Assembly: GCF_000526935.1 (NCBI RefSeq)
Contig: NZ_JAHA01000003.1
Coordinates: 186,001 to 250,000, forward strand
DNA length: 64,000 nt
Source: Butyrivibrio sp. FCS014
GTDB lineage: Bacteria > Bacillota > Clostridia > Lachnospirales > Lachnospiraceae
Reading direction: 5' to 3'
Part shown: positions 1 to 64,000 of the stretch, one piece after another
How the letters are laid out: each line of letters starts with the position of its first letter
How positions within the stretch are numbered: position 1 is the stretch's first letter
Notes under the pieces: generated by a model
What the model was told of the DNA's origin: nothing
The model's input: the letters and a program-made list of their open reading frames with translations, nothing else
Databases searched by the model: none
Made by a program: the position numbers and the translations under genes

Positions 1-1379
1 AAAGAGCAGTGAACAACGGGGTTAAGAACCTTATCGTTCAGCCAACACACCTTATGCATGGTGCAGAGTATGACGAGCTTGTTGATACCCTGGGAAATTA
101 CTCCGATAAGTTTGAAAATGTTTATGTATCAGAGCCTCTTCTTGGCGAGGTTGGCAAGGACGCCAGCATTGTCAATGATGACAAGAAGACCGTGGCAGAA
201 GCTGTTGTAAAGGCTACAGTTGAGGAGTCTTCCTATGATTCTCTGGATGCAGCAGCGCAGGATGGCACAGCAATTGTCTATATAGGACACGGCACATCCC
301 ATGCAGCTAAGGTTACCTATTCCCAGATGCAGACTCAGATGAACGATCTTGGATATGAGAACGTATTTGTCGGAACCGTTGAGGGTGAACCTGAAGAGAC
401 TTCCTGCGAGAGCATCATCGATGCTGTTCATGAGGCAGGTTACACAAAGGTTGTCATGAGACCTCTTATGGTTGTTGCGGGAGACCATGCCAACAACGAT
501 ATGGCAGGAGACGATGAGGATTCCTGGAAGTCATTGTTTAACACATCAGGATACTTCGAGAGTGTAGAATGCCAGATTGCAGGTCTTGGAAGAATAGAGG
601 AGGTTCAGAAATTATATATCGATCACCTTAACAGTGTTTCCGGAAATTTTAATATTGCCGGCACTGATGGCAGTGCTTCCGGAGAACTTAAGGACGGAAC
701 CTACCTTGCAGACTTTGATACCGATGGTTCCATGTTCCATGTAAATGAAGTATGCGAGGGAAAGGGTACACTTACAGTTAAGAACGGCGAGATGACAATC
801 CATATTGTTATGCCTTCAAAGAATACCGTAAGTCTCTTTGAAGGATCTGCCGAGGATGCCCAGAAGGACGGAGCAAAGCTCATCGAAGCTACCGTGGAGG
901 AAGTAACCTACAGTGATGGTCTCACTGAAGAAGTAAATGCCTTTGACGTTCCCGTTCCCTATCTTGACAAAGAGTTTGATCTTGCCCTGGTAGGAACAAA
1001 GGGAAAGTGGTATGACCATAAGGTTAAGGTCTCAAATCCCGAAGCTGCGGAAGCTGCAGCAGATGTTAAGGATGGTGAGTACACCATAGAAGTTACCATG
1101 GAAGGCGGTTCAGGAAAGGCTACCATCGAGTCTCCCACAAAACTTGTGGTTAAGGGCGGCAAGATGACAGCAACTATTACCTGGAGCAGCCCCAACTACG
1201 ACTACATGCTTGTAGACGGACAGAAGTATGAGCCGGTTAATACCGAGGGTAATTCCGTATTTGAGATCCCTGTAGGTGCTCTTGATAAGGATCTTACAGT
1301 GATAGGCGACACCACAGCAATGAGTAAGCCTCACGAGGTTGAGTACACACTCAATTTTAAATCCGACTCCATGAAGTGA
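1..1379 (+). CDS. cbiK: Sirohydrochlorin cobaltochelatase CbiK with two extra C-terminal beta-rich domains (5' partial)
   Basis: CbiK inserts Co2+ into sirohydrochlorin, the entry step of the anaerobic cobalamin pathway. The reading frame is open to the window edge, so the N-terminus is missing; the GTG at 9 is not the true start. Numbering from that GTG, residues 8-17 (VQPTHLMHGA) and the two metal-site regions GHGTSH (His94, His98) and VAGDH (His160), followed by an SWK motif, match CbiK. The chelatase part ends near residue 220. Two further domains follow (about 225-346 and 352-456). The second has the pattern WSS-x-x-YDYM-x-VDG and ends in TAMS-x-PHE-x-x-Y, which I associate with iron-transport-associated (NEAT-like) extracellular domains; this family call is from memory. 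Such domains suggest an extracytoplasmic enzyme, but any signal peptide lies outside the window. An ABC importer for a related ligand follows directly. Confidence 0.85.
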   Translation, partial: RAVNNGVKNLIVQPTHLMHGAEYDELVDTLGNYSDKFENVYVSEPLLGEVGKDASIVNDDKKTVAEAVVKATVEESSYDSLDAAAQDGTAIVYIGHGTSHAAKVTYSQMQTQMNDLGYENVFVGTVEGEPEETSCESIIDAVHEAGYTKVVMRPLMVVAGDHANNDMAGDDEDSWKSLFNTSGYFESVECQIAGLGRIEEVQKLYIDHLNSVSGNFNIAGTDGSASGELKDGTYLADFDTDGSMFHVNEVCEGKGTLTVKNGEMTIHIVMPSKNTVSLFEGSAEDAQKDGAKLIEATVEEVTYSDGLTEEVNAFDVPVPYLDKEFDLALVGTKGKWYDHKVKVSNPEAAEAAADVKDGEYTIEVTMEGGSGKATIESPTKLVVKGGKMTATITWSSPNYDYMLVDGQKYEPVNTEGNSVFEIPVGALDKDLTVIGDTTAMSKPHEVEYTLNFKSDSMK

Positions 1380-1404
1380 TAGTCAGATGGGAATAGCACC
1401 ATAA

Positions 1405-2574
1405 ATGAATCAAAAGTTATCTGATAGTTTTAAAAAAATATGTACAGCTCTTTTCCCGGCTCTTATCGCGCTGGTCCTTATGACCGCCTGCGGTAAGGGT
1501 CCGGATAGTGCTGTTACCACAAGCAGGAAGACCGGAGAGCTGGAGCTGAAATATGCTGACCAGCTCTTTGTGGATTTTTATGAGGGTGGATATACACATA
1601 TCCATATTGAGGACGGCACGGATTATGTGCTTATTCCTGAGGGGCAAAGTGAGAGTGATCTTGGGCTTAGTAATCCTGTTATTATTCATCAGCCTCTTAA
1701 GGACATATATCTGGCAGCATCTTCCGCCATGGACTTTTTTGTGACTCTGGACAGCCTTGACAGTATAAAGAGCTGCTCCACCAGCGCCGCGGACTATTCC
1801 ATAGACGAGGTCAAAAAAGCCATGGAAGAAGGAAGGATCGAGTACGTGGGCAAGTACAGTGCCCCGGATTATGAGCGCATCATAAGCTCTGACTGCAACA
1901 TCGCCATAGAATCCACCATGATCACCCACAGTCCCGAGATAAAGGAAGAACTCACAAGGCTTGGGATCCCGGTGATGGTAGAAAGATCAAGCTACGAGAA
2001 AAACCCCATGGGACGACTTGAATGGGTTAAGCTCTACGGCGTTCTTTTGGGAAAACAGAAGGAAGCGGAAGATTTTTTTGACGCCCAGGAGGATAAGCTC
2101 TTTGAGGTGAATTCCGCTCTTACGGAAGTCTCTGCAAACAGTGAAGATAAGCCTTCCGTTGCATTCTTTTACATATCCTCAAACGGATACGTTAACGTTA
2201 GAAAACCCGGAGATTATGTCTCTTCAATGATAGAAATGGCAGGAGGACAGTATTGTCTTTCTGACCTTAAGGTGGAAAATGAAAACGCCCTTTCAACAAT
2301 GAATATTAATTGGGAAGACTTCTATGAACTTGCCCATGATGCTGATATTCTTATATATAACGGGACTATTGAGGGAGAGCTCTCCTCGGTGGAGGACCTG
2401 ATAGACAAGAATCCTCTTTTTGCTGATTTCAAGGCAGTGAAAGAAGGAAAGGTCTACAGCACCAATGCGGACATGTTTCAGAAGAGCAGCAGCATCGTGG
2501 ATGTTGTTGTGGACATGTATAAGGTCATAAGCGGGCAGGGCGGCGCCGACCTTAAGTACATTATCAAATTGTAA
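1405..2574 (+). CDS. ABC transporter substrate-binding lipoprotein, BtuF/FecB type
   Basis: This is the extracellular binding component of the importer encoded by the next two genes. Residues 12-28 form a hydrophobic signal segment ending in lipobox LMTAC, giving a lipidated Cys29. The mature part has the two-lobe layout of the cluster VIII (BtuF/FhuD/FecB) family, with lobes joined by a long helix around residues 200-230. The ligand cannot be read from sequence. Position between cbiK and cbiP favours a corrinoid, a cobalt complex or another tetrapyrrole; heme or siderophore is the alternative. The start ATG at 1405 lies 25 nt after cbiK with only a weak ribosome binding site, so it may be translationally coupled to cbiK. 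Confidence 0.85.
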   Translation: MNQKLSDSFKKICTALFPALIALVLMTACGKGPDSAVTTSRKTGELELKYADQLFVDFYEGGYTHIHIEDGTDYVLIPEGQSESDLGLSNPVIIHQPLKDIYLAASSAMDFFVTLDSLDSIKSCSTSAADYSIDEVKKAMEEGRIEYVGKYSAPDYERIISSDCNIAIESTMITHSPEIKEELTRLGIPVMVERSSYEKNPMGRLEWVKLYGVLLGKQKEAEDFFDAQEDKLFEVNSALTEVSANSEDKPSVAFFYISSNGYVNVRKPGDYVSSMIEMAGGQYCLSDLKVENENALSTMNINWEDFYELAHDADILIYNGTIEGELSSVEDLIDKNPLFADFKAVKEGKVYSTNADMFQKSSSIVDVVVDMYKVISGQGGADLKYIIKL

Positions 2575-2587
2575 CTTTGGAGCATCC

Positions 2588-3592
2588 ATGAAAAGACATT
2601 GTATTCTATATGCAATCTTAATAATACTGGTACTGCTGCTGATGGTGCTCTGTATCTGTGTTGGCAGCGTGGACATCAGCCCTTTTGAGATACTGCATCT
2701 TTTTGCCTCAGGAGATCACAGCACCACGGCAGGAAAGATCCTGTTTGACATAAGACTTCCAAGAACGGTGGAGGCACTGTTTCTGGGAGGAGCTCTTGCT
2801 CTTTCAGGGTATCTTTTGCAGACCTTTTTCTCAAACCCCATTGCCGGCCCATACATCCTTGGCATCTCTTCGGGGGCGAAGCTCGTGGTGGCGCTTCTTA
2901 TGGTGGCTTCTCTTAAGGCAGGATTTGTCATGAACTCCTGGATGCTGATCGTATCTGCCTTTGCAGGGTCCCTCATCGCAACCGGATTTGTGCTGGCTGT
3001 TTCCACAAGAGTAAGATCCATGTCGGTCCTTGTTGTCTGCGGCGTAATGGTGGGGTATATCTGTTCAGCGGTTACTGAGCTTTTGGTGACCTTTGCCGAC
3101 GATGTAAACATTGTGAATCTTCACAACTGGGCTCTTGGAACCTTTTCCTCAGCGGCCTGGAGAGATGCTTTTTACTACATTCCAATCTCAATGGCAGGTC
3201 TTATTGCTGCCTTTATGATATCCAAGACCATGGAAGCCTATATGTATGGCGAGAATTATGCCACAACCCTTGGCATAAATGTCAGGGCCTTCAGAACAGT
3301 ACTGATAATATTGTCCAGTATCCTTTCGGCAACGGTCACAGCCTTTGCGGGACCAGTGTCATTTGTGGGAATAGCTATGCCCCATGTGGCAAGACTCCTT
3401 TTTAAATCCGGAAGACCAAAGGTTATAATACCGGCATCTTTCCTTATGGGAAGTGCATTCTGTCTTTTCAGTGACCTTATTGCCAGAAGCCTCTTTTCCC
3501 CAACGGAGCTGTCCATCAGCACGGTGACGGCAATCTTTGGAGCTCCCGTGGTGGTATCCATGATGATAGGCAGGAGGAAACAGTATGGCTGA
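2588..3592 (+). CDS. ABC transporter permease, BtuC/FecCD family
   Basis: Membrane-spanning subunit of the importer. The 334-residue protein is almost entirely hydrophobic, with about nine or ten predicted membrane segments, as in BtuC and FecCD permeases. Family signatures are visible: RLPRTVEALFLGGALALSGY near the N-terminus, PYILGISSGAK after it, and the loop GPVSFVGIAMPHVARLL in the second half, which contacts the ATPase. It begins 13 nt after the lipoprotein gene and its last codons overlap the ATPase gene by 8 bp, so the three genes form one transport unit. Confidence 0.93.
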   Translation: MKRHCILYAILIILVLLLMVLCICVGSVDISPFEILHLFASGDHSTTAGKILFDIRLPRTVEALFLGGALALSGYLLQTFFSNPIAGPYILGISSGAKLVVALLMVASLKAGFVMNSWMLIVSAFAGSLIATGFVLAVSTRVRSMSVLVVCGVMVGYICSAVTELLVTFADDVNIVNLHNWALGTFSSAAWRDAFYYIPISMAGLIAAFMISKTMEAYMYGENYATTLGINVRAFRTVLIILSSILSATVTAFAGPVSFVGIAMPHVARLLFKSGRPKVIIPASFLMGSAFCLFSDLIARSLFSPTELSISTVTAIFGAPVVVSMMIGRRKQYG

Positions 3593-4337
3593 GATACAAT
3601 TTGAAAAAGTTTCCCTTGGATATCAGAAAAAAGAGCTGCTTAAAGACATTGACCTTTCGGTGGATAAAGGAAAGATCACAGCCCTTATCGGCCCCAACGG
3701 TGCGGGCAAATCCACTATCCTTAAGGCGGCCGCAGGGCTCCTTGATCCTATGAAGGGCAGGATCCTTATCAAGGGAAAAGAGCTGCAAGAATATAAGAGC
3801 AGTGACCTGGCGAGGATAATGTCCGTGATGCTGACAGAAAAGGTTGCTTCGGACTATGAGACCTGCTTTGATGTGGTAAGAGTCGGTCGCTTCCAATACA
3901 CGGATATGTTCGGAAGGCTGACAAAAGAAGATAAAGAGGCAATAGACCGGGCAATGGAGATGATCGGAGTAAAAAACCTTGCAGGCAGGCTGTTTAAGAG
4001 TCTCTCCGACGGTCAGAAGCAGAGGGTGCTTCTTGCAAGGGCAATTGTGTCTGATCCGCAGATCCTCATACTTGATGAGCCCACCAGCTTTCTTGATATG
4101 GGATATAAGACCGAGTTCTTCGATGTACTTAAGGCGTATGTGGCAGAAAGAGAAGCCTGCGTTCTTATCTCCATGCATGAGATAGAACTGGTGAAGAAGG
4201 TGGCGGATGTTGCCGTTTCCATAACCCATGATAATAAACTGGAAAAGTGCGGAAACCCCGGGGATATACTGACACCGGAGTACCTGGAACAGCTCTTTTC
4301 CATGAGCAGCGGAAAATATAAAGAATACTATGAGTAA
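3585..4337 (+). CDS. ABC transporter ATP-binding protein, BtuD/FecE family
   Basis: ATPase subunit of the importer. Walker A is GPNGAGKST (residues 36-44), the ABC signature is LSDGQKQR (140-147), Walker B is LILDEP (161-166), and the switch histidine lies in SMHE near residue 197. At 250 residues it has the usual length for FecE/BtuD. The start overlaps the permease stop by 8 bp, and its own stop overlaps the start of cbiP by 8 bp, which ties corrinoid or tetrapyrrole import to the biosynthetic genes at the translational level. Confidence 0.95.
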
Positions 4338-5838
4338 TGATAAGAGAAGACCAAAGTTCATAATGGTACAGGGCACCATGTCAAACGCGGGAAAGAGCCT
4401 TCTTGTGGCGGGGCTTTGCCGGGTCCTTAAAAAGGACGGCTTTAAGGTGGCTCCCTTTAAATCCCAGAACATGGCCCTTAATTCCTGCATCACTGAGGAT
4501 GGGCTGGAGATGGGAAGAGCGCAGGTAATGCAGGCCCAGGCCGCCGGGATTAAGCCCTCGGTATACATGAACCCCATCCTTCTTAAGCCCACAGACGATG
4601 TGGGAAGCCAGGTGATTGTTAACGGCAAAGTCGTTGGCAACATGAAGGCCAGGGACTACTTTGAATACAAGAAGCAGCTGGTGCCGGATATCCTGGCCGC
4701 TGTAGATAAGCTCTCGGAAGAATATGAGGTGATAGTAATCGAGGGCGCCGGTTCTCCTGCAGAGATCAACTTAAAAGAGAACGACATAGTAAATATGGGA
4801 ATGGCCGGGCTTGTGGATTCACCTGTAATACTTGTGGGTGACATTGACAGAGGCGGGGTTTTTGCCCAGCTCTACGGTACAGTGGAACTTCTTGAACCCG
4901 GGGAAAAGAGCCGGATAAAGGGGCTTGTGATCAACAAATTTCGCGGAGATAAGAGCATCCTTGATCCCGGCATTGAGATGATAGAAGAAAAGACAGGGAT
5001 AAAGGTCGTGGGAGTTTTGCCCTACGGTGATTTTAAGCTGGAGGATGAGGATTCCCTGACGGAGCGCTTTGACAAGGCAGACCGCGGCCTTATAGACATT
5101 GCGGTCATAAGGCTTCCTCATATTTCCAATTTCACAGACTTTAATGTCTTTGATGAGTATGACGAGGTATCGGTCAGGTATGTTACAAGCGCAAGGGACC
5201 TTGGCAACCCCGATATCATAATGCTCCCCGGAAGCAAGAGCACTATTGCAGATCTTAAGTGGCTTATTGAGCGGGGCTTTGAAACTGCCATAAGAAAGTA
5301 TGAAGGATCCGGCGGAATTGTTTTTGGCATCTGCGGAGGTTTTCAGATGCTTGGGGAAGATGTCTGCGATCCTGATGGAGTTGAGAGCGGCGGCAGCATA
5401 AGGGGACTTGGACTTCTTCCTATTTCCACAACCCTTACAGGTGGTAAGGTGAGGAGCCTTACTGAGGGCGTTGTGGAGGAGCCGACAGGTCTTTTGTCCG
5501 GATTAAAAGGGAAAAGATACAGCGGCTACGAGATACATATGGGTAAGACGGTTCTTGCAGAAGGTGCGCAGGCAATGCCCTTTACAGCCGGCGGGACAGG
5601 ATACTGCAAAGGCAATGTCTACGGAACCTATATCCACGGCTTTTTTGACGAGGCGGAAATTGTCAGGGAGATGGTGGAGAGACTGGCAGCCAAAAAGGGA
5701 GTGAGCCTTTCAAAAAACAATCCGGAAAGCTATGAAAAGTTCCGGGAAAAACAGTTTGATAAGCTGGCGGACATGATAAGAAAGTACATGGACATGGATG
5801 CCATATACAGGATGATCGGAATAGATAAGAATGAGTGA
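4330..5838 (+). CDS. cbiP: Cobyric acid synthase (CbiP/CobQ)
   Basis: Glutamine-dependent amidase that adds amides to side chains b, d, e and g of (adenosyl)cobyrinic acid a,c-diamide to give cobyric acid. The N-terminal dethiobiotin-synthetase-like ATP domain opens with [12 protein letters not shown] (about residues 12-23). The C-terminal class I glutamine amidotransferase domain shows FGICGGFQ with nucleophile Cys335 and YIHGFF with His436. Length 502 is normal. It overlaps the ABC ATPase upstream and cobT downstream by 8 bp each. I use the name cbiP because the rest of the pathway is the anaerobic cbi type; cobQ is equivalent. Confidence 0.95.
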
Positions 5839-6931
5839 TTTTAGAGACAGTCTTTCCCTGGAGGAGCTGCTTTCTCTTAAGGCAGGTGTTCCGGACGGGA
5901 AAATCTACAACAGCATAAAGAAGAGGTGGGACGGGATTTCAAAGCCCATCGACGGCCTCGGAGACTTTGAAGAAGTCATCTGCAGGATCGGGGCTATTCA
6001 GGGCAGGGAATTGCCAAGTCTTGATAACAGGTATGTTGTGATCATGTGCGCCGATAACGGCATTGTTGACGAGGGAGTATCCCAGACCGGGAAGGAAGTC
6101 ACTTATCAGGTGGCAAGGATGCTGGGAGAAGGCACAAGCACTGCAAATACCCTGGCTAAAAAGGCAGCTGCAAAGGTCATGGCTGTGGACATGGGAATTG
6201 ATTGCAGGGATGAGATCCCGGGAGTTCTTCCCCTTAAGGTTGCAGAAGGAACCGGAGATTTCCTTAAGGAAAATGCCATGACTAAAAAGCAGGGTCTCAT
6301 GGCCATAGGTTCCGGAATCGACCGGGCAAAGACTCTTAAGGGAATGGGCGCAGACATTGTTGTATCCGGAGAAATGGGGATAGGCAATACCACAACTGCT
6401 GCAGCGCTCCTTTCACTTCTTACCGGAGATGACGGAAGCTCTTTTGTCGGAAGAGGGGCAGGCCTTGATGATAATGGGCTTATGCGGAAGAAGGAAGTTA
6501 TTCTTGAAGCAGTAAAAAAGTACGGAGACGGTAAGCCTTCACTTGATGACAAAGATAGGGCCTTTAAATATCTTTGCGAAGTGGGCGGCTTTGATATAGC
6601 AGGGCTTTGCGGGCTGTTTATCGGCTGCGGCATATATGAACTCCCCGTAGTTATCGACGGAGTGATAACGGCGGTGGCGGCTCTTTTGGCAAAGTGTTTT
6701 GTTCCGGGAACGGAGAAGTACATGATAGCGGCCCATAAAGGCAGGGAGAAGGGGCTTTCAAAGGCCCTGGAACTGCTCAGGCAAAGACCTTTCATCGGCG
6801 GGAATATGGCCCTGGGAGAGGGGACAGGAGGCATAATGCTTCTTCCCCTTCTGGACCTTGCGCTGGATTTTTATAAGTCTGCATCTACCTTTGAGGCAGG
6901 CGGGATCAGGGAGTATACGAGATTTTCATGA
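5831..6931 (+). CDS. cobT: Nicotinate-nucleotide--dimethylbenzimidazole phosphoribosyltransferase CobT
   Basis: CobT transfers ribose phosphate from nicotinate mononucleotide to the lower-ligand base, forming alpha-ribazole phosphate. Family motifs seen are [14 protein letters not shown] near residue 75, [12 protein letters not shown] near 185, and the C-terminal MALGEGTGG, whose Glu is the likely catalytic base by comparison with Salmonella CobT. Length 366 is typical. The start overlaps cbiP by 8 bp and the stop overlaps cobU by 4 bp (ATGA). No bza-type genes for making dimethylbenzimidazole are in the window, so the base used is unknown. Confidence 0.95.
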
Positions 6932-7422
6932 TGACACTGGTAGTCGGCCGCCCCGGAAGCGGCAAATCGAAACTGGCTGAAGATATAGTTCTGGAGCTTT
7001 CAAAGGGTCAAAGAAGGATATACATTGCCACCATGATCCCCTTCGGGGAAGACGGGCAAAGACGCATCGAAAGACACAGAAAGCTGAGGGAAGGCAAAGG
7101 GTTTGAAACTGTGGAATGCCCTGTGGATCTTTACAGCATAAGCGGACTTGAGGGCTCGGTATGCCTTCTTGAATGCGTATCAAATCTTGTGGGAAACGAG
7201 ATGCACGAAGAGGAGAAAACGACCTGGAGCGCCAGGAAAGTTGCAGACTTTGTATTTGAGGAGATCCTTGATGTGAAAGAGCGGGCATCGGAGATTGTTG
7301 TTGTTACCAATGAATTTGAAGAGGAAGAGGGCTTTGATGAAGAGACCCTGAGATACATAGAGATTACCGGCCTTGTAAATGAGAAGCTTAAGGCCGCAGC
7401 AGACAGAGTTGTGGAGGTATGA
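6928..7422 (+). CDS. cobU: Adenosylcobinamide kinase / guanylyltransferase CobU
   Basis: CobU phosphorylates adenosylcobinamide and then transfers GMP to it, activating it for attachment of the nucleotide loop. P-loop GRPGSGKS occupies residues 7-14. The motif RRIERHRKLRE contains His50, equivalent to the guanylylated His of Salmonella CobU. A stretch around VVVTNEF matches the family's VSNEVG motif in weakened form, and the C-terminus (NEKLKAAADRVVEV) is shorter than in enterobacterial CobU (164 versus about 180 residues). It starts inside the cobT stop codon. Confidence 0.88.
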   Translation: MMTLVVGRPGSGKSKLAEDIVLELSKGQRRIYIATMIPFGEDGQRRIERHRKLREGKGFETVECPVDLYSISGLEGSVCLLECVSNLVGNEMHEEEKTTWSARKVADFVFEEILDVKERASEIVVVTNEFEEEEGFDEETLRYIEITGLVNEKLKAAADRVVEV

Positions 7423-7431
7423 CAGGAATTT

Positions 7432-8208
7432 ATGGTGTTTATTAGAAATCTTGTGGTGGCGTTTTCGCTGTACTCGAAAATCCCAATGCCGCATTTTGAG
7501 TGGAAGGAAGAGGACATGAAATACAACCTGGCTTTTCTTCCATTGGTGGGGGCAGTTATCGGAGCTATCGAGTATTTGCTTATAAGAAAGGCCTTTAGGT
7601 TCAATCTTCCCATGGTGGCAGTGATGGCCTTTGCCGGCCTTGTGCCGCTTATTGTTACGGGAGGATTTCACCTGGATGGCTTCATGGATACCCAGGATGC
7701 TTTTAAGTCCTACAAGTCCCCCGAAGAGAAGCTTAAGATATTGGAAGATCCTCACATCGGAGCCTTTGCTGTGATCAGTCTTCTTAGTTATGTGCTTGTA
7801 TGGATAGGAGCTCTTTCCATAGTGATATGGAGATTTTCGGATACAGGGATCATCTTTTTTTGCATGAGCTTTGTGTTATCAAGGATCATGACCGGCCTTT
7901 GCAGCCTTAGCTTTGAGAAAGCCAAAAAGGACGGAATGCTGAGCACCGAGACCAAAAGTGCAGGGAAGGGATGTAAGTATGCACTGATTGCACAGCTTCT
8001 GGTATGCGCAGCCTTTTTACTCTGTGTAAATGCTGCACTTACGGTGCTTATGGCTGCATCGACGGCTCTTTTTACTGCATATTATTACAGAAAGACTAAG
8101 AGGGAATTTGGCGGAGTAACAGGAGATACGGCAGGGTACTATCTGGTCTTCACAGAAGGCCTGATGGTGGCGTTGCTTGCATTGTTCCTTAGCCTTCCCC
8201 TTGGGTAA
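7432..8208 (+). CDS. cobS: Adenosylcobinamide-GDP ribazoletransferase CobS
   Basis: Integral membrane cobalamin synthase that joins adenosylcobinamide-GDP and alpha-ribazole (or its phosphate). The diagnostic motif HLDGFMDTQDA near residue 81 supplies the acidic, metal-binding residues. It is followed by an EDPHIGAFA motif and about six hydrophobic segments. Length 258 is normal. The ATG at 7432 lies 9 nt after the cobU stop, and the next gene, cbiB, starts 5 nt after the cobS stop. Together CobU, CobT and CobS make the nucleotide loop. Confidence 0.93.
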   Translation: MVFIRNLVVAFSLYSKIPMPHFEWKEEDMKYNLAFLPLVGAVIGAIEYLLIRKAFRFNLPMVAVMAFAGLVPLIVTGGFHLDGFMDTQDAFKSYKSPEEKLKILEDPHIGAFAVISLLSYVLVWIGALSIVIWRFSDTGIIFFCMSFVLSRIMTGLCSLSFEKAKKDGMLSTETKSAGKGCKYALIAQLLVCAAFLLCVNAALTVLMAASTALFTAYYYRKTKREFGGVTGDTAGYYLVFTEGLMVALLALFLSLPLG

Positions 8209-8213
8209 AAGCT

Positions 8214-9197
8214 ATGGGAAATATCATCACATGCCATCTGCTTGCCTTTACGGCGGGCTTTATACTGGACCTTATCATCGGGGACCCTTACGGCATTCCC
8301 CATCCCATAAGGTGGATAGGGAGTTTTATATCCTTCCTTGAAAAGAGGCTGAGGGATGAGGAAGAAAAAGCGGGAAGCAAGAAGAACAGGCTAAGAGGGC
8401 TTATACTCTGGCTTCTTGTTATGGCTGTAACCATCTGCCTGACACTGGCCTTGGTATTTGTTTCCTACAGGATCCATTTTGTCTTGGGGATCATAATAGA
8501 GGCGATTCTTACCTGTTACTGCCTTGCGGCAAAAAGTCTTAAGAGCGAGAGCATGAAGGTATATGATGCTCTTTTGACAAAAGATATAGCTTCTTCCAGG
8601 AAGGCTGTTTCCATGATCGTGGGAAGAGACACGGCTTGTCTTGATGAAGCGGGAGTAACAAAAGCTGCGGTTGAAACCGTGGCTGAGAACACCTCCGATG
8701 GAGTTATAGCTCCGCTTCTGTATGCCTTTATCGGAGGGCCTGTTCTTGGAATGGCCTACAAGGCCGTAAATACCATGGATTCCATGATCGGATATCACAA
8801 TGACAGATATGAGGACTTTGGCTTTTTTGCGGCAAGGATAGATGATGTGTGTAATTTCCTGCCCGCAAGGATAAGTGCTCTTTTAATGATCGCAGGATGC
8901 ATGTTTCTTGGAAAAGAGTATGATGCGGCAGGAGCTTTCTTAATCTTTAAAAGAGACAGATACAACCACAAATCTCCCAACTCGGCCCAGACAGAGAGTG
9001 CTCTTGCGGGGGCACTGTCCATAAGGCTTGCGGGAGATGCCAGTTATTTTGGAAAGATTGTAAAAAAGCCCTTTATAGGAGATGACCTAAGGCCCATTGA
9101 ACCTGAGGATATAATAAGGGCCAACAAACTTATGTATATTACGGCTTTTCTGGCATTTATCATATGCGCAGTAATTCTTTTGATAATTGCCATGTAA
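8214..9197 (+). CDS. cbiB: Adenosylcobinamide-phosphate synthase CbiB
   Basis: Membrane enzyme that condenses cobyric acid with aminopropanol phosphate. It shows the CbiB signatures DLIIGDPYGIPHPIRWIG near the N-terminus, ETVAENTSDGVIAPLLYA in the middle, and HKSPNSAQTESALAGAL towards the C-terminus, with four to five hydrophobic segments. Length 327 is typical. The name cobD is also used for this family in aerobic organisms; here cbiB is preferred because the adjacent gene is the CobD decarboxylase that makes its aminopropanol phosphate substrate. Confidence 0.95.
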   Translation: MGNIITCHLLAFTAGFILDLIIGDPYGIPHPIRWIGSFISFLEKRLRDEEEKAGSKKNRLRGLILWLLVMAVTICLTLALVFVSYRIHFVLGIIIEAILTCYCLAAKSLKSESMKVYDALLTKDIASSRKAVSMIVGRDTACLDEAGVTKAAVETVAENTSDGVIAPLLYAFIGGPVLGMAYKAVNTMDSMIGYHNDRYEDFGFFAARIDDVCNFLPARISALLMIAGCMFLGKEYDAAGAFLIFKRDRYNHKSPNSAQTESALAGALSIRLAGDASYFGKIVKKPFIGDDLRPIEPEDIIRANKLMYITAFLAFIICAVILLIIAM

Positions 9198-9217
9198 AGC
9201 CACGGCAGGAATTTAGA

Positions 9218-10297
9218 ATGAGCGCTATTCACGGCGGAGATATTTACAGAAACAAAATTGAATATGATTTTTCGGTGAGCCTTAATCCTTTGGGATGTCC
9301 GGAAGAAATGAAGGAAGCTATTGAAGGCGCTGCGACCAGGATCATGGAGTATCCGGATCCCGGACAGGAGAGCGTAAAGAGCCATATTGCTTCCTGCTTC
9401 GGCGTCAATCCGGAAAATGTTATCTGCACAAACGGGGCTTCGGAGCTGTTTGCAGCGATAGTAAGAATGACAGATCCAAAGGAAGCTTTGATCGCAGCTC
9501 CGTCATTTTACGGCTATGAGTATGCCCTTGGAATGGCGCAGGATTGCAGTATAGAAAGGTATTTCCTTACAGAGGAAAATGATTTTGAACTTAAGGCTGA
9601 TTTTCTTGAAAGGATTACAGAGGCTACCGATATTGTTTTTCTCTGCAATCCCAATAATCCCACAGGCAAAGCCATAGATGAGGGACTATTATACAGGATA
9701 CTTGAAAAGTGCATGCATTATGATACCTGTCTTGTTGTGGATGAGTGCTTTCTGGAACTGTGTGAAGGAGCAGTGAGCATTAAGGATAAGATATTCTGTT
9801 ACGACAGGCTCATAGTAGCAAAGGCCTTTACAAAGCTCTTCGGAATCCCCGGGGTAAGGCTCGGCTTTGCTCTGTCGGCGGCACAGACAACGGAGCGCAT
9901 AAAAAGACAGCTCCCGGAGTGGAATCTGTCTGTGTTCGCGGAAGCTGCTGCGGTGTCAGGGTGCATGATCCTTGGTGATACCTTTAAGATCAAGGATCCC
10001 GATATCATCGCTTCCGGGTATATAGCAAAGAGTCTCAGGATCATACAGGAAGAAAAAAGCTATCTGACCGGCGGGCTTACAGAGCTTGGTATTAAGGTCT
10101 TTTCCTCAGATACCTGTTTTATTCTCTTTAAAGCCCTGGAAGGTTTATATGAAGCACTGACAGAACGAGGGATTCTGATAAGAGACTGCAGTAATTTCGA
10201 AGGACTTGATAAGGGCTATTACCGTATGGCGGTCAAAGACCGTCAATGCAACAAGGCTCTGCTTGATGCAATCAGGGAGATTATAAATGGAACTTGA
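9218..10297 (+). CDS. cobD: Threonine-phosphate decarboxylase CobD (PLP)
   Basis: PLP-dependent fold-type I enzyme that decarboxylates L-threonine O-3-phosphate to (R)-1-amino-2-propanol phosphate for CbiB. I place the start at ATG 9218, giving 359 residues that begin MSAIHGGDIYR, the usual CobD N-terminus. It has AGGA 7 nt upstream. The longer in-frame start at 9164 would overlap cbiB and adds no conserved residues. Motifs are LCNPNNPTG (substrate/PLP region), VVDECF (Asp to pyridine N), and AKAFTKLFGIPGVRLG with the Schiff-base Lys206. The stop overlaps cbiC by 11 bp. Confidence 0.93.
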   Translation: MSAIHGGDIYRNKIEYDFSVSLNPLGCPEEMKEAIEGAATRIMEYPDPGQESVKSHIASCFGVNPENVICTNGASELFAAIVRMTDPKEALIAAPSFYGYEYALGMAQDCSIERYFLTEENDFELKADFLERITEATDIVFLCNPNNPTGKAIDEGLLYRILEKCMHYDTCLVVDECFLELCEGAVSIKDKIFCYDRLIVAKAFTKLFGIPGVRLGFALSAAQTTERIKRQLPEWNLSVFAEAAAVSGCMILGDTFKIKDPDIIASGYIAKSLRIIQEEKSYLTGGLTELGIKVFSSDTCFILFKALEGLYEALTERGILIRDCSNFEGLDKGYYRMAVKDRQCNKALLDAIREIINGT

Positions 10298-10916
10298 GTA
10301 TGTACTTCCGGATGAAATAGAAAAAAGAAGCTTTGAGATAATCGGGCAGGAGCTTGAAAACGCAGGAATTTTCCTTCCTGAAGATAAGGCTTTTCTCATA
10401 AAGCGGGCAATCCATACCACTGCGGATTTCGACTACGCTAAGACGCTTTATTTCAGCGCAGGTGCCATTGGGCAGGCAAAAGAGCTGCTTAAAGGCGGGG
10501 CAACCATCGTTACCGATACCAACATGGCTCTTGCCGGCATAAATAAAAAGACTCTTGCAAAGTTTGGAGGAAAAGTCCTTTGCTTTATGGCAGAGGAGGA
10601 CGTGGCAAGAGAAGCAAAGGACAGGGGACTTACCAGAGCGGCGGTAAGTATGGAGAGAGCTTCAAAGCTCGAGGGACCTGTGATATTTGCCATAGGCAAT
10701 GCTCCTACAGCCCTTGTGGCCTTAAGGGAAATGTATGACAGGAAGGATTACAGACCTTCATTTGTTATCGGTGTTCCCGTGGGCTTTGTAAATGTGGAGG
10801 CCGCCAAGGAACTCATTATTGATACGGATATTCCCTGCATCGTAAACCGGGGCAGGAAGGGCGGAAGTAATGTGGCTGCAGCAATCTGCAACGCGCTGCT
10901 TTATTCACTTGGATAA
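10287..10916 (+). CDS. cbiC: Cobalt-precorrin-8 methylmutase CbiC
   Basis: Moves the C11 methyl group to C12, giving cobyrinate. The catalytic His lies in AIHTTADFDYA (near residue 38), and the motif GGATIVTDTNMALAGI follows (about residue 71); both are strong CbiC/CobH signatures. A Gly-rich segment, VGFVNVEAAKE, is also conserved. Length 209 is typical. It overlaps the cobD gene by 11 bp and sits 15 nt upstream of cbiD, within the block of corrin-ring genes. Confidence 0.95.
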   Translation: MELEYVLPDEIEKRSFEIIGQELENAGIFLPEDKAFLIKRAIHTTADFDYAKTLYFSAGAIGQAKELLKGGATIVTDTNMALAGINKKTLAKFGGKVLCFMAEEDVAREAKDRGLTRAAVSMERASKLEGPVIFAIGNAPTALVALREMYDRKDYRPSFVIGVPVGFVNVEAAKELIIDTDIPCIVNRGRKGGSNVAAAICNALLYSLG

Positions 10917-10931
10917 TCTTCGGAGAAAGAC

Positions 10932-12038
10932 ATGAGATACGGATTTACCACCGGAAGCTGTGCTGCAGCGGCGGCAAAGGCTGCGGCCTTCATGCTGCTT
11001 TCGGGCAGTAAAAAAGAAAATATAGTGATAAAGACTCCTAAGGGCATAGACTTTAACGCTGAGATCCTGGACATAACAATGGAAAAGGACAGGGTATCCT
11101 GCGCTGTTGTAAAGGATGGGGGCGATGACCCCGACGTTACCACGGGAGCAAGGATATATGCTTCCACAGCTCTTTTCCCAAGTAAAGAAAGATGCGTGAC
11201 CATAGACGGCGGAGAAGGTGTTGGAAGAGTAACCGGGCCGGGACTTGATCAGCCCATAGGCAATGCGGCCATCAATTCTGTTCCCAGAAGCATGATAGAA
11301 GCCGAAGTTATGGAAGTGATGGAGCTTTTTGATTATAGGGAAGGCATAGCTGTTGTGATCTCGGTTCCCGGGGGCGAAGAGATTGCGAAGAAGACCTTTA
11401 ATCCAAGACTTGGAATAGAGGGCGGGATATCCATTATCGGAACCAGCGGTATTGTGGAACCCATGAGCATGCAGGCCATTAAGGACACCATCAGGGTGGA
11501 GATGCGGCAGCGGGTAGCCCTTGGGCAGATGGCAATTGCCATTGCTCCGGGAAATTACGGCCTTGATTTTATGAAGAAGGAATACGGTTTTGACCTAGAC
11601 AGGGCTGTAAAATGTTCGAACTTTATCGGTGATACCATAGATATGGCTGCCCGGCTGGGAGTCCAAAAGCTTCTTTTAGTGGGGCATATAGGTAAGCTTA
11701 TAAAGGTTAGCGGCGGCATCATGAACACCCATTCCGCAGAGGCGGACTCGAGGATGGAACTTATGGCGGCTTCTGCCATAGAGGCGGGATGCGATCTTGA
11801 TACTGCAAGGAACATTTTAAGAAGCCTTAATACCTCTGAGGGGTATGGCTACATAAAGGCTGCGGGAATTGAAAAAGCCTTTATGGAAAATGTTATGGAA
11901 AGGATCCACAGACATCTTAAGAAAAGAGCGGCAGGAAGACTTGAGATTGAATGCATCGTCTTTTCCGGAGAGGACGGACTTCTGGGAAAGACTGGCGGCG
12001 CAGAAAGCTTTCTTAGAGAGATAGAGGATTACAGATGA
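10932..12038 (+). CDS. cbiD: Cobalt-precorrin-5B C1-methyltransferase CbiD
   Basis: SAM-dependent methylation at C1 in the anaerobic pathway. The N-terminus RYGFTTGSCAAAAAKAA is the CbiD family signature (GFTTGSCA). Further conserved stretches are DDPDVTTGA, GVGRVTGPGL, SIIGTSGIVEPMS, and GHIGKLIKVSGG. CbiD is specific to the cobalt-early route, so with CbiG it fixes the pathway type. Length 368 is normal. The preceding ribosome binding site is weak (CGGAGAAAGAC). The stop overlaps the cbiF start by 4 bp. Confidence 0.96.
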   Translation: MRYGFTTGSCAAAAAKAAAFMLLSGSKKENIVIKTPKGIDFNAEILDITMEKDRVSCAVVKDGGDDPDVTTGARIYASTALFPSKERCVTIDGGEGVGRVTGPGLDQPIGNAAINSVPRSMIEAEVMEVMELFDYREGIAVVISVPGGEEIAKKTFNPRLGIEGGISIIGTSGIVEPMSMQAIKDTIRVEMRQRVALGQMAIAIAPGNYGLDFMKKEYGFDLDRAVKCSNFIGDTIDMAARLGVQKLLLVGHIGKLIKVSGGIMNTHSAEADSRMELMAASAIEAGCDLDTARNILRSLNTSEGYGYIKAAGIEKAFMENVMERIHRHLKKRAAGRLEIECIVFSGEDGLLGKTGGAESFLREIEDYR

Positions 12039-12814
12039 GTGAAAAAATAACGGTCCACTTTGTGGGGGCAGGCCCCGGAGCAGAGGATCTTATAACGGTA
12101 AGAGGAATGAGGCTGTTGGAAAAAGCTGATGTGGTGATCTACGCGGGATCTTTGGTGAATCCAAAGCTACTTGATTATGCGAAGGAAGCTAAAGTCTACA
12201 ATTCAGCTACCATGACTCTGGAGGAAGTGATAGATGTGATGAAGGACGCTGCAGCCGGGGGAAAAGAGGTTGTAAGGCTCCATACAGGAGATCAGAGCAT
12301 CTACGGCGCGGTAAAGGAGCAGATGGAGGAGCTTGACAGACTTGGAATTTTCTATGATTCCTGCCCCGGAGTCAGTGCCTGCTTTGGAGCTGCGGCATCC
12401 CTTAACCTGGAGTACACCCTTCCCGGAATATCCCAGTCCCTTATCATTACCAGGATGGAGGGAAAGACGGCGGTACCTGAGAGGGAGAGCATAAAGAGCT
12501 TTGCAATTCACAGGGCATCTATGGCGATCTATCTTAGTACATCCCTTCTTAAGGAATTGTCCTATGAACTCATAAGAGGGGGCTACAGCGAGGATACTCC
12601 TGCGGCCATAGTATATAAGGCCACCTGGCCGGAGGAAGAAAGATATATCTGCACTGTGGGCACTTTAGAGGAGACTTCTGCAGAGCACGGCATCACAAAG
12701 ACAGCCATAATCCTGGTGGGAGATGTGCTGTCACCGGTGAATATTGAGCGTTCAAAACTCTACGACCCATCCTTTGAGACGCAGTTCAGGAAGAAGAAAG
12801 ACACGGAGAAATAA
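12035..12814 (+). CDS. cbiF: Cobalt-precorrin-4 C11-methyltransferase CbiF
   Basis: SAM-dependent uroporphyrinogen-III-methylase-fold enzyme that methylates C11. The start VHFVGAGPGAEDLITVRG carries the family glycine-rich loop. YAGSLVNP and HTGDQSIYGA (SAM-binding region) are specific to CbiF/CobM, and CPGVSACFGAAA follows. Length 259 is typical. It begins within the cbiD stop and ends directly before the cbiG ATG (stop at 12812-12814, next start at 12815), so the ring genes are translated as a chain. Confidence 0.95.
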   Translation: MSEKITVHFVGAGPGAEDLITVRGMRLLEKADVVIYAGSLVNPKLLDYAKEAKVYNSATMTLEEVIDVMKDAAAGGKEVVRLHTGDQSIYGAVKEQMEELDRLGIFYDSCPGVSACFGAAASLNLEYTLPGISQSLIITRMEGKTAVPERESIKSFAIHRASMAIYLSTSLLKELSYELIRGGYSEDTPAAIVYKATWPEEERYICTVGTLEETSAEHGITKTAIILVGDVLSPVNIERSKLYDPSFETQFRKKKDTEK

Positions 12815-13780
12815 ATGAAACTTGCAGCTATAAGCTTCACCCCGGGAGGCGAAAAGTTAACAGAGGATATAAGGCAAAAGGCGAAGGCACAAAGAGGGGG
12901 CTTTGACCTGATGATTGAGACCTATAAGGACCGCAGGGAAGACTTTGCAAAAGCCTCGGATTATGTAGCCCGCTGCTTTGAAGAGAACATCCCCATTTTG
13001 TTTGTCTGTGCCTGCGGCATAGCTGTACGGTTAATAGCCCCATTTCTTAAGGATAAGCTATCGGACCCTGCGGTCATTGTCATGGACGAGGAGGGGGAAT
13101 ATGTTATACCGATCCTCTCAGGTCATGTGGGCGGAGCCAACAATCTTGCAAGGATGATGGAGAGTTTAACGGGAGCAACGGCGGTAATCACCACTGCAAC
13201 CGATGTAAACGAGACCTTTGCCATAGATGAGTTTGCCGCAGAGAACCGCCTTACCATAAATAATAAGGACAGGATAAAGGTTGTATCATCAAAGGCTGTA
13301 AGGGGCGAGCCCATAAGGATTTCCATAGAAAGCTTCCCGCCATCAGATGATGCGGACGTTATAATAGCAGGACAGAATCATGGTGATGCACTGTGGCTAT
13401 CACCCAAAGGATACGTTCTGGGAATAGGCTGCAAAAAGGGAAAGACCTGCAAGGAGATAGAGACAGCGGTACAAAGAGCCCTCGATGAGTGCGGCCTTGA
13501 CTATAAGGATATATATGCTTTTGGCTCTATAGATTTAAAAGCCAAAGAAGCGGGCCTTCTCGATTTTTCTGCCAAATACAGGATCCCTTTTGTGACTTTT
13601 ACATCTGAAATGCTAAGTGGTGCAAAGGGTGATTTTGAGGCCTCACAGTTTGTTAAGGAGACCACCGGTGTAGATAACGTATGCGAGAGGGCGGCAGTTC
13701 TTTTGACCGGTAATAAAGGAGAACTTGTGCTAGGCAAACAGGCACGGGACGGAGTGACAGTAGCAATAGCAAGGAGATAA
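12815..13780 (+). CDS. cbiG: Cobalt-precorrin-5A hydrolase CbiG
   Basis: Opens the delta-lactone ring and releases acetaldehyde (C2 fragment extrusion) in the anaerobic route. The N-terminal domain shows FVCACGIAVRLIAPFL and PILSGHVGGANNLA, both CbiG signatures. The C-terminal domain begins near YVLGIGCKKGKTCKEIE (about residue 205) and belongs to the CobE/GbiG family. At 321 residues it has all three usual regions. It abuts cbiF with no gap and lies 1 nt from cbiH. Confidence 0.94.
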   Translation: MKLAAISFTPGGEKLTEDIRQKAKAQRGGFDLMIETYKDRREDFAKASDYVARCFEENIPILFVCACGIAVRLIAPFLKDKLSDPAVIVMDEEGEYVIPILSGHVGGANNLARMMESLTGATAVITTATDVNETFAIDEFAAENRLTINNKDRIKVVSSKAVRGEPIRISIESFPPSDDADVIIAGQNHGDALWLSPKGYVLGIGCKKGKTCKEIETAVQRALDECGLDYKDIYAFGSIDLKAKEAGLLDFSAKYRIPFVTFTSEMLSGAKGDFEASQFVKETTGVDNVCERAAVLLTGNKGELVLGKQARDGVTVAIARR

Positions 13781-13781
13781 G

Positions 13782-14513
13782 ATGGGCAGGATTTACGTTG
13801 TGGGCCTTGGTCCCGGCAAAGAGGAATATATGACCTATGAGGCAGCAAAGGCTCTTGAGGAGTCAGATGTTATCATAGGCTACACGGTATACATCGACCT
13901 TATAAAGGACCGTTATCAGGGAAAAGAGCTGCTTACAACCGGCATGAGACAGGAGAAGGCGAGATGCAGCCTGTGCCTTTCAAAGGCCCTTGAGGGCAAA
14001 ACCGTGAGTCTTGTTTGCAGCGGTGACTCGGGAGTATACGGCATGGCTTCCCTTATGCTGGAGATAGCAGAGGGAGAAGAAGTTGATATCAAGGTGATCT
14101 CCGGTATCACCGCAGCTCTAAGCGGAGGAGCAGTTCTTGGAGCTCCCCTTTCCCATGACTTTTGCGTCATCAGCTTAAGCGACCATTTAACTCCCTGGGA
14201 GCTTATTGAGAAGAGATTAAGGTGCGCAGCCATGGGAGACTTTGCAATGGCAATCTACAATCCTTCCAGTAAGATGAGAAAAGATTATTTAAAAAGAGCC
14301 TGCGATATACTGCTTGAAGTTATTGAAAAGGAAAGGGTATGCGGCTTTGTCAGGAATATAGGAAGAGACGATGAAAGCTATTGTTTGTGTACTCTGGAGG
14401 AGCTTAAAGATAAACAGGTGGATATGTTCACCACGGTATTCATAGGAAATTCAACTACCAAGGTAATAGACGGAAGGCTTGTTACGCCAAGAGGATATTT
14501 GAAAAATGACTGA
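13782..14513 (+). CDS. cbiH: Cobalt-factor III C17-methyltransferase CbiH
   Basis: Methylates C17 with ring contraction, using SAM. The N-terminus IYVVGLGPGKEEYMTYEA carries the methylase-fold loop. SGDSGVYGMA and GITAALSGGAVLGAPLSHDF are CbiH/CobJ motifs (the latter holds the PLSHDF signature). AMAIYNPSSKMRKDYL is also diagnostic. Length 243 matches the single-domain CbiH; there is no fused Fe-S or other domain. It starts 1 nt after cbiG and overlaps the following fusion gene by 8 bp. Confidence 0.95.
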   Translation: MGRIYVVGLGPGKEEYMTYEAAKALEESDVIIGYTVYIDLIKDRYQGKELLTTGMRQEKARCSLCLSKALEGKTVSLVCSGDSGVYGMASLMLEIAEGEEVDIKVISGITAALSGGAVLGAPLSHDFCVISLSDHLTPWELIEKRLRCAAMGDFAMAIYNPSSKMRKDYLKRACDILLEVIEKERVCGFVRNIGRDDESYCLCTLEELKDKQVDMFTTVFIGNSTTKVIDGRLVTPRGYLKND

Positions 14514-16569
14514 TGAAAGAAGAAAGGTAGTGATCTTCTCGGGAACATCCGAGGGACGACGCCTGTCAGAACAGCTAAATAGCAGAGGCATTCCTCACAC
14601 GGTCTGTGTTGCCACGGAATATGGTCAGATGATGCAGCCAAAGGGAGAACATATCCTTGTGGAGGAAGGAAGGAAAGACGCGGAGGGCATCCTTGAAGTT
14701 ATAAAGGATGCATCTGTCGTTGTTGATGCCACTCACCCCTATGCCAGGATCGTTACTGATAATATCAAAGAAGCGGCAAAGGAACTTGGCGTAAAGCTTC
14801 TTAGGGTAGTAAGAGATGAAGATGATCCCAACCTTGATCTGTCCGGAGTGACCTTCTTTGATACGGCAGCTGAGTGTGCAAAGGCTCTTTTAGGCGTAAA
14901 GGGAAATATCCTTCTTACCACGGGGAGTAAAGAGCTTAAGGAGCTCTGCTCCGGCATAGAAGACAAGAGCAGGATATATGCAAGAGTTCTTCCTTCTCTT
15001 GAGAGCATAAGCCTTTGCGAGGAAGCAGGGATAAGGAACGATAGGGTTATAGCGCTTCAGGGACCTTTCTCAAGAGACCTGAACGCAGCCCTTCTTCGGC
15101 AGTACCATATTGAGGTCCTTGTGACCAAGGACTCCGGAAAGGCGGGAGGCTTCGGGGATAAGATTCTGGCCTGCGCTGACGAGAAAGTAAAGGTATTCTG
15201 CATAAAAAGACCCGGTGAAACAAACGGGATAAGTACAGGGGAAGCCCTTGATGAGATTGCAAAATTAACCGGAAAGGAAGAATATCCTAAAAGCCTTACC
15301 CTTAACATCATCGGAATGGGTATGGGGAATAGGAATGGTCTTACCCTGGAAGCCCATAAGGCCCTTGAGGAATCCGATGCTGTTTTCGGAGCGGAGAGAC
15401 TTCTTGAAGGAATAACAGGGAAGGATACATATCCCTATTACCTTTCGAAGGATATAACAGGAGAGCTTGATAAGATACTTTCCGGCAGGGAGGATCTAAA
15501 GGCAGCAGTTTTATTCTCAGGGGATATAGGATTTTACAGCGGAGCCGTAAAGTTTGAACAGGGAATAAATGAATGGACTCTTGCCAATAAGACTTTAGTA
15601 AAGACAGAGATAAAACGGTTCCCGGGAATATCCTCGGTGGCTTATCTTGCGGCGAGGCTTTCTGCAAGTTACAGCGATGCGGATATAATAAGTCTCCACG
15701 GAAATAACAGCGACAGTGATATTACGGCAGCTGCAAATAAGATCAGTGAGAATGCCGTCACCTTTGTGCTTTTATCCTCAGGAGACGACGTTTCAAGGCT
15801 TCGCAGGGCTTTATCGGAAAGAAAGGTTGAAGCTACCGTTACCGTTGCTTCCAACCTCTCTTATGAAAACGAGAAGATAACGACTTTACTTCCGGAAGAT
15901 GCAACACCGGAATTTACTAAGGGACTGTATGTGCTGTATATAAGCAATCCCTCCCCGGAAAAGAGACCTCTTTTCCCGACAATTGACGATGCTGAATTCA
16001 TAAGAAACAAAACCCCTATGACCAAGGCTCTTATTAGGCACGAGTGCGTAAGACTTCTTAAGCTCAAGGAGGGGGACGTTCTTTATGATGTGGGAAGCGG
16101 GACAGGATCTGTGGCAATAGAGGCAGCAGGTCTTTCAGGAAGCCTCAAGGTCTTTTCCTTCGAAAAAAAGCCTGAGGCTATAGCGGTGCAAAAAGAGAAT
16201 TTGGAGAAATTCTCCTGCAATAATATCCTTCTCATAGAGGGAGAAGCGCCGGATACCTTTAAAGAGGCGGAAAATGACCCCGATGCGGTATTTATCGGAG
16301 GCAGCACGGGAAGGCTTTTTGACATACTTGATGCTCTTAAGACATATCATAAGACGGTCCGGGTGGTGATCACTGCCATAACCATGGAGACCATGAATGA
16401 AATCTTAAAGCTCGGGGCAGATCCTGATATCCGTGAACTTGAGATTCAGCAGATAACCGGAAGCAAGGCGGAAAAGGCCGGAAATTACAACCTTATGAAG
16501 ACGGATAATTCCGTGATGGTGGCGGCTTTTTGGATTGAGGCGAAGGATGGGAACAACATTAAAGACTAA
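14506..16569 (+). CDS. cbiJET: CbiJ-CbiE-CbiT triple fusion: cobalt-precorrin-6A reductase, C5-methyltransferase, C15-methyltransferase/decarboxylase
   Basis: One 687-residue protein carries three successive activities. Residues about 1-255 are CbiJ/CobK (IFSGTSEGRRL near the N-terminus, VVDATHPYA near 75), which reduces cobalt-precorrin-6A. Residues about 265-480 are CbiE, a SAM methylase fold starting LNIIGMGMGNRNGLT, with FSGDIGFYSGA, for C5 methylation. Residues about 492-687 are CbiT, a class I methyltransferase with SAM loop DVGSGTGS (528-535) and preceding TKALIRHE, for C15 methylation and acetate side-chain decarboxylation. CbiE-CbiT fusions (CobL) are well known; CbiJ on the same chain is less common. 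The gene overlaps cbiH by 8 bp and cbiA by 23 bp. Confidence 0.92.
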   Translation: MTDERRKVVIFSGTSEGRRLSEQLNSRGIPHTVCVATEYGQMMQPKGEHILVEEGRKDAEGILEVIKDASVVVDATHPYARIVTDNIKEAAKELGVKLLRVVRDEDDPNLDLSGVTFFDTAAECAKALLGVKGNILLTTGSKELKELCSGIEDKSRIYARVLPSLESISLCEEAGIRNDRVIALQGPFSRDLNAALLRQYHIEVLVTKDSGKAGGFGDKILACADEKVKVFCIKRPGETNGISTGEALDEIAKLTGKEEYPKSLTLNIIGMGMGNRNGLTLEAHKALEESDAVFGAERLLEGITGKDTYPYYLSKDITGELDKILSGREDLKAAVLFSGDIGFYSGAVKFEQGINEWTLANKTLVKTEIKRFPGISSVAYLAARLSASYSDADIISLHGNNSDSDITAAANKISENAVTFVLLSSGDDVSRLRRALSERKVEATVTVASNLSYENEKITTLLPEDATPEFTKGLYVLYISNPSPEKRPLFPTIDDAEFIRNKTPMTKALIRHECVRLLKLKEGDVLYDVGSGTGSVAIEAAGLSGSLKVFSFEKKPEAIAVQKENLEKFSCNNILLIEGEAPDTFKEAENDPDAVFIGGSTGRLFDILDALKTYHKTVRVVITAITMETMNEILKLGADPDIRELEIQQITGSKAEKAGNYNLMKTDNSVMVAAFWIEAKDGNNIKD

Positions 16570-17959
16570 CAGAATAATGATCGCGGCCCCCAAAAGCGGA
16601 AGCGGTAAGACCATGTTCACCTGTGGACTATTGAACCTCCTTAAGAGGAGCGGGCTGGATGTGACTTCCTTTAAGTGCGGACCGGATTACATCGATCCCA
16701 TGTTCCACAAGAGGGTTCTTGGGATATACGGCGGGAATCTCGACACCTTCTTTTGCTCACACGACAAAGTCAGGAATATCCTTGGAAGATGCGGTCATGA
16801 ATACGCAGTTATAGAGGGAGTCATGGGAATCTATGACGGCCTTGGAGGGCTTTTACTGGAGGGTTCCTCCTATGATGTGGCAGCAGCTTCAAATACCCCA
16901 ATCGTCCTTGTGGTGGATGCGCTGGGGGCAGGAAGAACGCTCCTGTCCACAATAAAAGGAATCCTTGCCGATGATGATAATAGGCTTATAAAGGGCATAA
17001 TCCTCAATAAGGTCAGTAGCTCCTTTTACGGAAGATTAAAGGAGCTTGTGGAAAAAGGCCTTGAGGATTCCGGCTTTGATGTAAAGGTTTTGGGGTATCT
17101 TCCAAAACTTTCGGACGTATCTGTTGACTCAAGGCATCTTGGACTTATGATGCCAGGGGAAGTAGAACAGATCCGGGAAAAGATAGATCTTTTATCCGAT
17201 AGCATAAGTAAATACTGCGATGTAGAGGGCCTTATCTCCGTAATGGAGGGGGCAGAAGATATGGCTGCAGAAGGCAGCAGTGCTTATGGCGATGTAGAGG
17301 ATGATCCAAATAATAAAGGCAAAAACGTCAGACTTGCGGTAGCCATGGACGATGCTTTTTGCTTTTATTACAAAGAGAACCTGGAACTTCTGGAAAGCCT
17401 CGGTGCAGAGCTGTGTTTCTTTTCACCGCTTAAGGATGAGAAGCTTCCTGAAGGGGCAGCAGGGCTCTATATCGGAGGCGGCTATCCCGAGCTCCATCTT
17501 AAGGAGCTTGAAGAGAATGAGAGCATGAGAAGGTCGATAAAGGTGGCTTTGGAAAGCGGCATGCCGGCAGTTGCCGAGTGCGGCGGATTTATGTACCTTC
17601 ACGAATCCATCAGGGATGATGAAGGCGTAGACCGCTGTATGGTCGGGGCCATAAAGGGTGGTTGCAGTCGTCAGGACCATCTTGTCAGATTCGGGTACGT
17701 GGAGCTTGATACTAATGATGGGGCTGCAGAAGGCTCTTTTGCCGGGGCTTTAAAAGGCATGCGGGGCCATGAATTCCACTACTATGACACTGAAGATAAC
17801 GGAAGCGACATGAAGGTCCGCAAGGCCGGCTCCGATCTTTGCTGGGATGCCATGCATGTGGGAGATAGGCAGGTATTCGGTTTTCCTCACATGTACTTTC
17901 CTTCGGCACCGGAATTTGCAAAAGAGTTTGTAAAGGTGATGACAGATGGAAGAGGGTAA
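16547..17959 (+). CDS. cbiA: Cobyrinic acid a,c-diamide synthase CbiA
   Basis: ATP- and glutamine-dependent amidation of side chains a and c. I choose ATG 16547 (470 residues) because GAGG lies 6 nt upstream; the TTG at 16535 adds only four residues. The N-terminal domain has the P-loop IAAPKSGSGKT and CGPDYIDPMFH (substrate region). The C-terminal class I amidotransferase domain has AECGGFMYL with nucleophile Cys345 and GHEFHYY. A loosely conserved acidic insert lies near residues 235-265. The gene overlaps the fusion gene upstream and the small Cys-rich gene downstream (14 bp). Confidence 0.95.
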   Translation: MGTTLKTNRIMIAAPKSGSGKTMFTCGLLNLLKRSGLDVTSFKCGPDYIDPMFHKRVLGIYGGNLDTFFCSHDKVRNILGRCGHEYAVIEGVMGIYDGLGGLLLEGSSYDVAAASNTPIVLVVDALGAGRTLLSTIKGILADDDNRLIKGIILNKVSSSFYGRLKELVEKGLEDSGFDVKVLGYLPKLSDVSVDSRHLGLMMPGEVEQIREKIDLLSDSISKYCDVEGLISVMEGAEDMAAEGSSAYGDVEDDPNNKGKNVRLAVAMDDAFCFYYKENLELLESLGAELCFFSPLKDEKLPEGAAGLYIGGGYPELHLKELEENESMRRSIKVALESGMPAVAECGGFMYLHESIRDDEGVDRCMVGAIKGGCSRQDHLVRFGYVELDTNDGAAEGSFAGALKGMRGHEFHYYDTEDNGSDMKVRKAGSDLCWDAMHVGDRQVFGFPHMYFPSAPEFAKEFVKVMTDGRG

Positions 17960-18203
17960 ATTTCAAAATTCAAGCAGATACTTTGAGAACAGACAGTGTA
18001 AGAGCTATCCCTGCCATAAGGGAGATGATCATATAAACTGCCTTTTCTGTTTTTGTCCCCTGTATCATATGGAGAATTGTCCCGGGAATTATAAGATGAT
18101 CGAAAAGGACGGAAAGTCCATCAAAAGCTGCATAGACTGCAGGTTTCCCCATGAACCCCAAAACTACGGCAAGATAATGACAATACTGAAAAAGAACCTG
18201 TAA
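17946..18203 (+). CDS. Small cysteine-rich protein of the cobalamin operon
   Basis: An 85-residue protein with nine cysteines, arranged as CKSYPCHK, CLFCFCPLY, NCPGNY and SCIDCRFPH, plus His residues near several of them. This matches what I know as the cysteine-rich small domain family (Pfam PF04071 by recollection), which recurs in cobalamin gene clusters and is thought to bind metal or an Fe-S cluster. No enzymatic role is established. It overlaps cbiA by 14 bp and is the last gene before the terminator, so it is co-expressed with the pathway. A cobalt- or metal-handling role is inference only. Confidence 0.8.
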   Translation: MEEGKFQNSSRYFENRQCKSYPCHKGDDHINCLFCFCPLYHMENCPGNYKMIEKDGKSIKSCIDCRFPHEPQNYGKIMTILKKNL

Positions 18204-18213
18204 AAGAAAAATT

Positions 18214-18243
18214 GCCGGTGCATTGGCAAGATGCACCGGCTTT
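18214..18243 (+). terminator. Rho-independent terminator of the cobalamin operon
   Basis: Perfect 10-bp stem (18214-18223 with 18231-18240, GCCGGTGCAT/ATGCACCGGC), 7-nt loop, then only three Ts. It follows the Cys-rich gene by 10 nt. The short T run may make it leaky. Confidence 0.75.
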
Positions 18244-18261
18244 GTAGGTAGGAGATTTACT

Positions 18262-18297
18262 ATGACTATGATCGTCAAGGTAGTTAGCTTACGCTAA
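18262..18297 (+). other. Possible 11-codon leader ORF
   Basis: ATG at 18262 has AGGAG 8-9 nt upstream and encodes MTMIVKVVSLR before a TAA at 18295-18297. The stop lies inside the first TTAGC-N4-GCTAA palindrome. Whether it is translated cannot be told; it may be a chance reading frame or the remnant of a lost gene. Confidence 0.25.
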
Positions 18298-18322
18298 CAT
18301 GGTTATATTAGCATAGGCTAAC
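18283..18322. promoter_or_regulatory. Twin palindromic operator TTAGC-N4-GCTAA
   Basis: Two perfect inverted repeats of the same design occur in tandem: TTAGC-TTAC-GCTAA (18284-18297, extended by a further G/C pair) and TTAGC-ATAG-GCTAA (18308-18321). Their centres are 24 bp apart, close to two helical turns, as expected for two repressor or activator dimers on one face. The half-site resembles those of DtxR/IdeR-type metalloregulators but lacks the full consensus. The site lies 118 bp or more upstream of the PurF-like gene and 35-70 bp upstream of that gene's predicted promoter. Confidence 0.6.
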
Positions 18323-18355
18323 AACTAATGCAAGTACTTTTTTTAAAAATTTTTT

Positions 18356-18386
18356 TTGCAATTTGTTGCCCAATATGTGGTATTAT
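18356..18386 (+). promoter_or_regulatory. Predicted promoter of the PurF-like gene
   Basis: Extended -10 element TGG-TATTAT (18378-18386), with a poor -35 candidate TTGCAA at 18356-18361 (19-bp spacing) inside an A/T-rich tract (18338-18362) that could act as an UP element. The start would fall near 18393, 46 nt before the ATG. Confidence 0.5.
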
Positions 18387-18438
18387 AGGTTTCGTATTGA
18401 TTTAAACTGTATTTCTAATAAATATCTGGAGGACTCGT

Positions 18439-19860
18439 ATGGGCGGATTTTTCGGGGTAGCATCAAGAGAAAGTGCGGTATTTGACCTGTTCTACGGTAC
18501 CGATTACCATTCTCATCTTGGCACACGTCGTGCCGGACTCGCAGTTTATGACAAAAAGAAAGGGTTTGATCGTTCGATCCACAATATCGAGAGATCGTAT
18601 TTCAGACCCAAGTTTGAAGAAGACATGATGAAGATGGAGGGGCATCTTGGAATCGGCTGTATTTCAGATTATGAACCTCAGCCACTTATAGTAAGATCTC
18701 ATCATGGCACCTATGCCATCACCACTGTTGGTAAGATCAATAACATTGAGGAGATCACCAACAAGCTTTTTGCGGATAACCGCTCCCATTTCCTGGAGAT
18801 GAGCGGCGGAGATATCAATCCCACTGAGCTGGTAGCTTCTATCATTAACCAGAAAGTTACCATTGTAGAAGGAATAAGATATGCACAGGAGATCATAAAG
18901 GGCTCAATGTCCCTGCTTCTTATGACACCTGAAGGCATCTATGCCGCAAGGGACAAAATGGGAAGAACTCCCGTGGCCATCGGACACAAGGACGAAGGCT
19001 ACTGCGTTTGCTTTGAGAGCTTTTCCTACCTTAATCTGGGATATGTATCCGACAGGGAACTTGGTCCCGGAGAAATAGCTTTTATCACCCCCGAGAGCGT
19101 AGAGATAGTTGCTCCCGCCTTTGACGATATGAGAATCTGTACCTTCCTTTGGATTTACTACGGATTCCCCGCATCTACCTATGAAGGCCTTAGCGTTGAG
19201 AAAATGAGATATGGCTGCGGAGGAAAACTTGCTCAGCGCGATCTTCAAAGAGGCCTGCATCCTGACATGGTAGCCGGAGTACCTGATTCCGGTGTTGCTC
19301 ATGCCATTGGATATTCAAACACTTCAGGAATTCCCTATTCACGACCTTTTGTTAAATATACACCCACCTGGCCCAGGTCCTTTATGCCTACAATGCAGTC
19401 CCGCAGAGACCTTATAGCCAAGATGAAGCTTCTTCCTGTTAACCAGCTGATCAACAACAAGAGCCTTCTTCTTATAGATGATTCAATTGTAAGGGGAACA
19501 CAGCTAAGGGAGACCACAGAGTTTTTATATAAGAGCGGAGCAAGAGAAGTCCATATAAGACCCGCCTGTCCGCCCCTTATCTACGGCTGCAAATACCTTA
19601 ATTTCTCCCGTTCCAACACTGAGATGGAGCTGATAACCAGGAGAGTTATTGAAAGACTTGAGGGATATCCTTCTCCCAATGAAGAAACAGTAAGAAAGTA
19701 CACGGATCCCGATTCACCCCAGTACGAGGCGATGCTTGAGGAGATCCGCAAGGAGCTTAATTTCACTTCCCTTCATTATCATCGTCTCGATGATATGGTG
19801 GAAGCAATACCTCTTGAGCCCTGCAAGCTTTGCACCTACTGCTGGAGCGGTAAAGAGTGA
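18439..19860 (+). CDS. PurF-like amidophosphoribosyltransferase with a degenerate glutaminase domain
   Basis: The 473-residue protein has the PurF layout: N-terminal class II amidotransferase domain, then a PRPP-binding phosphoribosyltransferase domain with intact loop LLIDDSIVRGTQ (344-355). However, the N-terminus reads MGGFFGVAS, so the nucleophile Cys that follows Met in PurF is Gly. The glutamine-binding segments RYAT and HNGN are also lost (here GIGCISDYEPQPL and TTVGKINN). The cysteines equivalent to the B. subtilis PurF 4Fe-4S ligands are kept: Cys234, Cys384, Cys462 and Cys465. The start is secure (GGAGG, 7-nt spacing). It may be ammonia-dependent, or it may use PRPP in another reaction. 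The stop is 3 bp from the convergent ZIP gene. Confidence 0.85.
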   Translation: MGGFFGVASRESAVFDLFYGTDYHSHLGTRRAGLAVYDKKKGFDRSIHNIERSYFRPKFEEDMMKMEGHLGIGCISDYEPQPLIVRSHHGTYAITTVGKINNIEEITNKLFADNRSHFLEMSGGDINPTELVASIINQKVTIVEGIRYAQEIIKGSMSLLLMTPEGIYAARDKMGRTPVAIGHKDEGYCVCFESFSYLNLGYVSDRELGPGEIAFITPESVEIVAPAFDDMRICTFLWIYYGFPASTYEGLSVEKMRYGCGGKLAQRDLQRGLHPDMVAGVPDSGVAHAIGYSNTSGIPYSRPFVKYTPTWPRSFMPTMQSRRDLIAKMKLLPVNQLINNKSLLLIDDSIVRGTQLRETTEFLYKSGAREVHIRPACPPLIYGCKYLNFSRSNTEMELITRRVIERLEGYPSPNEETVRKYTDPDSPQYEAMLEEIRKELNFTSLHYHRLDDMVEAIPLEPCKLCTYCWSGKE

Positions 19861-19863
19861 TCC

Positions 19864-20643
19864 TTAACCAAGGGCCACATCAAGGGCCATCATAAGAGTA
19901 AAACCAAAGGCGAACATGATAACACCAATGTTAGAGTGTTCGCCTTCTGACATCTCGGGGATGAGCTCCTCAACAACAACATACATCATGGCTCCGGCTG
20001 CAAAGGACAGAAGATAAGGCATAGCGGGAGTGATGAAGCTTGTAAAAAGAATAGTGATAAAAGCCCCGATGGGCTCAACAGCGCCGGAGAGAACGCCGTC
20101 AAGAAAGGCTTTCATCCGGCTTTTTCCGTTGGCGTGAAGGGGCATGGAAATAATTGCTCCCTCAGGGAAATTCTGGATGGCGATACCGATGGCAAGAGCC
20201 AGGGCACCGCCTGTAGTTATCTTGGCAGAACCTGCCAGGATACCGGCAAAAACAACACCAACCGCCATACCCTCGGGGATGTTATGAAGAGTAACAGCCA
20301 GAAGCATCATGGTGGTCTTCTTTAAGTTGCTCTTTGGACCTTCAGCTTCCTCAGCATTCATGTGAAGATGGGGGATAACCGAATCCAGAAGCAGAAGGAA
20401 AAGGATTCCGCCCCAAAATCCAACGGCTGCAGGGACAAAGGAAAGCTTTCCCATATCACTGGCCTGATCCATTGCAGGGATGATAAGACTCCAGATGGAG
20501 GCTGCCACCATCACTCCGCTGGCAAATCCGGTGAGGGCGCGCTGGACCAGAAAATTAAGTTCCCGTTTCATGAACAGTACGCAGGCTGAACCGGCTGCAG
20601 TACCGATGAAGGGGATCATGATCCCCAATATAATATTGGTCAT
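19864..20643 (-). CDS. ZIP family divalent metal transporter
   Basis: A 259-residue membrane protein with about eight hydrophobic segments. It carries both family signatures: LHNIPEGMAVG in segment IV (about residue 118) and IQNFPEG in segment V (about 155), which form the binuclear metal site, plus a short His-containing loop (PHLHMN) between segments III and IV. ZIP proteins import Zn2+, Fe2+, Mn2+ or Co2+; the substrate cannot be read here. It converges on the PurF-like gene with a 3-bp gap and no terminator between. A 12-bp palindrome AATGCTAGCATT (20674-20685) lies 31 bp upstream of its start and could be an operator. Confidence 0.92.
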   Translation of the reverse strand: MTNIILGIMIPFIGTAAGSACVLFMKRELNFLVQRALTGFASGVMVAASIWSLIIPAMDQASDMGKLSFVPAAVGFWGGILFLLLLDSVIPHLHMNAEEAEGPKSNLKKTTMMLLAVTLHNIPEGMAVGVVFAGILAGSAKITTGGALALAIGIAIQNFPEGAIISMPLHANGKSRMKAFLDGVLSGAVEPIGAFITILFTSFITPAMPYLLSFAAGAMMYVVVEELIPEMSEGEHSNIGVIMFAFGFTLMMALDVALG

Positions 20644-20673
20644 ATGGTAGGCTCCCTTCGTTTTTTATATTTA

Positions 20674-20685
20674 AATGCTAGCATT
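20674..20685. promoter_or_regulatory. 12-bp palindrome upstream of the ZIP gene
   Basis: AATGCTAGCATT is a perfect palindrome between the divergent ZIP and serine hydrolase genes, 31 bp from the ZIP ATG. It could be a metalloregulator site, but the motif is short and differs from the twin operator at 18.3 kb. A TATAAT at 20719-20724 is a possible -10 for the rightward gene. Confidence 0.3.
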
Positions 20686-20760
20686 CTTAAGCGTAAAAGA
20701 AAAGATTTTTAAATGATGTATAATATAAAGATACAGAAAAAAGACTGAAAGAAGGTTATT

Positions 20761-22857
20761 TTGGCTATGCTTCAAAAGAAATACAGGAAATACCGGTATA
20801 TACCCGGAAGTATCAGCGGGGTGCTGGCTGCGGCTCTGATATTGACTGCAGTGACGGGCTGCGGCAGAGCGGTGGAAGAGGAAAATGCTCCTTTGGTGAA
20901 GGAGGAGGCCGCTACCACGGATAAAGAGGCCGTAACCCCGGATAAAGAAGCCGCAGCTTCGGGTAAAGAGATAGAATCTCAAGATTCCAGACAGGATACC
21001 CCGGAAGACATACAGGCATTGTCCGACTATGCAGACAGTTTACTTACAGAAATTGACAGTTTTCCAAAGGGCAGCTTCCAGGCCGAAAGATCTTTTCCCG
21101 ATCAGGCAGGATATGTGGACAATACTCTGGCCATGAACAGCATGTACAGCTTTGAGGGCTACAGCGGCCAGGGAGTACTATATTTTGAGGTGTCTTCAGA
21201 TACACAGAGCTTTGATCTGTTTGTAAATAACAGGCAGATAGATACTGCGGATATCGCCCCGGGCAATTATGAACTTGATATATGCAAGGTGGCCAAAAAC
21301 GGAACCAATACGGTACAGGTATCAAATGTTACGCCTGATGATGCAACGGTTACGGTCAAGATCCCTTATCCAACAGTCATTGACGCTGCCCCGGAAGATG
21401 CGGGCATGAGTGATAAGCCCCTTGAACTGATAGACAGGATCATTCAGGCGGATGTAGATAACGGCTTTTCAAGCGCACAGCTGGCTGTAGTCAAAGACGG
21501 AAAACTGGTTTACCGGAATGCCTGGGGCCTTGCCAATTCCTACGATGAGGATGGCAACAGGCTCACGGAGGGTGCACCTGTCACAAATGACACCCTCTAT
21601 GACCTTGCCTCAAATACCAAGATGTACTCCGTGGTATATGCGATCCAGTACCTTGCGGACAGGGAGAAACTTTCTCTGGATACGAAGGTCACTGACATAT
21701 TGGGAAGCGGATTTGCGGATGATGCCATAGAGATAGATTTTGCCGCTTTTGAAGGAAACTATCCGGGGCTTGATACCATAAAGGCCTGGAAGAGCAGTAT
21801 TACCGTAAAGAATCTTCTGATGCATCAGGCGGGGTTCCCGGACAGCGGCCATTATCACAATGACAAATATGACACGGTAAATCAGGAGCTTAGACTTGAC
21901 GTTGACAACATCCTCTACGTTGAAGGGAGTGGCAGAGAGAAAACCTACAAAGAGGGCATCTGCCGCACACCTCTTATGTATAAGCCCGGGACCAGAACTC
22001 TTTATTCCGACATTGACTATATGACACTGGGGCTTATCATCGAGAAAGTAACGGGAGAGGACCTTAACACATTCCTCAAAGAGACCTTCTGGGATCCCAT
22101 GGGACTTTCTCACATAACCTACTGTCCTTTGGATAACGGCTTTACTGCAGATGACTGCGCCGCAACGGAAGTAGGTGGAAACACCAGGAGCGGTCTTGTA
22201 ACATTTCCGGGAATCAGAACAAATACCATTCAGGGGGAAGTCCACGACGAAGAGAGCTTCTACAGGATGGAGGGAATATCGGGGCATGCCGGGCTTTTTG
22301 CTAATGCAACGGACCTTGCCAAGCTTGCAAGTGTGATGTTGACCGGAGGCTATGGCAGCAATTTCTTTTTCTCAAAAAACACAAGAGACCTATTTATATC
22401 ACCCCAGGCAGGTGGCCTCATAAACTACGGCATAGGCTGGTGGAGAGAAGCGGACGACAAGAGAGTTTGGTACTTCGGAACCCAGGCGCCGGAGAGCACC
22501 GTGGGTCATCAGGGCTTTACCGGGACTTTTACCATGATCGACTTTGAGAACAACCTGGTGATGGTTTACCTTACAAATTCCATCAACACGCCGATCTACA
22601 ATGCTACAAGCCTTGAGAACGCCAATCAGTTCTGCGGCAAGTATTACACCTCGGGAACCATTGGCTTTGTGCCCCAGATCCTTTATATGGGAATGGGGGA
22701 TGACAGTGATCTAGACAGTGCCCTTAGCTCACTGGTTCAGGAGATGATAAGAGACAAGCAGCGACTTGTAGACAAAGAAGAAAAAACAAACGGTCCACTT
22801 AGTGATGACCATCCGTTAAAAAGAGCATTGAAAGCTATTCAGGAGGGAGGATCCTGA
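20761..22857 (+). CDS. Beta-lactamase-family serine hydrolase lipoprotein
   Basis: A 698-residue exported protein related to class C beta-lactamases and penicillin-binding proteins such as YfeW. Residues 14-33 are a signal segment ending in lipobox TAVTGC (Cys34). A low-complexity Lys/Glu/Ala linker follows, then a beta-sandwich-like domain (about 95-205). The catalytic domain (about 215-640) has SNTK with nucleophile Ser284 and Lys287, YSD with Tyr415, and HQGFTG in place of KTG. Peptidoglycan peptide or D-Ala ester hydrolysis is likely; beta-lactam resistance is not implied. The start is TTG 20761 or ATG 20767; GAAGG at 20751-20755 fits the TTG better. Confidence 0.85.
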   Translation: MAMLQKKYRKYRYIPGSISGVLAAALILTAVTGCGRAVEEENAPLVKEEAATTDKEAVTPDKEAAASGKEIESQDSRQDTPEDIQALSDYADSLLTEIDSFPKGSFQAERSFPDQAGYVDNTLAMNSMYSFEGYSGQGVLYFEVSSDTQSFDLFVNNRQIDTADIAPGNYELDICKVAKNGTNTVQVSNVTPDDATVTVKIPYPTVIDAAPEDAGMSDKPLELIDRIIQADVDNGFSSAQLAVVKDGKLVYRNAWGLANSYDEDGNRLTEGAPVTNDTLYDLASNTKMYSVVYAIQYLADREKLSLDTKVTDILGSGFADDAIEIDFAAFEGNYPGLDTIKAWKSSITVKNLLMHQAGFPDSGHYHNDKYDTVNQELRLDVDNILYVEGSGREKTYKEGICRTPLMYKPGTRTLYSDIDYMTLGLIIEKVTGEDLNTFLKETFWDPMGLSHITYCPLDNGFTADDCAATEVGGNTRSGLVTFPGIRTNTIQGEVHDEESFYRMEGISGHAGLFANATDLAKLASVMLTGGYGSNFFFSKNTRDLFISPQAGGLINYGIGWWREADDKRVWYFGTQAPESTVGHQGFTGTFTMIDFENNLVMVYLTNSINTPIYNATSLENANQFCGKYYTSGTIGFVPQILYMGMGDDSDLDSALSSLVQEMIRDKQRLVDKEEKTNGPLSDDHPLKRALKAIQEGGS

Positions 22858-22861
22858 TTAT

Positions 22862-23281
22862 GACAATGATTCCTTTGGAGCAACAGATAAAACCCTTTAT
22901 TTTCCTGGTGCTGTTAGTTTGTTTTGTATCCTTGGACATGATGAAGGAGATAAGGCACTGATTGCATTTTCCCGTGCTCTTAAAAGGTCGCTGGCATATA
23001 AAAATGCAGTGGCTGCAAGGTGGGGCGGCGATGAATTTGTTATTGCGGGAAAAGAAAAAGACCTGACACGGGACTTTCGTGAATTGCTTAAAGAGGCGCT
23101 TTCCTTAGCTGAACTTCCTTATACACCCCGCTTCAGCATGGGAACCTTTATCTGTACTTTTGCAGGTACATCTTGTGATGAGGCAATTGTGCATGCAGAC
23201 GAAGAACTATATAAAGACAAAGAAAAGAATCATCAGGAATCAGAAGGATTCATAGAGAATCTTAAGAAATTAAATATATAA
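22862..23281 (+). pseudogene. Remnant of a GGDEF (diguanylate cyclase) domain
   Basis: The frame around 22919-23281 encodes the second half of a GGDEF domain: GHDEGDKAL, RWGGDEF and a C-terminal FSMGTF...HADEELYKDK. These correspond to conserved GGDEF elements. The usual first part (DLDxFKxxND before GH) is absent: upstream codons in the same frame, back into the end of the serine hydrolase gene, do not resemble it. The only start is a TTG at 22919 without a ribosome binding site. I read this as a decayed gene fragment, not a functional cyclase, although RWGGDEF itself is intact. Confidence 0.65.
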
Positions 23282-23294
23282 AACTAAATAGGCA

Positions 23295-23334
23295 AAGAAA
23301 AAAAGGGTGGTCATCCTGTGTGATGACCACCCTT
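23295..23334 (-). terminator. Terminator of the minus-strand pair (bidirectional)
   Basis: A 12-bp perfect stem (23303-23314 with 23323-23334) with an 8-nt loop. On the minus strand it is followed by a run of Ts (complement of 23295-23302), directly after the stop of the zinc-ribbon gene. It may also stop rightward transcription from the GGDEF remnant. Confidence 0.8.
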
Positions 23335-23339
23335 CATGA

Positions 23340-24269
23340 TTATGAATTAAACAATTCCCAAATCTGGGGCTCTATATTTGACCAGTATTTATCCGGTTTC
23401 TTATCATAGAGTTTAAGAATCTCGATTACCTTATGACCGGTGATATATCCATATTTGTTTATAAGTTCGATAGTGGCATCAGATGCATCTGTGGGCATTT
23501 TTTTTGTGTCAAACGTGCCTGATAAAACCAGTGCCAAATCTACTAAATTCATCATTTCCTTATATTCAATATTTCCCTTGACACTTTTTTCGCTTTTGAG
23601 CAGCTTTTTAAAATCTTTTAAATCCTGAACCGCGTATTGAAGGTTGGGACATAGCCCCTCAATAAAGGTTTTAATGTACTCTCTGCTGGAATTGCTTTTA
23701 GCACTGAGAAACTTTATTTCATCAATTTTACCTTGGATAAGCATAGGTACTGTTGGGATATAGGGATCATTAGTAAAGAATACGATAAGTATTGATTCAC
23801 TATTCCCCCCACTATTATACGGATCAGATGTATAAGCAACAGCAAATACATCCTCCATGTCCACAACTATCTTTTCTTCACTTAATGGCACTAAAAAGTC
23901 AGAATTATATAATGCGCCGGCAGTCCTCCTTATCAAAGATTTCTTTGCGCGTTCTATAATATCTTTTGCCTGGTCAGAAGATAGATTCATATAATTATCT
24001 GCTGCCTGCTGAAGCTCTTCAATGGTAATGCTTGGCAGAGTATTCCTGTATTTTTCCAAAATACCATTTCTATGATTTACGACTTCTTCATATTGGCTTT
24101 TATCAATCTTTCTTCCTGTAATTATGGCCGATAATAAGTAACCGTTAATATCTTCCTTGAGACTTTCGGCCTTCTTCTTGCAGTCATCGCACAAAGTACT
24201 ATGCATTCTGGCTTCAAATTCCCTGCCACACTTCTCACAAACAAAAGTCTTTTTTGAAAACAGTCCCAT
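23340..24269 (-). CDS. Unknown protein with an N-terminal zinc ribbon
   Basis: I do not recognise this 309-residue protein. It starts MGLFSKKTFVCEKCG and has a CxxC...CxxC pair (Cys11, Cys14, Cys27, Cys30), which is a zinc-ribbon knuckle pattern. The rest is mixed helical with a central beta-rich part (around 130-190, including VVDMEDVFAVAYTS and SILIVFFTNDPYIP). No signal peptide or membrane segment is visible, so it is probably cytosolic. It is more AT-rich than its neighbours and lies 29 bp downstream of a small membrane protein gene on the same strand; the two probably form an operon of foreign origin. Confidence 0.7.
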   Translation of the reverse strand: MGLFSKKTFVCEKCGREFEARMHSTLCDDCKKKAESLKEDINGYLLSAIITGRKIDKSQYEEVVNHRNGILEKYRNTLPSITIEELQQAADNYMNLSSDQAKDIIERAKKSLIRRTAGALYNSDFLVPLSEEKIVVDMEDVFAVAYTSDPYNSGGNSESILIVFFTNDPYIPTVPMLIQGKIDEIKFLSAKSNSSREYIKTFIEGLCPNLQYAVQDLKDFKKLLKSEKSVKGNIEYKEMMNLVDLALVLSGTFDTKKMPTDASDATIELINKYGYITGHKVIEILKLYDKKPDKYWSNIEPQIWELFNS

Positions 24270-24298
24270 ATCCAGTTTTCCCCCCTTAAAGATATAAT

Positions 24299-24754
24299 TT
24301 ATGACAACTCTTTACTTGCATTTACATAACAGTAAAGGTTAGTCCACACAAAGAACGTGATAGCAATAATATAGTAGGGCAAATCCTGCAACATTGAATG
24401 CGGTATCGAAACAAATTTAGTCACAAGGAAAAGAATGCCCATACTGATGATGCTGGCAGGTAAAAAACAAAAGAATAAAAGTTTAAGCATTTGTTTACAA
24501 ACAGATAGCATAATGCTAAATAAATTTGCTTCAAACTCAGTAACGGTATCTACAACAAATACGGTTACCATGAGAATAATAGGCTGGAAAAAGGCGAATA
24601 CACCTAATTTGACAGATAGTGTCGTGCCATCATCACGATGATTTATATAAAAAACTGAAAGCATGCCGATCGTGATAGCAGATGCCACCAATATCTCAAC
24701 AAAAGCTTTCATGTTAAATTTAATGTTGAGATTGAGCTTTTTAAGAATATCCAT
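24299..24754 (-). CDS. Unknown small membrane protein
   Basis: A 151-residue protein with four probable membrane segments (about residues 16-36, 50-70, 88-112 and 124-144) and a short amphipathic N-terminus. I recognise no family. It is the first gene of an AT-rich minus-strand pair with the zinc-ribbon protein. The start ATG has a run of Gs (from GGGGGG) about 10 nt upstream. The composition and lack of recognisable relatives suggest acquisition by transfer; a membrane partner plus a cytosolic partner is a common layout for small accessory systems, but no function can be assigned. Confidence 0.6.
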   Translation of the reverse strand: MDILKKLNLNIKFNMKAFVEILVASAITIGMLSVFYINHRDDGTTLSVKLGVFAFFQPIILMVTVFVVDTVTEFEANLFSIMLSVCKQMLKLLFFCFLPASIISMGILFLVTKFVSIPHSMLQDLPYYIIAITFFVWTNLYCYVNASKELS

Positions 24755-24843
24755 ATTTAATTATCCCCCCCGAATTATAAAAAAATATAAACTAATACAC
24801 GTATATTAGCATTTTTGCCGGGAAGGGGTCAAGTGAGCTTGAT

Positions 24844-25725
24844 TTAGTCCCTGGGCCTGGTGTAGAAGTTACCCATAACTTCCTCGGTCCTGATCTGATT
24901 GATGAAGGCGTTTTTGTCGATCTCGCGGATCTTGGGTATCAGCTTCCTGGTGTCGGCTGCGCTGACGATGGAGTAGACGATCTTCTTATTTCTGTGGGCA
25001 AAAGAGCCTTCACCGTCAATAAGAGTTGCGCCATGGCCGCAGGTTGCGTAGATAAGAGAGCATACCCGGTCGGGCATGTCTGTGATAATGAACAGGGTTC
25101 TCTGCTGGTAAGTTCTGTAAAGAATGTGCAGAGCCTGTGTAGATACATACTGGAAAATCATGGAATAGAGAGCTTTATCCCAACCAAAGAGGTATCCTGC
25201 AATGCCCAGGATTACAATGTTGCCTCCAAGGATGTAGGGGAAAGCATCTATTCCTTTTTTTTGGGATAAATAGATGGAGATGAAGTCGGTTCCGCCGCTG
25301 GTGGCATCAACCTTAAGACACATTGTGATGGCAACCGCATTTACGATGCCGCCGAATACAGCTACAAGCAGCGGATCATAAGTTACGGGATAGCTGGGCA
25401 GAAGGTCAACAAAGAAACCACAGGCAAGTACCATAATAAGTGAGAAGGTAGTGAACTTCTTGCCTATGAATCTGAAACCTATATAAACGGGAACGGCATT
25501 CATGAGAATATTAACGGGAGTATAAGGAAGAGTAATGCCAAAGTATTTAAGGGCGATACGCTGGATAATAATTGTAAGACCCGTAGCTCCGCCGGGATAA
25601 AGACCTCCTGCATTGACGAAGGAGTTGATGTTCATAGCCATTAAAAAAGCAGCCAAAAGAACCACGACCAGACGGACCGCGTCTCTTTCAAGTACTTCTT
25701 TGAAGCTTGGTTCATTGGTTTTCAT
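24844..25725 (-). CDS. YitT family membrane protein
   Basis: A 293-residue protein with five to six membrane segments followed by a cytosolic C-terminal domain of about 85 residues (the DUF2179-type domain, with GHGATLIDGEG and IREIDKNAFI). Motifs NAGGLYPGGATGL and LKVDATSGGTDFIS are typical of YitT proteins. Their function is not established; some may be transporters. I place the start at ATG 25725, where GAGGGTGGG lies upstream, instead of at 25764, which adds 13 residues with no conservation. Confidence 0.88.
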   Translation of the reverse strand: MKTNEPSFKEVLERDAVRLVVVLLAAFLMAMNINSFVNAGGLYPGGATGLTIIIQRIALKYFGITLPYTPVNILMNAVPVYIGFRFIGKKFTTFSLIMVLACGFFVDLLPSYPVTYDPLLVAVFGGIVNAVAITMCLKVDATSGGTDFISIYLSQKKGIDAFPYILGGNIVILGIAGYLFGWDKALYSMIFQYVSTQALHILYRTYQQRTLFIITDMPDRVCSLIYATCGHGATLIDGEGSFAHRNKKIVYSIVSAADTRKLIPKIREIDKNAFINQIRTEEVMGNFYTRPRD

Positions 25726-25768
25726 CGATAAGCCCACCCTCACATTGATGCTATAAGTATACACCTTT

Positions 25769-26563
25769 TCATCTCAGTTCGTATATCTTTGGAGATATCT
25801 TGAGCCTCATGTAGATGTCGGCGTACTGGGAGGCAGTAAGGTCCTCCACGTAGTTCAGCTGGAAGTTCTTTGAGATGCCGTTCTTTATAAGGATATCCGC
25901 CGCCTTGTTGTAGGCGATGGCTGCTTCCGCCTCGGTGTTGTAGCTGCCCACCACATAGTTGCTCCTTATGTGTATGACTGCCTTGTATTTAAGAAAGCCC
26001 TTTTCGGCATACTGTCTTACGCCACGGTATCTGTTGAGGATGATGATGTTCTCGTAGCGAAAGTCCGTGGGATCGTCATTGGCAAAGCGAAAGTCTCTTC
26101 CCTCCACGGCGTAGCTCTTGATGCCGTAGCGCTGAAGTATTGAGACCTGACTTCCGTAATCCGCCACAAAAAGGTGAGAGCCCCTCTGCATTATCTTGTG
26201 GGAGGAGTAGTAGAAAAGGTCCTCGATATCGAACTTCAGCGGCTTTGAAGGTGACAGATAATAAAGGAAATATTTCTTTTCCAGATAAATGGGAGTGGAG
26301 ATATACATGCCCTTATCTCTGAAATTTACCAGGGTTACGACCTTCTCGAAGGCCAGTGACATGCTGCTCTTATATGATTCCACGGTAAAAGAGCTGTCGG
26401 CAAGGATCTTCGAAGCTTCTTTATATGCCTTTGAAGCTCTGCCGATCTTATCATAGCTTCCAAGGGCAATATGCTTGCCGTTATAGGTGATGGAAGCCCT
26501 GTAGGAAGGAGTGCCGTCCTTTAATGCCGTAGTATACACACCAATTACTTTTTTTTGACTCAT
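25769..26563 (-). CDS. Protein with two AP2-like DNA-binding domains
   Basis: The 264-residue protein has two segments with the AP2/ERF pattern. Residues 6-56 have GVYTTALKDG, YRASITYNGK, LGSYD and AYKEASKIL; residues 178-226 have YRGVRQY, YKAVIHI, VGSYNTEAEAAIAYNKAA. Between them, residues 130-177 (H130 and DFRYENI) resemble the tail of the HNH module seen in phage HNH-AP2 homing nucleases, but the catalytic pattern is not complete. It may be a DNA-binding protein derived from a homing endonuclease. It is transcribed away from thrC and ends 43 bp before the YitT gene. The start follows GGGGGA. Confidence 0.75.
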   Translation of the reverse strand: MSQKKVIGVYTTALKDGTPSYRASITYNGKHIALGSYDKIGRASKAYKEASKILADSSFTVESYKSSMSLAFEKVVTLVNFRDKGMYISTPIYLEKKYFLYYLSPSKPLKFDIEDLFYYSSHKIMQRGSHLFVADYGSQVSILQRYGIKSYAVEGRDFRFANDDPTDFRYENIIILNRYRGVRQYAEKGFLKYKAVIHIRSNYVVGSYNTEAEAAIAYNKAADILIKNGISKNFQLNYVEDLTASQYADIYMRLKISPKIYELR

Positions 26564-26675
26564 TTTTCCCCCAAAACATGCATTCTTATGGTATACTGAA
26601 TTGCAATAAGCCCATGCGACTATGCTTTTATTCTATCATGAAAGCATTTGCCATGTGTCAAAATGGAGGAGAATA

Positions 26676-28166
26676 ATGAAAGAAATCTTGTATTCAAGCA
26701 CCAGAGGAGATAAAGGGCGTATTCGTGCGTCAGAGGCTATATTGCGGGGACTTGCTCCCGACGGTGGACTTTACGTTCCGGATTCCATTCCCGTATTGGA
26801 AAAGACACTTCGTGAGATTTCATCACTCACATATCAGGAAACAGCTTATGAAGTTATGAAGCTGCTTCTTACCGACTATACAGAAGACGAACTCAAATAC
26901 TGCATTTCTCATGCATACGATTCCAAGTTTGATACAGAAGAGATAGCACCCCTTTCAGAGGCCGGCGGTGCATACTATCTGGAGCTCTATCACGGAGCTA
27001 CCATAGCTTTCAAGGATATGGCACTTTCAATTCTGCCTTATCTTATGACAACAGCTGCCAAGAAGAACAATGTTAAGAATGAGATAGTTATCCTTACCGC
27101 TACCAGCGGAGATACAGGAAAGGCTGCTCTTGCAGGATTTGCCGATGTTCCCGGCACAAGGATCATTGTCTTTTATCCCAAGCACGGTGTAAGCCCCATC
27201 CAGGAACAGCAGATGGTGACCCAGAAGGGAGACAACACCTGCGTTATAGGTATCGAGGGCAACTTCGATGATGCCCAGACGGGAGTTAAGAAGATCTTCA
27301 CTGATCCTGAACTTAAAGAGCTTCTCGATTCTAAGGGATTCCAGTTCTCCTCAGCCAATTCCATCAACATCGGAAGACTGGTTCCTCAGATCGTATATTA
27401 TGTATATTCCTATGCCAAACTCCTTAAGGAGGGCAGGATCGCCGACGGAGATTCCATAAATGTTGTGGTTCCCACCGGCAACTTCGGCAATATCCTTGCC
27501 GCTTATTATGCAAAGAATATGGGAGTGCCCATCGCCAAGCTGATCTGTGCTTCCAATTCAAATAAGGTTCTCTTTGATTTCTTCCAGTCCGGAGAATATG
27601 ACAGAAATCGTGACTTTGTGCTTACCAGCTCACCTTCCATGGATATTCTGATCTCTTCAAACCTTGAAAGACTCATTTATCACATCGCAGGCAATAGTGC
27701 TGAGGCAGATGCGGCATATATGGAGAAGCTTACCAAGGAAGGAAGATACGAGATCACGGATGAGATGAGAGCAAAACTCACCGATTTCTTTGGCGGATTT
27801 GCCACAGAAGAGGAGACCTTTGCAACTATATCCGATCTCTTTAAGGAGACAGGATATCTTATCGATACACATACCGCTGTAGCAGCATCTGTTTACGGCA
27901 AGTATGTCAAGGAAACGGGGGATAAGACCGTTACCGTTATAGCTTCTACGGCAAGCCCCTACAAGTTTACAAGAAGCGTTATGAACGCGCTGGGTCATGG
28001 GGATGATAACAGCGATGACTTCGCTCTTGCGGACAAGCTCTCGGAGATTTCAGGCGTTGCCATTCCCGAGGCTGTTGAGTCCATCAGAAATGCCGAGATC
28101 CGTCATAAGACTGTTGTGGATAAGACAGAGATGGAGAAGGCAGTTAAGGAGTTCCTTAAGGTATAA
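26676..28166 (+). CDS. thrC: Threonine synthase ThrC
   Basis: PLP enzyme converting O-phosphohomoserine to threonine, the last step of threonine synthesis. Start is ATG 26676 with GGAGGAG just upstream; the 26622 in-frame start adds residues without similarity. The protein (496 residues) opens YSSTRGDKGRIRASEAI, like the long-form ThrC, and has LYHGATIAFKDMA with PLP-binding Lys113. The phosphate-binding loop TATSGDTGKAAL and VPTGNFGNI follow. It lies 29 bp upstream of citrate synthase on the same strand, so the two genes may be cotranscribed. Confidence 0.95.
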   Translation: MKEILYSSTRGDKGRIRASEAILRGLAPDGGLYVPDSIPVLEKTLREISSLTYQETAYEVMKLLLTDYTEDELKYCISHAYDSKFDTEEIAPLSEAGGAYYLELYHGATIAFKDMALSILPYLMTTAAKKNNVKNEIVILTATSGDTGKAALAGFADVPGTRIIVFYPKHGVSPIQEQQMVTQKGDNTCVIGIEGNFDDAQTGVKKIFTDPELKELLDSKGFQFSSANSINIGRLVPQIVYYVYSYAKLLKEGRIADGDSINVVVPTGNFGNILAAYYAKNMGVPIAKLICASNSNKVLFDFFQSGEYDRNRDFVLTSSPSMDILISSNLERLIYHIAGNSAEADAAYMEKLTKEGRYEITDEMRAKLTDFFGGFATEEETFATISDLFKETGYLIDTHTAVAASVYGKYVKETGDKTVTVIASTASPYKFTRSVMNALGHGDDNSDDFALADKLSEISGVAIPEAVESIRNAEIRHKTVVDKTEMEKAVKEFLKV

Positions 28167-28195
28167 TCTAGAAAACTATTGTTTGGAGGTGCGTA

Positions 28196-29569
28196 TTGGA
28201 TTACGGTAAGAATATTTACTCAGAAAACACACCCGAAATCGTGGAACTTGCAAAGCTCTCGGAAGAAGCTGATATTATTGAGAATGAACTCTTCCTTAAA
28301 TACGACGTAAAAAGAGGCCTTCGTGACCTTAACGGTAAGGGTGTTCTCACCGGACTAACAAGAATATCCGAAATCATTGCCAAAAAGGTTGTTGACGGTA
28401 AGGAAGTTCCCGCTGACGGTGAAATTTATTTCAGGGGTTATGATGTAAAGGAACTTATAAAAGCTGCGGAGGAGGAGAACAGATTCGCCTTCGAGGAATG
28501 TGCGTATCTGCTTCTTTTTGATAAGCTTCCTTCGGGAAAAGAGCTGTTTGAGTTCGAAAAGCTTCTTGGCTTTTACAGAAGCCTTCCCACCAGCTTTGTG
28601 AGAGACATCATCATGAAGGCTCCGAGCCGTGACATGATGAATACTCTGGCTAGAAGTGTTCTTACACTTTATTCCTATGATGATCTGGCTGACGATGTGA
28701 CACTTCCCAATGTCCTGAGACAGTCGCTTCAGCTGATAAGTCTTTTCCCGCTGCTGTCTATTTACGGGTATCAGGCTTACAATCACTATCATGAAGGAAA
28801 TTCGCTCTTTATCCATCCTCCAAAGGAGGAGCTGTCAACTGCGGAGACCATTCTGTATCTTCTTCGCCCCGACAGTCAGTACACAGAGCTTGAGGCCAAA
28901 CTTCTGGATATCTGTCTTGTTCTTCACATGGAACACGGCGGCGGTAACAACTCATCCTTCACAACTCACGTTGTCAGCTCCAGTATGACCGACACCTATT
29001 CTGTCATTGCAGCTGCCATCGGTTCTCTTAAGGGCCCTCGCCACGGCGGAGCCAATATCAAGGTTGTTCACATGTTTGATGATATAGAGGAGCATGTAAA
29101 TGACTGGACCAACGAGGACGAGGTTGAAGCATACCTCAGGAAGATCCTGAACAAGGAGGCTTTTGACAAGGCCGGACTCATCTACGGTATCGGACATGCC
29201 ATCTACTCAAAATCCGATCCCAGAGCCGTTATCTTAAAGAGCTTTGTTGAAAAGCTTGCAGTGGAGAAGGGAATGGAGGATGAACTCCATCTTTATCAGA
29301 TGGTAGAGCGTCTTGCACCTCAGATCATCAGCGGCGAGAGAACCATGTATAAGGGCGTTTCCGCAAACGTGGATTTCTATTCCGGATTTGTTTACAGAAT
29401 GCTTGATCTTCCCGAGGAGCTTTATCCCACAATCTTTGCCATGGCCAGGATCGTTGGATGGAGTGCTCACAGAATGGAAGAGCTGGCCAATAATGGCAAG
29501 ATCATACGTCCTGCTTATATGGCAATCGAACCCCGCAAGGAGTACGAGAAGATGGATGACCGCAAGTAA
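28196..29569 (+). CDS. gltA: Citrate synthase GltA
   Basis: Condenses acetyl-CoA and oxaloacetate to citrate, here probably for glutamate synthesis in an incomplete TCA cycle. The start is TTG 28196, preceded by GGAGGTG. Catalytic region motifs are LHMEHGGGNNS (His244 and His247), GPRHGGANI (His283) and GIGHAIYSKSDPR (His334), plus the C-terminal YSGFVYRMLDLP. The 457-residue length and the N-terminal extension fit the clostridial type of the family. No terminator is visible between thrC and this gene. Confidence 0.95.
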   Translation: MDYGKNIYSENTPEIVELAKLSEEADIIENELFLKYDVKRGLRDLNGKGVLTGLTRISEIIAKKVVDGKEVPADGEIYFRGYDVKELIKAAEEENRFAFEECAYLLLFDKLPSGKELFEFEKLLGFYRSLPTSFVRDIIMKAPSRDMMNTLARSVLTLYSYDDLADDVTLPNVLRQSLQLISLFPLLSIYGYQAYNHYHEGNSLFIHPPKEELSTAETILYLLRPDSQYTELEAKLLDICLVLHMEHGGGNNSSFTTHVVSSSMTDTYSVIAAAIGSLKGPRHGGANIKVVHMFDDIEEHVNDWTNEDEVEAYLRKILNKEAFDKAGLIYGIGHAIYSKSDPRAVILKSFVEKLAVEKGMEDELHLYQMVERLAPQIISGERTMYKGVSANVDFYSGFVYRMLDLPEELYPTIFAMARIVGWSAHRMEELANNGKIIRPAYMAIEPRKEYEKMDDRK

Positions 29570-29620
29570 AGCTCTTTTGTTTTAGTAATAAAATAACGAA
29601 AATACGTATAATTTTGACTG

Positions 29621-29705
29621 TGACCCCCTTCACAGTGAACCACAATATGCAGTATAATGTAATTAATTGTAATGGATATATTGTGTTTTGCTGTGAAGGG
29701 GGTGA
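29621..29705 (+). promoter_or_regulatory. Promoter embedded in a long imperfect inverted repeat
   Basis: A good promoter, TTCACA (29629-29634), 18 bp, TATAAT (29653-29658), lies inside an inverted repeat. Outer arms are CCCCCTTCACAG (29624-29635) and CTGTGAAGGGGG (29691-29702); inner arms are CACAATAT (29641-29648) and ATATTGTG (29678-29685). The left arm contains the -35 element and the right arm contains the ribosome binding site. Because transcription should start near 29665, only the right arms are in the mRNA, so the symmetry acts on DNA (paired operator sites), not as an RNA hairpin. The gene at 29709 is the target. Confidence 0.65.
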
Positions 29706-29708
29706 ATT

Positions 29709-30746
29709 ATGAGAAAATCATTATCATATGTTCTTAGCATTGCATTTGCAGTGCTGTGCGTCTTTAGTGGTGTGATCTTTTACCCGGCCAAGTCAACTGC
29801 CGCAGAGATCACCTATTCAGGCACCGTATCTGACCAGACTACGTCCGATATCCTGTATCTGTCCACCAGCGGCGGAACGATACACATCAAACTCGACCAA
29901 TCTACAGAACTTGAAAATGCCAAGTTCCTTCTCCCCGGCAATTACATTACAGCCCAATGCTATCGCGGAAGCGACGAATATTGGCACGCTTCCAAGCTTA
30001 GCGGCAATTCTTCAGCCGGCAAAGTCTCCATTGATAATTCCACAAAGGCTACAGTTAAGGGAACCATTGCAAAGGGCACAAGTGAGCAGCTTTTGTATCT
30101 TGTGGTAAGTAATGGAACCATGCAGATAAAGCTTGACCAGGATACGGATGTAAGCGGCGTTAAGTACATGATCGTAGGAAAGACTGTTCAGGTTGTCTGC
30201 GCAAGAGGATCCGATGCATATATGCACGCGCTTTCCATCAGTGATGTGGCAGGTGCCAGCAGTTCCTATTCATCGACGGGAGCGGCAGCATCAGGAAACG
30301 GAATCACCGGAATTGTTGATAAGGGTACCACAACATCAATTCTGTTCCTTCAGACTTCAGGCGGAACAATGCAGTTCGTACTTGACCTTGGTACCGATGC
30401 CAGCGGATGCCGCGTACTTATTCCGGGGCAGAGCATTACCGTGAACTATTACAGGGGAAGTGATGCATGGAATCATGCTTCAAGACTTGTGAACAATTCT
30501 GCCAGTGCTTCGGCTGAGGTGGCACTGGATGCAAATTCCAAACTGACTGTATCGGGAACAGTGACATCCTCCACAACGGAGAACACACTTTACCTTAATA
30601 CCAGCGGCGGAGTGATGCAGATAAGACTTGATATGGCAACCAACTTCTCAAGATGTCCCGTTCTTCTTCAGGACAAGAATGTACAGGTTGTCTGCGAGAG
30701 AGGGCAGGATGAGTACCTGCATGCAGTTCAGATCATAGCTAATTAA
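29709..30746 (+). CDS. Secreted protein with four tandem beta-rich repeats
   Basis: A 345-residue exported protein. Residues 5-26 are a signal segment with likely cleavage near residue 32 (STAA-E). Four repeats of about 63-66 residues follow (about 34-97, 113-178, 198-260, 279-344). Each has the pattern GT(V/I)-x-TT-x-LYL-x-TSGG-x-MQI-x-LD, then an RGSD-x-Y-x-HA segment. A Ser/Ala-rich linker (181-197) separates repeats 2 and 3. Length and strand pattern suggest OB-like or jelly-roll modules. I do not recognise the family. No catalytic motif or wall anchor is visible, so it is probably a soluble or cell-surface binding protein. It has its own promoter and terminator. Confidence 0.8.
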   Translation: MRKSLSYVLSIAFAVLCVFSGVIFYPAKSTAAEITYSGTVSDQTTSDILYLSTSGGTIHIKLDQSTELENAKFLLPGNYITAQCYRGSDEYWHASKLSGNSSAGKVSIDNSTKATVKGTIAKGTSEQLLYLVVSNGTMQIKLDQDTDVSGVKYMIVGKTVQVVCARGSDAYMHALSISDVAGASSSYSSTGAAASGNGITGIVDKGTTTSILFLQTSGGTMQFVLDLGTDASGCRVLIPGQSITVNYYRGSDAWNHASRLVNNSASASAEVALDANSKLTVSGTVTSSTTENTLYLNTSGGVMQIRLDMATNFSRCPVLLQDKNVQVVCERGQDEYLHAVQIIAN

Positions 30747-30760
30747 ATTTAGTGATTAAG

Positions 30761-30804
30761 AAAGCCTTGAGGCGCCGTATAACCGACACTTCAAGGCTTT
30801 TATT
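30761..30804 (+). terminator. Rho-independent terminator
   Basis: Perfect 10-bp stem AAAGCCTTGA/TCAAGGCTTT (30761-30770 and 30791-30800) with a 20-nt loop and a short T-rich tail. It ends the four-repeat protein gene and, read on the other strand, the tldE gene, whose stop is at 30823. Confidence 0.75.
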
Positions 30805-30822
30805 ATGCTTATTGATATTTAC

Positions 30823-32103
30823 TTATTCTTCCGAACCTGCAACGGTTACATTCTCCATTTTGATAACAGAGGGTACAAGGAAATTGTTGTACTGTTTCTG
30901 CTCTTTGGAGAGCTTAACGTTCTTTAAGAGTTCATTGAGGTCGCCGGTTACAGAGCCGCCGCTTACAGGTGTTACACGCCCGCCCTCGTGAAGATAGGCA
31001 AGACGGATCTCAGCTGCAAAGGTACCTTCGATAAGACTTATGGAGAAGTCTGAGAACTCCACGGGCTCAAGGTAGTTGCCCTCTCGAAGCTTCGCCTCCG
31101 GAGTGGTTCCGCCTTCTGCGCAGTAGTTGCCGATGATACAGCCTTCCTTGACATTCAGATAATATCTGAACTGTACGTCTCCCCAGAAATTCTGAGGAAC
31201 ATTGTCCTTAAGGAAGTACATGTCGTAAACGGGAGCACCCTCTGAATCAACGGGAGTGTTGTTGGAGGAATTTGGAAGTTCCTTAAGTCCTCTTACAGTG
31301 AACTTGTCGCCGGTAACACCCTCCACAATTTCTTTTCCGATTTCCCAGTTGGAGTAGCCCTTGTACTTAACTGAGGCATGGGTCTTGTTGCAAAGATAGG
31401 TTACGATCTCGGTAACGGGATCCTTGGTGGAGAACAGGACCGTTGTCTTGTTAAGGTTGGGAGTGGGCTTAGCAATAAGCTTGTCCTTTCCGAATTTAAG
31501 AGAGTCGGTTATCTCCTTAAGGATGCTGTCCTTGTCGCAGGAACCTGCCTTATACATACGATAGAGTTCGATCTCATGCTCATCATTTTTGGCATTTAAA
31601 ATTACTTCCAGCATGGAAGAGGGATAGGTGGTTGTAACATCGATGCCCTCTGAGTTTACATAGCGCCTTGTTGTCTTCTCCGCAAAGATCTCATAGGAGT
31701 TGATGTACTCAGTGGAGGTCTCGGGAATCTTTTGCATAACTTCGATATAGTCCCTGGCTGTCTTCTCGATGCCGTAGTCTTTGGTTTCTACTGTGACGTT
31801 TTTGCTGTTGAGCTCAAAGTAGGGATTCTTTACGTAAGTAGCTCTTTGGCAAAGATCCTGAATGATCTTCTTTGCTTCCTCAGGTGTTGAGGTGGGAGCT
31901 ATCTCATCTGAAGCACTTCCAAGGAACTTGCCGTCCTCCAGCTTTTTGTAAACAGTAACTTCTATATGCTCAACTTCTTTTGCCCTGTTCTGATCAAGCT
32001 TGTGTCCGATGAAGTAGAATTCCCAGCCTTCCGTAACCTTGTCGGTGACTTCAAAGGCATCGGCATCGGACTGCCTTAATAATTCTATGATTTTATCTGT
32101 CAT
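30823..32103 (-). CDS. TldE/PmbA-like metalloprotease subunit
   Basis: Non-catalytic partner of the TldD/TldE protease, which degrades unfolded peptides and processes modified peptides in several bacteria. The start is ATG 32103, with GGAGG 5 nt upstream; the longer in-frame start at 32115 sits on that ribosome binding site itself. The 426-residue protein has the PmbA/TldD N-terminal domain and C-terminal domain with GTFAAEIRLAYLHEGGRVTPVSGGSVTGD, but no HExxxH, as expected for the E subunit. It follows tldD by 37 bp on the same strand. Confidence 0.88.
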   Translation of the reverse strand: MTDKIIELLRQSDADAFEVTDKVTEGWEFYFIGHKLDQNRAKEVEHIEVTVYKKLEDGKFLGSASDEIAPTSTPEEAKKIIQDLCQRATYVKNPYFELNSKNVTVETKDYGIEKTARDYIEVMQKIPETSTEYINSYEIFAEKTTRRYVNSEGIDVTTTYPSSMLEVILNAKNDEHEIELYRMYKAGSCDKDSILKEITDSLKFGKDKLIAKPTPNLNKTTVLFSTKDPVTEIVTYLCNKTHASVKYKGYSNWEIGKEIVEGVTGDKFTVRGLKELPNSSNNTPVDSEGAPVYDMYFLKDNVPQNFWGDVQFRYYLNVKEGCIIGNYCAEGGTTPEAKLREGNYLEPVEFSDFSISLIEGTFAAEIRLAYLHEGGRVTPVSGGSVTGDLNELLKNVKLSKEQKQYNNFLVPSVIKMENVTVAGSEE

Positions 32104-32140
32104 GTTGTCCTCCAATCAAGTGATGTGGTTATCTTAAACT

Positions 32141-33577
32141 TTATCCCAGTATGGCTCTGGCCTTAAGGTATGGGCCGCCATCTGAGGTCTTAACAAATTC
32201 CTTGTAACCTTTACCGCAGTAACCGGTTCCGAAGGATTCGTAGTCACCACTTGCCATGGAGATAGAATTAAGAAGATCCGGTACATAGCCTGTCATCACA
32301 ACAGGAGCTACAACCTTGCCGGTAAGCTTGCCGTCAACAATCTCGTAGCCTCTTGAGATAATGCACTGAATACCCCAGTGCTTGGGATCTTCCATACCGG
32401 AGTCCATGCCGGAGAGAAGATATCCGTACTTTATGGAGGCGATCATCTCATCAACGGATGAAGTTCCCTTATCAAACATCGTGTTGGTCATTCTGGTGTA
32501 GGCTTTGTGCTCGAAGTTCTGACGTTTTCCGTTACCTGTGGGCTTGGAGTTAAGGCGAAGAGCGGAGAGAGCATCACAGACACCTGTCTTAAGGATACCC
32601 TTTTCAATCTCTATAACATCGCCGGCGAGTGTCCCCTCATCGTCAAAGGCATAGCTTCCAACGTCCTTTACACAGTTGGCACCCTCATGCATTGTGACAA
32701 GATCTGAACCTACACGCTGTCCGATATACTCTGCACCAAGAGCACGCCTTTTTACGAACATATCCATTTCAACACCGTGTCCGAAGGCTTCGTGGGCGAT
32801 AAGGCCTGAAACCTCGGGGGCTGTAATGATATCGTATTCGCCGGGAACAATGCTCTCAGCTCCAAGGGCGTCATCCAGATTCTTGCAGGAATTTTTTACA
32901 ACCTCGCCCATTCTGTCGAAGAGGGCAGGGCCTTCCCTGTCGGAAACTCCGCTGTAGCCGTAGGTGCTTTTTTCTCCCCTTGCACCAATGGTTGTTACGG
33001 CGCCTTCCGATATAACATAGCTCTGACGAAGATCCCTGTTTGCTGTAAGGAACATCTTGCAGATATGAGTTGAAGCTGCCCTTATGCTGCAGTCAAGGAT
33101 TTCTTCCGAAGAAGCAACGCCTTCGTCGCTGAACTTCTGGAGTTTGTCGACTAAAGCGGACAGATCTGCATCTTCGGGAAGATCTGTGGTATCCATCTCC
33201 GTAAAGAGTTCCTGAGGCGTATCATCAAGTTTGCCGGTCCAGTAAACGGTGGAGCCGGTGTCCTTAAGGAGGGCAAGCTGGGCATCCAGTACCTTCATGG
33301 CTTTAAGAGCTGTCTCTTTTGCCTTGGAAGGATCAAAGAGGTTGAAGGAATACTCGCTATAGAGGCCGTCCTTGTAGACTCTTACAACGCTGCCCTTCTC
33401 GGTGGTGAGGGTAGTGCCGTCAATGGCTTTAACCCTCTGGGACACTGTCAGCTGAAAGCCTTTTGAGTCGGAGGAGAGGACACTTACATAGTCATAATGC
33501 TCTGAGAGCTCTTTAATAAATTCTTTTATCCCCGGTGCAATACTTTTTAAATATGGTGAAAAAGTTGCTTTCATCAT
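32141..33577 (-). CDS. TldD-like zinc metalloprotease subunit
   Basis: Catalytic subunit of the TldD/TldE heterodimer. It has the zinc site HEAFGH (His262, Glu263, His267) in the family form HExxxH, followed by EMDMFVKRRA, and glycine-rich SGMDSGMEDPKHWG near the C-terminus. I set the start at ATG 33577 (478 residues) with GGAAAGG upstream; TTG 33592 overlaps that site. It sits between deoC and tldE in a minus-strand three-gene operon. Nearby there is no obvious modified-peptide precursor, so a general peptidase role is most likely. Confidence 0.9.
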   Translation of the reverse strand: MMKATFSPYLKSIAPGIKEFIKELSEHYDYVSVLSSDSKGFQLTVSQRVKAIDGTTLTTEKGSVVRVYKDGLYSEYSFNLFDPSKAKETALKAMKVLDAQLALLKDTGSTVYWTGKLDDTPQELFTEMDTTDLPEDADLSALVDKLQKFSDEGVASSEEILDCSIRAASTHICKMFLTANRDLRQSYVISEGAVTTIGARGEKSTYGYSGVSDREGPALFDRMGEVVKNSCKNLDDALGAESIVPGEYDIITAPEVSGLIAHEAFGHGVEMDMFVKRRALGAEYIGQRVGSDLVTMHEGANCVKDVGSYAFDDEGTLAGDVIEIEKGILKTGVCDALSALRLNSKPTGNGKRQNFEHKAYTRMTNTMFDKGTSSVDEMIASIKYGYLLSGMDSGMEDPKHWGIQCIISRGYEIVDGKLTGKVVAPVVMTGYVPDLLNSISMASGDYESFGTGYCGKGYKEFVKTSDGGPYLKARAILG

Positions 33578-33612
33578 TTCATACCTTTCCAAATTTGATT
33601 AGCGGCTTTTGA

Positions 33613-34272
33613 TCAAAGACCATACTTGGCTGCAATCTGAGGCGCAACCTTGGAAGAACCGATCCTGCTGCAGCCTGCCTCTGCATAGGCCATAGCATCC
33701 TCGATGGTGCGGATTCCGCCGGCTGCCTTGATCTTAACGTCGGGACCGATGTGCTTCTTGAAGAGTTCGATGTCCTCAAGGGTAGCACCTGCTGTACCGA
33801 AGCCTGTTGATGTCTTGATATAATCTGCCTTAACTTCAGTTACGATCTTGCAAAGCTCGATCTTCTCATCCTCTGTGAGGTAGCAGGTCTCGATGATGAC
33901 CTTAAGAAGCTTGTCGCCGCAAGCCTGCCTGATCATCTCAAGCTCTTTCTTTACTTCGTCATATCTGTGATTCTTAACGTCGCTTACATTAACAACTGTG
34001 TCGATCTCGCTTGCTCCGTCCTTGATGGCTTCCTTAGCCTCAACAACCTTGGACTCAGCGCAGCTGTAGCCAAGAGGGAATCCGATAACGGTGCAGAGCT
34101 TTAAGCTGTCGCCGTACTTGTCGTGGGTTCTCTTTAAGTATGTGGGAGGAATGCAGACAGTTGCTGTGCCGTACTTAACTGCCTCATCGCAAAGTGATAC
34201 GATGTCTTCCCAGGTTGCGTTGGGCTGAAGCTGTGTGTGATCGATGAGTTTCAGAATATCTCTTTCTTCCAT
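33613..34272 (-). CDS. deoC: Deoxyribose-phosphate aldolase DeoC
   Basis: Cleaves 2-deoxyribose-5-phosphate to glyceraldehyde-3-phosphate and acetaldehyde during deoxynucleoside catabolism. The 219-residue protein has the DeoC motifs IDHTQLQPNA, TVIGFPLG, ASEIDTVVN, KVIIETCYLT, and ADYIKTSTGF with the Schiff-base Lys153. It is the first gene of the deoC-tldD-tldE operon. Its promoter (TTGCAC, 17 bp, TATAAT) reads from 34364 to 34336. No other deo genes are in the window. Confidence 0.96.
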   Translation of the reverse strand: MEERDILKLIDHTQLQPNATWEDIVSLCDEAVKYGTATVCIPPTYLKRTHDKYGDSLKLCTVIGFPLGYSCAESKVVEAKEAIKDGASEIDTVVNVSDVKNHRYDEVKKELEMIRQACGDKLLKVIIETCYLTEDEKIELCKIVTEVKADYIKTSTGFGTAGATLEDIELFKKHIGPDVKIKAAGGIRTIEDAMAYAEAGCSRIGSSKVAPQIAAKYGL

Positions 34273-34335
34273 AATTTATTTCTCCTTTTTCCTTAATCTT
34301 TGTTAGAGATATGCAACATATGCATATGCCCCTTA

Positions 34336-34364
34336 ATTATAGCAATGAGGGCTGTTATGTGCAA
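34336..34364 (-). promoter_or_regulatory. Predicted deoC promoter
   Basis: On the minus strand TTGCAC (34364-34359) is spaced 17 bp from TATAAT (34341-34336). The transcribed leader then passes a short palindromic stretch, CATATGCATATG (34317-34328), which could be an operator. Confidence 0.6.
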
Positions 34365-34377
34365 TGATTCCATTTTG

Positions 34378-34386
34378 TGGTACAAT
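34378..34386 (+). promoter_or_regulatory. Predicted extended -10 promoter of the aminopeptidase P gene
   Basis: TGG-TACAAT (34378-34386) is an extended -10 element 38 nt before the ATG at 34425. No clear -35 element is present. It lies back to back with the deoC promoter. Confidence 0.5.
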
Positions 34387-34424
34387 CATTTGCGACGGAA
34401 AAAAGTCAGTAAGGAGTTAGCAAT

Positions 34425-36248
34425 ATGGAACAGGAAAATACAGTTATTAAGCAGCGTCTTTCAAAGCTCCGAGAGGCCATGAAGGCAGCGGGCATAGACT
34501 ATTATCTGATGCCCACCTCGGATTTTCACAACTCAGAGTATTCCGCAGACTTTTTTAAGGTAAGAGAGTATTTTTGCGGATTCGACGGATCCAACGGAAC
34601 TCTGGTGGTCAGCGCCGATGAGGCCGGGCTTTGGACCGACGGAAGATATTTCATACAGGCTGAGAATCAGCTTGCAGGTACAGGCGTAACACTTTTCAGA
34701 ATGATGGAAGCAGGGGTGCCCACCATTGACGAGTACCTTCTTGCCAACATGAAAGAGGGACAGGTCCTTGGCTTTGACGGAAGGGTTCTCTCCGCAGGCA
34801 TCGGACAGCGCTATGAAAAAGAGCTTGCTCCAAAAGGCGTCAGCCTTAAGATCGACAAGGATCTGGCAGAAGAGGTCTGGACAGAAAGACCCGCACTTCC
34901 CTGCCATGATATGTATGTTCTTTCAGATGAACTTTGCGGACAGAGCTTTAAGCAGAAACTTGAGACCGTAAGAAGCAGAATGAAAGAGTATGGCGCAGAG
35001 CATTATCTTTTAAGTAAGCTTGATGACATCATGTGGCTTACAAACCTTAGGGGCAATGATGTTGAATGCAATCCCGTAGCTCTTTGCTATGCCTATATTA
35101 CAATGTCGGACTTCGTCCTCTTTGCCCAGTCAAAAGAGATAACGGCTGAAGTTAAGGATTACTGCGACAGGAACGGAATAAAGCTTCTTGATTACCATGA
35201 GCTTGTTTCATTTATCAAAGATATCAAGCCTGAAGGAAATATTCTCTTCGATAAGAGAAACACCAACTTCCTGACCTACAGAGTCCTTAAGGAATTGGCG
35301 GATGCTTCCGGAAAGACCTTAAAGAACGAGAAGGATCCCACAGAGATCCTCAAGGCCTGCAAGAACGAAACAGAGCTTAAGAATATTAGGGAAGTGTATG
35401 TAAGGGACAGCGCCAAGCTCACCGAGTTCATTTACTGGGTTAAGACAAATGCCGGCAGGATTCCTATGACAGAGTATTCGGCAGCCATGAAGCTTGACAG
35501 TATGCGTGCCGAGCTCCCGGGCTTTATCGAGCTTTCTTTTCCCACTATAAGTGCGTATAACGCCAACGCTGCCATGGCACATTACGAGGCAACAGAGGAT
35601 AACTGCGCCGAGATTAAGGCTCAGGGCCTTCTTCTTGTGGATTCCGGCGGAACCTATATGGGAGGAACCACGGATGTAACAAGAACCATGGTGGTCGGCC
35701 CTATCTCCGATGAGATAAAGCGCCACTACACAGCTACCGTAGCCGGAATGCTCCGCCTTTCAAAGGCAAACTTCCTTGAGGGATGCAGCGGCAAGAACGT
35801 CGATATCCTGGCAAGAGGTCCACTCTGGAATATGGGAATCGACTACAAACACGGAACAGGCCATGGTATCGGCTATATACTGAACGTCCATGAGGGACCT
35901 CAGAACATCAGATGGAGATTTGCTCCCGGAGCGGACGAGGCAGTTCTTTTGCCCGGAATGATCGTATCAGATGAGCCCGGAGTATACATTGAGGGCAGCC
36001 ATGGAATAAGGATCGAGAACATTCTTGAGGTTGTAGCAGGAGATGAGAATGAGTACGGAAGATTCCTTCACTTTGCTCATCTTACCTATGCTCCCATAGA
36101 TCTTGAGGCCATCGACACCTCATATATGACCTCGGAGGATATTGATAATCTCAACGAATATCATGCTCTTGTTTATGAGAAGATAAGTCCTTACATCAGC
36201 GACGAAAAGGTGCTTGAATGGCTTAAGGAAGCCACCCGTGCGCTGTAA
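34425..36248 (+). CDS. Xaa-Pro aminopeptidase (aminopeptidase P, M24B)
   Basis: Dinuclear-metal peptidase that removes an N-terminal residue ahead of proline. At 607 residues it is the long, three-domain form with two creatinase-like N-terminal domains (about 10-155 and 165-330) and a C-terminal pita-bread domain. Metal ligands are visible as Asp406 (LLVDSGG), Asp417 (TTDVTRT), His480 (GTGHGIG), Glu517 (DEPGVY) and Glu531 (RIENIL). The ribosome binding site AAGGAG precedes ATG 34425. It is probably cytosolic; no signal peptide is seen. Confidence 0.93.
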   Translation: MEQENTVIKQRLSKLREAMKAAGIDYYLMPTSDFHNSEYSADFFKVREYFCGFDGSNGTLVVSADEAGLWTDGRYFIQAENQLAGTGVTLFRMMEAGVPTIDEYLLANMKEGQVLGFDGRVLSAGIGQRYEKELAPKGVSLKIDKDLAEEVWTERPALPCHDMYVLSDELCGQSFKQKLETVRSRMKEYGAEHYLLSKLDDIMWLTNLRGNDVECNPVALCYAYITMSDFVLFAQSKEITAEVKDYCDRNGIKLLDYHELVSFIKDIKPEGNILFDKRNTNFLTYRVLKELADASGKTLKNEKDPTEILKACKNETELKNIREVYVRDSAKLTEFIYWVKTNAGRIPMTEYSAAMKLDSMRAELPGFIELSFPTISAYNANAAMAHYEATEDNCAEIKAQGLLLVDSGGTYMGGTTDVTRTMVVGPISDEIKRHYTATVAGMLRLSKANFLEGCSGKNVDILARGPLWNMGIDYKHGTGHGIGYILNVHEGPQNIRWRFAPGADEAVLLPGMIVSDEPGVYIEGSHGIRIENILEVVAGDENEYGRFLHFAHLTYAPIDLEAIDTSYMTSEDIDNLNEYHALVYEKISPYISDEKVLEWLKEATRAL

Positions 36249-36288
36249 CTTAAATATGTAAAAAGTATCTTAAATTAAGTGCAAATGC

Positions 36289-36316
36289 TTGAAAAAACGC
36301 GGCGTTTGACTATAAT
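36289..36316 (+). promoter_or_regulatory. Promoter of the noncoding RNA at 36.3 kb
   Basis: TTGAAA (36289-36294), 16-bp spacer, TATAAT (36311-36316). The transcript should start near 36323, about 75 nt after the aminopeptidase stop, and contains no convincing ORF before 36617. Confidence 0.65.
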
Positions 36317-36322
36317 AAAGAT

Positions 36323-36587
36323 ATAAGGAACTGCAAGGTCAGTTCTCCTGAAATGCTCGACAACTCCTGTGTAATTTGAACCTACATTACTTTAAACGGG
36401 ACTCTTATATTACCTGCTTGAATGTCACGCCTTCGGCCCTGCGTATACGCAGACCAGCTACGGGAGAGGAAGACAGGAGACCAGGTTGCGGTAACCCACC
36501 TGGCGTTAGCTAGGAGTCAAATAACAGGAACCGGCATTTTGGGAATTTCAAAGAATGTAAAAGCAGTCATCGCGGTGGCTGCTTTTT
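36323..36587 (+). ncRNA. Structured noncoding RNA, possibly 6S RNA
   Basis: This 368-bp gap between genes holds a promoter, a GC-richer, hairpin-rich segment of about 265 nt and a terminator. A closing stem pairs 36346-36356 (TCCTGAAATGC) with 36534-36544 (GCATTTTGGGA), 11 bp with two G-U pairs, enclosing about 180 nt. Internal hairpins include CCAGGT/ACCTGG (36481-36502) and CTGCGTATACGCAG (36439-36452). Size, a long closing stem and an independent promoter and terminator fit 6S RNA (ssrS), which sequesters RNA polymerase. I cannot align it to a known 6S sequence from memory, so another structured RNA class remains possible. Confidence 0.5.
36562..36587 (+). terminator. Terminator of the noncoding RNA
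   Basis: AGCAGTCA (36562-36569) pairs with TGGCTGCT (36576-36583) with one G-U pair, followed by TTTTT. It lies 29 nt before the next gene's ATG, so that gene needs read-through or a promoter not evident here. Confidence 0.75.
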
Positions 36588-36616
36588 CCGCGTATGGCAA
36601 TAAGAAGGGAATATGT

Positions 36617-37534
36617 ATGGATATAAGGGCACAGCTTTTACAACTGGCCAGAGACTTTGCCGTAAAGATGCAAAAAAAGAATATAGCAGCCTTTGCGGGA
36701 AGCTGTGCGTACTTCTTTATTATTTCCCTGGTTCCCCTTCTTATCCTTATTTCCTCAATGCTCCCCTATACATCGGTATCAGAGGCGGACCTGTCCAGAG
36801 CTCTTTTGCATATAACACCTGACTTTGCAAACGATATTATCCAAAGGCTCATTGAGGAAACCTACGACAGGTCGGTTGCAGTATTTTCGATATCGGCTCT
36901 GGTGACCATCTGGTCGGGGGCTCTTGGCATGATGTCCATAATAAGAGGACTTAATGCCATTTATGATGTTCCGGAGCGAAGGAACTATTTTCATCTCAGG
37001 TTCATCGCAGCTCTTTATACCATAGCCATGATTGTGATCCTGGTTGCAATGCTGGCAGTTATGGTGTTTGAGAGGATTGTAAGAAGCGTCGCAGTAAGTC
37101 ATTTTCCCAAGATCATGTTTATCATTTCACTATCGGCGTATTTTAAGTTCATTGTCGTGATAATTTTCGCGAGCTTTGCATTTGCCCTTATCTATACTTT
37201 TGTTCCAAGTGCCAGGATGACTTTTGTCTATCAGCTGCCCGGAGCAGTATTTTCGGCGGTGGTATGGTACATCTTTTCCTGGCTGTTTTCGGTTTACGTT
37301 AATACCACCGGGTACTTTTCAATCTACGGCAGTATTGCCACACCGCTGATCATGATGGTATGGCTGTATTTTTGTATCTATATATTCCTTATAGGTGCTT
37401 TTATCAACAGATTTTTCCACCCTGCGGTGAAGGTCCTTTACGACGATCATCACCAGAAGAAGGTTAGGGAAAAAGTCAAAAAAAAGAGTACCAGGCAGCT
37501 TAGAAAGGCAAGAAGATATAATGAATTCGGATGA
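36617..37534 (+). CDS. YihY/BrkB family membrane protein
   Basis: A 305-residue inner-membrane protein with about six membrane segments and a Lys/Arg-rich C-terminal tail. Family signatures are AFAGSCAYFFIISLVPLLIL near the N-terminus and YGSIATPLIMMVWLYFCIYIFLIGA (split here by family position) in the last third. Earlier annotation of this family as RNase BN was withdrawn; the function is unknown. Start is ATG 36617 with AAGGGA 6 nt upstream. The longer in-frame start at 36422 would run through the structured RNA and is rejected. It lies 19 bp from the next membrane protein gene. Confidence 0.88.
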   Translation: MDIRAQLLQLARDFAVKMQKKNIAAFAGSCAYFFIISLVPLLILISSMLPYTSVSEADLSRALLHITPDFANDIIQRLIEETYDRSVAVFSISALVTIWSGALGMMSIIRGLNAIYDVPERRNYFHLRFIAALYTIAMIVILVAMLAVMVFERIVRSVAVSHFPKIMFIISLSAYFKFIVVIIFASFAFALIYTFVPSARMTFVYQLPGAVFSAVVWYIFSWLFSVYVNTTGYFSIYGSIATPLIMMVWLYFCIYIFLIGAFINRFFHPAVKVLYDDHHQKKVREKVKKKSTRQLRKARRYNEFG

Positions 37535-37553
37535 GAGGAAGGACTAAGACAAG

Positions 37554-38702
37554 ATGAAGTTAAACAGCAACTGGTTAAAGAAAAAATGGGTATCCTACAC
37601 CATAGCTACGTGTTCCGCAGTGATGCTTCTCATGATACTCATGCATCTTGGAGATATCTTCAGGGGACTGATCGGGTTCTTTTCTTTCATAAAACCTGTC
37701 CTTGTGGGTATAGTCATTGCCTATGTGATAAATCCTCTCGCAAACTTTTTTGACAGAGGTCTGTTTAAGAATATAAAGAGAGAAAAATTCAGATGGAAAA
37801 TCTCATCGGTGGTTGCCATCATTGCACTGGTTGCCTGCGTTACCCTTCTTGGATTTGCCCTTGTGCCGCAACTGGTGGAGAGTGTGAAGACTCTTTTCTC
37901 CAATATGGATACCTATCTTGATACCCTGCAGTCCATTCTTCGTGATTTCGAAAAGAGCGGAGGAGCGAGATTGTTCGGACTTGACCTGGCATCGCTGGCT
38001 GCCCTTGGCGATAGGATCATCGATTATCTCAGCGGCTATTTTTCGGAGAACATGGATTCCTTTGTGACCTCCGGTGCCAATTTTGGAAAGGGCATTTTCG
38101 ATGTGGTCATTTCCTTCATCCTGGCTGTATATTTCCTTTTGGATAAGCGCAGGATAACGGAAGGGTGCGGAAGACTTATAGCTCTTGTGGTAAAGCCTGT
38201 CACTTATGAGAAGATGACGGGATTCTTTACAAGGTGCAATGATATTCTCATAAGATATATCAGTGTTGATGTCATTGACGGAGTAGCAGTGGGATTCGTA
38301 AACTTCCTGTTCATGATCATCATGGGAATGCCATATTCGGCTCTTATATCCTTCATTGTTGGTATCACCAATCTGGCTCCTACTTTCGGACCTATCGTAG
38401 GTGCTATCATAGGCGCCTTTATCCTGGTATTGGTAAATCCCTGGTATGCGCTGTGGTTTCTGATATTTACCATAGTTCTTCAGACCGTGGACGGATATAT
38501 CCTAAAGCCAAGGCTCTTTGGCGGAAGTCTGGGTGTTTCGGCTCTTATGATCCTTATTTCCATTATCCTCGGAGGAAGACTCTTTGGTGTGGCAGGCATT
38601 CTTTTTGCCATTCCTTTTGCCGCTATTTTTGATTTCACCTGGCGGGATTTTGTTATAAAAAAGCTTGAGGAAAGGCATGCTAAGAGGTACAATCAATTGT
38701 AG
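37554..38702 (+). CDS. AI-2E family transporter
   Basis: A 382-residue membrane protein with about seven or eight membrane segments. The family hallmarks are FIKPVLVGIVIAYVINPL near the N-terminus, a soluble stretch with predicted helices (about 100-170), and the late motifs GITNLAPTFGPIVGAIIGA and KPRLFGGSLGVSALMILISI (shown as family-typical blocks). Members include the AI-2 exporter TqsA and Na+/H+ antiporters, so the substrate is open. It follows the YihY-like gene by 19 bp and is probably in the same operon. Confidence 0.9.
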   Translation: MKLNSNWLKKKWVSYTIATCSAVMLLMILMHLGDIFRGLIGFFSFIKPVLVGIVIAYVINPLANFFDRGLFKNIKREKFRWKISSVVAIIALVACVTLLGFALVPQLVESVKTLFSNMDTYLDTLQSILRDFEKSGGARLFGLDLASLAALGDRIIDYLSGYFSENMDSFVTSGANFGKGIFDVVISFILAVYFLLDKRRITEGCGRLIALVVKPVTYEKMTGFFTRCNDILIRYISVDVIDGVAVGFVNFLFMIIMGMPYSALISFIVGITNLAPTFGPIVGAIIGAFILVLVNPWYALWFLIFTIVLQTVDGYILKPRLFGGSLGVSALMILISIILGGRLFGVAGILFAIPFAAIFDFTWRDFVIKKLEERHAKRYNQL

Positions 38703-38747
38703 AGATTTTTTGTCGAATACTATATATAGACAAAAGGGGGTTATAGA

Positions 38748-38966
38748 ATGGATATTGTTATGAATATTATCGACGGAGCCATCAACTTCAGTAAAGAGAC
38801 TGTTGATGCGGCCCTTGGTGCATGGGAGAAACTGGATGACAACAAAAAGAAGCTGTTTATCGGATGCCTTGCTGCGTCGGCAGCCATCATCGCAGTTGCG
38901 GTCATTGCTTATAAGCTCGGTAAAGCTCATGGACAGAACGAGTTTCTCGATGACGAAGATTTCTGA
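38748..38966 (+). CDS. Small single-pass membrane protein
   Basis: A 72-residue protein with a helical N-terminal half, one membrane segment (about residues 37-55, rich in Ala and Ile), and an acidic C-terminal end (DDEDF). A good GGGGG site lies 10 nt before the ATG. I recognise no family. It lies 45 bp after the AI-2E transporter gene and is followed by a terminator, so it probably ends the operon. Its short acidic tail suggests it could contact a partner. Confidence 0.65.
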   Translation: MDIVMNIIDGAINFSKETVDAALGAWEKLDDNKKKLFIGCLAASAAIIAVAVIAYKLGKAHGQNEFLDDEDF

Positions 38967-38992
38967 TCTTCAGGACTGACACAGAATGATTT

Positions 38993-39021
38993 GGAGCTTT
39001 CATAACGGAAGCTCCTTTTTT
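38993..39021 (+). terminator. Rho-independent terminator
   Basis: Perfect 7-bp stem GGAGCTT/AAGCTCC (38993-38999 and 39009-39015) with a 9-nt loop and a six-T tail. The next gene starts only 16 nt later. Confidence 0.8.
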
Positions 39022-39037
39022 ACTAATGGAGACCGTA

Positions 39038-40123
39038 ATGAAAAAATTTTTAAAGGTATTAGGAGTTATTGTTTTATTGGCAGTGCTCATTGCAGGCACG
39101 GTTCTTGGTTATCTTACCATTGATGAGTACAATCCTCAGGATGTAGAGACATTAGCCCTGGAAGGGAATGCACAAAAGAGTGTGTCCATGGATTCTCCCA
39201 TGAGGATCATGAGCTGGAACGTAGGATACGGCGCCCTGGGTGATAATGCCGACTTCTTCCTGGATGGAGGCAAGATGGTAAATACTGCCACCAAGGACAG
39301 GGTATATTCCAATCTTACCGGTATCATAAAGGAAATAGAGACGGTTAATCCTGATATTCTCTTTGTTCAGGAGATGGACAGGAACTCATCAAGATCCTAT
39401 TTCATCGATGAGAGTCAGTACATGACCAATAATTCAACGGCCGCTGTATTTAACGGACAGAATGTTTTTGCCTATAACTACAAGGTGGCCTATGTACCGC
39501 TTCCGGTTCCTCCCATTGGTAAGGTAGAGGCAGGAATAGGGATCTTCTCCGAATACAAAATGGATTCTGCGGTAAGGATCAAGCTTCCCTGCCCGTTTTC
39601 ATGGCCCTACAGGACAATCAATCTGAAGCGTTGTCTTGAGGTGTCAAGGCTCCCTGTGTCCGGTTCGGACAAGGAGCTGGTTCTGGTTAACTTCCACCTT
39701 GAGGCCTATGACGACGGAGATGGTAAGATTGCCCAGACCAACATGCTCAAGGACATTCTTGTGGAGGAATCTGAGAAAGGCAACTATGTAATAGCAGGAG
39801 GCGACTGCAACCAGATCTTTTCCGGAGTGGATTCAAGCAGATTCCCGACTGTAGGAGGCGCAAGCTGGCAGCCACCTGTTATAGATGAGAGCTCTTTTGG
39901 GGACGGATTCAACTTCTATATGGATGAGGAGGTGCCAAGCTGCAGATCGCTGGATCGCCCTCTGGACATTGCAGAGAGCAAGGCTCCTGCAGATTTTCAA
40001 TACTATATAATTGATGGGTTTATAGTTTCAAAGAACGTTAATGTGGAGAACGTTTACGCAGATGACCTGGGGTTTGTTTCATCTGATCACAATCCCGTAA
40101 TAATGGACATCTTGCTTAAATGA
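39038..40123 (+). CDS. Membrane-anchored endonuclease/exonuclease/phosphatase family protein
   Basis: A 361-residue protein of the EEP superfamily. Residues 4-26 form a signal anchor, so the catalytic domain faces outwards. Family motifs in order are MSWNVGYG, FVQEMDR (metal Glu), LVNFHLEAYD, GGDCNQ (Asp/Asn pair) and SSDHNPV (catalytic His). Substrates of extracytoplasmic EEP proteins include phosphodiesters, lipid phosphates and nucleic acid; it cannot be narrowed here. I choose ATG 39038 because GGAG lies 6 nt upstream; ATG 39026 overlaps that site. It begins just after a terminator, so its promoter is unclear. Confidence 0.88.
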   Translation: MKKFLKVLGVIVLLAVLIAGTVLGYLTIDEYNPQDVETLALEGNAQKSVSMDSPMRIMSWNVGYGALGDNADFFLDGGKMVNTATKDRVYSNLTGIIKEIETVNPDILFVQEMDRNSSRSYFIDESQYMTNNSTAAVFNGQNVFAYNYKVAYVPLPVPPIGKVEAGIGIFSEYKMDSAVRIKLPCPFSWPYRTINLKRCLEVSRLPVSGSDKELVLVNFHLEAYDDGDGKIAQTNMLKDILVEESEKGNYVIAGGDCNQIFSGVDSSRFPTVGGASWQPPVIDESSFGDGFNFYMDEEVPSCRSLDRPLDIAESKAPADFQYYIIDGFIVSKNVNVENVYADDLGFVSSDHNPVIMDILLK

Positions 40124-40129
40124 TTTTTC

Positions 40130-40158
40130 GTGACAGTAAACGTTTAATCACATATAAT
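40130..40158 (+). promoter_or_regulatory. Predicted promoter of the phosphofructokinase gene
   Basis: GTGACA (40130-40135), 17 bp, TATAAT (40153-40158). The gene follows 36 bp later with GAAAGGGG as ribosome binding site. Confidence 0.65.
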
Positions 40159-40193
40159 GTAATAGGTATTAATTTTGAAAGGGGTAAAGTCAG

Positions 40194-41453
40194 ATGCAAC
40201 ACAAAGTAAAAAGAAATGTAATTGTTGGACAGTCAGGTGGCCCTACAGCGGCCATCAACTCATCACTTGCAGGTGTTTACAGAACTGCGATCGACCGTGG
40301 ATACAAGAAGGTATACGGTATGATCCACGGTGTGCAGGGCCTCATGGAGGGGAGATATGTTGATCTTTCAGATCACATTCAGTCAGGCCTTGATATCGAG
40401 CTTTTGAAGAGAACACCTTCAGCTTATCTTGGATCTTGCAGATACAAGCTTCCTGAGATCTTTGAGAACAAGGAAGTTTATGAGAAGATCTTTGAGATCC
40501 TCAACAAGCTTGAGATTGACTGCTTCATCTACATCGGCGGAAACGATTCGATGGATACCATCAAGAAGCTTTCCGACTATGCTATTATTTCAGGTTCACA
40601 GATCAGATTTGTCGGATGTCCCAAGACAATCGACAACGATCTTGCACTTACAGACCACACACCCGGTTACGGCTCTGCAGCCAAGTATATCGGTACATCT
40701 GTAAAAGAGATCATCAGAGACAGCTGGTCACTTGAGACAACAAACGGACAGGTTATCATCGTAGAAGTAATGGGAAGAAACGCAGGATGGCTTACCGGAG
40801 CAACAGCTCTTGCAAAGGGCGAGGATTGTGACGGACCTGATGCTATCTATCTTCCTGAGCTTCCTTTCGATATGGATGCTTTCATCAAGAAGATCAAAGG
40901 TCTTCTTAAGAACAAGGCTTCCATCGTAGTTGCTGTTTCCGAGGGTATCAGAACCAAGGACGGCAAGTATGTAAGTGAGCTTGGAAACACAATTGATTAT
41001 GTTGACGCATTCGGACACAAGCAGCTTACAGGTACAGCAAGATACCTCTGCGAAGTTGTTTCCAAGGAGTGCGGCTGCAAGACACGTCCCATCGAGCTTT
41101 CAACTCTTCAGAGAGCTGCAAGCCACTGTGCATCACGTGTAGATATCCTTGAGGCTTATGAGGTTGGTGGTGCTGCCATGAAGGCTGCTGATGAAGGCGA
41201 CAGCGGCAAGATGGTTGTTATTGAGAGACTTTCCGATGATCCTTATCAGGCAGGAACAGAGGTTAAGGACGTTCACAAGATCGCTAACGACGAGCGTACA
41301 GTTCCGAGAGAGTGGATCAACAAGGACGGCACATATGTAACCAATGAGTTTATCACATATGTAAGACCTCTTATTCAGGGCGATGTAGGACCTATCATGG
41401 TTGACGGTATTCCGAGACATCTTTACAGACCCGGATTCCAGGATATCCTTTGA
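40194..41453 (+). CDS. 6-phosphofructokinase, probably pyrophosphate-dependent
   Basis: Glycolytic enzyme phosphorylating fructose-6-phosphate. The 419-residue protein has GQSGGPTAAIN (phosphate loop), IGGNDSMDT and CPKTIDNDL. In ATP-dependent enzymes these last two read GGDGS and PGTIDND; an Asp in place of the second Gly and a Lys before TIDND are the known determinants of PPi use. I therefore call it PPi-dependent, with Asn replacing the usual first Asp of GGDDS. Catalytic Asp is in TIDND. MGRNAGW also fits the family. It has its own promoter; the next gene, a GGDEF protein, lies 28 bp downstream. Confidence 0.88.
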   Translation: MQHKVKRNVIVGQSGGPTAAINSSLAGVYRTAIDRGYKKVYGMIHGVQGLMEGRYVDLSDHIQSGLDIELLKRTPSAYLGSCRYKLPEIFENKEVYEKIFEILNKLEIDCFIYIGGNDSMDTIKKLSDYAIISGSQIRFVGCPKTIDNDLALTDHTPGYGSAAKYIGTSVKEIIRDSWSLETTNGQVIIVEVMGRNAGWLTGATALAKGEDCDGPDAIYLPELPFDMDAFIKKIKGLLKNKASIVVAVSEGIRTKDGKYVSELGNTIDYVDAFGHKQLTGTARYLCEVVSKECGCKTRPIELSTLQRAASHCASRVDILEAYEVGGAAMKAADEGDSGKMVVIERLSDDPYQAGTEVKDVHKIANDERTVPREWINKDGTYVTNEFITYVRPLIQGDVGPIMVDGIPRHLYRPGFQDIL

Positions 41454-41481
41454 TTTTAAGATGTAACTACTGCAGGAGACT

Positions 41482-42873
41482 ATGGTCACGTTAAGAGACG
41501 TAGTAGTAATTACCAACAGCGAACTTGATATATTATCTGCAGATGACAACTACAGGGAGTATGTTTGCGAAAGCAGTGCTGACACTGTTTTTGCAAACGT
41601 TCATCCCGATGATCAGCATCTGCTGTACGAAATGGTAGAGACGCTTTCGGCCAAACCGGAAGCTTCTCTATGTTTTCGTGTCTGCAACAAAAAAGGCGAG
41701 TACTGCTGGGTAAGCGCCAGCTGCTCACGGGCTTCGGAGGATGATGAAGATAGCATCAGAATAGAACTCCGTGATCTTTCAAATCTTGATGACGGCGTCA
41801 AGGCCGTTGAAATCGACTATCTCACAGGACTTCTCAATAAAAAAGCGATAACTGATTATGCAAAGGGATTATGTGCCCCTGATGGGAAAAGGGGAATAGT
41901 AAACCTGTGCGTAATTGACATAGATAATTTCAAATATATCAACGACACTTACGGACATTCCTATGGAGACAGGATACTGAAGGAAGTTGCAGCCATCATT
42001 CGGGAGGTTCTGGGTGAGAACGGCAAAGCCGGCAGGATTGGCGGCGATGAGCTCATGATGACCATCGAGAATGTGGATGACAAAGGCAATCTTAGGGTAT
42101 TCCTTAAGGGGATAAGAGAGAGGGTTGAAGCTACCCACATCGATGAAAACGGATATCCTATGGTTACGGTATCCATGGGAATCGGAAAATTCCCCGATTA
42201 CGTTCAAAGCTACGATGAACTGTTTAATCTTGCAGACAGGATGCTTTACAGAGCCAAGAGCCGCGGCAAGAACAGATATGTGATCTATAATCCGGAAATC
42301 CACGGACCGATAGTAGATGGGCAGCTGGATGAGACTGCAATGACTGTCAGCCGTGCCACTGCCATAGACAAGACAAAGCTTGTTCTTGATGGCATGGAGG
42401 GGCTTCTGTATGCCGATACGGAATCTGTTTCTTCAATGCTGATGAAGATAGCTGCTACCTATGACCTGGATGAAGTATATCTCTTTTATAAGGATATAAA
42501 TAAGAGCTTCTATGGGCATAAACGCGCATCTGATTCGGGAAATAATGCCGAGAAGCGGATTTATCAGATTGTGGATTCCGTTTCTGATATTGCATATGTA
42601 ATGGAACCGGGGCTGCTTAACCGCTTTAATTCCAACGGAGTACTTGTTATAGATTCTCCCGGGATAGTTTTGAAGGAATTCCCAAAGGCTCTGGAATTTT
42701 TTGAGAAGAACGGTATAAAGCATGCATTCCTTTACAGAATGATTGATGCTCCTTTTGACGGATATATAGCCATGTATAACACCAGAGAATTGTCAAGGAA
42801 ATTCCCTCAGCCGGATATCACGGACCTTACATATTTGAGTAAAATGATGGAAATTGCATTAAAATCTAGATAA
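41482..42873 (+). CDS. PAS-GGDEF protein with a C-terminal sensor-like domain
   Basis: A 463-residue cytosolic protein. Residues about 1-108 resemble a PAS fold (HPDDQHLL and CWVSASCSR). The GGDEF domain (about 112-270) has DIDNFKYINDTYGH and RIGGDELMM (187-191 GGDEL), a permitted form of the active-site motif, so diguanylate cyclase activity is likely. Residues about 285-460 have a GAF-like pattern of alternating strands and helices, unassigned. No membrane segment is visible. It follows the phosphofructokinase gene by 28 bp with AGGAG before the ATG. Confidence 0.82.
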   Translation: MVTLRDVVVITNSELDILSADDNYREYVCESSADTVFANVHPDDQHLLYEMVETLSAKPEASLCFRVCNKKGEYCWVSASCSRASEDDEDSIRIELRDLSNLDDGVKAVEIDYLTGLLNKKAITDYAKGLCAPDGKRGIVNLCVIDIDNFKYINDTYGHSYGDRILKEVAAIIREVLGENGKAGRIGGDELMMTIENVDDKGNLRVFLKGIRERVEATHIDENGYPMVTVSMGIGKFPDYVQSYDELFNLADRMLYRAKSRGKNRYVIYNPEIHGPIVDGQLDETAMTVSRATAIDKTKLVLDGMEGLLYADTESVSSMLMKIAATYDLDEVYLFYKDINKSFYGHKRASDSGNNAEKRIYQIVDSVSDIAYVMEPGLLNRFNSNGVLVIDSPGIVLKEFPKALEFFEKNGIKHAFLYRMIDAPFDGYIAMYNTRELSRKFPQPDITDLTYLSKMMEIALKSR

Positions 42874-42931
42874 TTACGCACTTTTTTAGAATTTTTTTTT
42901 CTAAAAATACGCTAAAACAAGCACTTTGCTG

Positions 42932-42960
42932 TTGTTATGTGTACTTAATAGTAGTAAAAT
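42932..42960 (+). promoter_or_regulatory. Predicted promoter of the HU gene
   Basis: TTGTTA (42932-42937), 17 bp, TAAAAT (42955-42960), preceded by A/T-rich tracts (42881-42910) that could act as an UP element. The HU ATG lies 43 nt downstream after a GGAGGG site. Confidence 0.55.
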
Positions 42961-43002
42961 AGGCAATGTAGTAAATAAATTTCTATTTCGGAGGGAAAAT
43001 TA

Positions 43003-43281
43003 ATGAACAAGACAGAACTTATCGATGCAATTGCAAAGGAAGCTAACCTTTCCAAGAAGGATGCAACTGCAGCACTGAACGCTTTCACAGAGACAGTTAC
43101 AAAGGAGCTCAAGAAGAAAGGTAAAGTTCAGCTTGTTGGCTTCGGAACATTCGAGACAACAAAGAGAGCAGCTAGAACAGGTAAGAATCCTCAGACTGGC
43201 GCTGCTATCAAGATTCCTGCTTCTGTAGCACCTAAGTTCAAGGCTGGTAAGGCTCTTAAGGATCTTGTAAACAAGAAATAA
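43003..43281 (+). CDS. hup: DNA-binding protein HU
   Basis: Nucleoid-associated histone-like protein. The 92-residue sequence has the full HU layout: helical N-terminus MNKTELIDAIAKEANLSKKD, the conserved GFGTFE turn (residues 46-51), the beta-arm with RAARTGKNPQTG, then IPAS and FKAGKALKDLV. It is a single gene with its own promoter and terminator, as is usual for an abundant protein. The codon choice is strongly biased to major codons. Confidence 0.97.
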   Translation: MNKTELIDAIAKEANLSKKDATAALNAFTETVTKELKKKGKVQLVGFGTFETTKRAARTGKNPQTGAAIKIPASVAPKFKAGKALKDLVNKK

Positions 43282-43311
43282 TTTAAATCAGTAACAGACG
43301 GGCCGTCGCTT

Positions 43312-43344
43312 TGGATGTTGAGTCATCTAAGGTGACGGCTTTTT
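43312..43344 (+). terminator. Terminator of the HU gene
   Basis: Stem GCCGTC/GACGGC (43312-43317 and 43334-43339) extended inward by GGATG/CATCT-type pairs, followed by TTTTT (43340-43344). Confidence 0.8.
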
Positions 43345-43362
43345 GTGTTAACGGGGGAATTG

Positions 43363-44211
43363 ATGGTAGCTACAGTAATAACGGAAAGTAATTGTAAAGC
43401 TTTTATGCCCGGCCTTGACGACGAGCTGCTGAAAAACAGCGATATCTTTTTCGGGGCAGTGGATGAAGATACAAACACAGCAGTGGGTGTAATGGCGGTA
43501 AAGGACATAAAGGCAGAAGACGGAAAAGAGCTGGAGATAACCTATATCTATGTGAGTGAGGAATTTCGCGGCCGTGGAGCAGGAAGAGCCATGGTTGAAA
43601 TGCTAAAAACTTTTGCCATAGACTATGGGGCATTCGTAATATTATGTATAAGCAGTTTTAACATAGAAGATGCCGGAGTGCATGAACTTCTTTGTTCATG
43701 CGGATTCGATGAAGTTATAGACAGTACAAGTTCAACTTATGAAGCTTATCTTATGGATATTCACATTCCGGGAAAGGGTGAAGACAAAGGAATTGTTCCT
43801 TTGAGCAGCTTGTCCCGGAACAAGTGGAGGGCACTTGAGGCCAGATTTGATGAATCGGAGAAAAGAGATAACGCAAAATCCGGCCATATCATAAGACAAA
43901 GAGATTTCTATGATGAAGACATCAGCATGATCAGGCTGGGGCCCAAGGAGGAGATCCTTGGGGCGGTTTTAGTCAGTGCTTATGAGGATGTTATAAGTAT
44001 CGATGTATGTGCAGCCTTTGAAGGCGATGCCGGAAATATCATGCTTTCATTATTCAGAAGCAGCGCAAAAGAGGCTTACAGACTTTATGGCGGAGAGATT
44101 CTTGTGTCCGTCACACCGCCATCGGAGGAGATGTACAGGCTGTTTGAAAAATTCACAGGCGGACTGATGAGAAAATCAAGCGACACAGTTGCGCAGTATT
44201 ATGTGATCTGA
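43363..44211 (+). CDS. GNAT family N-acetyltransferase
   Basis: A 282-residue protein. Its first half (about 1-130) is a GNAT domain with the acetyl-CoA loop RGRGAGRAMVEML and preceding beta-strand ITYIYVSEEF. The second half (about 140-282) has similar strand-helix order and may be a second, degenerate GNAT unit. The substrate is unknown. I choose ATG 43363, with GGGGG upstream, over GTG 43345, which lies in the HU terminator. It ends 21 bp before the giant kinase-like gene, so the two are probably cotranscribed. Confidence 0.82.
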   Translation: MVATVITESNCKAFMPGLDDELLKNSDIFFGAVDEDTNTAVGVMAVKDIKAEDGKELEITYIYVSEEFRGRGAGRAMVEMLKTFAIDYGAFVILCISSFNIEDAGVHELLCSCGFDEVIDSTSSTYEAYLMDIHIPGKGEDKGIVPLSSLSRNKWRALEARFDESEKRDNAKSGHIIRQRDFYDEDISMIRLGPKEEILGAVLVSAYEDVISIDVCAAFEGDAGNIMLSLFRSSAKEAYRLYGGEILVSVTPPSEEMYRLFEKFTGGLMRKSSDTVAQYYVI

Positions 44212-44232
44212 TAATTAAACGGAGGTAGTACC

Positions 44233-47200
44233 ATGCTTGAGCACAATCTTAATGAGCAGCAGCTGCAGGTTCAAAGACCCGGCTTTACTCACCAGGTTAC
44301 AGAGGAGTACAGAGAACAATTTAATGCCATGGATGCCAATGAAAGATTGAACTATAAAAAGGAGCAGGCATTAAGGCTTGAACAAAGGGCCGACTGGCGT
44401 GAAATGAATCTGTCCAGGCATCTTACAGGTGTGGTAAGCCTTGATAAGTTCAAGATAAAGACTGCTCCGGACAAAACATCCCTGGTTTCGTCCTACACAG
44501 GTGTCAGAAAGAACCTTACTGCCCGGGAGAGAGCCGCAAAGATTCAAAACAGCCGCTCCAGGCTTTTTAAAAAGGCAGCTAATTCCACAGCTCTGAAGGA
44601 AGCTTCAAGGAAAGCTGCCAGTGAAAGCTATGAGAGAGCCGAAAAAGCTGCAGACAGCATAAGTGCAGGTCTCTCCATGGATAAAATAAGGGATCTGTCT
44701 TATTTTTGCGTGTCCGATAACGCAGAAGAGAACAAGCAGCTCATTAAATTGTACACAGGAGTCGGTATTGATCATCAGGATGGTTTTGATGAAAACATAT
44801 CGAAAAAAAAGGACAGATACCAGGCTCTTGATAAGATGACGGGAATACTTTTATCTCTTGACATAAGAAATCTTTCACTGGAAACAGACAAGGAAATCAT
44901 CAAAAATGCTGCTTTCCTTGAGAAGCTGCGCCTTATGGTCAGTGCCTACGAAAGAATTCTTCAGGAAAATCCCGATTATGAGAAGGCTATTAAGGATCCT
45001 GACATGAGCGAGATCCTTGTTCCCCAAAATGAAGGAAAGCTTAAGGCTACTTTCGAGGAAGTGAATAAAAAACTGGAGATATTAAGGTCCATAGCCACTT
45101 ATTATACTGCCAGAAAAGAGCTGATGACAGACAAATACTACAGGGAGCACTATGACTCTGAGCTTACTGTGGACGTAAGCGAGAACTCTTCTGAAGATGA
45201 GAAAAGGATTGCAGATAAGATCACAGCGGTTTATACTTCCGGACTGCATATGATGAAACTCAATGGTTCATCTGTAAAAACCATAAATAAGAGGGGAGGC
45301 TTTGGCGCCTTAAGAAATACTTATGCCTACAACAGATTGGCTAAAAGCGCGCATCTTCAGGAAAATAATGACAGAGCAAAGAAACTGCGCAGAGATTTTC
45401 TGATCAATAATTATGAAAAGGATGATGAGACGGCATGGAACCTCTATGAGAAGCTTCCGGAGCAGAGAACCGCACTTGTCAACAGAGCGGCAAGCGCCAT
45501 CAGGGACAAAAATTTCCTGATCGAGGGTATTCAGGAAGGCTATGAAGAACCTGCATTTACAGTAGATAAAATGAATGAGGCCATAAACAACTTTATGGAC
45601 ATGGACCTGAATCTGTTCAGGTTTAAGAGCTATAAAGAAATGTTTGAATTCTATGATTATAATCTGGAACTTGCAAGCAGGGTTGATAAGGTGCAGTACT
45701 ATCTTGGCAAGGGCCTGGTTAAGGGTATCAGGATCCCTGATGAGAGACTTATCAGTATCAGGGGAAGGATGCTTGCCTTTAATGAGATCCGTCAGACTCT
45801 GCACAGTGTCAGAGCATTTCTTTATTCAGATCAGGGCAATACCAAGGAGCAGAATTTTAAGGCCTGGGACGAGTTCTTCAAGATGAAGGCTATAAATTCC
45901 GATGTTGCGGCAATTCCTTGCAGGAGTATGGAAGCCTATGTGCAGAAATGTACGAGAAAACTGACAAGAGAGCACGCCGAGAGGGAAGTTGTGATCAAAA
46001 AGATGTGGAAGCTTACCGGCGAGAGGGGCAATCAGAAGATACCGGCTGAGTACCTCGCCAAAAAGAAGGCTGAATATCAGAAAAATGCAGCTATAGCAGA
46101 TTGTCTGATAAGCGAGAATCAGAAGACTGAGCTGGCAAAAGCCTGCTGTGAGCAGATTCTGAAGAAATACTGCGAAGATACTCCCCAAAAGCACCCTCAG
46201 GGATACAAAATGATGGACAGATGTGCCACCGACTACGTTGCGGGAAGACCGGTTGAGGAAATGAAGAGACTCTATGATCTGTGTACCGGTACGGATGAGG
46301 AGAAGCTGGAATTCTGGATGCAGATGTATAAAGATACGATGAGCATTAAGCCTGAAGAGTTTAATCCATGGCCTGTGGAGAAGTTCTTTGACAACATTTA
46401 TAAGAAGAATCATATGTTCCACGTCTTTGACAATGCTAATGTGATCGGAGAAAGAATCAGTGAGATTGTTACAAGGATGGGCCGGCAGGGAGCAGATAAA
46501 GCCGCACAGATCATGGGTGTAAAACCTGAGGATAAAGATAAAAAGCTAAATGAGATCAAAAGGGAAACAACGATTTTAAAGGACTTTGGTATTGGCTTTA
46601 TATCCGGAAGATTTGGCGCTGTTATCAGCGCAAAAAGCGATAAGTACAGAGCATTTTTCTCACTGGAGGATCTGTACGGAAAGATCAATGCTGACGAGTG
46701 CAGGAATCCTTTCCTGATGTCGCAGCAGGAACAGCGCGATATGGACATAGTGAATGACATTGCCCAGATTAACCGGATCTTTAATAAATTAGTATTCATA
46801 CAGGCGCCAATTGACATAAAGGAAGGCCAGCCCCGCATAGGCCTTAAGGATGATCTGGGACCCCTTTACAGGGAATATCAGAGAATCAAAGGTGAGCCCA
46901 TCACAAAAGCTTACTTTGTCCAGAACAGGGCGAGGCTTACTACTGAATATAATGACTGTTACGATGATTATATTAAGAATAATAAGCTGGCAAAAGAGCT
47001 GTCAAAGGACTTTGATATTCCTGAAGGAATTCCGGCAGGTGAAAATGAGAAGAAGGAAAGAAGCCGGAAAATAGAGAAAGCCTTTGAACACATTTTGTCT
47101 GTGGATGCCTCGGAGTTTAACATTGATACCTATGAAAAGCTCTTATCAAAGGATTCTGTGACGCTTCGTCATATGACAGAACTTGCATCCAAGGCGGCTC

Positions 47201-49416
47201 CTCTTTATGAGCAATATGTTCAGCTCAGGGAAGGCGGTAATGCGGGCTGCGTTCTGAACAGGAATGAACTGGCGGAGGTCAGGGCCAGAATAGATTTTCT
47301 TATTAAAGTTAACAAGTACTATAACGGCTCGGAAAATCTGCTTGATACCCTCGAGCAGGATAAGACCCTGAGCTTTTTCAAGGGTGCTTCAGTGGTTCTT
47401 GATGAAGAAAGAACCAGAGTTGCCAATGAAGCTCATTTGACAATCCAGCTCTCTGACGGATATGCAGCCCAGGCAATGAACAGGATTCTTGAAAGGCGTA
47501 TTTCTCTGGAATATGATCTTGGGAAAAAATTCTTCGAAACAGCAGGAAAAAATGACTACAGGGGTCTTGTGAATAAAATTAATAAAGAACTGAGTGGTAT
47601 AGAGCAAAATATCGCTACATTGAAAGCTCTTTTTACAAATCAGGATTTCCCTGCAGCTAAGGATAAGAATGCCAAGAGTACAATAGAGGGCATCACTGTT
47701 ATGGTGAATGCACTTTACAACAACATAATAGAGTCGGTAAAGCAGGCAAGAAGGCAGGCGCGGAGCAGAATAAAAAACAACTCGGGGCTTGTGGATTATA
47801 CTCCCATGATGGAACAGTTTGATGAGCTCATTAAAAGATGTCAGGAGGACAATGAGATGTTTGGCCAGAAGGCTAATGAGTATTTCACCTATGCGTCAAA
47901 TGATCCATTGCTTAAGAAACGCCCCGGAAAATGGATGGAGGTTCTTAAATTTGCCAGAGCCAGATTCTATGACACCGATCAGGAGGGAGTAAAGCTGAAA
48001 AAGGGCGGAGCCAATGTTTCCGATATCTATGTTATCAGCAGTGACAAGACAGGAAAGACAATATTCTTCAGAAAAGAGGATAATGCTCCCAGGCAGGACA
48101 TTAGGGACTGCATAACTGATGTTGCTAAGAGCGTTTACGGCAAGGATAAAAAAGGCCTGGAAATCGGTGAAAAATTCGGCTCTGTGTTATTTGGTATGCA
48201 AACCGTGAAAGAAGCAGCTAAGTATCAGGAAATATTGGATAAAATAGGAGCTGAGAAAAACGCTTTCGGAACAAAGGATAAAGATACCGGTATCACCAAG
48301 GGGTTTGCCGAAATCGGTATGGAAGTGAGCAGGGAATTTGCAGGACGTAATAAGGAACTTGATGAATTCCTTAAGACCGCCAAAAAAGATGATTACGAGA
48401 AACTTGGAAGGCTCTTTATAGGACTTCGGGACATGGATTTTAAGAGAGCGCTCTGCTTCAATACCAAAACAAGTGCAATGATAAAACCGGGAAGAAATCT
48501 GACAAACAGACATGTGGCAACCTCAAGACTGGCTAATTCCTTTGGTCTGGGAGATATTGTTTCCCCTTCAAGAACCGCTCAGATCAATGTCGGCGGTGAG
48601 CTGGTAAAAGGAAACCTCATGGAAGAGAGCGGAGGTCTTGAAATTATTGATATCGAGAATGTACAGGACTACAGATATTCCAACGAGGCTATAAAACAGC
48701 TCTTTTGCCTGCAGATATTTGACTTTCTTTGCGGACAGGTTGACAGGCACATGGGCAATTTCCACGTGATCATAGACAAAGAGAAGAAGCTCATAGTGGG
48801 CATAAAGGCCATAGATAATGACATGGCCCTGGGAAATTTAAAACCCCAGGACCTAAAACAAAAAAGAAGAAATCTGCTTCCGCTTGATGAAAGTTCCATT
48901 AAGGGCATGCCGGTGGAAATAGTAAACAAGATCATGTCGATTACAGAGGACACACTGCATGTAATGCTTGGTGATATATTGCAGCCGGATGAGATAAGCG
49001 ATCTGTATCTGAGAATTGAGTATTTCAAGACAAAGGTAAGAGAACTGGCCGGGGAAGATGAAAACATGAGCATCAAAACTACAACTCTCAAATACAATGA
49101 TAGTGAAGGCAATGCTGTTGAAAAAATTACCAACGAGGAAGTCTCCTATACCGGCATATATAAGAGCGATGATTTAAGGGCTGTTATGTCCCTTGATGCT
49201 GTAAAGAATCGGGTGATTCAGGAGAATAGAAAGAATAATATCCCAAATGAAAGGGCTCTTGCCCGGTTCGCCACAAAAGAACGTGAAGAAATAAGGCAGA
49301 AGACGACTTCGACTCAAAAAGTATCGCTTTTCTATCAGCCTATAGTGGGATCAACTTTTGAACTTCAGGAAAGAACGCAAAAAGAGATACTTAAGGCGCA
49401 ACAGAATAATCAGTAA
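44233..49416 (+). CDS. Giant unknown protein with a C-terminal PI3/4-kinase-like or FAM20-like kinase domain
   Basis: A 1727-residue (about 200 kDa) protein without signal peptide or membrane segment, so probably cytosolic. Residues 1 to about 1230 are rich in Glu, Lys and helix formers and match nothing I know. From about 1250 kinase-like landmarks appear in order: FFRKED with a possible ATP-binding Lys1281; a helix RHVATSRLANSFGLGDIV; QVDRHMGNFHV with Asp1504, His1506 and Asn1509 as in the DRHxxN catalytic loop; and AIDNDMALG with Asp1528 in the place of the DFG/IDxG metal-binding Asp. This order is that of PI3/4-kinase, HipA and FAM20-type folds. The substrate is unknown. Start is ATG 44233 after GGAGG. 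Composition is like the host genome. Confidence 0.7.
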   Translation: MLEHNLNEQQLQVQRPGFTHQVTEEYREQFNAMDANERLNYKKEQALRLEQRADWREMNLSRHLTGVVSLDKFKIKTAPDKTSLVSSYTGVRKNLTARERAAKIQNSRSRLFKKAANSTALKEASRKAASESYERAEKAADSISAGLSMDKIRDLSYFCVSDNAEENKQLIKLYTGVGIDHQDGFDENISKKKDRYQALDKMTGILLSLDIRNLSLETDKEIIKNAAFLEKLRLMVSAYERILQENPDYEKAIKDPDMSEILVPQNEGKLKATFEEVNKKLEILRSIATYYTARKELMTDKYYREHYDSELTVDVSENSSEDEKRIADKITAVYTSGLHMMKLNGSSVKTINKRGGFGALRNTYAYNRLAKSAHLQENNDRAKKLRRDFLINNYEKDDETAWNLYEKLPEQRTALVNRAASAIRDKNFLIEGIQEGYEEPAFTVDKMNEAINNFMDMDLNLFRFKSYKEMFEFYDYNLELASRVDKVQYYLGKGLVKGIRIPDERLISIRGRMLAFNEIRQTLHSVRAFLYSDQGNTKEQNFKAWDEFFKMKAINSDVAAIPCRSMEAYVQKCTRKLTREHAEREVVIKKMWKLTGERGNQKIPAEYLAKKKAEYQKNAAIADCLISENQKTELAKACCEQILKKYCEDTPQKHPQGYKMMDRCATDYVAGRPVEEMKRLYDLCTGTDEEKLEFWMQMYKDTMSIKPEEFNPWPVEKFFDNIYKKNHMFHVFDNANVIGERISEIVTRMGRQGADKAAQIMGVKPEDKDKKLNEIKRETTILKDFGIGFISGRFGAVISAKSDKYRAFFSLEDLYGKINADECRNPFLMSQQEQRDMDIVNDIAQINRIFNKLVFIQAPIDIKEGQPRIGLKDDLGPLYREYQRIKGEPITKAYFVQNRARLTTEYNDCYDDYIKNNKLAKELSKDFDIPEGIPAGENEKKERSRKIEKAFEHILSVDASEFNIDTYEKLLSKDSVTLRHMTELASKAAPLYEQYVQLREGGNAGCVLNRNELAEVRARIDFLIKVNKYYNGSENLLDTLEQDKTLSFFKGASVVLDEERTRVANEAHLTIQLSDGYAAQAMNRILERRISLEYDLGKKFFETAGKNDYRGLVNKINKELSGIEQNIATLKALFTNQDFPAAKDKNAKSTIEGITVMVNALYNNIIESVKQARRQARSRIKNNSGLVDYTPMMEQFDELIKRCQEDNEMFGQKANEYFTYASNDPLLKKRPGKWMEVLKFARARFYDTDQEGVKLKKGGANVSDIYVISSDKTGKTIFFRKEDNAPRQDIRDCITDVAKSVYGKDKKGLEIGEKFGSVLFGMQTVKEAAKYQEILDKIGAEKNAFGTKDKDTGITKGFAEIGMEVSREFAGRNKELDEFLKTAKKDDYEKLGRLFIGLRDMDFKRALCFNTKTSAMIKPGRNLTNRHVATSRLANSFGLGDIVSPSRTAQINVGGELVKGNLMEESGGLEIIDIENVQDYRYSNEAIKQLFCLQIFDFLCGQVDRHMGNFHVIIDKEKKLIVGIKAIDNDMALGNLKPQDLKQKRRNLLPLDESSIKGMPVEIVNKIMSITEDTLHVMLGDILQPDEISDLYLRIEYFKTKVRELAGEDENMSIKTTTLKYNDSEGNAVEKITNEEVSYTGIYKSDDLRAVMSLDAVKNRVIQENRKNNIPNERALARFATKEREEIRQKTTSTQKVSLFYQPIVGSTFELQERTQKEILKAQQNNQ

Positions 49417-49453
49417 GGAAATCAGATAACCATAGCCGCCGGGGATGTGTCCA

Positions 49454-49487
49454 TTGAAATAATCATAAATATTTTATAAAATATAAT
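49454..49487 (+). promoter_or_regulatory. Possible promoter of the EAL gene
   Basis: TTGAAA (49454-49459) lies upstream of TATAAA (49475-49480, 15-bp spacing) and TATAAT (49482-49487). Spacing is imperfect in both cases. The region is very A/T-rich, and the ATG is at 49517 with AAGGAG before it. Confidence 0.4.
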
Positions 49488-49516
49488 TACATTTATTTTT
49501 TGACAAGGAGCCATTA

Positions 49517-51178
49517 ATGACGTTTGATAGGAGTTTTGAAAATTTCGTTCAAATACTCTCGGAAGAAGAGGTTACCCCTGAAATATCCCCCAGCGCTCTG
49601 GCGGACATATCCAAGGAGTTTTCTTTGCGTTCCATTGTGGCGATAGTTTCCTACAAGTCCTATTCAGATAAGGCAGGTGAACCGGATACCATCATTCCGC
49701 TTTTTGGTCCCGTTCCTAACGAAGAGGCTTCCACATATATGTTTAAGAGCAATATGTCGGGAGACCGTGAGATCACCTACAGGGTTTACCTTGCCGACAA
49801 CAAGAAGCTTACGGACGAGCAGTACAGAAGCTTCTCTGTGATTGTGGATATTCTTTCCTTCCACATGGAGAGATTCCTTCTTGTGAATGTTGTTAAGAAA
49901 AGTGCGCTTACCCAGTATCTTACCGGGCTTCCCAATTCCGGAGGTTTCCTTGCTTTTGTAAGCAGCAAGTTTGAAAGCGGCGAGATCATGAATTATGACG
50001 CTTTCTATTTCAACATTAAAAGTTTTGGTCTTATCAGCCGCAGATTTGGAATCGGCGAGGGTGATGAGATCATGAAGCGCTACGCCAGAAAGCTTAAGGA
50101 GTTCTTTGAGAAAGATGAGATCCTTGCCCACTTCGGAGGAGACAACTTCACAGCTCTGGTTAAGAAGGAGAGAACCAAGAAGTTCCTTAAGTATATTGCA
50201 GCTGTACCTGTGCGGGGAGAAAAGAACGGCAAGGAGGAAGAATTTACCCTCTCTGCTGTAGCAGGTGTGTATGCTATTGATGAATCCATGAAAAGCCCAA
50301 GCCAGGCAATCTCCAGATCTGTCATGGCCTGCAATTATGCCAAGAATGTGGCCAACAAACCTTACGTATTTGTCAACAAGGCCATGAGCACCAGGATATA
50401 CAGGCAGAAGCAGATAGAAGACAGATATGAAGAGGCTCTTGCCAATGATGAGTTCAGAATCTATCTTCAACCCAAGGTCAACACGGAAAGCGGCAGGATA
50501 GTGGGAGCTGAGGCTCTTGCCAGGTGGTTTTGCAACGGCATAGTTCTTTATCCTACCGAATTTGTTCCTATCCTTGAGCAGGAGGGAATGGTCGCTTCAC
50601 TGGATCTTTATGTTCTGAAAAAGACCTGTGAATATATCAGGGAGTGGCTTGATAACGGAATAGAGCCGGTTCAGGTGTCCGTGAATTTTTCAAGGCGTGA
50701 TTTAAGTTACAAGGATCTTGCCAGGGCTATCAGCGAGACCATAGAAGAGTACAGGATCGATCCCAAATACATCGAGATAGAGGTTACCGAAACCGCCAGC
50801 GAGGATGAGAGGGTCATGATGACCAACTTCCTTGCGAAACTAAAGGACATGAAGATAGCCACAGCCATCGATGATTTCGGAACAGGATATTCCTCTCTTT
50901 CAACTCTCAGAGATTTCCCGGTATCCGTCATTAAGATAGACAGATCTTTTATCAATAATGATGAGCTCAATACCAACGACGAGATTGTTTTAAAGAACAT
51001 CATTACCATGGCAAGGGAACTTGGAATAGACGTGGTGACTGAGGGAGTTGAAAGACCCGATCAGACGGAACTTTTAAAGAACGTTGGCTGTAATGTGGTC
51101 CAGGGCTTCTTATATGACAATCCCATGCCCAAGAAGGACTTTGAAAAGAGACTTATCAAGGGCGTATATGAAGATTAA
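49517..51178 (+). CDS. c-di-GMP phosphodiesterase: degenerate GGDEF plus intact EAL domain
   Basis: A 553-residue cytosolic protein. Residues about 1-125 form an unassigned sensor-like region. The GGDEF domain (about 130-290) has GGDNF (207-211) in place of GGDEF, so it is probably not catalytic and may bind GTP. The EAL domain (about 300-553) keeps the active-site residues: EAL (Glu332), VNFSRRDL (Asn), EVTETA (Glu), DDFGTGYSSL (Asp452, Asp453), IKIDRSF (Lys473) and TEGVE (Glu). c-di-GMP hydrolysis to pGpG is therefore likely. It follows the giant gene but has its own possible promoter and a terminator. Confidence 0.9.
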   Translation: MTFDRSFENFVQILSEEEVTPEISPSALADISKEFSLRSIVAIVSYKSYSDKAGEPDTIIPLFGPVPNEEASTYMFKSNMSGDREITYRVYLADNKKLTDEQYRSFSVIVDILSFHMERFLLVNVVKKSALTQYLTGLPNSGGFLAFVSSKFESGEIMNYDAFYFNIKSFGLISRRFGIGEGDEIMKRYARKLKEFFEKDEILAHFGGDNFTALVKKERTKKFLKYIAAVPVRGEKNGKEEEFTLSAVAGVYAIDESMKSPSQAISRSVMACNYAKNVANKPYVFVNKAMSTRIYRQKQIEDRYEEALANDEFRIYLQPKVNTESGRIVGAEALARWFCNGIVLYPTEFVPILEQEGMVASLDLYVLKKTCEYIREWLDNGIEPVQVSVNFSRRDLSYKDLARAISETIEEYRIDPKYIEIEVTETASEDERVMMTNFLAKLKDMKIATAIDDFGTGYSSLSTLRDFPVSVIKIDRSFINNDELNTNDEIVLKNIITMARELGIDVVTEGVERPDQTELLKNVGCNVVQGFLYDNPMPKKDFEKRLIKGVYED

Positions 51179-51187
51179 AACGCATAA

Positions 51188-51227
51188 AAAAGCTGTTACC
51201 TTCAAAAAGGTAGCAGCTTTTATTTTT
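51188..51227. terminator. Bidirectional terminator between the EAL and DegV genes
   Basis: Stem AAAAGCTGTTACCTT/AAGGTAGCAGCTTTT (51188-51202 and 51207-51221) with one mismatch, flanked by Ts on the right and As on the left, so it can serve both convergent genes. Confidence 0.8.
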
Positions 51228-51243
51228 GCGAAATAAGTAATGA

Positions 51244-52131
51244 TCAGTCGAGTCTCTTTTTTCCGAAGAAGAAGAGGGCAACGGTTCCGGGGCCGGTGTG
51301 GCTTCCGATGGTGGTTCCGATGCTGTAGATCTTAACCTTGTTCTTGAGGTGAGGGAATTTGGATTCAATAAGATCTGCAACGGTTCTTGCTGTTTCATAG
51401 CAGTCGGAATTGGAAATATAACATTCCTGAGCATATTCAAGGCCGTTCTCTGCAAGTTCTTCCATCTTGGCAACCTGAGCTTTTATAACGGCATTGATTC
51501 CTCTTTGCTTGGAGCGGACAATAAGTCTTCCCTGATAGTCGACATTCAAAAGAGGACAGATCTTTAATGCGCCGCCGATAATGCCGGCTGCCTTGGAAAC
51601 TCTTCCGCCTCTTACAAGGTAAGAAAGATCGGTAACAAAGAACCAGTGCTGACACTCAAGTCTGTGTTCGATAACCCACTCGTAAAGCTCATCAATGGTC
51701 ATGCCTTCATCTCGAAGATCTGCAAGCTTGTTCATAAGAAGACCGTAGCCTGCTGATGCGGCAAGAGAGTCAACAACATAAACCTTGCTTTCGGGATATT
51801 TCTCAAGTACCTGGTCTCTGGCAATGGTAGCAGAATTTAATGTTCCGGAAATTCCTGAACTGAGGGTCAGATGAAGGATATCCTTGCCCTGCTTGATAAT
51901 ATTCTCAAAGTACTCGACGTATTCGCCTACGGTAACCTGAGAAGTCTTGGTCATGGCTCCATTTGCCATGGCTTTGTAGAATTCGTCAAAAGGATAGGAA
52001 ACACCAAGATCATCGGGGTAATCCTTGCCATCTACGCTGAAATGAAAGCAGATGTAGCTGATGTCTCTCTCCTTGAAATGCTCTGCAGAAAGGTCTGCTG
52101 TGGAGCAACAGCTAAGTACAAAACTGTTCAT
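51244..52131 (-). CDS. DegV family fatty-acid-binding protein
   Basis: DegV proteins bind fatty acids, and FakB members present them to the kinase FakA. The 295-residue protein has the family start SFVLSCCSTADLS, a TKTSQVTVGEY motif, LHLTLSSGISGTLNSA (ligand pocket) and a GPGTVALFF end. I choose ATG 52131 with GGAGG 10 nt upstream over the start at 52176, which adds 15 unconserved residues. No fakA is in the window. It converges on the EAL gene and is divergent from the T-box leader. Confidence 0.9.
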   Translation of the reverse strand: MNSFVLSCCSTADLSAEHFKERDISYICFHFSVDGKDYPDDLGVSYPFDEFYKAMANGAMTKTSQVTVGEYVEYFENIIKQGKDILHLTLSSGISGTLNSATIARDQVLEKYPESKVYVVDSLAASAGYGLLMNKLADLRDEGMTIDELYEWVIEHRLECQHWFFVTDLSYLVRGGRVSKAAGIIGGALKICPLLNVDYQGRLIVRSKQRGINAVIKAQVAKMEELAENGLEYAQECYISNSDCYETARTVADLIESKFPHLKNKVKIYSIGTTIGSHTGPGTVALFFFGKKRLD

Positions 52132-52225
52132 GAGTATAACGCCTCCGTTTTTATTCAATACCTTATAATAACCCATTTTGTTACCTATGGCAAATATGAA
52201 GTTGGGTTACGGTAACAGTTTTTCA

Positions 52226-52254
52226 TTGACAAATAAGCCACGGGAACATAAAAT
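52226..52254 (+). promoter_or_regulatory. Promoter of the pheST T-box leader
   Basis: TTGACA (52226-52231), 17 bp, TAAAAT (52249-52254): a near-consensus promoter. Transcription should start near 52261. Confidence 0.75.
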
Positions 52255-52264
52255 TAGTAACTGT

Positions 52265-52548
52265 ATTAAAACAACAATATAAGCAAATGCAGTGATGATG
52301 TCGGCTTAATGCCGGAGATGTTGTATCTGCCTTACCAGAGAATCGGAGCCACCGGCTGAGAGCTTCGAAAGACACGGATACATACGGGAAATTCGCATCG
52401 GAGCAGCCAGGGTGAAACAATAGTAGTCCCGGCCGTAGATCTACGTTACAGATAATGAAGAGCGTGTTCGGAATTGACCGGATGCGAACATGGGTGGTAC
52501 CGCGGAGATTATTCGTCCCTTGTGCATGAAAATGCACAAGGGATTTTT
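52265..52548 (+). promoter_or_regulatory. T-box riboswitch (tRNA-Phe), pheST leader
   Basis: The 440-bp gap before pheS holds a T-box leader. The T-box core TGGGTGGTACCGCGG is at 52491-52505. Stem I shows the AGAGA and GCTGAGAG elements (52337-52363 region). The specifier codon is TTC (52392-52394) within GGAAATTCGCATC followed by GGAG, which matches Phe and the downstream genes. The terminator hairpin CCCTTGTGCAT/ATGCACAAGGG (52517-52527 and 52532-52542) ends in five Ts (52544-52548). Uncharged tRNA-Phe binding would favour the antiterminator and switch pheST on. Confidence 0.93.
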
Positions 52549-52571
52549 ATTTTACCAAGGAGGAAGGAATT

Positions 52572-53618
52572 TTGGAAAACAGCGCATTACATCAGCAAAT
52601 TGAAGCAATTCGTGAAGAAATCAAGACTAATTCCGAGAAGCTGGACAGCTCGAAGCTTGTTTATGAGCTGAGGAAGAGCTTTTTGGACAACAAGACCGGT
52701 AAGATCTCGGCTCTTATGAAGGAGATGAAGAACATCGCCGCAGAGGACAGAGCTGAGTACGGTAAGAGTGTAAATGAACTTAAGCAGTGGGCTCTTGAAC
52801 AGTTTGAAGAACTGGATAAGAAGATGAAGGAAAAAGAGCTCAAGGCAAGATACGAGAGCGAGAAGCAGGACGTAACAATGCCTGCCAAGATGCGTTATCA
52901 GGGCAATCTTCACCCTGTAACACAGATGAGAGAGACTCTTATAGACATCTTTGCGGGTATGGGCTTTGAGATATATGAGGGTACTGAGATTGAGAATGAC
53001 TACTACAATTTCACTGCTCTTAATACACCTGCCGATCACCCGGCAAGGGATATGCAGGACACTTTCTACTTAAGTCCCGAGTTCCTTTTGAGAACCCAGA
53101 CTTCATCAGGTCAGATCCATGTTATGGAGAACACGAAGCCTCCCATCAAGATTCTTTCTCCCGGTAAGGTTTTCCGTTCAGATGATGATGCAACTCATTC
53201 ACCTATGTTCTCCCAGATGGAAGGCCTTGTAGTTGATAAGAAGGTTACACTTTGCGACCTTAAGGGTGCTTTGGAAACCTTTGCCCAGAAGATCTTCGGT
53301 GAGGGAACAACAACAAGACTTCGTCCCTCTTACTTCCCGTTCACAGAGCCTTCTGTAGAGGTTGACTGCAGCTGCTTTGCCTGCGGCGGAAAGGGATGTA
53401 ACCTCTGTAAGGGTACAGGCTGGATCGAGGTTCTCGGTGCCGGCGTAGTTAACAAGAAGGTCCTTGAGAACTGCGGAATTGATTCTGAAGAGTACAGCGG
53501 ATTCGCTTTTGGTATCGGTATCGAGCGTGCAACAATGCTCAAGTACGGCATCAACAACATCAAGCTTTTATATGAGTCAGACCTTGATGTTCTTAAGCAG
53601 ATCGATCATTACGAATAA
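52572..53618 (+). CDS. pheS: Phenylalanyl-tRNA synthetase alpha subunit PheS
   Basis: Catalytic subunit of the alpha2beta2 enzyme. The start is TTG 52572, after GGAGGAAGG. The N-terminal coiled coil (about 1-95) is followed by the class II core with motif 2 ([16 protein letters not shown]) and motif 3 ([14 protein letters not shown]). An insert with [14 protein letters not shown] (near 273-286) gives a zinc-knuckle-like Cys set, seen in some bacterial PheS proteins. Length 348 is typical. It lies 18 bp upstream of pheT and is controlled by the T-box leader. Confidence 0.97.
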
Positions 53619-53636
53619 TTTAGGAGGAAACCGAAA

Positions 53637-56057
53637 ATGTTAGTACCTTTAAGTTGGCTTAAAGATTTTGTTGATATAGATATTGAACCAAAAGAACTTG
53701 AGAAGAAGCTTTTCGACTGTGGCTTCGAGGTAGAAGAGTGCTGGGAAGTGGGAAAAGACATATCAAATGTTGTAGTCGGACAGGTTGAAACCTGCGAGGC
53801 AATTCCTGATACCCACCTCCATGCCTGTACAGTTAACGCAGGTGAGCATGGAACTTTTAAGGTTGTCTGCGGTGCAGACAACGTTCAGGCCGGAGGCAAG
53901 TATCCTCTTGCTCTTGTAGGCGCTACAGTTATCGAGACAGAGAGAGACCACGTTACCGTTATCGGTGTTGCAACCATCAAGAAGGGCAAGCTTCGCGGTT
54001 ACGATTCAGAAGGTATGCTCTGCTCAGGTGTTGAGCTTGGAGTTAACGAGGATATGTATCCCGGAGCAGGCTATAACGGACTTCTTGTATTCCCCGAGGA
54101 TACAGAGGTTGGTATCGATGTTAAGCCTCTTCTTGGCCTTGACGACTGGATCTTTGATGTTTCAATCACTGCAAACAGACCTGACTGCCAGAGCATCTAC
54201 GGCCTTGCAAGAGAGGTCGCTGCTGCACTTGATAAGCCTTTAAAAGAGATTGACCTGTCCTACACGGAGACAGACGTTGAGAATGAGGGATTCAGCGTAA
54301 CAGTAGAGGATCCTGATCTCTGTCCCAGATATATCGGACACTATGTATATGACGTAAAGCTTGCCGAGAGCCCTCTGTGGATGAAGAGAAGGCTTGCTAT
54401 GGTTGGCAATAACGCCATCAACAATATTGTTGATATCACAAACTATATCATGAGAGAGCTGGGTCAGCCCATGCATGCTTTTGACGGCAACTTCCTTGAG
54501 GGAAACAGGATCGTTGTAAGACGTGCAAAGCAGGGTGAGAAGATCGTAACTCTTGATGAGAACGAGTTTGAACTTACAACAGACAATCTTGTTATCTGTG
54601 ACGGTGCTAAGCCTGTAGCTCTTGCAGGTATCATGGGAGGTCTTAACTCAGAGATCCGTGATACCACAACCACAGTTACCTTCGAGGCTGCAAAGTTCAT
54701 GCGTGACAATATCCGTAAGAGCTCAAGAGCACTGGGACAGTCCTCTGATTCATCAGCTGCTTTCTCAAAGGGCGTTTATGAGTATACAACCGTTATCGCC
54801 ATGAAGAGAGCACTTCACCTTATTGAACAGCTTGGCGCAGGTAAGGTATCAAAGACCCACGTTGATATCAATACCGGCAACAGCCTTGAGAAGAAAGAGA
54901 TGAAGGCTTCCATAGAGAAGGTCAACGGAGTTCTCGGTATTGAGGTTCCCACAGATGAGATAAAGAGAATTCTCACAAACCTGAATTTCGAGCCTGAAAT
55001 AAACGGAGATGAGCTTACCATTAAGATTCCTGCATATCGTGAGGATATGGAAGATTATCCGGATATTGCGGAAGAGCTTATCCGTATGTACGGTTATGAC
55101 CATGTTAAGTCTACATTCCTTAAGGATTGCAGCGTTACAGTTGGCGGCAGGAACTTAAAGCAGAAGACAGAGCTTAAGATCAAGCGTGCACTTTGTGCCC
55201 AGGGCGCCTTTGAGGGAATGCACTACTCATTCTTCTCACCCAGCGATCTTGATCTTCTTGGCTTTGCCGAGGATGCACCTGAAAGAAATGCCATAAGGAT
55301 CCTTAACCCCATAAATGAAGATCTCTCACTTATGAGAACAACTCTTGCAGCTCAGATGATCCATGCTATTGCAAGGAACCAGAAGAAGGGCACCCTTGAG
55401 GGAAGACTGTTTGAACTTGGCAACAGATTTGTTCCCAAGTCACTTCCTCTTACCGAGTATCCTGAAGAGAAGGCTACACTTTGCATCGGTATCTTCGGCG
55501 AGGATGAGGACATCTTCACATTAAAGGGACTTGCACAGAACGTTGCGGATGCACTTCACATTAGCTTTAAGTACGAGCAGGGAACAAAGACATTCCTTCA
55601 TCCTTACAGAACAGCAAAGATCCTTTGCGAGGGCGAGGAGGTCGGATACCTTGGACAGATCACTTACGAGATCCAGGATGAGACCGATATGAGAATTCCC
55701 GCATATATCTGCGAGATCGATCTTTCGATCCTTGATAAGTATTACGGCAAGACTCCTGTATTTGAGCCTCTTTCAAAGTTTGCGATCGTTAAGCGTGACC
55801 TTGCTCTTATCATGGATAAGACCGTTACCTGCGGTGAGGTTGAGGATGCCATCTACGGCTCCTGCAAATATGTAACAGACGTTAAGCTCTTTGACGTATA
55901 CGAGGGACTTCCTATTCCTCCCACCAAGAAGAGCATGGCCTTTACAATTACCTTCACACCTAAGGATGAAGAGCTTACAGATGAGGCTATAAACGGATTT
56001 GTTGATAAGATGCTCAGAAAACTCTCATTTACCATGGGAATCGAAATCCGCAGCTGA
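53637..56057 (+). CDS. pheT: Phenylalanyl-tRNA synthetase beta subunit PheT
   Basis: Beta subunit with, in order, an N-terminal substrate-binding part, the EMAP-like tRNA-binding domain (about 40-150, with VVCGADNVQAG), B3/B4 editing domain (about 210-390), B5 domain (about 400-475), a catalytic-like core, and the C-terminal anticodon-binding (FDX-ACB) domain (about 710-806, with AIVKRDLALIMD). Length 806 is normal. It ends with a terminator at 56096, so pheS and pheT are a bicistronic T-box operon. Confidence 0.97.
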   Translation: MLVPLSWLKDFVDIDIEPKELEKKLFDCGFEVEECWEVGKDISNVVVGQVETCEAIPDTHLHACTVNAGEHGTFKVVCGADNVQAGGKYPLALVGATVIETERDHVTVIGVATIKKGKLRGYDSEGMLCSGVELGVNEDMYPGAGYNGLLVFPEDTEVGIDVKPLLGLDDWIFDVSITANRPDCQSIYGLAREVAAALDKPLKEIDLSYTETDVENEGFSVTVEDPDLCPRYIGHYVYDVKLAESPLWMKRRLAMVGNNAINNIVDITNYIMRELGQPMHAFDGNFLEGNRIVVRRAKQGEKIVTLDENEFELTTDNLVICDGAKPVALAGIMGGLNSEIRDTTTTVTFEAAKFMRDNIRKSSRALGQSSDSSAAFSKGVYEYTTVIAMKRALHLIEQLGAGKVSKTHVDINTGNSLEKKEMKASIEKVNGVLGIEVPTDEIKRILTNLNFEPEINGDELTIKIPAYREDMEDYPDIAEELIRMYGYDHVKSTFLKDCSVTVGGRNLKQKTELKIKRALCAQGAFEGMHYSFFSPSDLDLLGFAEDAPERNAIRILNPINEDLSLMRTTLAAQMIHAIARNQKKGTLEGRLFELGNRFVPKSLPLTEYPEEKATLCIGIFGEDEDIFTLKGLAQNVADALHISFKYEQGTKTFLHPYRTAKILCEGEEVGYLGQITYEIQDETDMRIPAYICEIDLSILDKYYGKTPVFEPLSKFAIVKRDLALIMDKTVTCGEVEDAIYGSCKYVTDVKLFDVYEGLPIPPTKKSMAFTITFTPKDEELTDEAINGFVDKMLRKLSFTMGIEIRS

Positions 56058-56095
56058 TAAGATAATTTGATTGAAACTGCAGCAGGTGTTAAAAT

Positions 56096-56127
56096 AGTCA
56101 TTGCTCGTGTTAGCAATGACTATTTTT
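56096..56127 (+). terminator. Terminator of pheST
   Basis: Perfect 10-bp stem AGTCATTGCT/AGCAATGACT (56096-56105 and 56112-56121), 6-nt loop, then A and five Ts. Confidence 0.85.
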
Positions 56128-56145
56128 AATTCGAAAGGAGTTTTT

Positions 56146-57645
56146 ATGAATAGAAAAAATGTATGGACAACCTATAATCAGACTCAGCTTAAGGCTGTAG
56201 ACAAGTTTGCCGATCAGTACAAGGTATTCCTTGATAATTCCAAGACTGAGAGAGAAGCCATCGATACAATTGTCAATGAGATCGAGGCTGCAGGCTACAG
56301 AGAACTCAACACCCTTATCGGTGGAAAGACCAAGCTCAAAAAGGGCGACAAGATTTATTCCGTATGGATGAACAAGTCAATTGCCATGTTCCAGATAGGA
56401 TCAGATCCACTGGAAGCAGGTATGAACATCCTTGGTGCACACATTGATTCACCCAGACTTGATGTTAAGCAGAATCCTCTCTATGAGGACAGCAGCATTG
56501 CCTATCTTGATACACACTACTACGGCGGTATCAAGAAGTACCAGTATGTTGCAATGCCCCTTGCTATCCACGGCGTTATCGTTAAGACCGATGGAACCAC
56601 TGTTCAGCTGAATGTAGGTGAGGATGAGGACGATCCCGTATTCTTCGTATCAGATCTTCTTATTCACCTTGCCCAGGAGCAGATGGCCAAGAAGGCTTCA
56701 AATGTAATCGAAGGTGAAGCCCTTGATCTTATCGTTGGAAACAGACCTTTTGTTATCGAGAAGGACGAGAAGGAAAAGGCAGAAAAGAAGAACACCAAGC
56801 TCTCAGCAGGTGAGCAGTACGCAGTAGATGCAGAGAAGGCAGAGAAGGATGAGAGCGGCAAGGTTTCAGGAGCAGTTAAGCGCGGAATCCTGGCAATCCT
56901 TAACGACCTCTACGGAATAACAGAGGAGGACTTCATCTCAGCCGAGCTTGAGATCGTTCCTGCAGGTAAGGCAAGAGATGCCGGCTTTGACAGATCTATG
57001 ATCCTTGGCTATGGCCATGATGACAGAGTATGTGCTTATCCTTCAATGAGAGCCATTCTCGATGTCAAGAATGTAAAGAGAACTTCCTGCTGCATCCTTG
57101 TAGATAAGGAGGAGATCGGATCTGTAGGAGCAACAGGCATGCAGTCAAGATTCTTTGAGAATGCGGTTGCAGAGCTTATGAACCTGACAAAGGAAGGCTA
57201 CAGCGATCTGGCTCTCAGAAGATGCCTGGCAAATTCCTGCATGCTTTCATCCGATGTTAACGCAGGCTTTGATCCCAGCTACGCATCCTGCTTTGAGAAG
57301 AAGAATGCTTCCTACCTTGGAGGCGGACTTGTATTCAGCAAGTTCACAGGCTCCCGTGGTAAGTCCGGATCTAACGATGCCAATGCTGAGTTCATTGCAG
57401 AGATCAGAAAGGCTTACGAGAAGGACAAGATCGTTTATCAGACAGCCGAGCTTGGTAAGGTTGATGTTGGCGGCGGCGGAACAATTGCCTACATCCTTGC
57501 TCTCTATGGCATGAATGTTATTGATGCAGGCGTTGCTGTTCTTAACATGCACGCACCATGGGAAGCTATCAGCAAGGCAGACCTTTATGAAGCTTACAGA
57601 GGATATGTATCCTTCCTTCAGAACATTGATTTCAGAAACCAGTAA
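56146..57645 (+). CDS. M18 family aminopeptidase
   Basis: Zinc aminopeptidase that prefers N-terminal Asp/Glu in many members. Metal-site motifs are GAHIDSPRLD (His99, Asp101), LGYGHDDRVCAY (bridging Asp), VDKEEIGSVGATG (catalytic and metal Glu) and the late HAPWEAISKADLYEA (His). I choose ATG 56146 with AAAGGAG upstream; the longer start at 56101 lies in the pheT terminator. A charged Lys/Glu/Ala-rich segment (about 205-245) is an unusual insertion. Length is 499 residues. The next gene, queA, lies 21 bp downstream. Confidence 0.9.
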   Translation: MNRKNVWTTYNQTQLKAVDKFADQYKVFLDNSKTEREAIDTIVNEIEAAGYRELNTLIGGKTKLKKGDKIYSVWMNKSIAMFQIGSDPLEAGMNILGAHIDSPRLDVKQNPLYEDSSIAYLDTHYYGGIKKYQYVAMPLAIHGVIVKTDGTTVQLNVGEDEDDPVFFVSDLLIHLAQEQMAKKASNVIEGEALDLIVGNRPFVIEKDEKEKAEKKNTKLSAGEQYAVDAEKAEKDESGKVSGAVKRGILAILNDLYGITEEDFISAELEIVPAGKARDAGFDRSMILGYGHDDRVCAYPSMRAILDVKNVKRTSCCILVDKEEIGSVGATGMQSRFFENAVAELMNLTKEGYSDLALRRCLANSCMLSSDVNAGFDPSYASCFEKKNASYLGGGLVFSKFTGSRGKSGSNDANAEFIAEIRKAYEKDKIVYQTAELGKVDVGGGGTIAYILALYGMNVIDAGVAVLNMHAPWEAISKADLYEAYRGYVSFLQNIDFRNQ

Positions 57646-57666
57646 TTATTTAGAAAGAAATATCAA

Positions 57667-58728
57667 ATGAGTGAAAATACAGAAATAGGTTTAAGTACGG
57701 CAGACTACTTTTTTGACCTGCCAAAGGAGCTTATCGCCCAGGATCCCCTTGAAAGGAGAGATGAGTGCAGGCTTCTGACCATGGACAAGAAGACGGGGCA
57801 CGTTGAACATCACATTTTCAGCGAGATAATAAACTATCTTGAGCCCGGCGACTGTCTTGTTCTTAATAACACCAAGGTTATTCCCGCAAGACTCCTGGGC
57901 CAGAAAGAGGGCACGGGAGCAGCGGTGGAGATCCTGCTCCTTAAGAGGAAGGAAGCGGACCTTTGGGAGTGCCTTGTTAAACCCGGCAAGAAGCTCCGTC
58001 CCGGCGCAAGAGTCAGCTTTGGCGACGGAATTCTTACTGCGGAAGTAATGGATATTGTGGATGAGGGAAACCGCCTTGTGAGATTCTTTTACGAGGGAAT
58101 CTGGGAGGAGGTTCTGGACAGACTTGGCGAGATGCCGCTGCCTCCCTACATCACCCACAAGCTTCAGGACAAGAATATGTATCAGACTGTCTATGCCAAA
58201 TATGACGGCTCTGCAGCTGCACCGACAGCGGGACTTCACTTTACCAACGACCTTCTTAAGAAGATTGAGGAGAAGGGAGTGGACCTTGCCTATGTTACAC
58301 TTCACGTGGGACTTGGCACCTTCAGACCCGTTAAGGTTACCAATGTCAAAGAGCACCACATGCACTCCGAGTGGTATCAGGTAACTCAGGAAGCCGCAGA
58401 TAAGATCAATAAGGCAAAAGAGACAGGCCATAGAGTTATCTGTGTCGGCACAACCAGCTGCAGGACCATTGAGAGCGCAGCGGATGAAAACGGCCATCTT
58501 AGCGCCTGCAGTGATGATACATCCATATTTATTTACCCGGGATACAGGTTTAAGGTTACGGATTGCCTTATCACCAACTTCCACCTTCCGGAGTCCACAC
58601 TGGTCATGCTGGTGTCGGCTCTTGCAGGCAGAGAGCATGTCTTGAATGCCTATGAAGAGGCCATTAGGGAGAGGTACAGATTCTTTTCCTTCGGCGACGC
58701 CTGCTTTTTCTATGATGAAAAGAAGTGA
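57667..58728 (+). CDS. queA: S-adenosylmethionine:tRNA ribosyltransferase-isomerase QueA
   Basis: Transfers the ribosyl part of SAM to preQ1-modified tRNA to make epoxyqueuosine. The 353-residue protein has the family motifs [56 protein letters not shown] and the long [15 protein letters not shown] block near the C-terminus. It probably shares a transcript with the M18 aminopeptidase gene, 21 bp upstream. No other queuosine genes are in the window. Confidence 0.96.
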
Positions 58729-58752
58729 AAATTAGATTTTGCCTTAGCTTCG

Positions 58753-58761
58753 TGCTACAAT
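58753..58761 (+). promoter_or_regulatory. Predicted extended -10 promoter of the PilZ-ugd genes
   Basis: TGC-TACAAT (58753-58761) is an extended -10 element 45 nt before the PilZ ATG (58807); the -35 region is weak. The leader contains GGGGGTG as ribosome binding site. Confidence 0.5.
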
Positions 58762-58806
58762 GGTTAGTAGAAGGCATTATTAACTAATCTTATACGGGGG
58801 TGCATT

Positions 58807-59160
58807 ATGGAAGACAAGAGAAAACATAAACGACTTGAACTTGCAGGCGAGATCATCCTTAAAGAGCTTGGAGGATCAGGTGAGGCAACATCAGCACAGA
58901 TCGAGATCCATGACTGTTCAAGAGACGGTTTGGGATTTACAACCGATGCGCAGCTTACCATAGGCAACAACTATGAGGCAAACTTAACCCTTTGGACCAA
59001 GGAGACTCTTCATGTATTTATTCAGATCGTAAGAGCATCCAAGGAGGGCAATGATTTCCACTATGGCGGAATCTTCATCGGAATGCCCGATACGGACAAG
59101 ATGAGAATAGAAGTCTACGAGACAGTAGAAGATCAATTGAAAGAACAGGAAAAACACTAA
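58807..59160 (+). CDS. PilZ domain c-di-GMP-binding protein
   Basis: A 117-residue single-domain PilZ protein. The c-di-GMP-binding pattern is visible: RKHKR near the N-terminus (RxxxR) and DCSRDGLGF (D/NxSxxG) near residue 38, followed by beta-strands and a C-terminal helix. It has no membrane segment. It directly abuts the UDP-glucose dehydrogenase gene (stop 59158-59160, next ATG 59161), which suggests the protein links c-di-GMP level to exopolysaccharide precursor supply or the machinery using it. That link is inference from context. Confidence 0.85.
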   Translation: MEDKRKHKRLELAGEIILKELGGSGEATSAQIEIHDCSRDGLGFTTDAQLTIGNNYEANLTLWTKETLHVFIQIVRASKEGNDFHYGGIFIGMPDTDKMRIEVYETVEDQLKEQEKH

Positions 59161-60345
59161 ATGAAAATAGCAGTAGTAGGTACAGGTTACGTGGGGCTTT
59201 CAAACTCGGTTCTTTTGTCCCAGTACAATGATGTTGTGGCAGTGGATGTGATACCTGAGAAGGTAGACATGATCAACAACCGCCGCTCACCCATTGTGGA
59301 TAAGGAGATAGAAGAATACCTTAAGAAGGATAACTTGAGGCTTGTGGCCACACTTGATGCCTCGTACGCTTTTGAGGGAGCGGATTTTGTCATTGTTTCC
59401 ACTCCGACCAACTATGATGAGAAGCTTAACTACTTTGACACTTCGTCGGTGGTAAGCGTTGTGGACCAGGTAAGGAAAGAGAATCCTGATGCATATATCA
59501 TCATAAAGTCAACAATACCGGTAGGTTATACCGAGGAACTTTCACAGACCTACAATACAGATCACATCATGTTTTCACCGGAGTTTTTGAGGGAGGGACA
59601 TGCCCTTTACGACAACCTCTATCCTTCAAGGATCATTGTGGGCTATGACATAACAAGCGCAGAAGCTGAGGAGAGAGCGCACCTGTTTGCGGATCTTCTA
59701 AAGCAGGGTGCAGTCAAGGAGAACATCGATGTTTTGTTCATGAACACCACTGAGGCTGAGTCCGTTAAGCTCTTTGCCAACACTTATCTTGCTCTTAGAG
59801 TATCCTTCTTTAACGAGCTTGATACCTATGCAGAGGTGAGGGGACTTAACACCAGGAACATCATTGACGGTGTTTGTCTCGATCCCAGGATCGGTGATTT
59901 TTACAATAACCCTTCTTTTGGTTACGGCGGCTATTGCCTTCCAAAGGATACCAAGCAGCTTTTGGCCAACTACGAGGATGTGCCCAATAACCTGATCACA
60001 GCCATCGTTGATGCCAACAGAACAAGGAAAGACTTTATTGCCGACAGGATCTGGGCTCTTCATCCCAAGAAGGTTGGTGTATACAGGCTCACCATGAAGG
60101 CCGGTTCAGACAACTTCAGACAGTCAGCCATTCAGGGCATCATGAAGAGGATCAAGTCAAGAGGAATAGAGTGCGTGGTTTACGAGCCCACACTTGATGC
60201 GGAGGATTTCTTCAACTCCAGAGTGGAGCGGGATCTTGAGACCTTCAAGAAGGAGTGCGATTTCATCATCGCTAACCGCCTGACTCCCGAACTTATGGAC
60301 GTAGTAGATAAGGTGTATACCAGAGATCTGTTTGGTAACGAATAA
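59161..60345 (+). CDS. ugd: UDP-glucose 6-dehydrogenase (UDP-sugar dehydrogenase)
   Basis: NAD-dependent oxidation of UDP-glucose to UDP-glucuronate. The N-terminal Rossmann motif is [11 protein letters not shown] (GxGxxG, residues 7-12). [32 protein letters not shown] (as family blocks) and the catalytic Cys259 in [14 protein letters not shown] follow. The C-terminal substrate domain is complete at 394 residues. UDP-glucuronate feeds capsule or exopolysaccharide. A closely related UDP-sugar dehydrogenase specificity (such as UDP-mannuronate type) cannot be excluded but is less likely. It starts immediately after the PilZ stop. Confidence 0.9.
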
Positions 60346-60354
60346 GGCAGGACT

Positions 60355-61335
60355 ATGAACAATAAAATAACTGACAAGGATGTAATATCGATCAGTAATG
60401 CGATGATAAACCTCTACCAGGCCATCGTCCTGGTGGAGGATACAAGCTCTTTTTGCCATGTCTATGAATGGGAAAAAGAGCTTTCTCATTTTGCAATAAA
60501 GGACGGGGATGCATTCTCTGTACTGTGCAACAACATGTACAAGAACATCCATCCCGAAGAAAGGGAGGCATTCCTTCTTTTGGCGGATCAGGAGGAGATT
60601 CACAAGGCTTTGTCCAAAGAGATACATATTTCTGCGGAGTGCCGCATAAGGCATCAGGATTCCAAGTACTACTGGTCCAGGATAACCATATGTAATGCGA
60701 AAGCAAGGGGAAGTGCCGCGGGGCAGGAGTATCTTTTCCTGATACAGGATATTCACGACAGCAAGGAGAAAGAGGTCAGGGAGAATACCGAACTTCTGCG
60801 GGCTCTTTGCAAACTAGAGACTGAATATCATGAGCTCTTTGAAGAGAACATGACTGATTCTCTCTCAGGCTGCTACAACCGCAAGGGCTTTAACTACTAT
60901 GAAGCCTTTACTTTGGAGGAAGCCAAAAATCCGGATAAGAAGCTGTTTGTATGCGTGCTGGACTTAAACGGTCTTAAGCACCTTAATGATACCTACGGTC
61001 ACGAAGCCGGAGATATAGGAATAAGGACCGTGGCAGATGCCCTCAGAGCATCTGCGCCTGCGGATGCCAGGATCATAAGAACAGGCGGCGATGAGCTTTT
61101 AGTATTTGCAGCCCTTAGCAGTGACAGCAAAGAACCCGATGAGATGGGTGGAAAACTGGAGGCGTACCTTAAGGATTACAACGAAAGCCACGACCATCCT
61201 TATACAATCTCAGCCAGCTACGGCTATGTCTTTGAAGATATCCCCGGGGATACGGACAGCATGGAGAAATACATTGAGATCGCTGACGGGAAGATGTATG
61301 AGATGAAAGAGAAGACTGATCCGTACAAGCGTTAA
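60355..61335 (+). CDS. GGDEF protein with an N-terminal PAS-like domain
   Basis: A 326-residue cytosolic protein. Residues about 1-150 look like a PAS fold (NIHPEEREAFLL and YYWSRITICN). A short coiled coil leads into a GGDEF domain (about 165-326) with DLNGLKHLNDTYGH and TGGDELLVF (244-248 GGDEL). The substrate-site residues are compatible with diguanylate cyclase activity. It follows ugd by 9 bp, so PilZ, Ugd and this protein are probably coexpressed. No inhibitory RxxD site is seen in the usual place. Confidence 0.88.
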   Translation: MNNKITDKDVISISNAMINLYQAIVLVEDTSSFCHVYEWEKELSHFAIKDGDAFSVLCNNMYKNIHPEEREAFLLLADQEEIHKALSKEIHISAECRIRHQDSKYYWSRITICNAKARGSAAGQEYLFLIQDIHDSKEKEVRENTELLRALCKLETEYHELFEENMTDSLSGCYNRKGFNYYEAFTLEEAKNPDKKLFVCVLDLNGLKHLNDTYGHEAGDIGIRTVADALRASAPADARIIRTGGDELLVFAALSSDSKEPDEMGGKLEAYLKDYNESHDHPYTISASYGYVFEDIPGDTDSMEKYIEIADGKMYEMKEKTDPYKR

Positions 61336-61348
61336 AGGAGGTGTTTTC

Positions 61349-62128
61349 ATGAAACATTATCGCATAAACAGGGTATTACTGACCTTTGTTTCTGTTGCAG
61401 TCATTTTGTGCATTTTCAAAGTCGATGCCTATGCAACACCTAAGGAAATGCCTGACGGAACCATGTTTGACGCAGAGTACTATGCATCGGCTTATCCTGA
61501 TGTGGTTGCTGCTCTTGGTAATAGCGAGGCTGCTTTGTGGCAGCACTATATGCAGTATGGAAAGGCTGAAGGGAGAAATCCTGTGGCGCCTGCAGGAGCA
61601 AATAACACCGCGCAAAAGGCTGTTATAGCAGGTACTTCGGCAGGCAAGGTTACAAGTAAGACCTTAGCTGCCGCCAATAAGACCCATAAGTACTACACTA
61701 AGATTCCTGCAGATGTAGTCAAAGCCTCGGATACTTACGCACAGCAGATAGCAGACAGCATCATGGCAGACCCCACATATACAACTGATCTTCAAAGGGT
61801 TAACGCTGCCGCACAGTCTGTGGCACTTATGTGCAGTGTATGTCAGTACGGTTCGGATTCAACCAAGTATTACCGTTCGCCGGCCGGAGTATATATTGCA
61901 GGTATTTATACCTGTGCCGGCTCCACAAGGGCACTGGGACGAATCCTTGATTATATGGGATATACCTGGACTCATGCCAACGAGAATCAGAACAGACATC
62001 AGTGGTGCATTCTGACAATGGATGGACAGACAGGCTTTGCTGACGGAATGGGAGGTTTTGCAGGATATGGGAACATGACAAACGGCATGACTTTGCCGGA
62101 TGGAAGAGTTATTTATTACGCAGAGTAA
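61349..62128 (+). CDS. Secreted transglutaminase-like cysteine protein
   Basis: A 259-residue exported protein. Residues 8-27 are a signal segment. A short motif (about 41-77, FDAEYYASAYPDVVAALG to GRNP) is a repeat often found once in secreted clostridial proteins. The C-terminal domain has a transglutaminase-like catalytic order: Cys189 in YTCAGST, His217 in NRHQWC and Asp232 in FADGMGG. This suggests a cysteine protease or peptide-crosslinking enzyme acting at the cell surface. The gene follows the GGDEF gene by 13 bp with AAAGGAGGTG as ribosome binding site, so it may belong to the same operon. Confidence 0.75.
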   Translation: MKHYRINRVLLTFVSVAVILCIFKVDAYATPKEMPDGTMFDAEYYASAYPDVVAALGNSEAALWQHYMQYGKAEGRNPVAPAGANNTAQKAVIAGTSAGKVTSKTLAAANKTHKYYTKIPADVVKASDTYAQQIADSIMADPTYTTDLQRVNAAAQSVALMCSVCQYGSDSTKYYRSPAGVYIAGIYTCAGSTRALGRILDYMGYTWTHANENQNRHQWCILTMDGQTGFADGMGGFAGYGNMTNGMTLPDGRVIYYAE

Positions 62129-62234
62129 ACATCATACTTGCCGGGCAATATACTTACTAAACCGGAGGTTTATTGTTCCGATAGTTTTTTTGCCATATAG
62201 TATTCATATGAATTGATCTACTGAGAATTAGGTG

Positions 62235-62323
62235 AAGACATTTGGGATATATTGGGGCTTGTATTGAAAGGGCTATTAGCAGCCTCTTCATCATAGGCCT
62301 TACTATACCCAAATGTCTTTTTT
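62235..62323 (+). terminator. Long-range hairpin with T tail
   Basis: AAGACATTTGGG (62235-62246) pairs perfectly with CCCAAATGTCTT (62308-62319), enclosing 61 nt that contain smaller stems, and is followed by TTTT (six Ts from 62318). It could be a terminator, an attenuator or a structured leader. Just after it, CTTGAAAACTGAATA (62328-62342) resembles a motif common in Firmicute rRNA operon spacers. Confidence 0.6.
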
Positions 62324-62392
62324 GTACCTTGAAAACTGAATAGTGGATGCAGGAAACACCTATAAATGATTGATAATAGGGAGGATATTATT

Positions 62393-63262
62393 ATGGCAAA
62401 TAAACGTATTAAAGGCATTACAAAAAGAAGACGTAGAAACAACCCTAACAGGATAAAGAAGTCAGGTATCTATGTCATGTTCAGAAATCGGTATGAATTA
62501 TGCGGACGAAGACTTTCGTGGCTTGGCTTTAACAAAAACATTTCTTTTCAATATTTTTTAAATGGAGAAGTAAAAAGAGAAGTTGTCGACGCACTGATCA
62601 ACGAGTTATATTTCACCAACGTAAAAGAACCTTCTCAGGGAAATATGGAGGAGGATATTGATAAGATCATCGAAAAGCTGAGTAGTGGCCGTGCAATAAT
62701 GGATGGAGGATTGACATTCTACAATAAAAGAGATGACTGGGATATTGAAGAATGTATGGACACAGGGTGCTGCTGCGGAACTGAGATGGCCATGGGAATT
62801 CTATATGGTATGCTGCATTACCATAGTCCATGGATGGGACATGATCCATGGACAACAGTCAGCTTTAATGGTGAGGTTGTTGTAATATGCGATGATAACT
62901 ATAAATGGGCAGAAGTAACTTACAGTAAGGAAGAGTTTCGCCAGTACGTCAAAGAAGCAGCAGAAGGCTATGTCAATTTTGTAGAGGGAGTGATGACAGA
63001 CAGAATAAAGGCTCTTTGCCCGCAGAAGGCGGATGAGTTCATGGAAGCTTTCAAGTATTCTTTTGATATATATCCACTTACTGACGAGGACTTCGAGTAC
63101 TTCGATACGCATACTCCTGACGAAAAAGATGATGAACCTTCACAAGACTTTTCGGATTCTGACTTCGTGGTAGGACTGGAAGATAATGATTTAGAAGATT
63201 ATGAGTTTGATGATGATTACATTAGTTCCGATGATTTTGATGTCGCTGACGATGAATGGTAA
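62393..63262 (+). CDS. Unknown protein with a basic start and acidic tail
   Basis: I do not recognise this 289-residue protein. It has a very basic N-terminus (KRIKGITKRRRRNNPNRIKK), a central globular part with Cys-rich DTGCCCG (near residue 125) and many Trp, and a strongly acidic C-terminus from about 235 with many Asp and Glu. No signal peptide or membrane segment is clear. The start is ATG 62393 with AGGGAGG 8 nt upstream, 9 codons inside the longest frame. Composition is slightly AT-rich compared with the metabolic genes. The charge pattern hints at nucleic acid or protein binding, but function is open. Confidence 0.65.
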   Translation: MANKRIKGITKRRRRNNPNRIKKSGIYVMFRNRYELCGRRLSWLGFNKNISFQYFLNGEVKREVVDALINELYFTNVKEPSQGNMEEDIDKIIEKLSSGRAIMDGGLTFYNKRDDWDIEECMDTGCCCGTEMAMGILYGMLHYHSPWMGHDPWTTVSFNGEVVVICDDNYKWAEVTYSKEEFRQYVKEAAEGYVNFVEGVMTDRIKALCPQKADEFMEAFKYSFDIYPLTDEDFEYFDTHTPDEKDDEPSQDFSDSDFVVGLEDNDLEDYEFDDDYISSDDFDVADDEW

Positions 63263-63272
63263 GAATTAAGAA

Positions 63273-63306
63273 AATGCCTCCCCCTGTCCGGGGAAGGCAT
63301 TCCTTT
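63273..63306. terminator. Bidirectional terminator between the unknown gene and aroA
   Basis: Stem AATGCCTCCCCC/GGGGAAGGCATT (63273-63284 and 63290-63301, one mismatch) with short T-rich flanks on both sides. It separates convergent genes. Confidence 0.7.
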
Positions 63307-64000
63307 TCACAATAATCCCTGTAAATCTTTAAAGAATGTGGGATAGGAGATTCCAACGCACTCATCACCGATGATTCTGGTGGTGCCTTCTGCTGCAAGA
63401 GCAGCAATGGCAAAACTCATGGCCAGGCGATGGTCATCGTGGGAGTTGATGTCGGCACCCTTAAGTGGCTTGCCTCCGTGGATGATCATTCCGTCGTCTG
63501 TGGCCTCGATATCACATCCCATTGCCTTAAGCCCGTCTACAACTGTGTCGATGCGGTTGGACTCCTTGATCTTGAGCTCAGCTGCATCTTTTATTGTGGT
63601 ATCACAGTCCATGGTGGCTGCAAGAACGGCAACTACGGGAAGTTCGTCTATCATAGTGGGAATTTCCTTGCCGCCTATGACAAACTGGTGATTCTCGTTG
63701 CCGTGTAGCTCGGAATATCTTACAAGGATGTCAGCCTTAGGTTCTGAAGTCTCATCCACATTTTCAAGGGTAATATCAGCGCCCATCTGTTTTAATACGG
63801 ACAGGATGCCTGCTCTTGTCTTGTTGATCCCGACATTTCTGATAAGAATTTCGGACCCGGGAACGATAAGGGCTGCTGCAATAAAGTAAGCGGCAGAGGA
63901 GATGTCTCCGGGAACATTTATCTTACGGCCTGTAAGAGGCATTCCCGGGTGAAGGATAGCTACAGAGCTTCCGTCCCTTGCAACTTCGTTGTGAATGTCT
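63307..64000 (-). CDS. aroA: 5-enolpyruvylshikimate-3-phosphate synthase AroA (5' partial)
   Basis: Shikimate pathway enzyme joining shikimate-3-phosphate and PEP. The frame is open to the window end, so only the C-terminal part (about 231 residues) is present. The visible motifs are VPGDISSAAYFIAAAL, LKIKESNRI (the family KESDRI-type motif) and SHDDHRLAMSFAIAAL, which hold substrate contacts and the catalytic region. The ATG at 63942 is internal, not the start. It converges on the unknown acidic protein gene. Confidence 0.93.
   Translation of the reverse strand, partial: DIHNEVARDGSSVAILHPGMPLTGRKINVPGDISSAAYFIAAALIVPGSEILIRNVGINKTRAGILSVLKQMGADITLENVDETSEPKADILVRYSELHGNENHQFVIGGKEIPTMIDELPVVAVLAATMDCDTTIKDAAELKIKESNRIDTVVDGLKAMGCDIEATDDGMIIHGGKPLKGADINSHDDHRLAMSFAIAALAAEGTTRIIGDECVGISYPTFFKDLQGLL

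Follow-up and report, generated by a model that had tools for sequence, protein, structure and literature searches.

The stretch of DNA analysed here (the window, 64,000 nucleotides) encodes a 1727-residue protein that is probably a modular, eCIS-associated effector (eCIS, extracellular contractile injection system), with a C-terminal domain resembling FAM20 and type II phosphatidylinositol 4-kinases (PI4KII) and a GNAT-fold partner encoded next to it. An eCIS effector is the best-supported function, by association. Several observations argue for it: the N-terminal module of the protein, termed N1, was seen in 23 genomes, all of them sheath-positive; the genome that contains the window carries an eCIS-type locus; relatives of the kinase-like, N1 and GNAT genes lie beside a gene for a WHD-AAA ATPase; and the window's genome also encodes another N1 protein, with a protease domain of calpain type. 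Because N1 was seen only in relatives with a contractile-sheath gene, the protein looks more like the payload of an injection machine than a housekeeping kinase. The original prediction had listed an effector-like role among its options, and we infer from N1-sheath co-occurrence and from AAA adjacency that this option is the one to retain.

The gene pair and its modules

Re-reading the sequence recovered the predicted 1727-residue open reading frame, which begins with an ATG preceded by GGAGG, and the GNAT reading frame placed 21 bp upstream of it, which indeed ends 21 bp before the kinase start codon. The features are as follows.

43345..44211, + strand: GNAT-family partner, 288 aa (Pfam; the ATG at 43363, in frame, could also be the start)
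44233..49416, + strand: kinase-like protein ORF, 1727 aa, proposed eCIS-associated effector (ORF and translation)
44233..44436, + strand: polar N-terminal tail, residues 1-68, rich in Q, N and E (translation)
44290..45492, + strand: N1 module, residues ~20-420 (jackhmmer and alignment A5, 22 sequences)
45490..46962, + strand: M1 module, residues ~420-910 (boundary placed by the analyst; common to other N1 proteins)
47788..49164, + strand: kinase-like domain, residues 1186-1644 (family HMM; alignments A1, A2 and A3)
48004..48021, + strand: GGANVS, glycine-rich-loop-like, residues 1258-1263 (Gly1259 in 51/63 aligned domains, Ser1263 in 48/63)
48070..48072, + strand: Arg1280, beta-3-like position, aligned with the lysine of the family (column K 24, T 18, R 11, gap 7; n = 63)
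48742..48759, + strand: DRHMGN, catalytic-loop-like, residues 1504-1509 (D 60, R 63, N 61; n = 63)
48811..48822, + strand: IDND, metal-site-like, residues 1527-1530 (Asp1528 in 58/63, Asp1530 in 55/63)

Scans of the whole protein against Pfam and NCBIfam returned no significant family, and a single-sequence search of PDB sequences returned no significant relative. The PHROGs phage library, scanned with the window protein and nine neighbours, likewise gave no significant family for the window protein. The first residues are polar and, by eye, contain no hydrophobic stretch, in agreement with the predicted absence of an export signal. The tail formed by residues 1-68 may act as a loading signal, which in eCIS cargo is a disordered N-terminal stretch of about 50-70 residues. 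A content of the amino acids ILMFVWYC lower in residues 1-60 than in the remaining chain was seen in 57 of 70 family proteins, compared to 95 of 200 other long ORFs.

The ~1230 residues ahead of the kinase-like domain had been described as matching nothing recognisable. This description no longer holds, as the region can be assigned to N1 and M1, families common to other giant proteins. In jackhmmer searches with parts of the protein, both N1 (20-420) and M1 (420-910) recurred in other giants, with or without a kinase domain, and M1 is common to N1 proteins such as L004, L007, L009, L025 and L090. The N1 profile found no relative among PDB sequences at E ≤ 5, and DUF4157 is absent both from the window protein, as judged by Pfam, and from N1.

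A Pfam scan of eight N1 proteins gave a match for one and nothing for the other seven. The exception (L082:6767-10942) comes from the same genome as the window, designated G000, and is a 1392-residue N1 protein in which a protease domain of calpain type was recognised (Peptidase_C2, E = 3.6e-7; 30 bits, the cut-off being 23.8). Its translation includes QGITGDCYLL, which contains a QGxxGDC motif. The gene adjoins one for a GGDEF protein. Four further giants were compared with Pfam; those of G007, G472 and G468 gave no match, and that of G477 gave ABC1-like matches. Taken as a set, the kinase and N1 proteins occur as many divergent copies per genome, with open frames of 646-3483 aa and variable ends that include the calpain protease.

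The GNAT reading frame of the window matches Acetyltransf_1 with E = 3.7e-10. This is a single GNAT match, in the first half of the protein, and no known fold is assigned to the second half. The pairing of the two genes recurs in relatives: 25 of 33 kinase genes have a GNAT homologue no more than two ORFs away. Within 300 bp and on the same strand, 45/61 GNAT genes have a neighbour of 600 aa or more, versus 43/162 other ORFs of comparable size (P = 2e-10). These counts come from non-redundant fetched regions that were picked because they contained hits to kinase, GNAT, AAA or sheath, and hence they are not genome-wide rates. Among the eight kinase genes that lack a GNAT neighbour, three (L073, L105, L106) adjoin an AAA gene and two (L083, L085) are from sheath-negative genomes. 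The motif [RQ]xxGx[GA] is missing in 11 of 28 aligned GNATs, a selection made by the analyst, and is retained by the GNAT of the window. An ABC1-like atypical kinase domain was observed in two GNAT-paired giants, L084:1-4596 and L144:808-8166.

The kinase-like domain

Relatives of the C-terminal domain were collected from three sources. The first came from a search of 61 genomes, 13 of which were positive, all of the same genus; others came from a scan of genome contigs (10 loci, all from Lachnospiraceae or Butyrivibrio MAGs) and from 397 genomes of the family (22 positive). Alignment A3 holds 63 of the 65 collected domains, two short fragments being omitted. Against the profile of the smaller alignment A2, of which the window protein is itself a member, the window domain scores 432 bits. 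In two cases, two kinase-like domains were seen in tandem within a single ORF (L033:819-5261 and L073:8814-12992).

The motifs QVDRHMGNF and AIDND are present as predicted, with Asp1504, Asn1509 and Asp1528 at the expected residues. Conservation among homologues was proposed for these three residues and for Lys1281, and it is borne out for the former (60, 61 and 58 of 63, respectively) and fails for the latter (15 of 63). Because the motif series is conserved across 63 aligned relatives, it is beyond chance. The assignment of Lys1281 as the ATP-binding lysine was dropped, as column 1281 holds K in just 15 of the domains. In the window protein, FFRKED supplies Arg1280-Lys1281, and the column that is commonly basic is 1280, a placement that depends on the alignment, where the window residue is Arg.

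Whether the window domain has kinase activity is uncertain, because the lysine column is variable, the window residue in it is Arg, and Lys1281 is unconserved. One alternative, compatible with the eCIS-effector reading, is that the fold is kinase-like and the protein is no kinase but a pseudokinase or another transferase, such as an AMPylase or a glutamylase. We regard this as somewhat unlikely. The composition of column 1280 (just 24 K, besides 18 T and 11 R, among the 63 domains) speaks for it, but the Asp and Asn residues of the catalytic loop and metal site are near-invariant, which argues that chemistry on ATP has been retained.

PI3_PI4_kinase (PF00454) matches 28 of the 63 domains at E ≤ 0.1 (best 8.6e-9), and Fam20C (PF06702) matches 24 at the same threshold (best 1.3e-6). 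Searched against PDB sequences, the A3 profile found PI4K2B (E = 6.1e-5), zebrafish Fam20C1 (E = 1.8e-4) and FAM20C (E = 5e-4), and the A2 profile placed Fam20B on top (E = 0.0032). Homology deduced from sequence makes it nearly certain that the C-terminal domain is a member of a divergent kinase-like family with PI4KII and FAM20 among its relatives. Of the three types named in the original prediction, PI3/4-kinase and FAM20 are thus supported by profile, HipA being much the weakest. HipA_C matches two of the 63 domains, the window domain not among them, with a best E of 0.018, and the neighbouring gene encodes a GNAT; membership in the HipA family was rejected, and the likeness is limited to the general order of kinase-fold motifs.

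The likeness to the FAM20 secreted kinases (PF06702; FAM20C and glycosaminoglycan xylosylkinase) spans the catalytic loop, the metal site and ~80 residues beyond it in the alignment with 5xom. Unlike FAM20 kinases, however, the window domain scores 13.9 bits against Fam20C, under the curated cut-off of 26.8, has a long insert before its catalytic half, and is part of a giant modular protein that has no hydrophobic signal stretch. With type II phosphatidylinositol 4-kinases and PF00454, the family shares the aligned pattern QxxxLxxLDxxxxxxDRxxxN ... IxaIDN. The window domain differs from these in having no PF00454 match at E ≤ 0.1, Fam20C alone being listed for it at that threshold.

Contractile sheath, AAA ATPase and rival readings

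A sheath gene is present in 22 of 61 genomes of the genus and 78 of 397 genomes of the family. N1 was found in 16 of the genus genomes (P = 3.7e-10) and in 8 of the family genomes, all of them sheath-positive; since G000 belongs to both samples, N1 was seen in 23 distinct genomes. No sheath-negative genome of either sample contained it. The kinase family occurs in 23 of the genus genomes, 18 of which are sheath-positive (P = 1.2e-7), and the five with no sheath match are G018, G457, G462, G464 and G471. Among the family genomes it occurs in 22, ten with a sheath gene and 12 without (P = 0.004). The GNAT family, at a best E < 1e-20, was found in 24 genus genomes, 21 of them sheath-positive (P = 3.4e-12); this threshold was set after the list had been viewed, the next best value being 1.8e-12. 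GNAT occurs without sheath in G003, G018 and G462, and sheath without GNAT in G026. Two sheath-positive genomes, G026 and G032, have neither an N1 nor a kinase match. One caveat here is that the P values are from Fisher tests, which ignore kinship and the incompleteness of MAGs, and some of the genomes are closely related. The distribution of the kinase family led to the rejection of a housekeeping role: the family occurs in 2 of 398 genomes of a phylum sample, both Lachnospiraceae, and in 23/61 of the genus.

The genome of the window contains both a contractile injection locus and a WHD-AAA ATPase (variant winged-helix domain, PF22977), which is Pvc15-like and putatively serves in loading. 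The eCIS-type locus lies outside the window, on contig C6 (L119-L120, L099-L100), and by Pfam comprises sheath, gp19 tube, DUF4280/PAAR, gp25, two Baseplate_J and Tail_P2_I. In the PDB, sheath and tube both find chains from Pvc, Afp and further injection systems, and one gene order at the sheath locus was read in G000, G240, G101, G022 and G026. At the equivalent gene position of the sheath locus, G101 has Pvc16_N, in a protein that has no PDB match at E ≤ 0.01. In G000, the WHD-AAA gene is at C6:260k and the structural genes are ~60 kb off, at C6:197.8k. The presence of eCIS structural genes beside the AAA gene at C6:260k was considered, and Pfam found none there. The window gene is on contig C3, not beside the locus and unlinked to it in this assembly, and a kinase paralogue of the same genome lies ~22 kb from the sheath gene on C6. 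Several N1 loci are found near the sheath gene in other genomes: four separate ones within ~41 kb in G240 and two within ~47 kb in G472. Just past the WHD-AAA gene of G000, L100:7288-15583 encodes an acyl-carboxylase, a thioesterase, an acyltransferase and a 1681-aa ketosynthase/AMP-binding/aminotransferase protein.

WHD-AAA genes were noticed next to kinase genes. They were found in 8 of 14 kinase-positive genomes versus none of 12 genomes of the same genus without the kinase family, and sheath (PF04984) was found in 12 of the 14, with one match each and open frames of 571-608 aa. In the fetched regions, whose choice was guided by kinase, GNAT or AAA hits, 9 of 14 AAA genes have a gene of one of three types (kinase, N1, GNAT) at a distance of 6-67 bp. 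Such proximity is also what one might see if the protein stayed in the cell that makes it, as a factor that controls or builds the injection system (a kinase of its assembly, firing or release), and were never itself injected. In G410, G021, G101 and G007 the kinase gene is 6-25 bp from the AAA gene, and genes for a SpoIIE phosphatase, a histidine kinase and other signalling proteins are common nearby, both of which favour an in-cell role. However, the many divergent copies, with their variable length and ends, resemble a set of payloads more than a single regulator, and we consider such a role unlikely.

A third explanation holds that the kinase-like protein and its GNAT form a cytosolic conflict system (toxin-antitoxin or anti-phage) with a kinase-like toxin, found together with eCIS only because the genomes are rich in accessory genes. 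The kinase tree, built from the 63 rows of A3 and leaving off the kinases of G457, G464, G471 and G462, bears on this point. Fifteen rows from sheath-negative family genomes fall inside one group of 19 (support 98/96), the other four being from sheath-positive G034 and from three ungrouped entries, two of which belong to sheathless G018. The sheath label changes twice on this tree, compared to 13.3 times in shuffles, and the window domain clusters with sheath-positive genomes. In the lysine column, 14 of the 15 rows from sheath-negative genomes have Thr. Because these 15 rows group together, some of the superfamily gets by without a sheath-type machine, and this second, sheath-free branch, as judged from the tree, probably does something else. 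Sheath-free Lachnospiraceae kinases of this branch were seen at L047, L050-L058, L067, L069 and L070. A conflict system would account for this related clade in sheathless genomes, for the tight GNAT-kinase pairing (25/33), for the lack of linkage between the window pair and the eCIS locus, and for ABC1/TCAD9-like matches in two GNAT-paired giants. It would not account for the restriction of N1 to sheath-positive genomes in two samples, nor for kinase, N1 and GNAT genes that directly adjoin an eCIS-type AAA gene, and we consider it quite improbable.

The eCIS-effector reading has evidence against it as well. Window gene and eCIS locus are not linked, most genomes of a related kinase clade lack a sheath, and G026 and G032 have a sheath gene with neither N1 nor kinase. 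In addition, Arg occupies the lysine position, the window domain falls below Pfam cut-offs, and DUF4157 is found neither in the window protein nor in N1.

Proposed route of the putative effector

If the protein is an eCIS effector, its polar N-terminus together with N1 and M1 would take it to the particle, aided by the Pvc15-like AAA ATPase, and the GNAT-fold partner would stabilise, modify or escort the cargo ahead of loading. After injection, the C-terminal domain would modify a target-cell protein or lipid with phosphate or some other portion of ATP. That the target is eukaryotic, for example gut protozoa or fungi, is a guess and the weakest step of the scheme; it is made because the enzyme types are eukaryotic-like.

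Pvc15, of the Photorhabdus virulence cassette, uses polar signals at the N-terminus of its cargo for loading, and has an N domain similar to DNA-binding proteins (PMC11495950). Shared with Pvc15-loaded cargo are a polar N-terminus, an AAA ATPase whose N domain is DNA-binding-like and, in relatives, cargo genes near the ATPase gene. The window protein differs in being far larger and in having an N1 module, a GNAT partner and a gram-positive host, and its loading is putative. In PMC9758233, the Legionella effector kinases LepB and AnkK are grouped with FAM20/CotH; they too are kinase-like proteins that bacteria inject and that lie near the FAM20 group. They use a type IV system for delivery, unlike the eCIS proposed here. 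Toxins of eCIS in Firmicutes are already in print, often with DUF4157 (PMC8213781, PMC11297309). This domain is frequent and not universal among them, and the window protein has no Pfam match to it. Our search of open-licence PMC full texts found no paper on such a system in Butyrivibrio, Lachnospiraceae or the rumen; a cockroach-gut paper was among the matches.

A more ambitious reading, which we put forward tentatively, is that gut Lachnospiraceae have an eCIS with an arsenal of giant effectors, each made of a constant N1 and an exchangeable end and each served by a GNAT-fold chaperone. The ends would be FAM20/PI4KII-like kinases, calpain-like proteases and others of unassigned kind. Many of the GNAT partners, having lost the acetyl-CoA motif (11/28 aligned), would be cargo chaperones rather than acetyltransferases. 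If true, both the effector class and the type of loading partner would be new, and eukaryotes of the rumen and gut would be possible targets. Should the eCIS-effector reading itself be true, common bacteria of the gut and rumen would own a weapon derived from phage tails and loaded with enzymes of eukaryotic-like type, and whom these bacteria inject would become testable. N1, as a packaging module, and the GNAT-fold partner would then offer handles on the loading of very large cargo.

Within the window, a 92-codon ORF at 43003-43281, upstream of the GNAT gene, presumably encodes an HU-like DNA-binding protein, as read by eye. A terminator-like hairpin (43300-43341) lies between this ORF and the GNAT gene. 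Across 42800-49700, terminators were at chance level and promoter-like sites were in slight excess over shuffles. Signalling proteins of GGDEF type (41482-42873) and GGDEF/EAL type (49517-51178), recognised by eye, flank the region.
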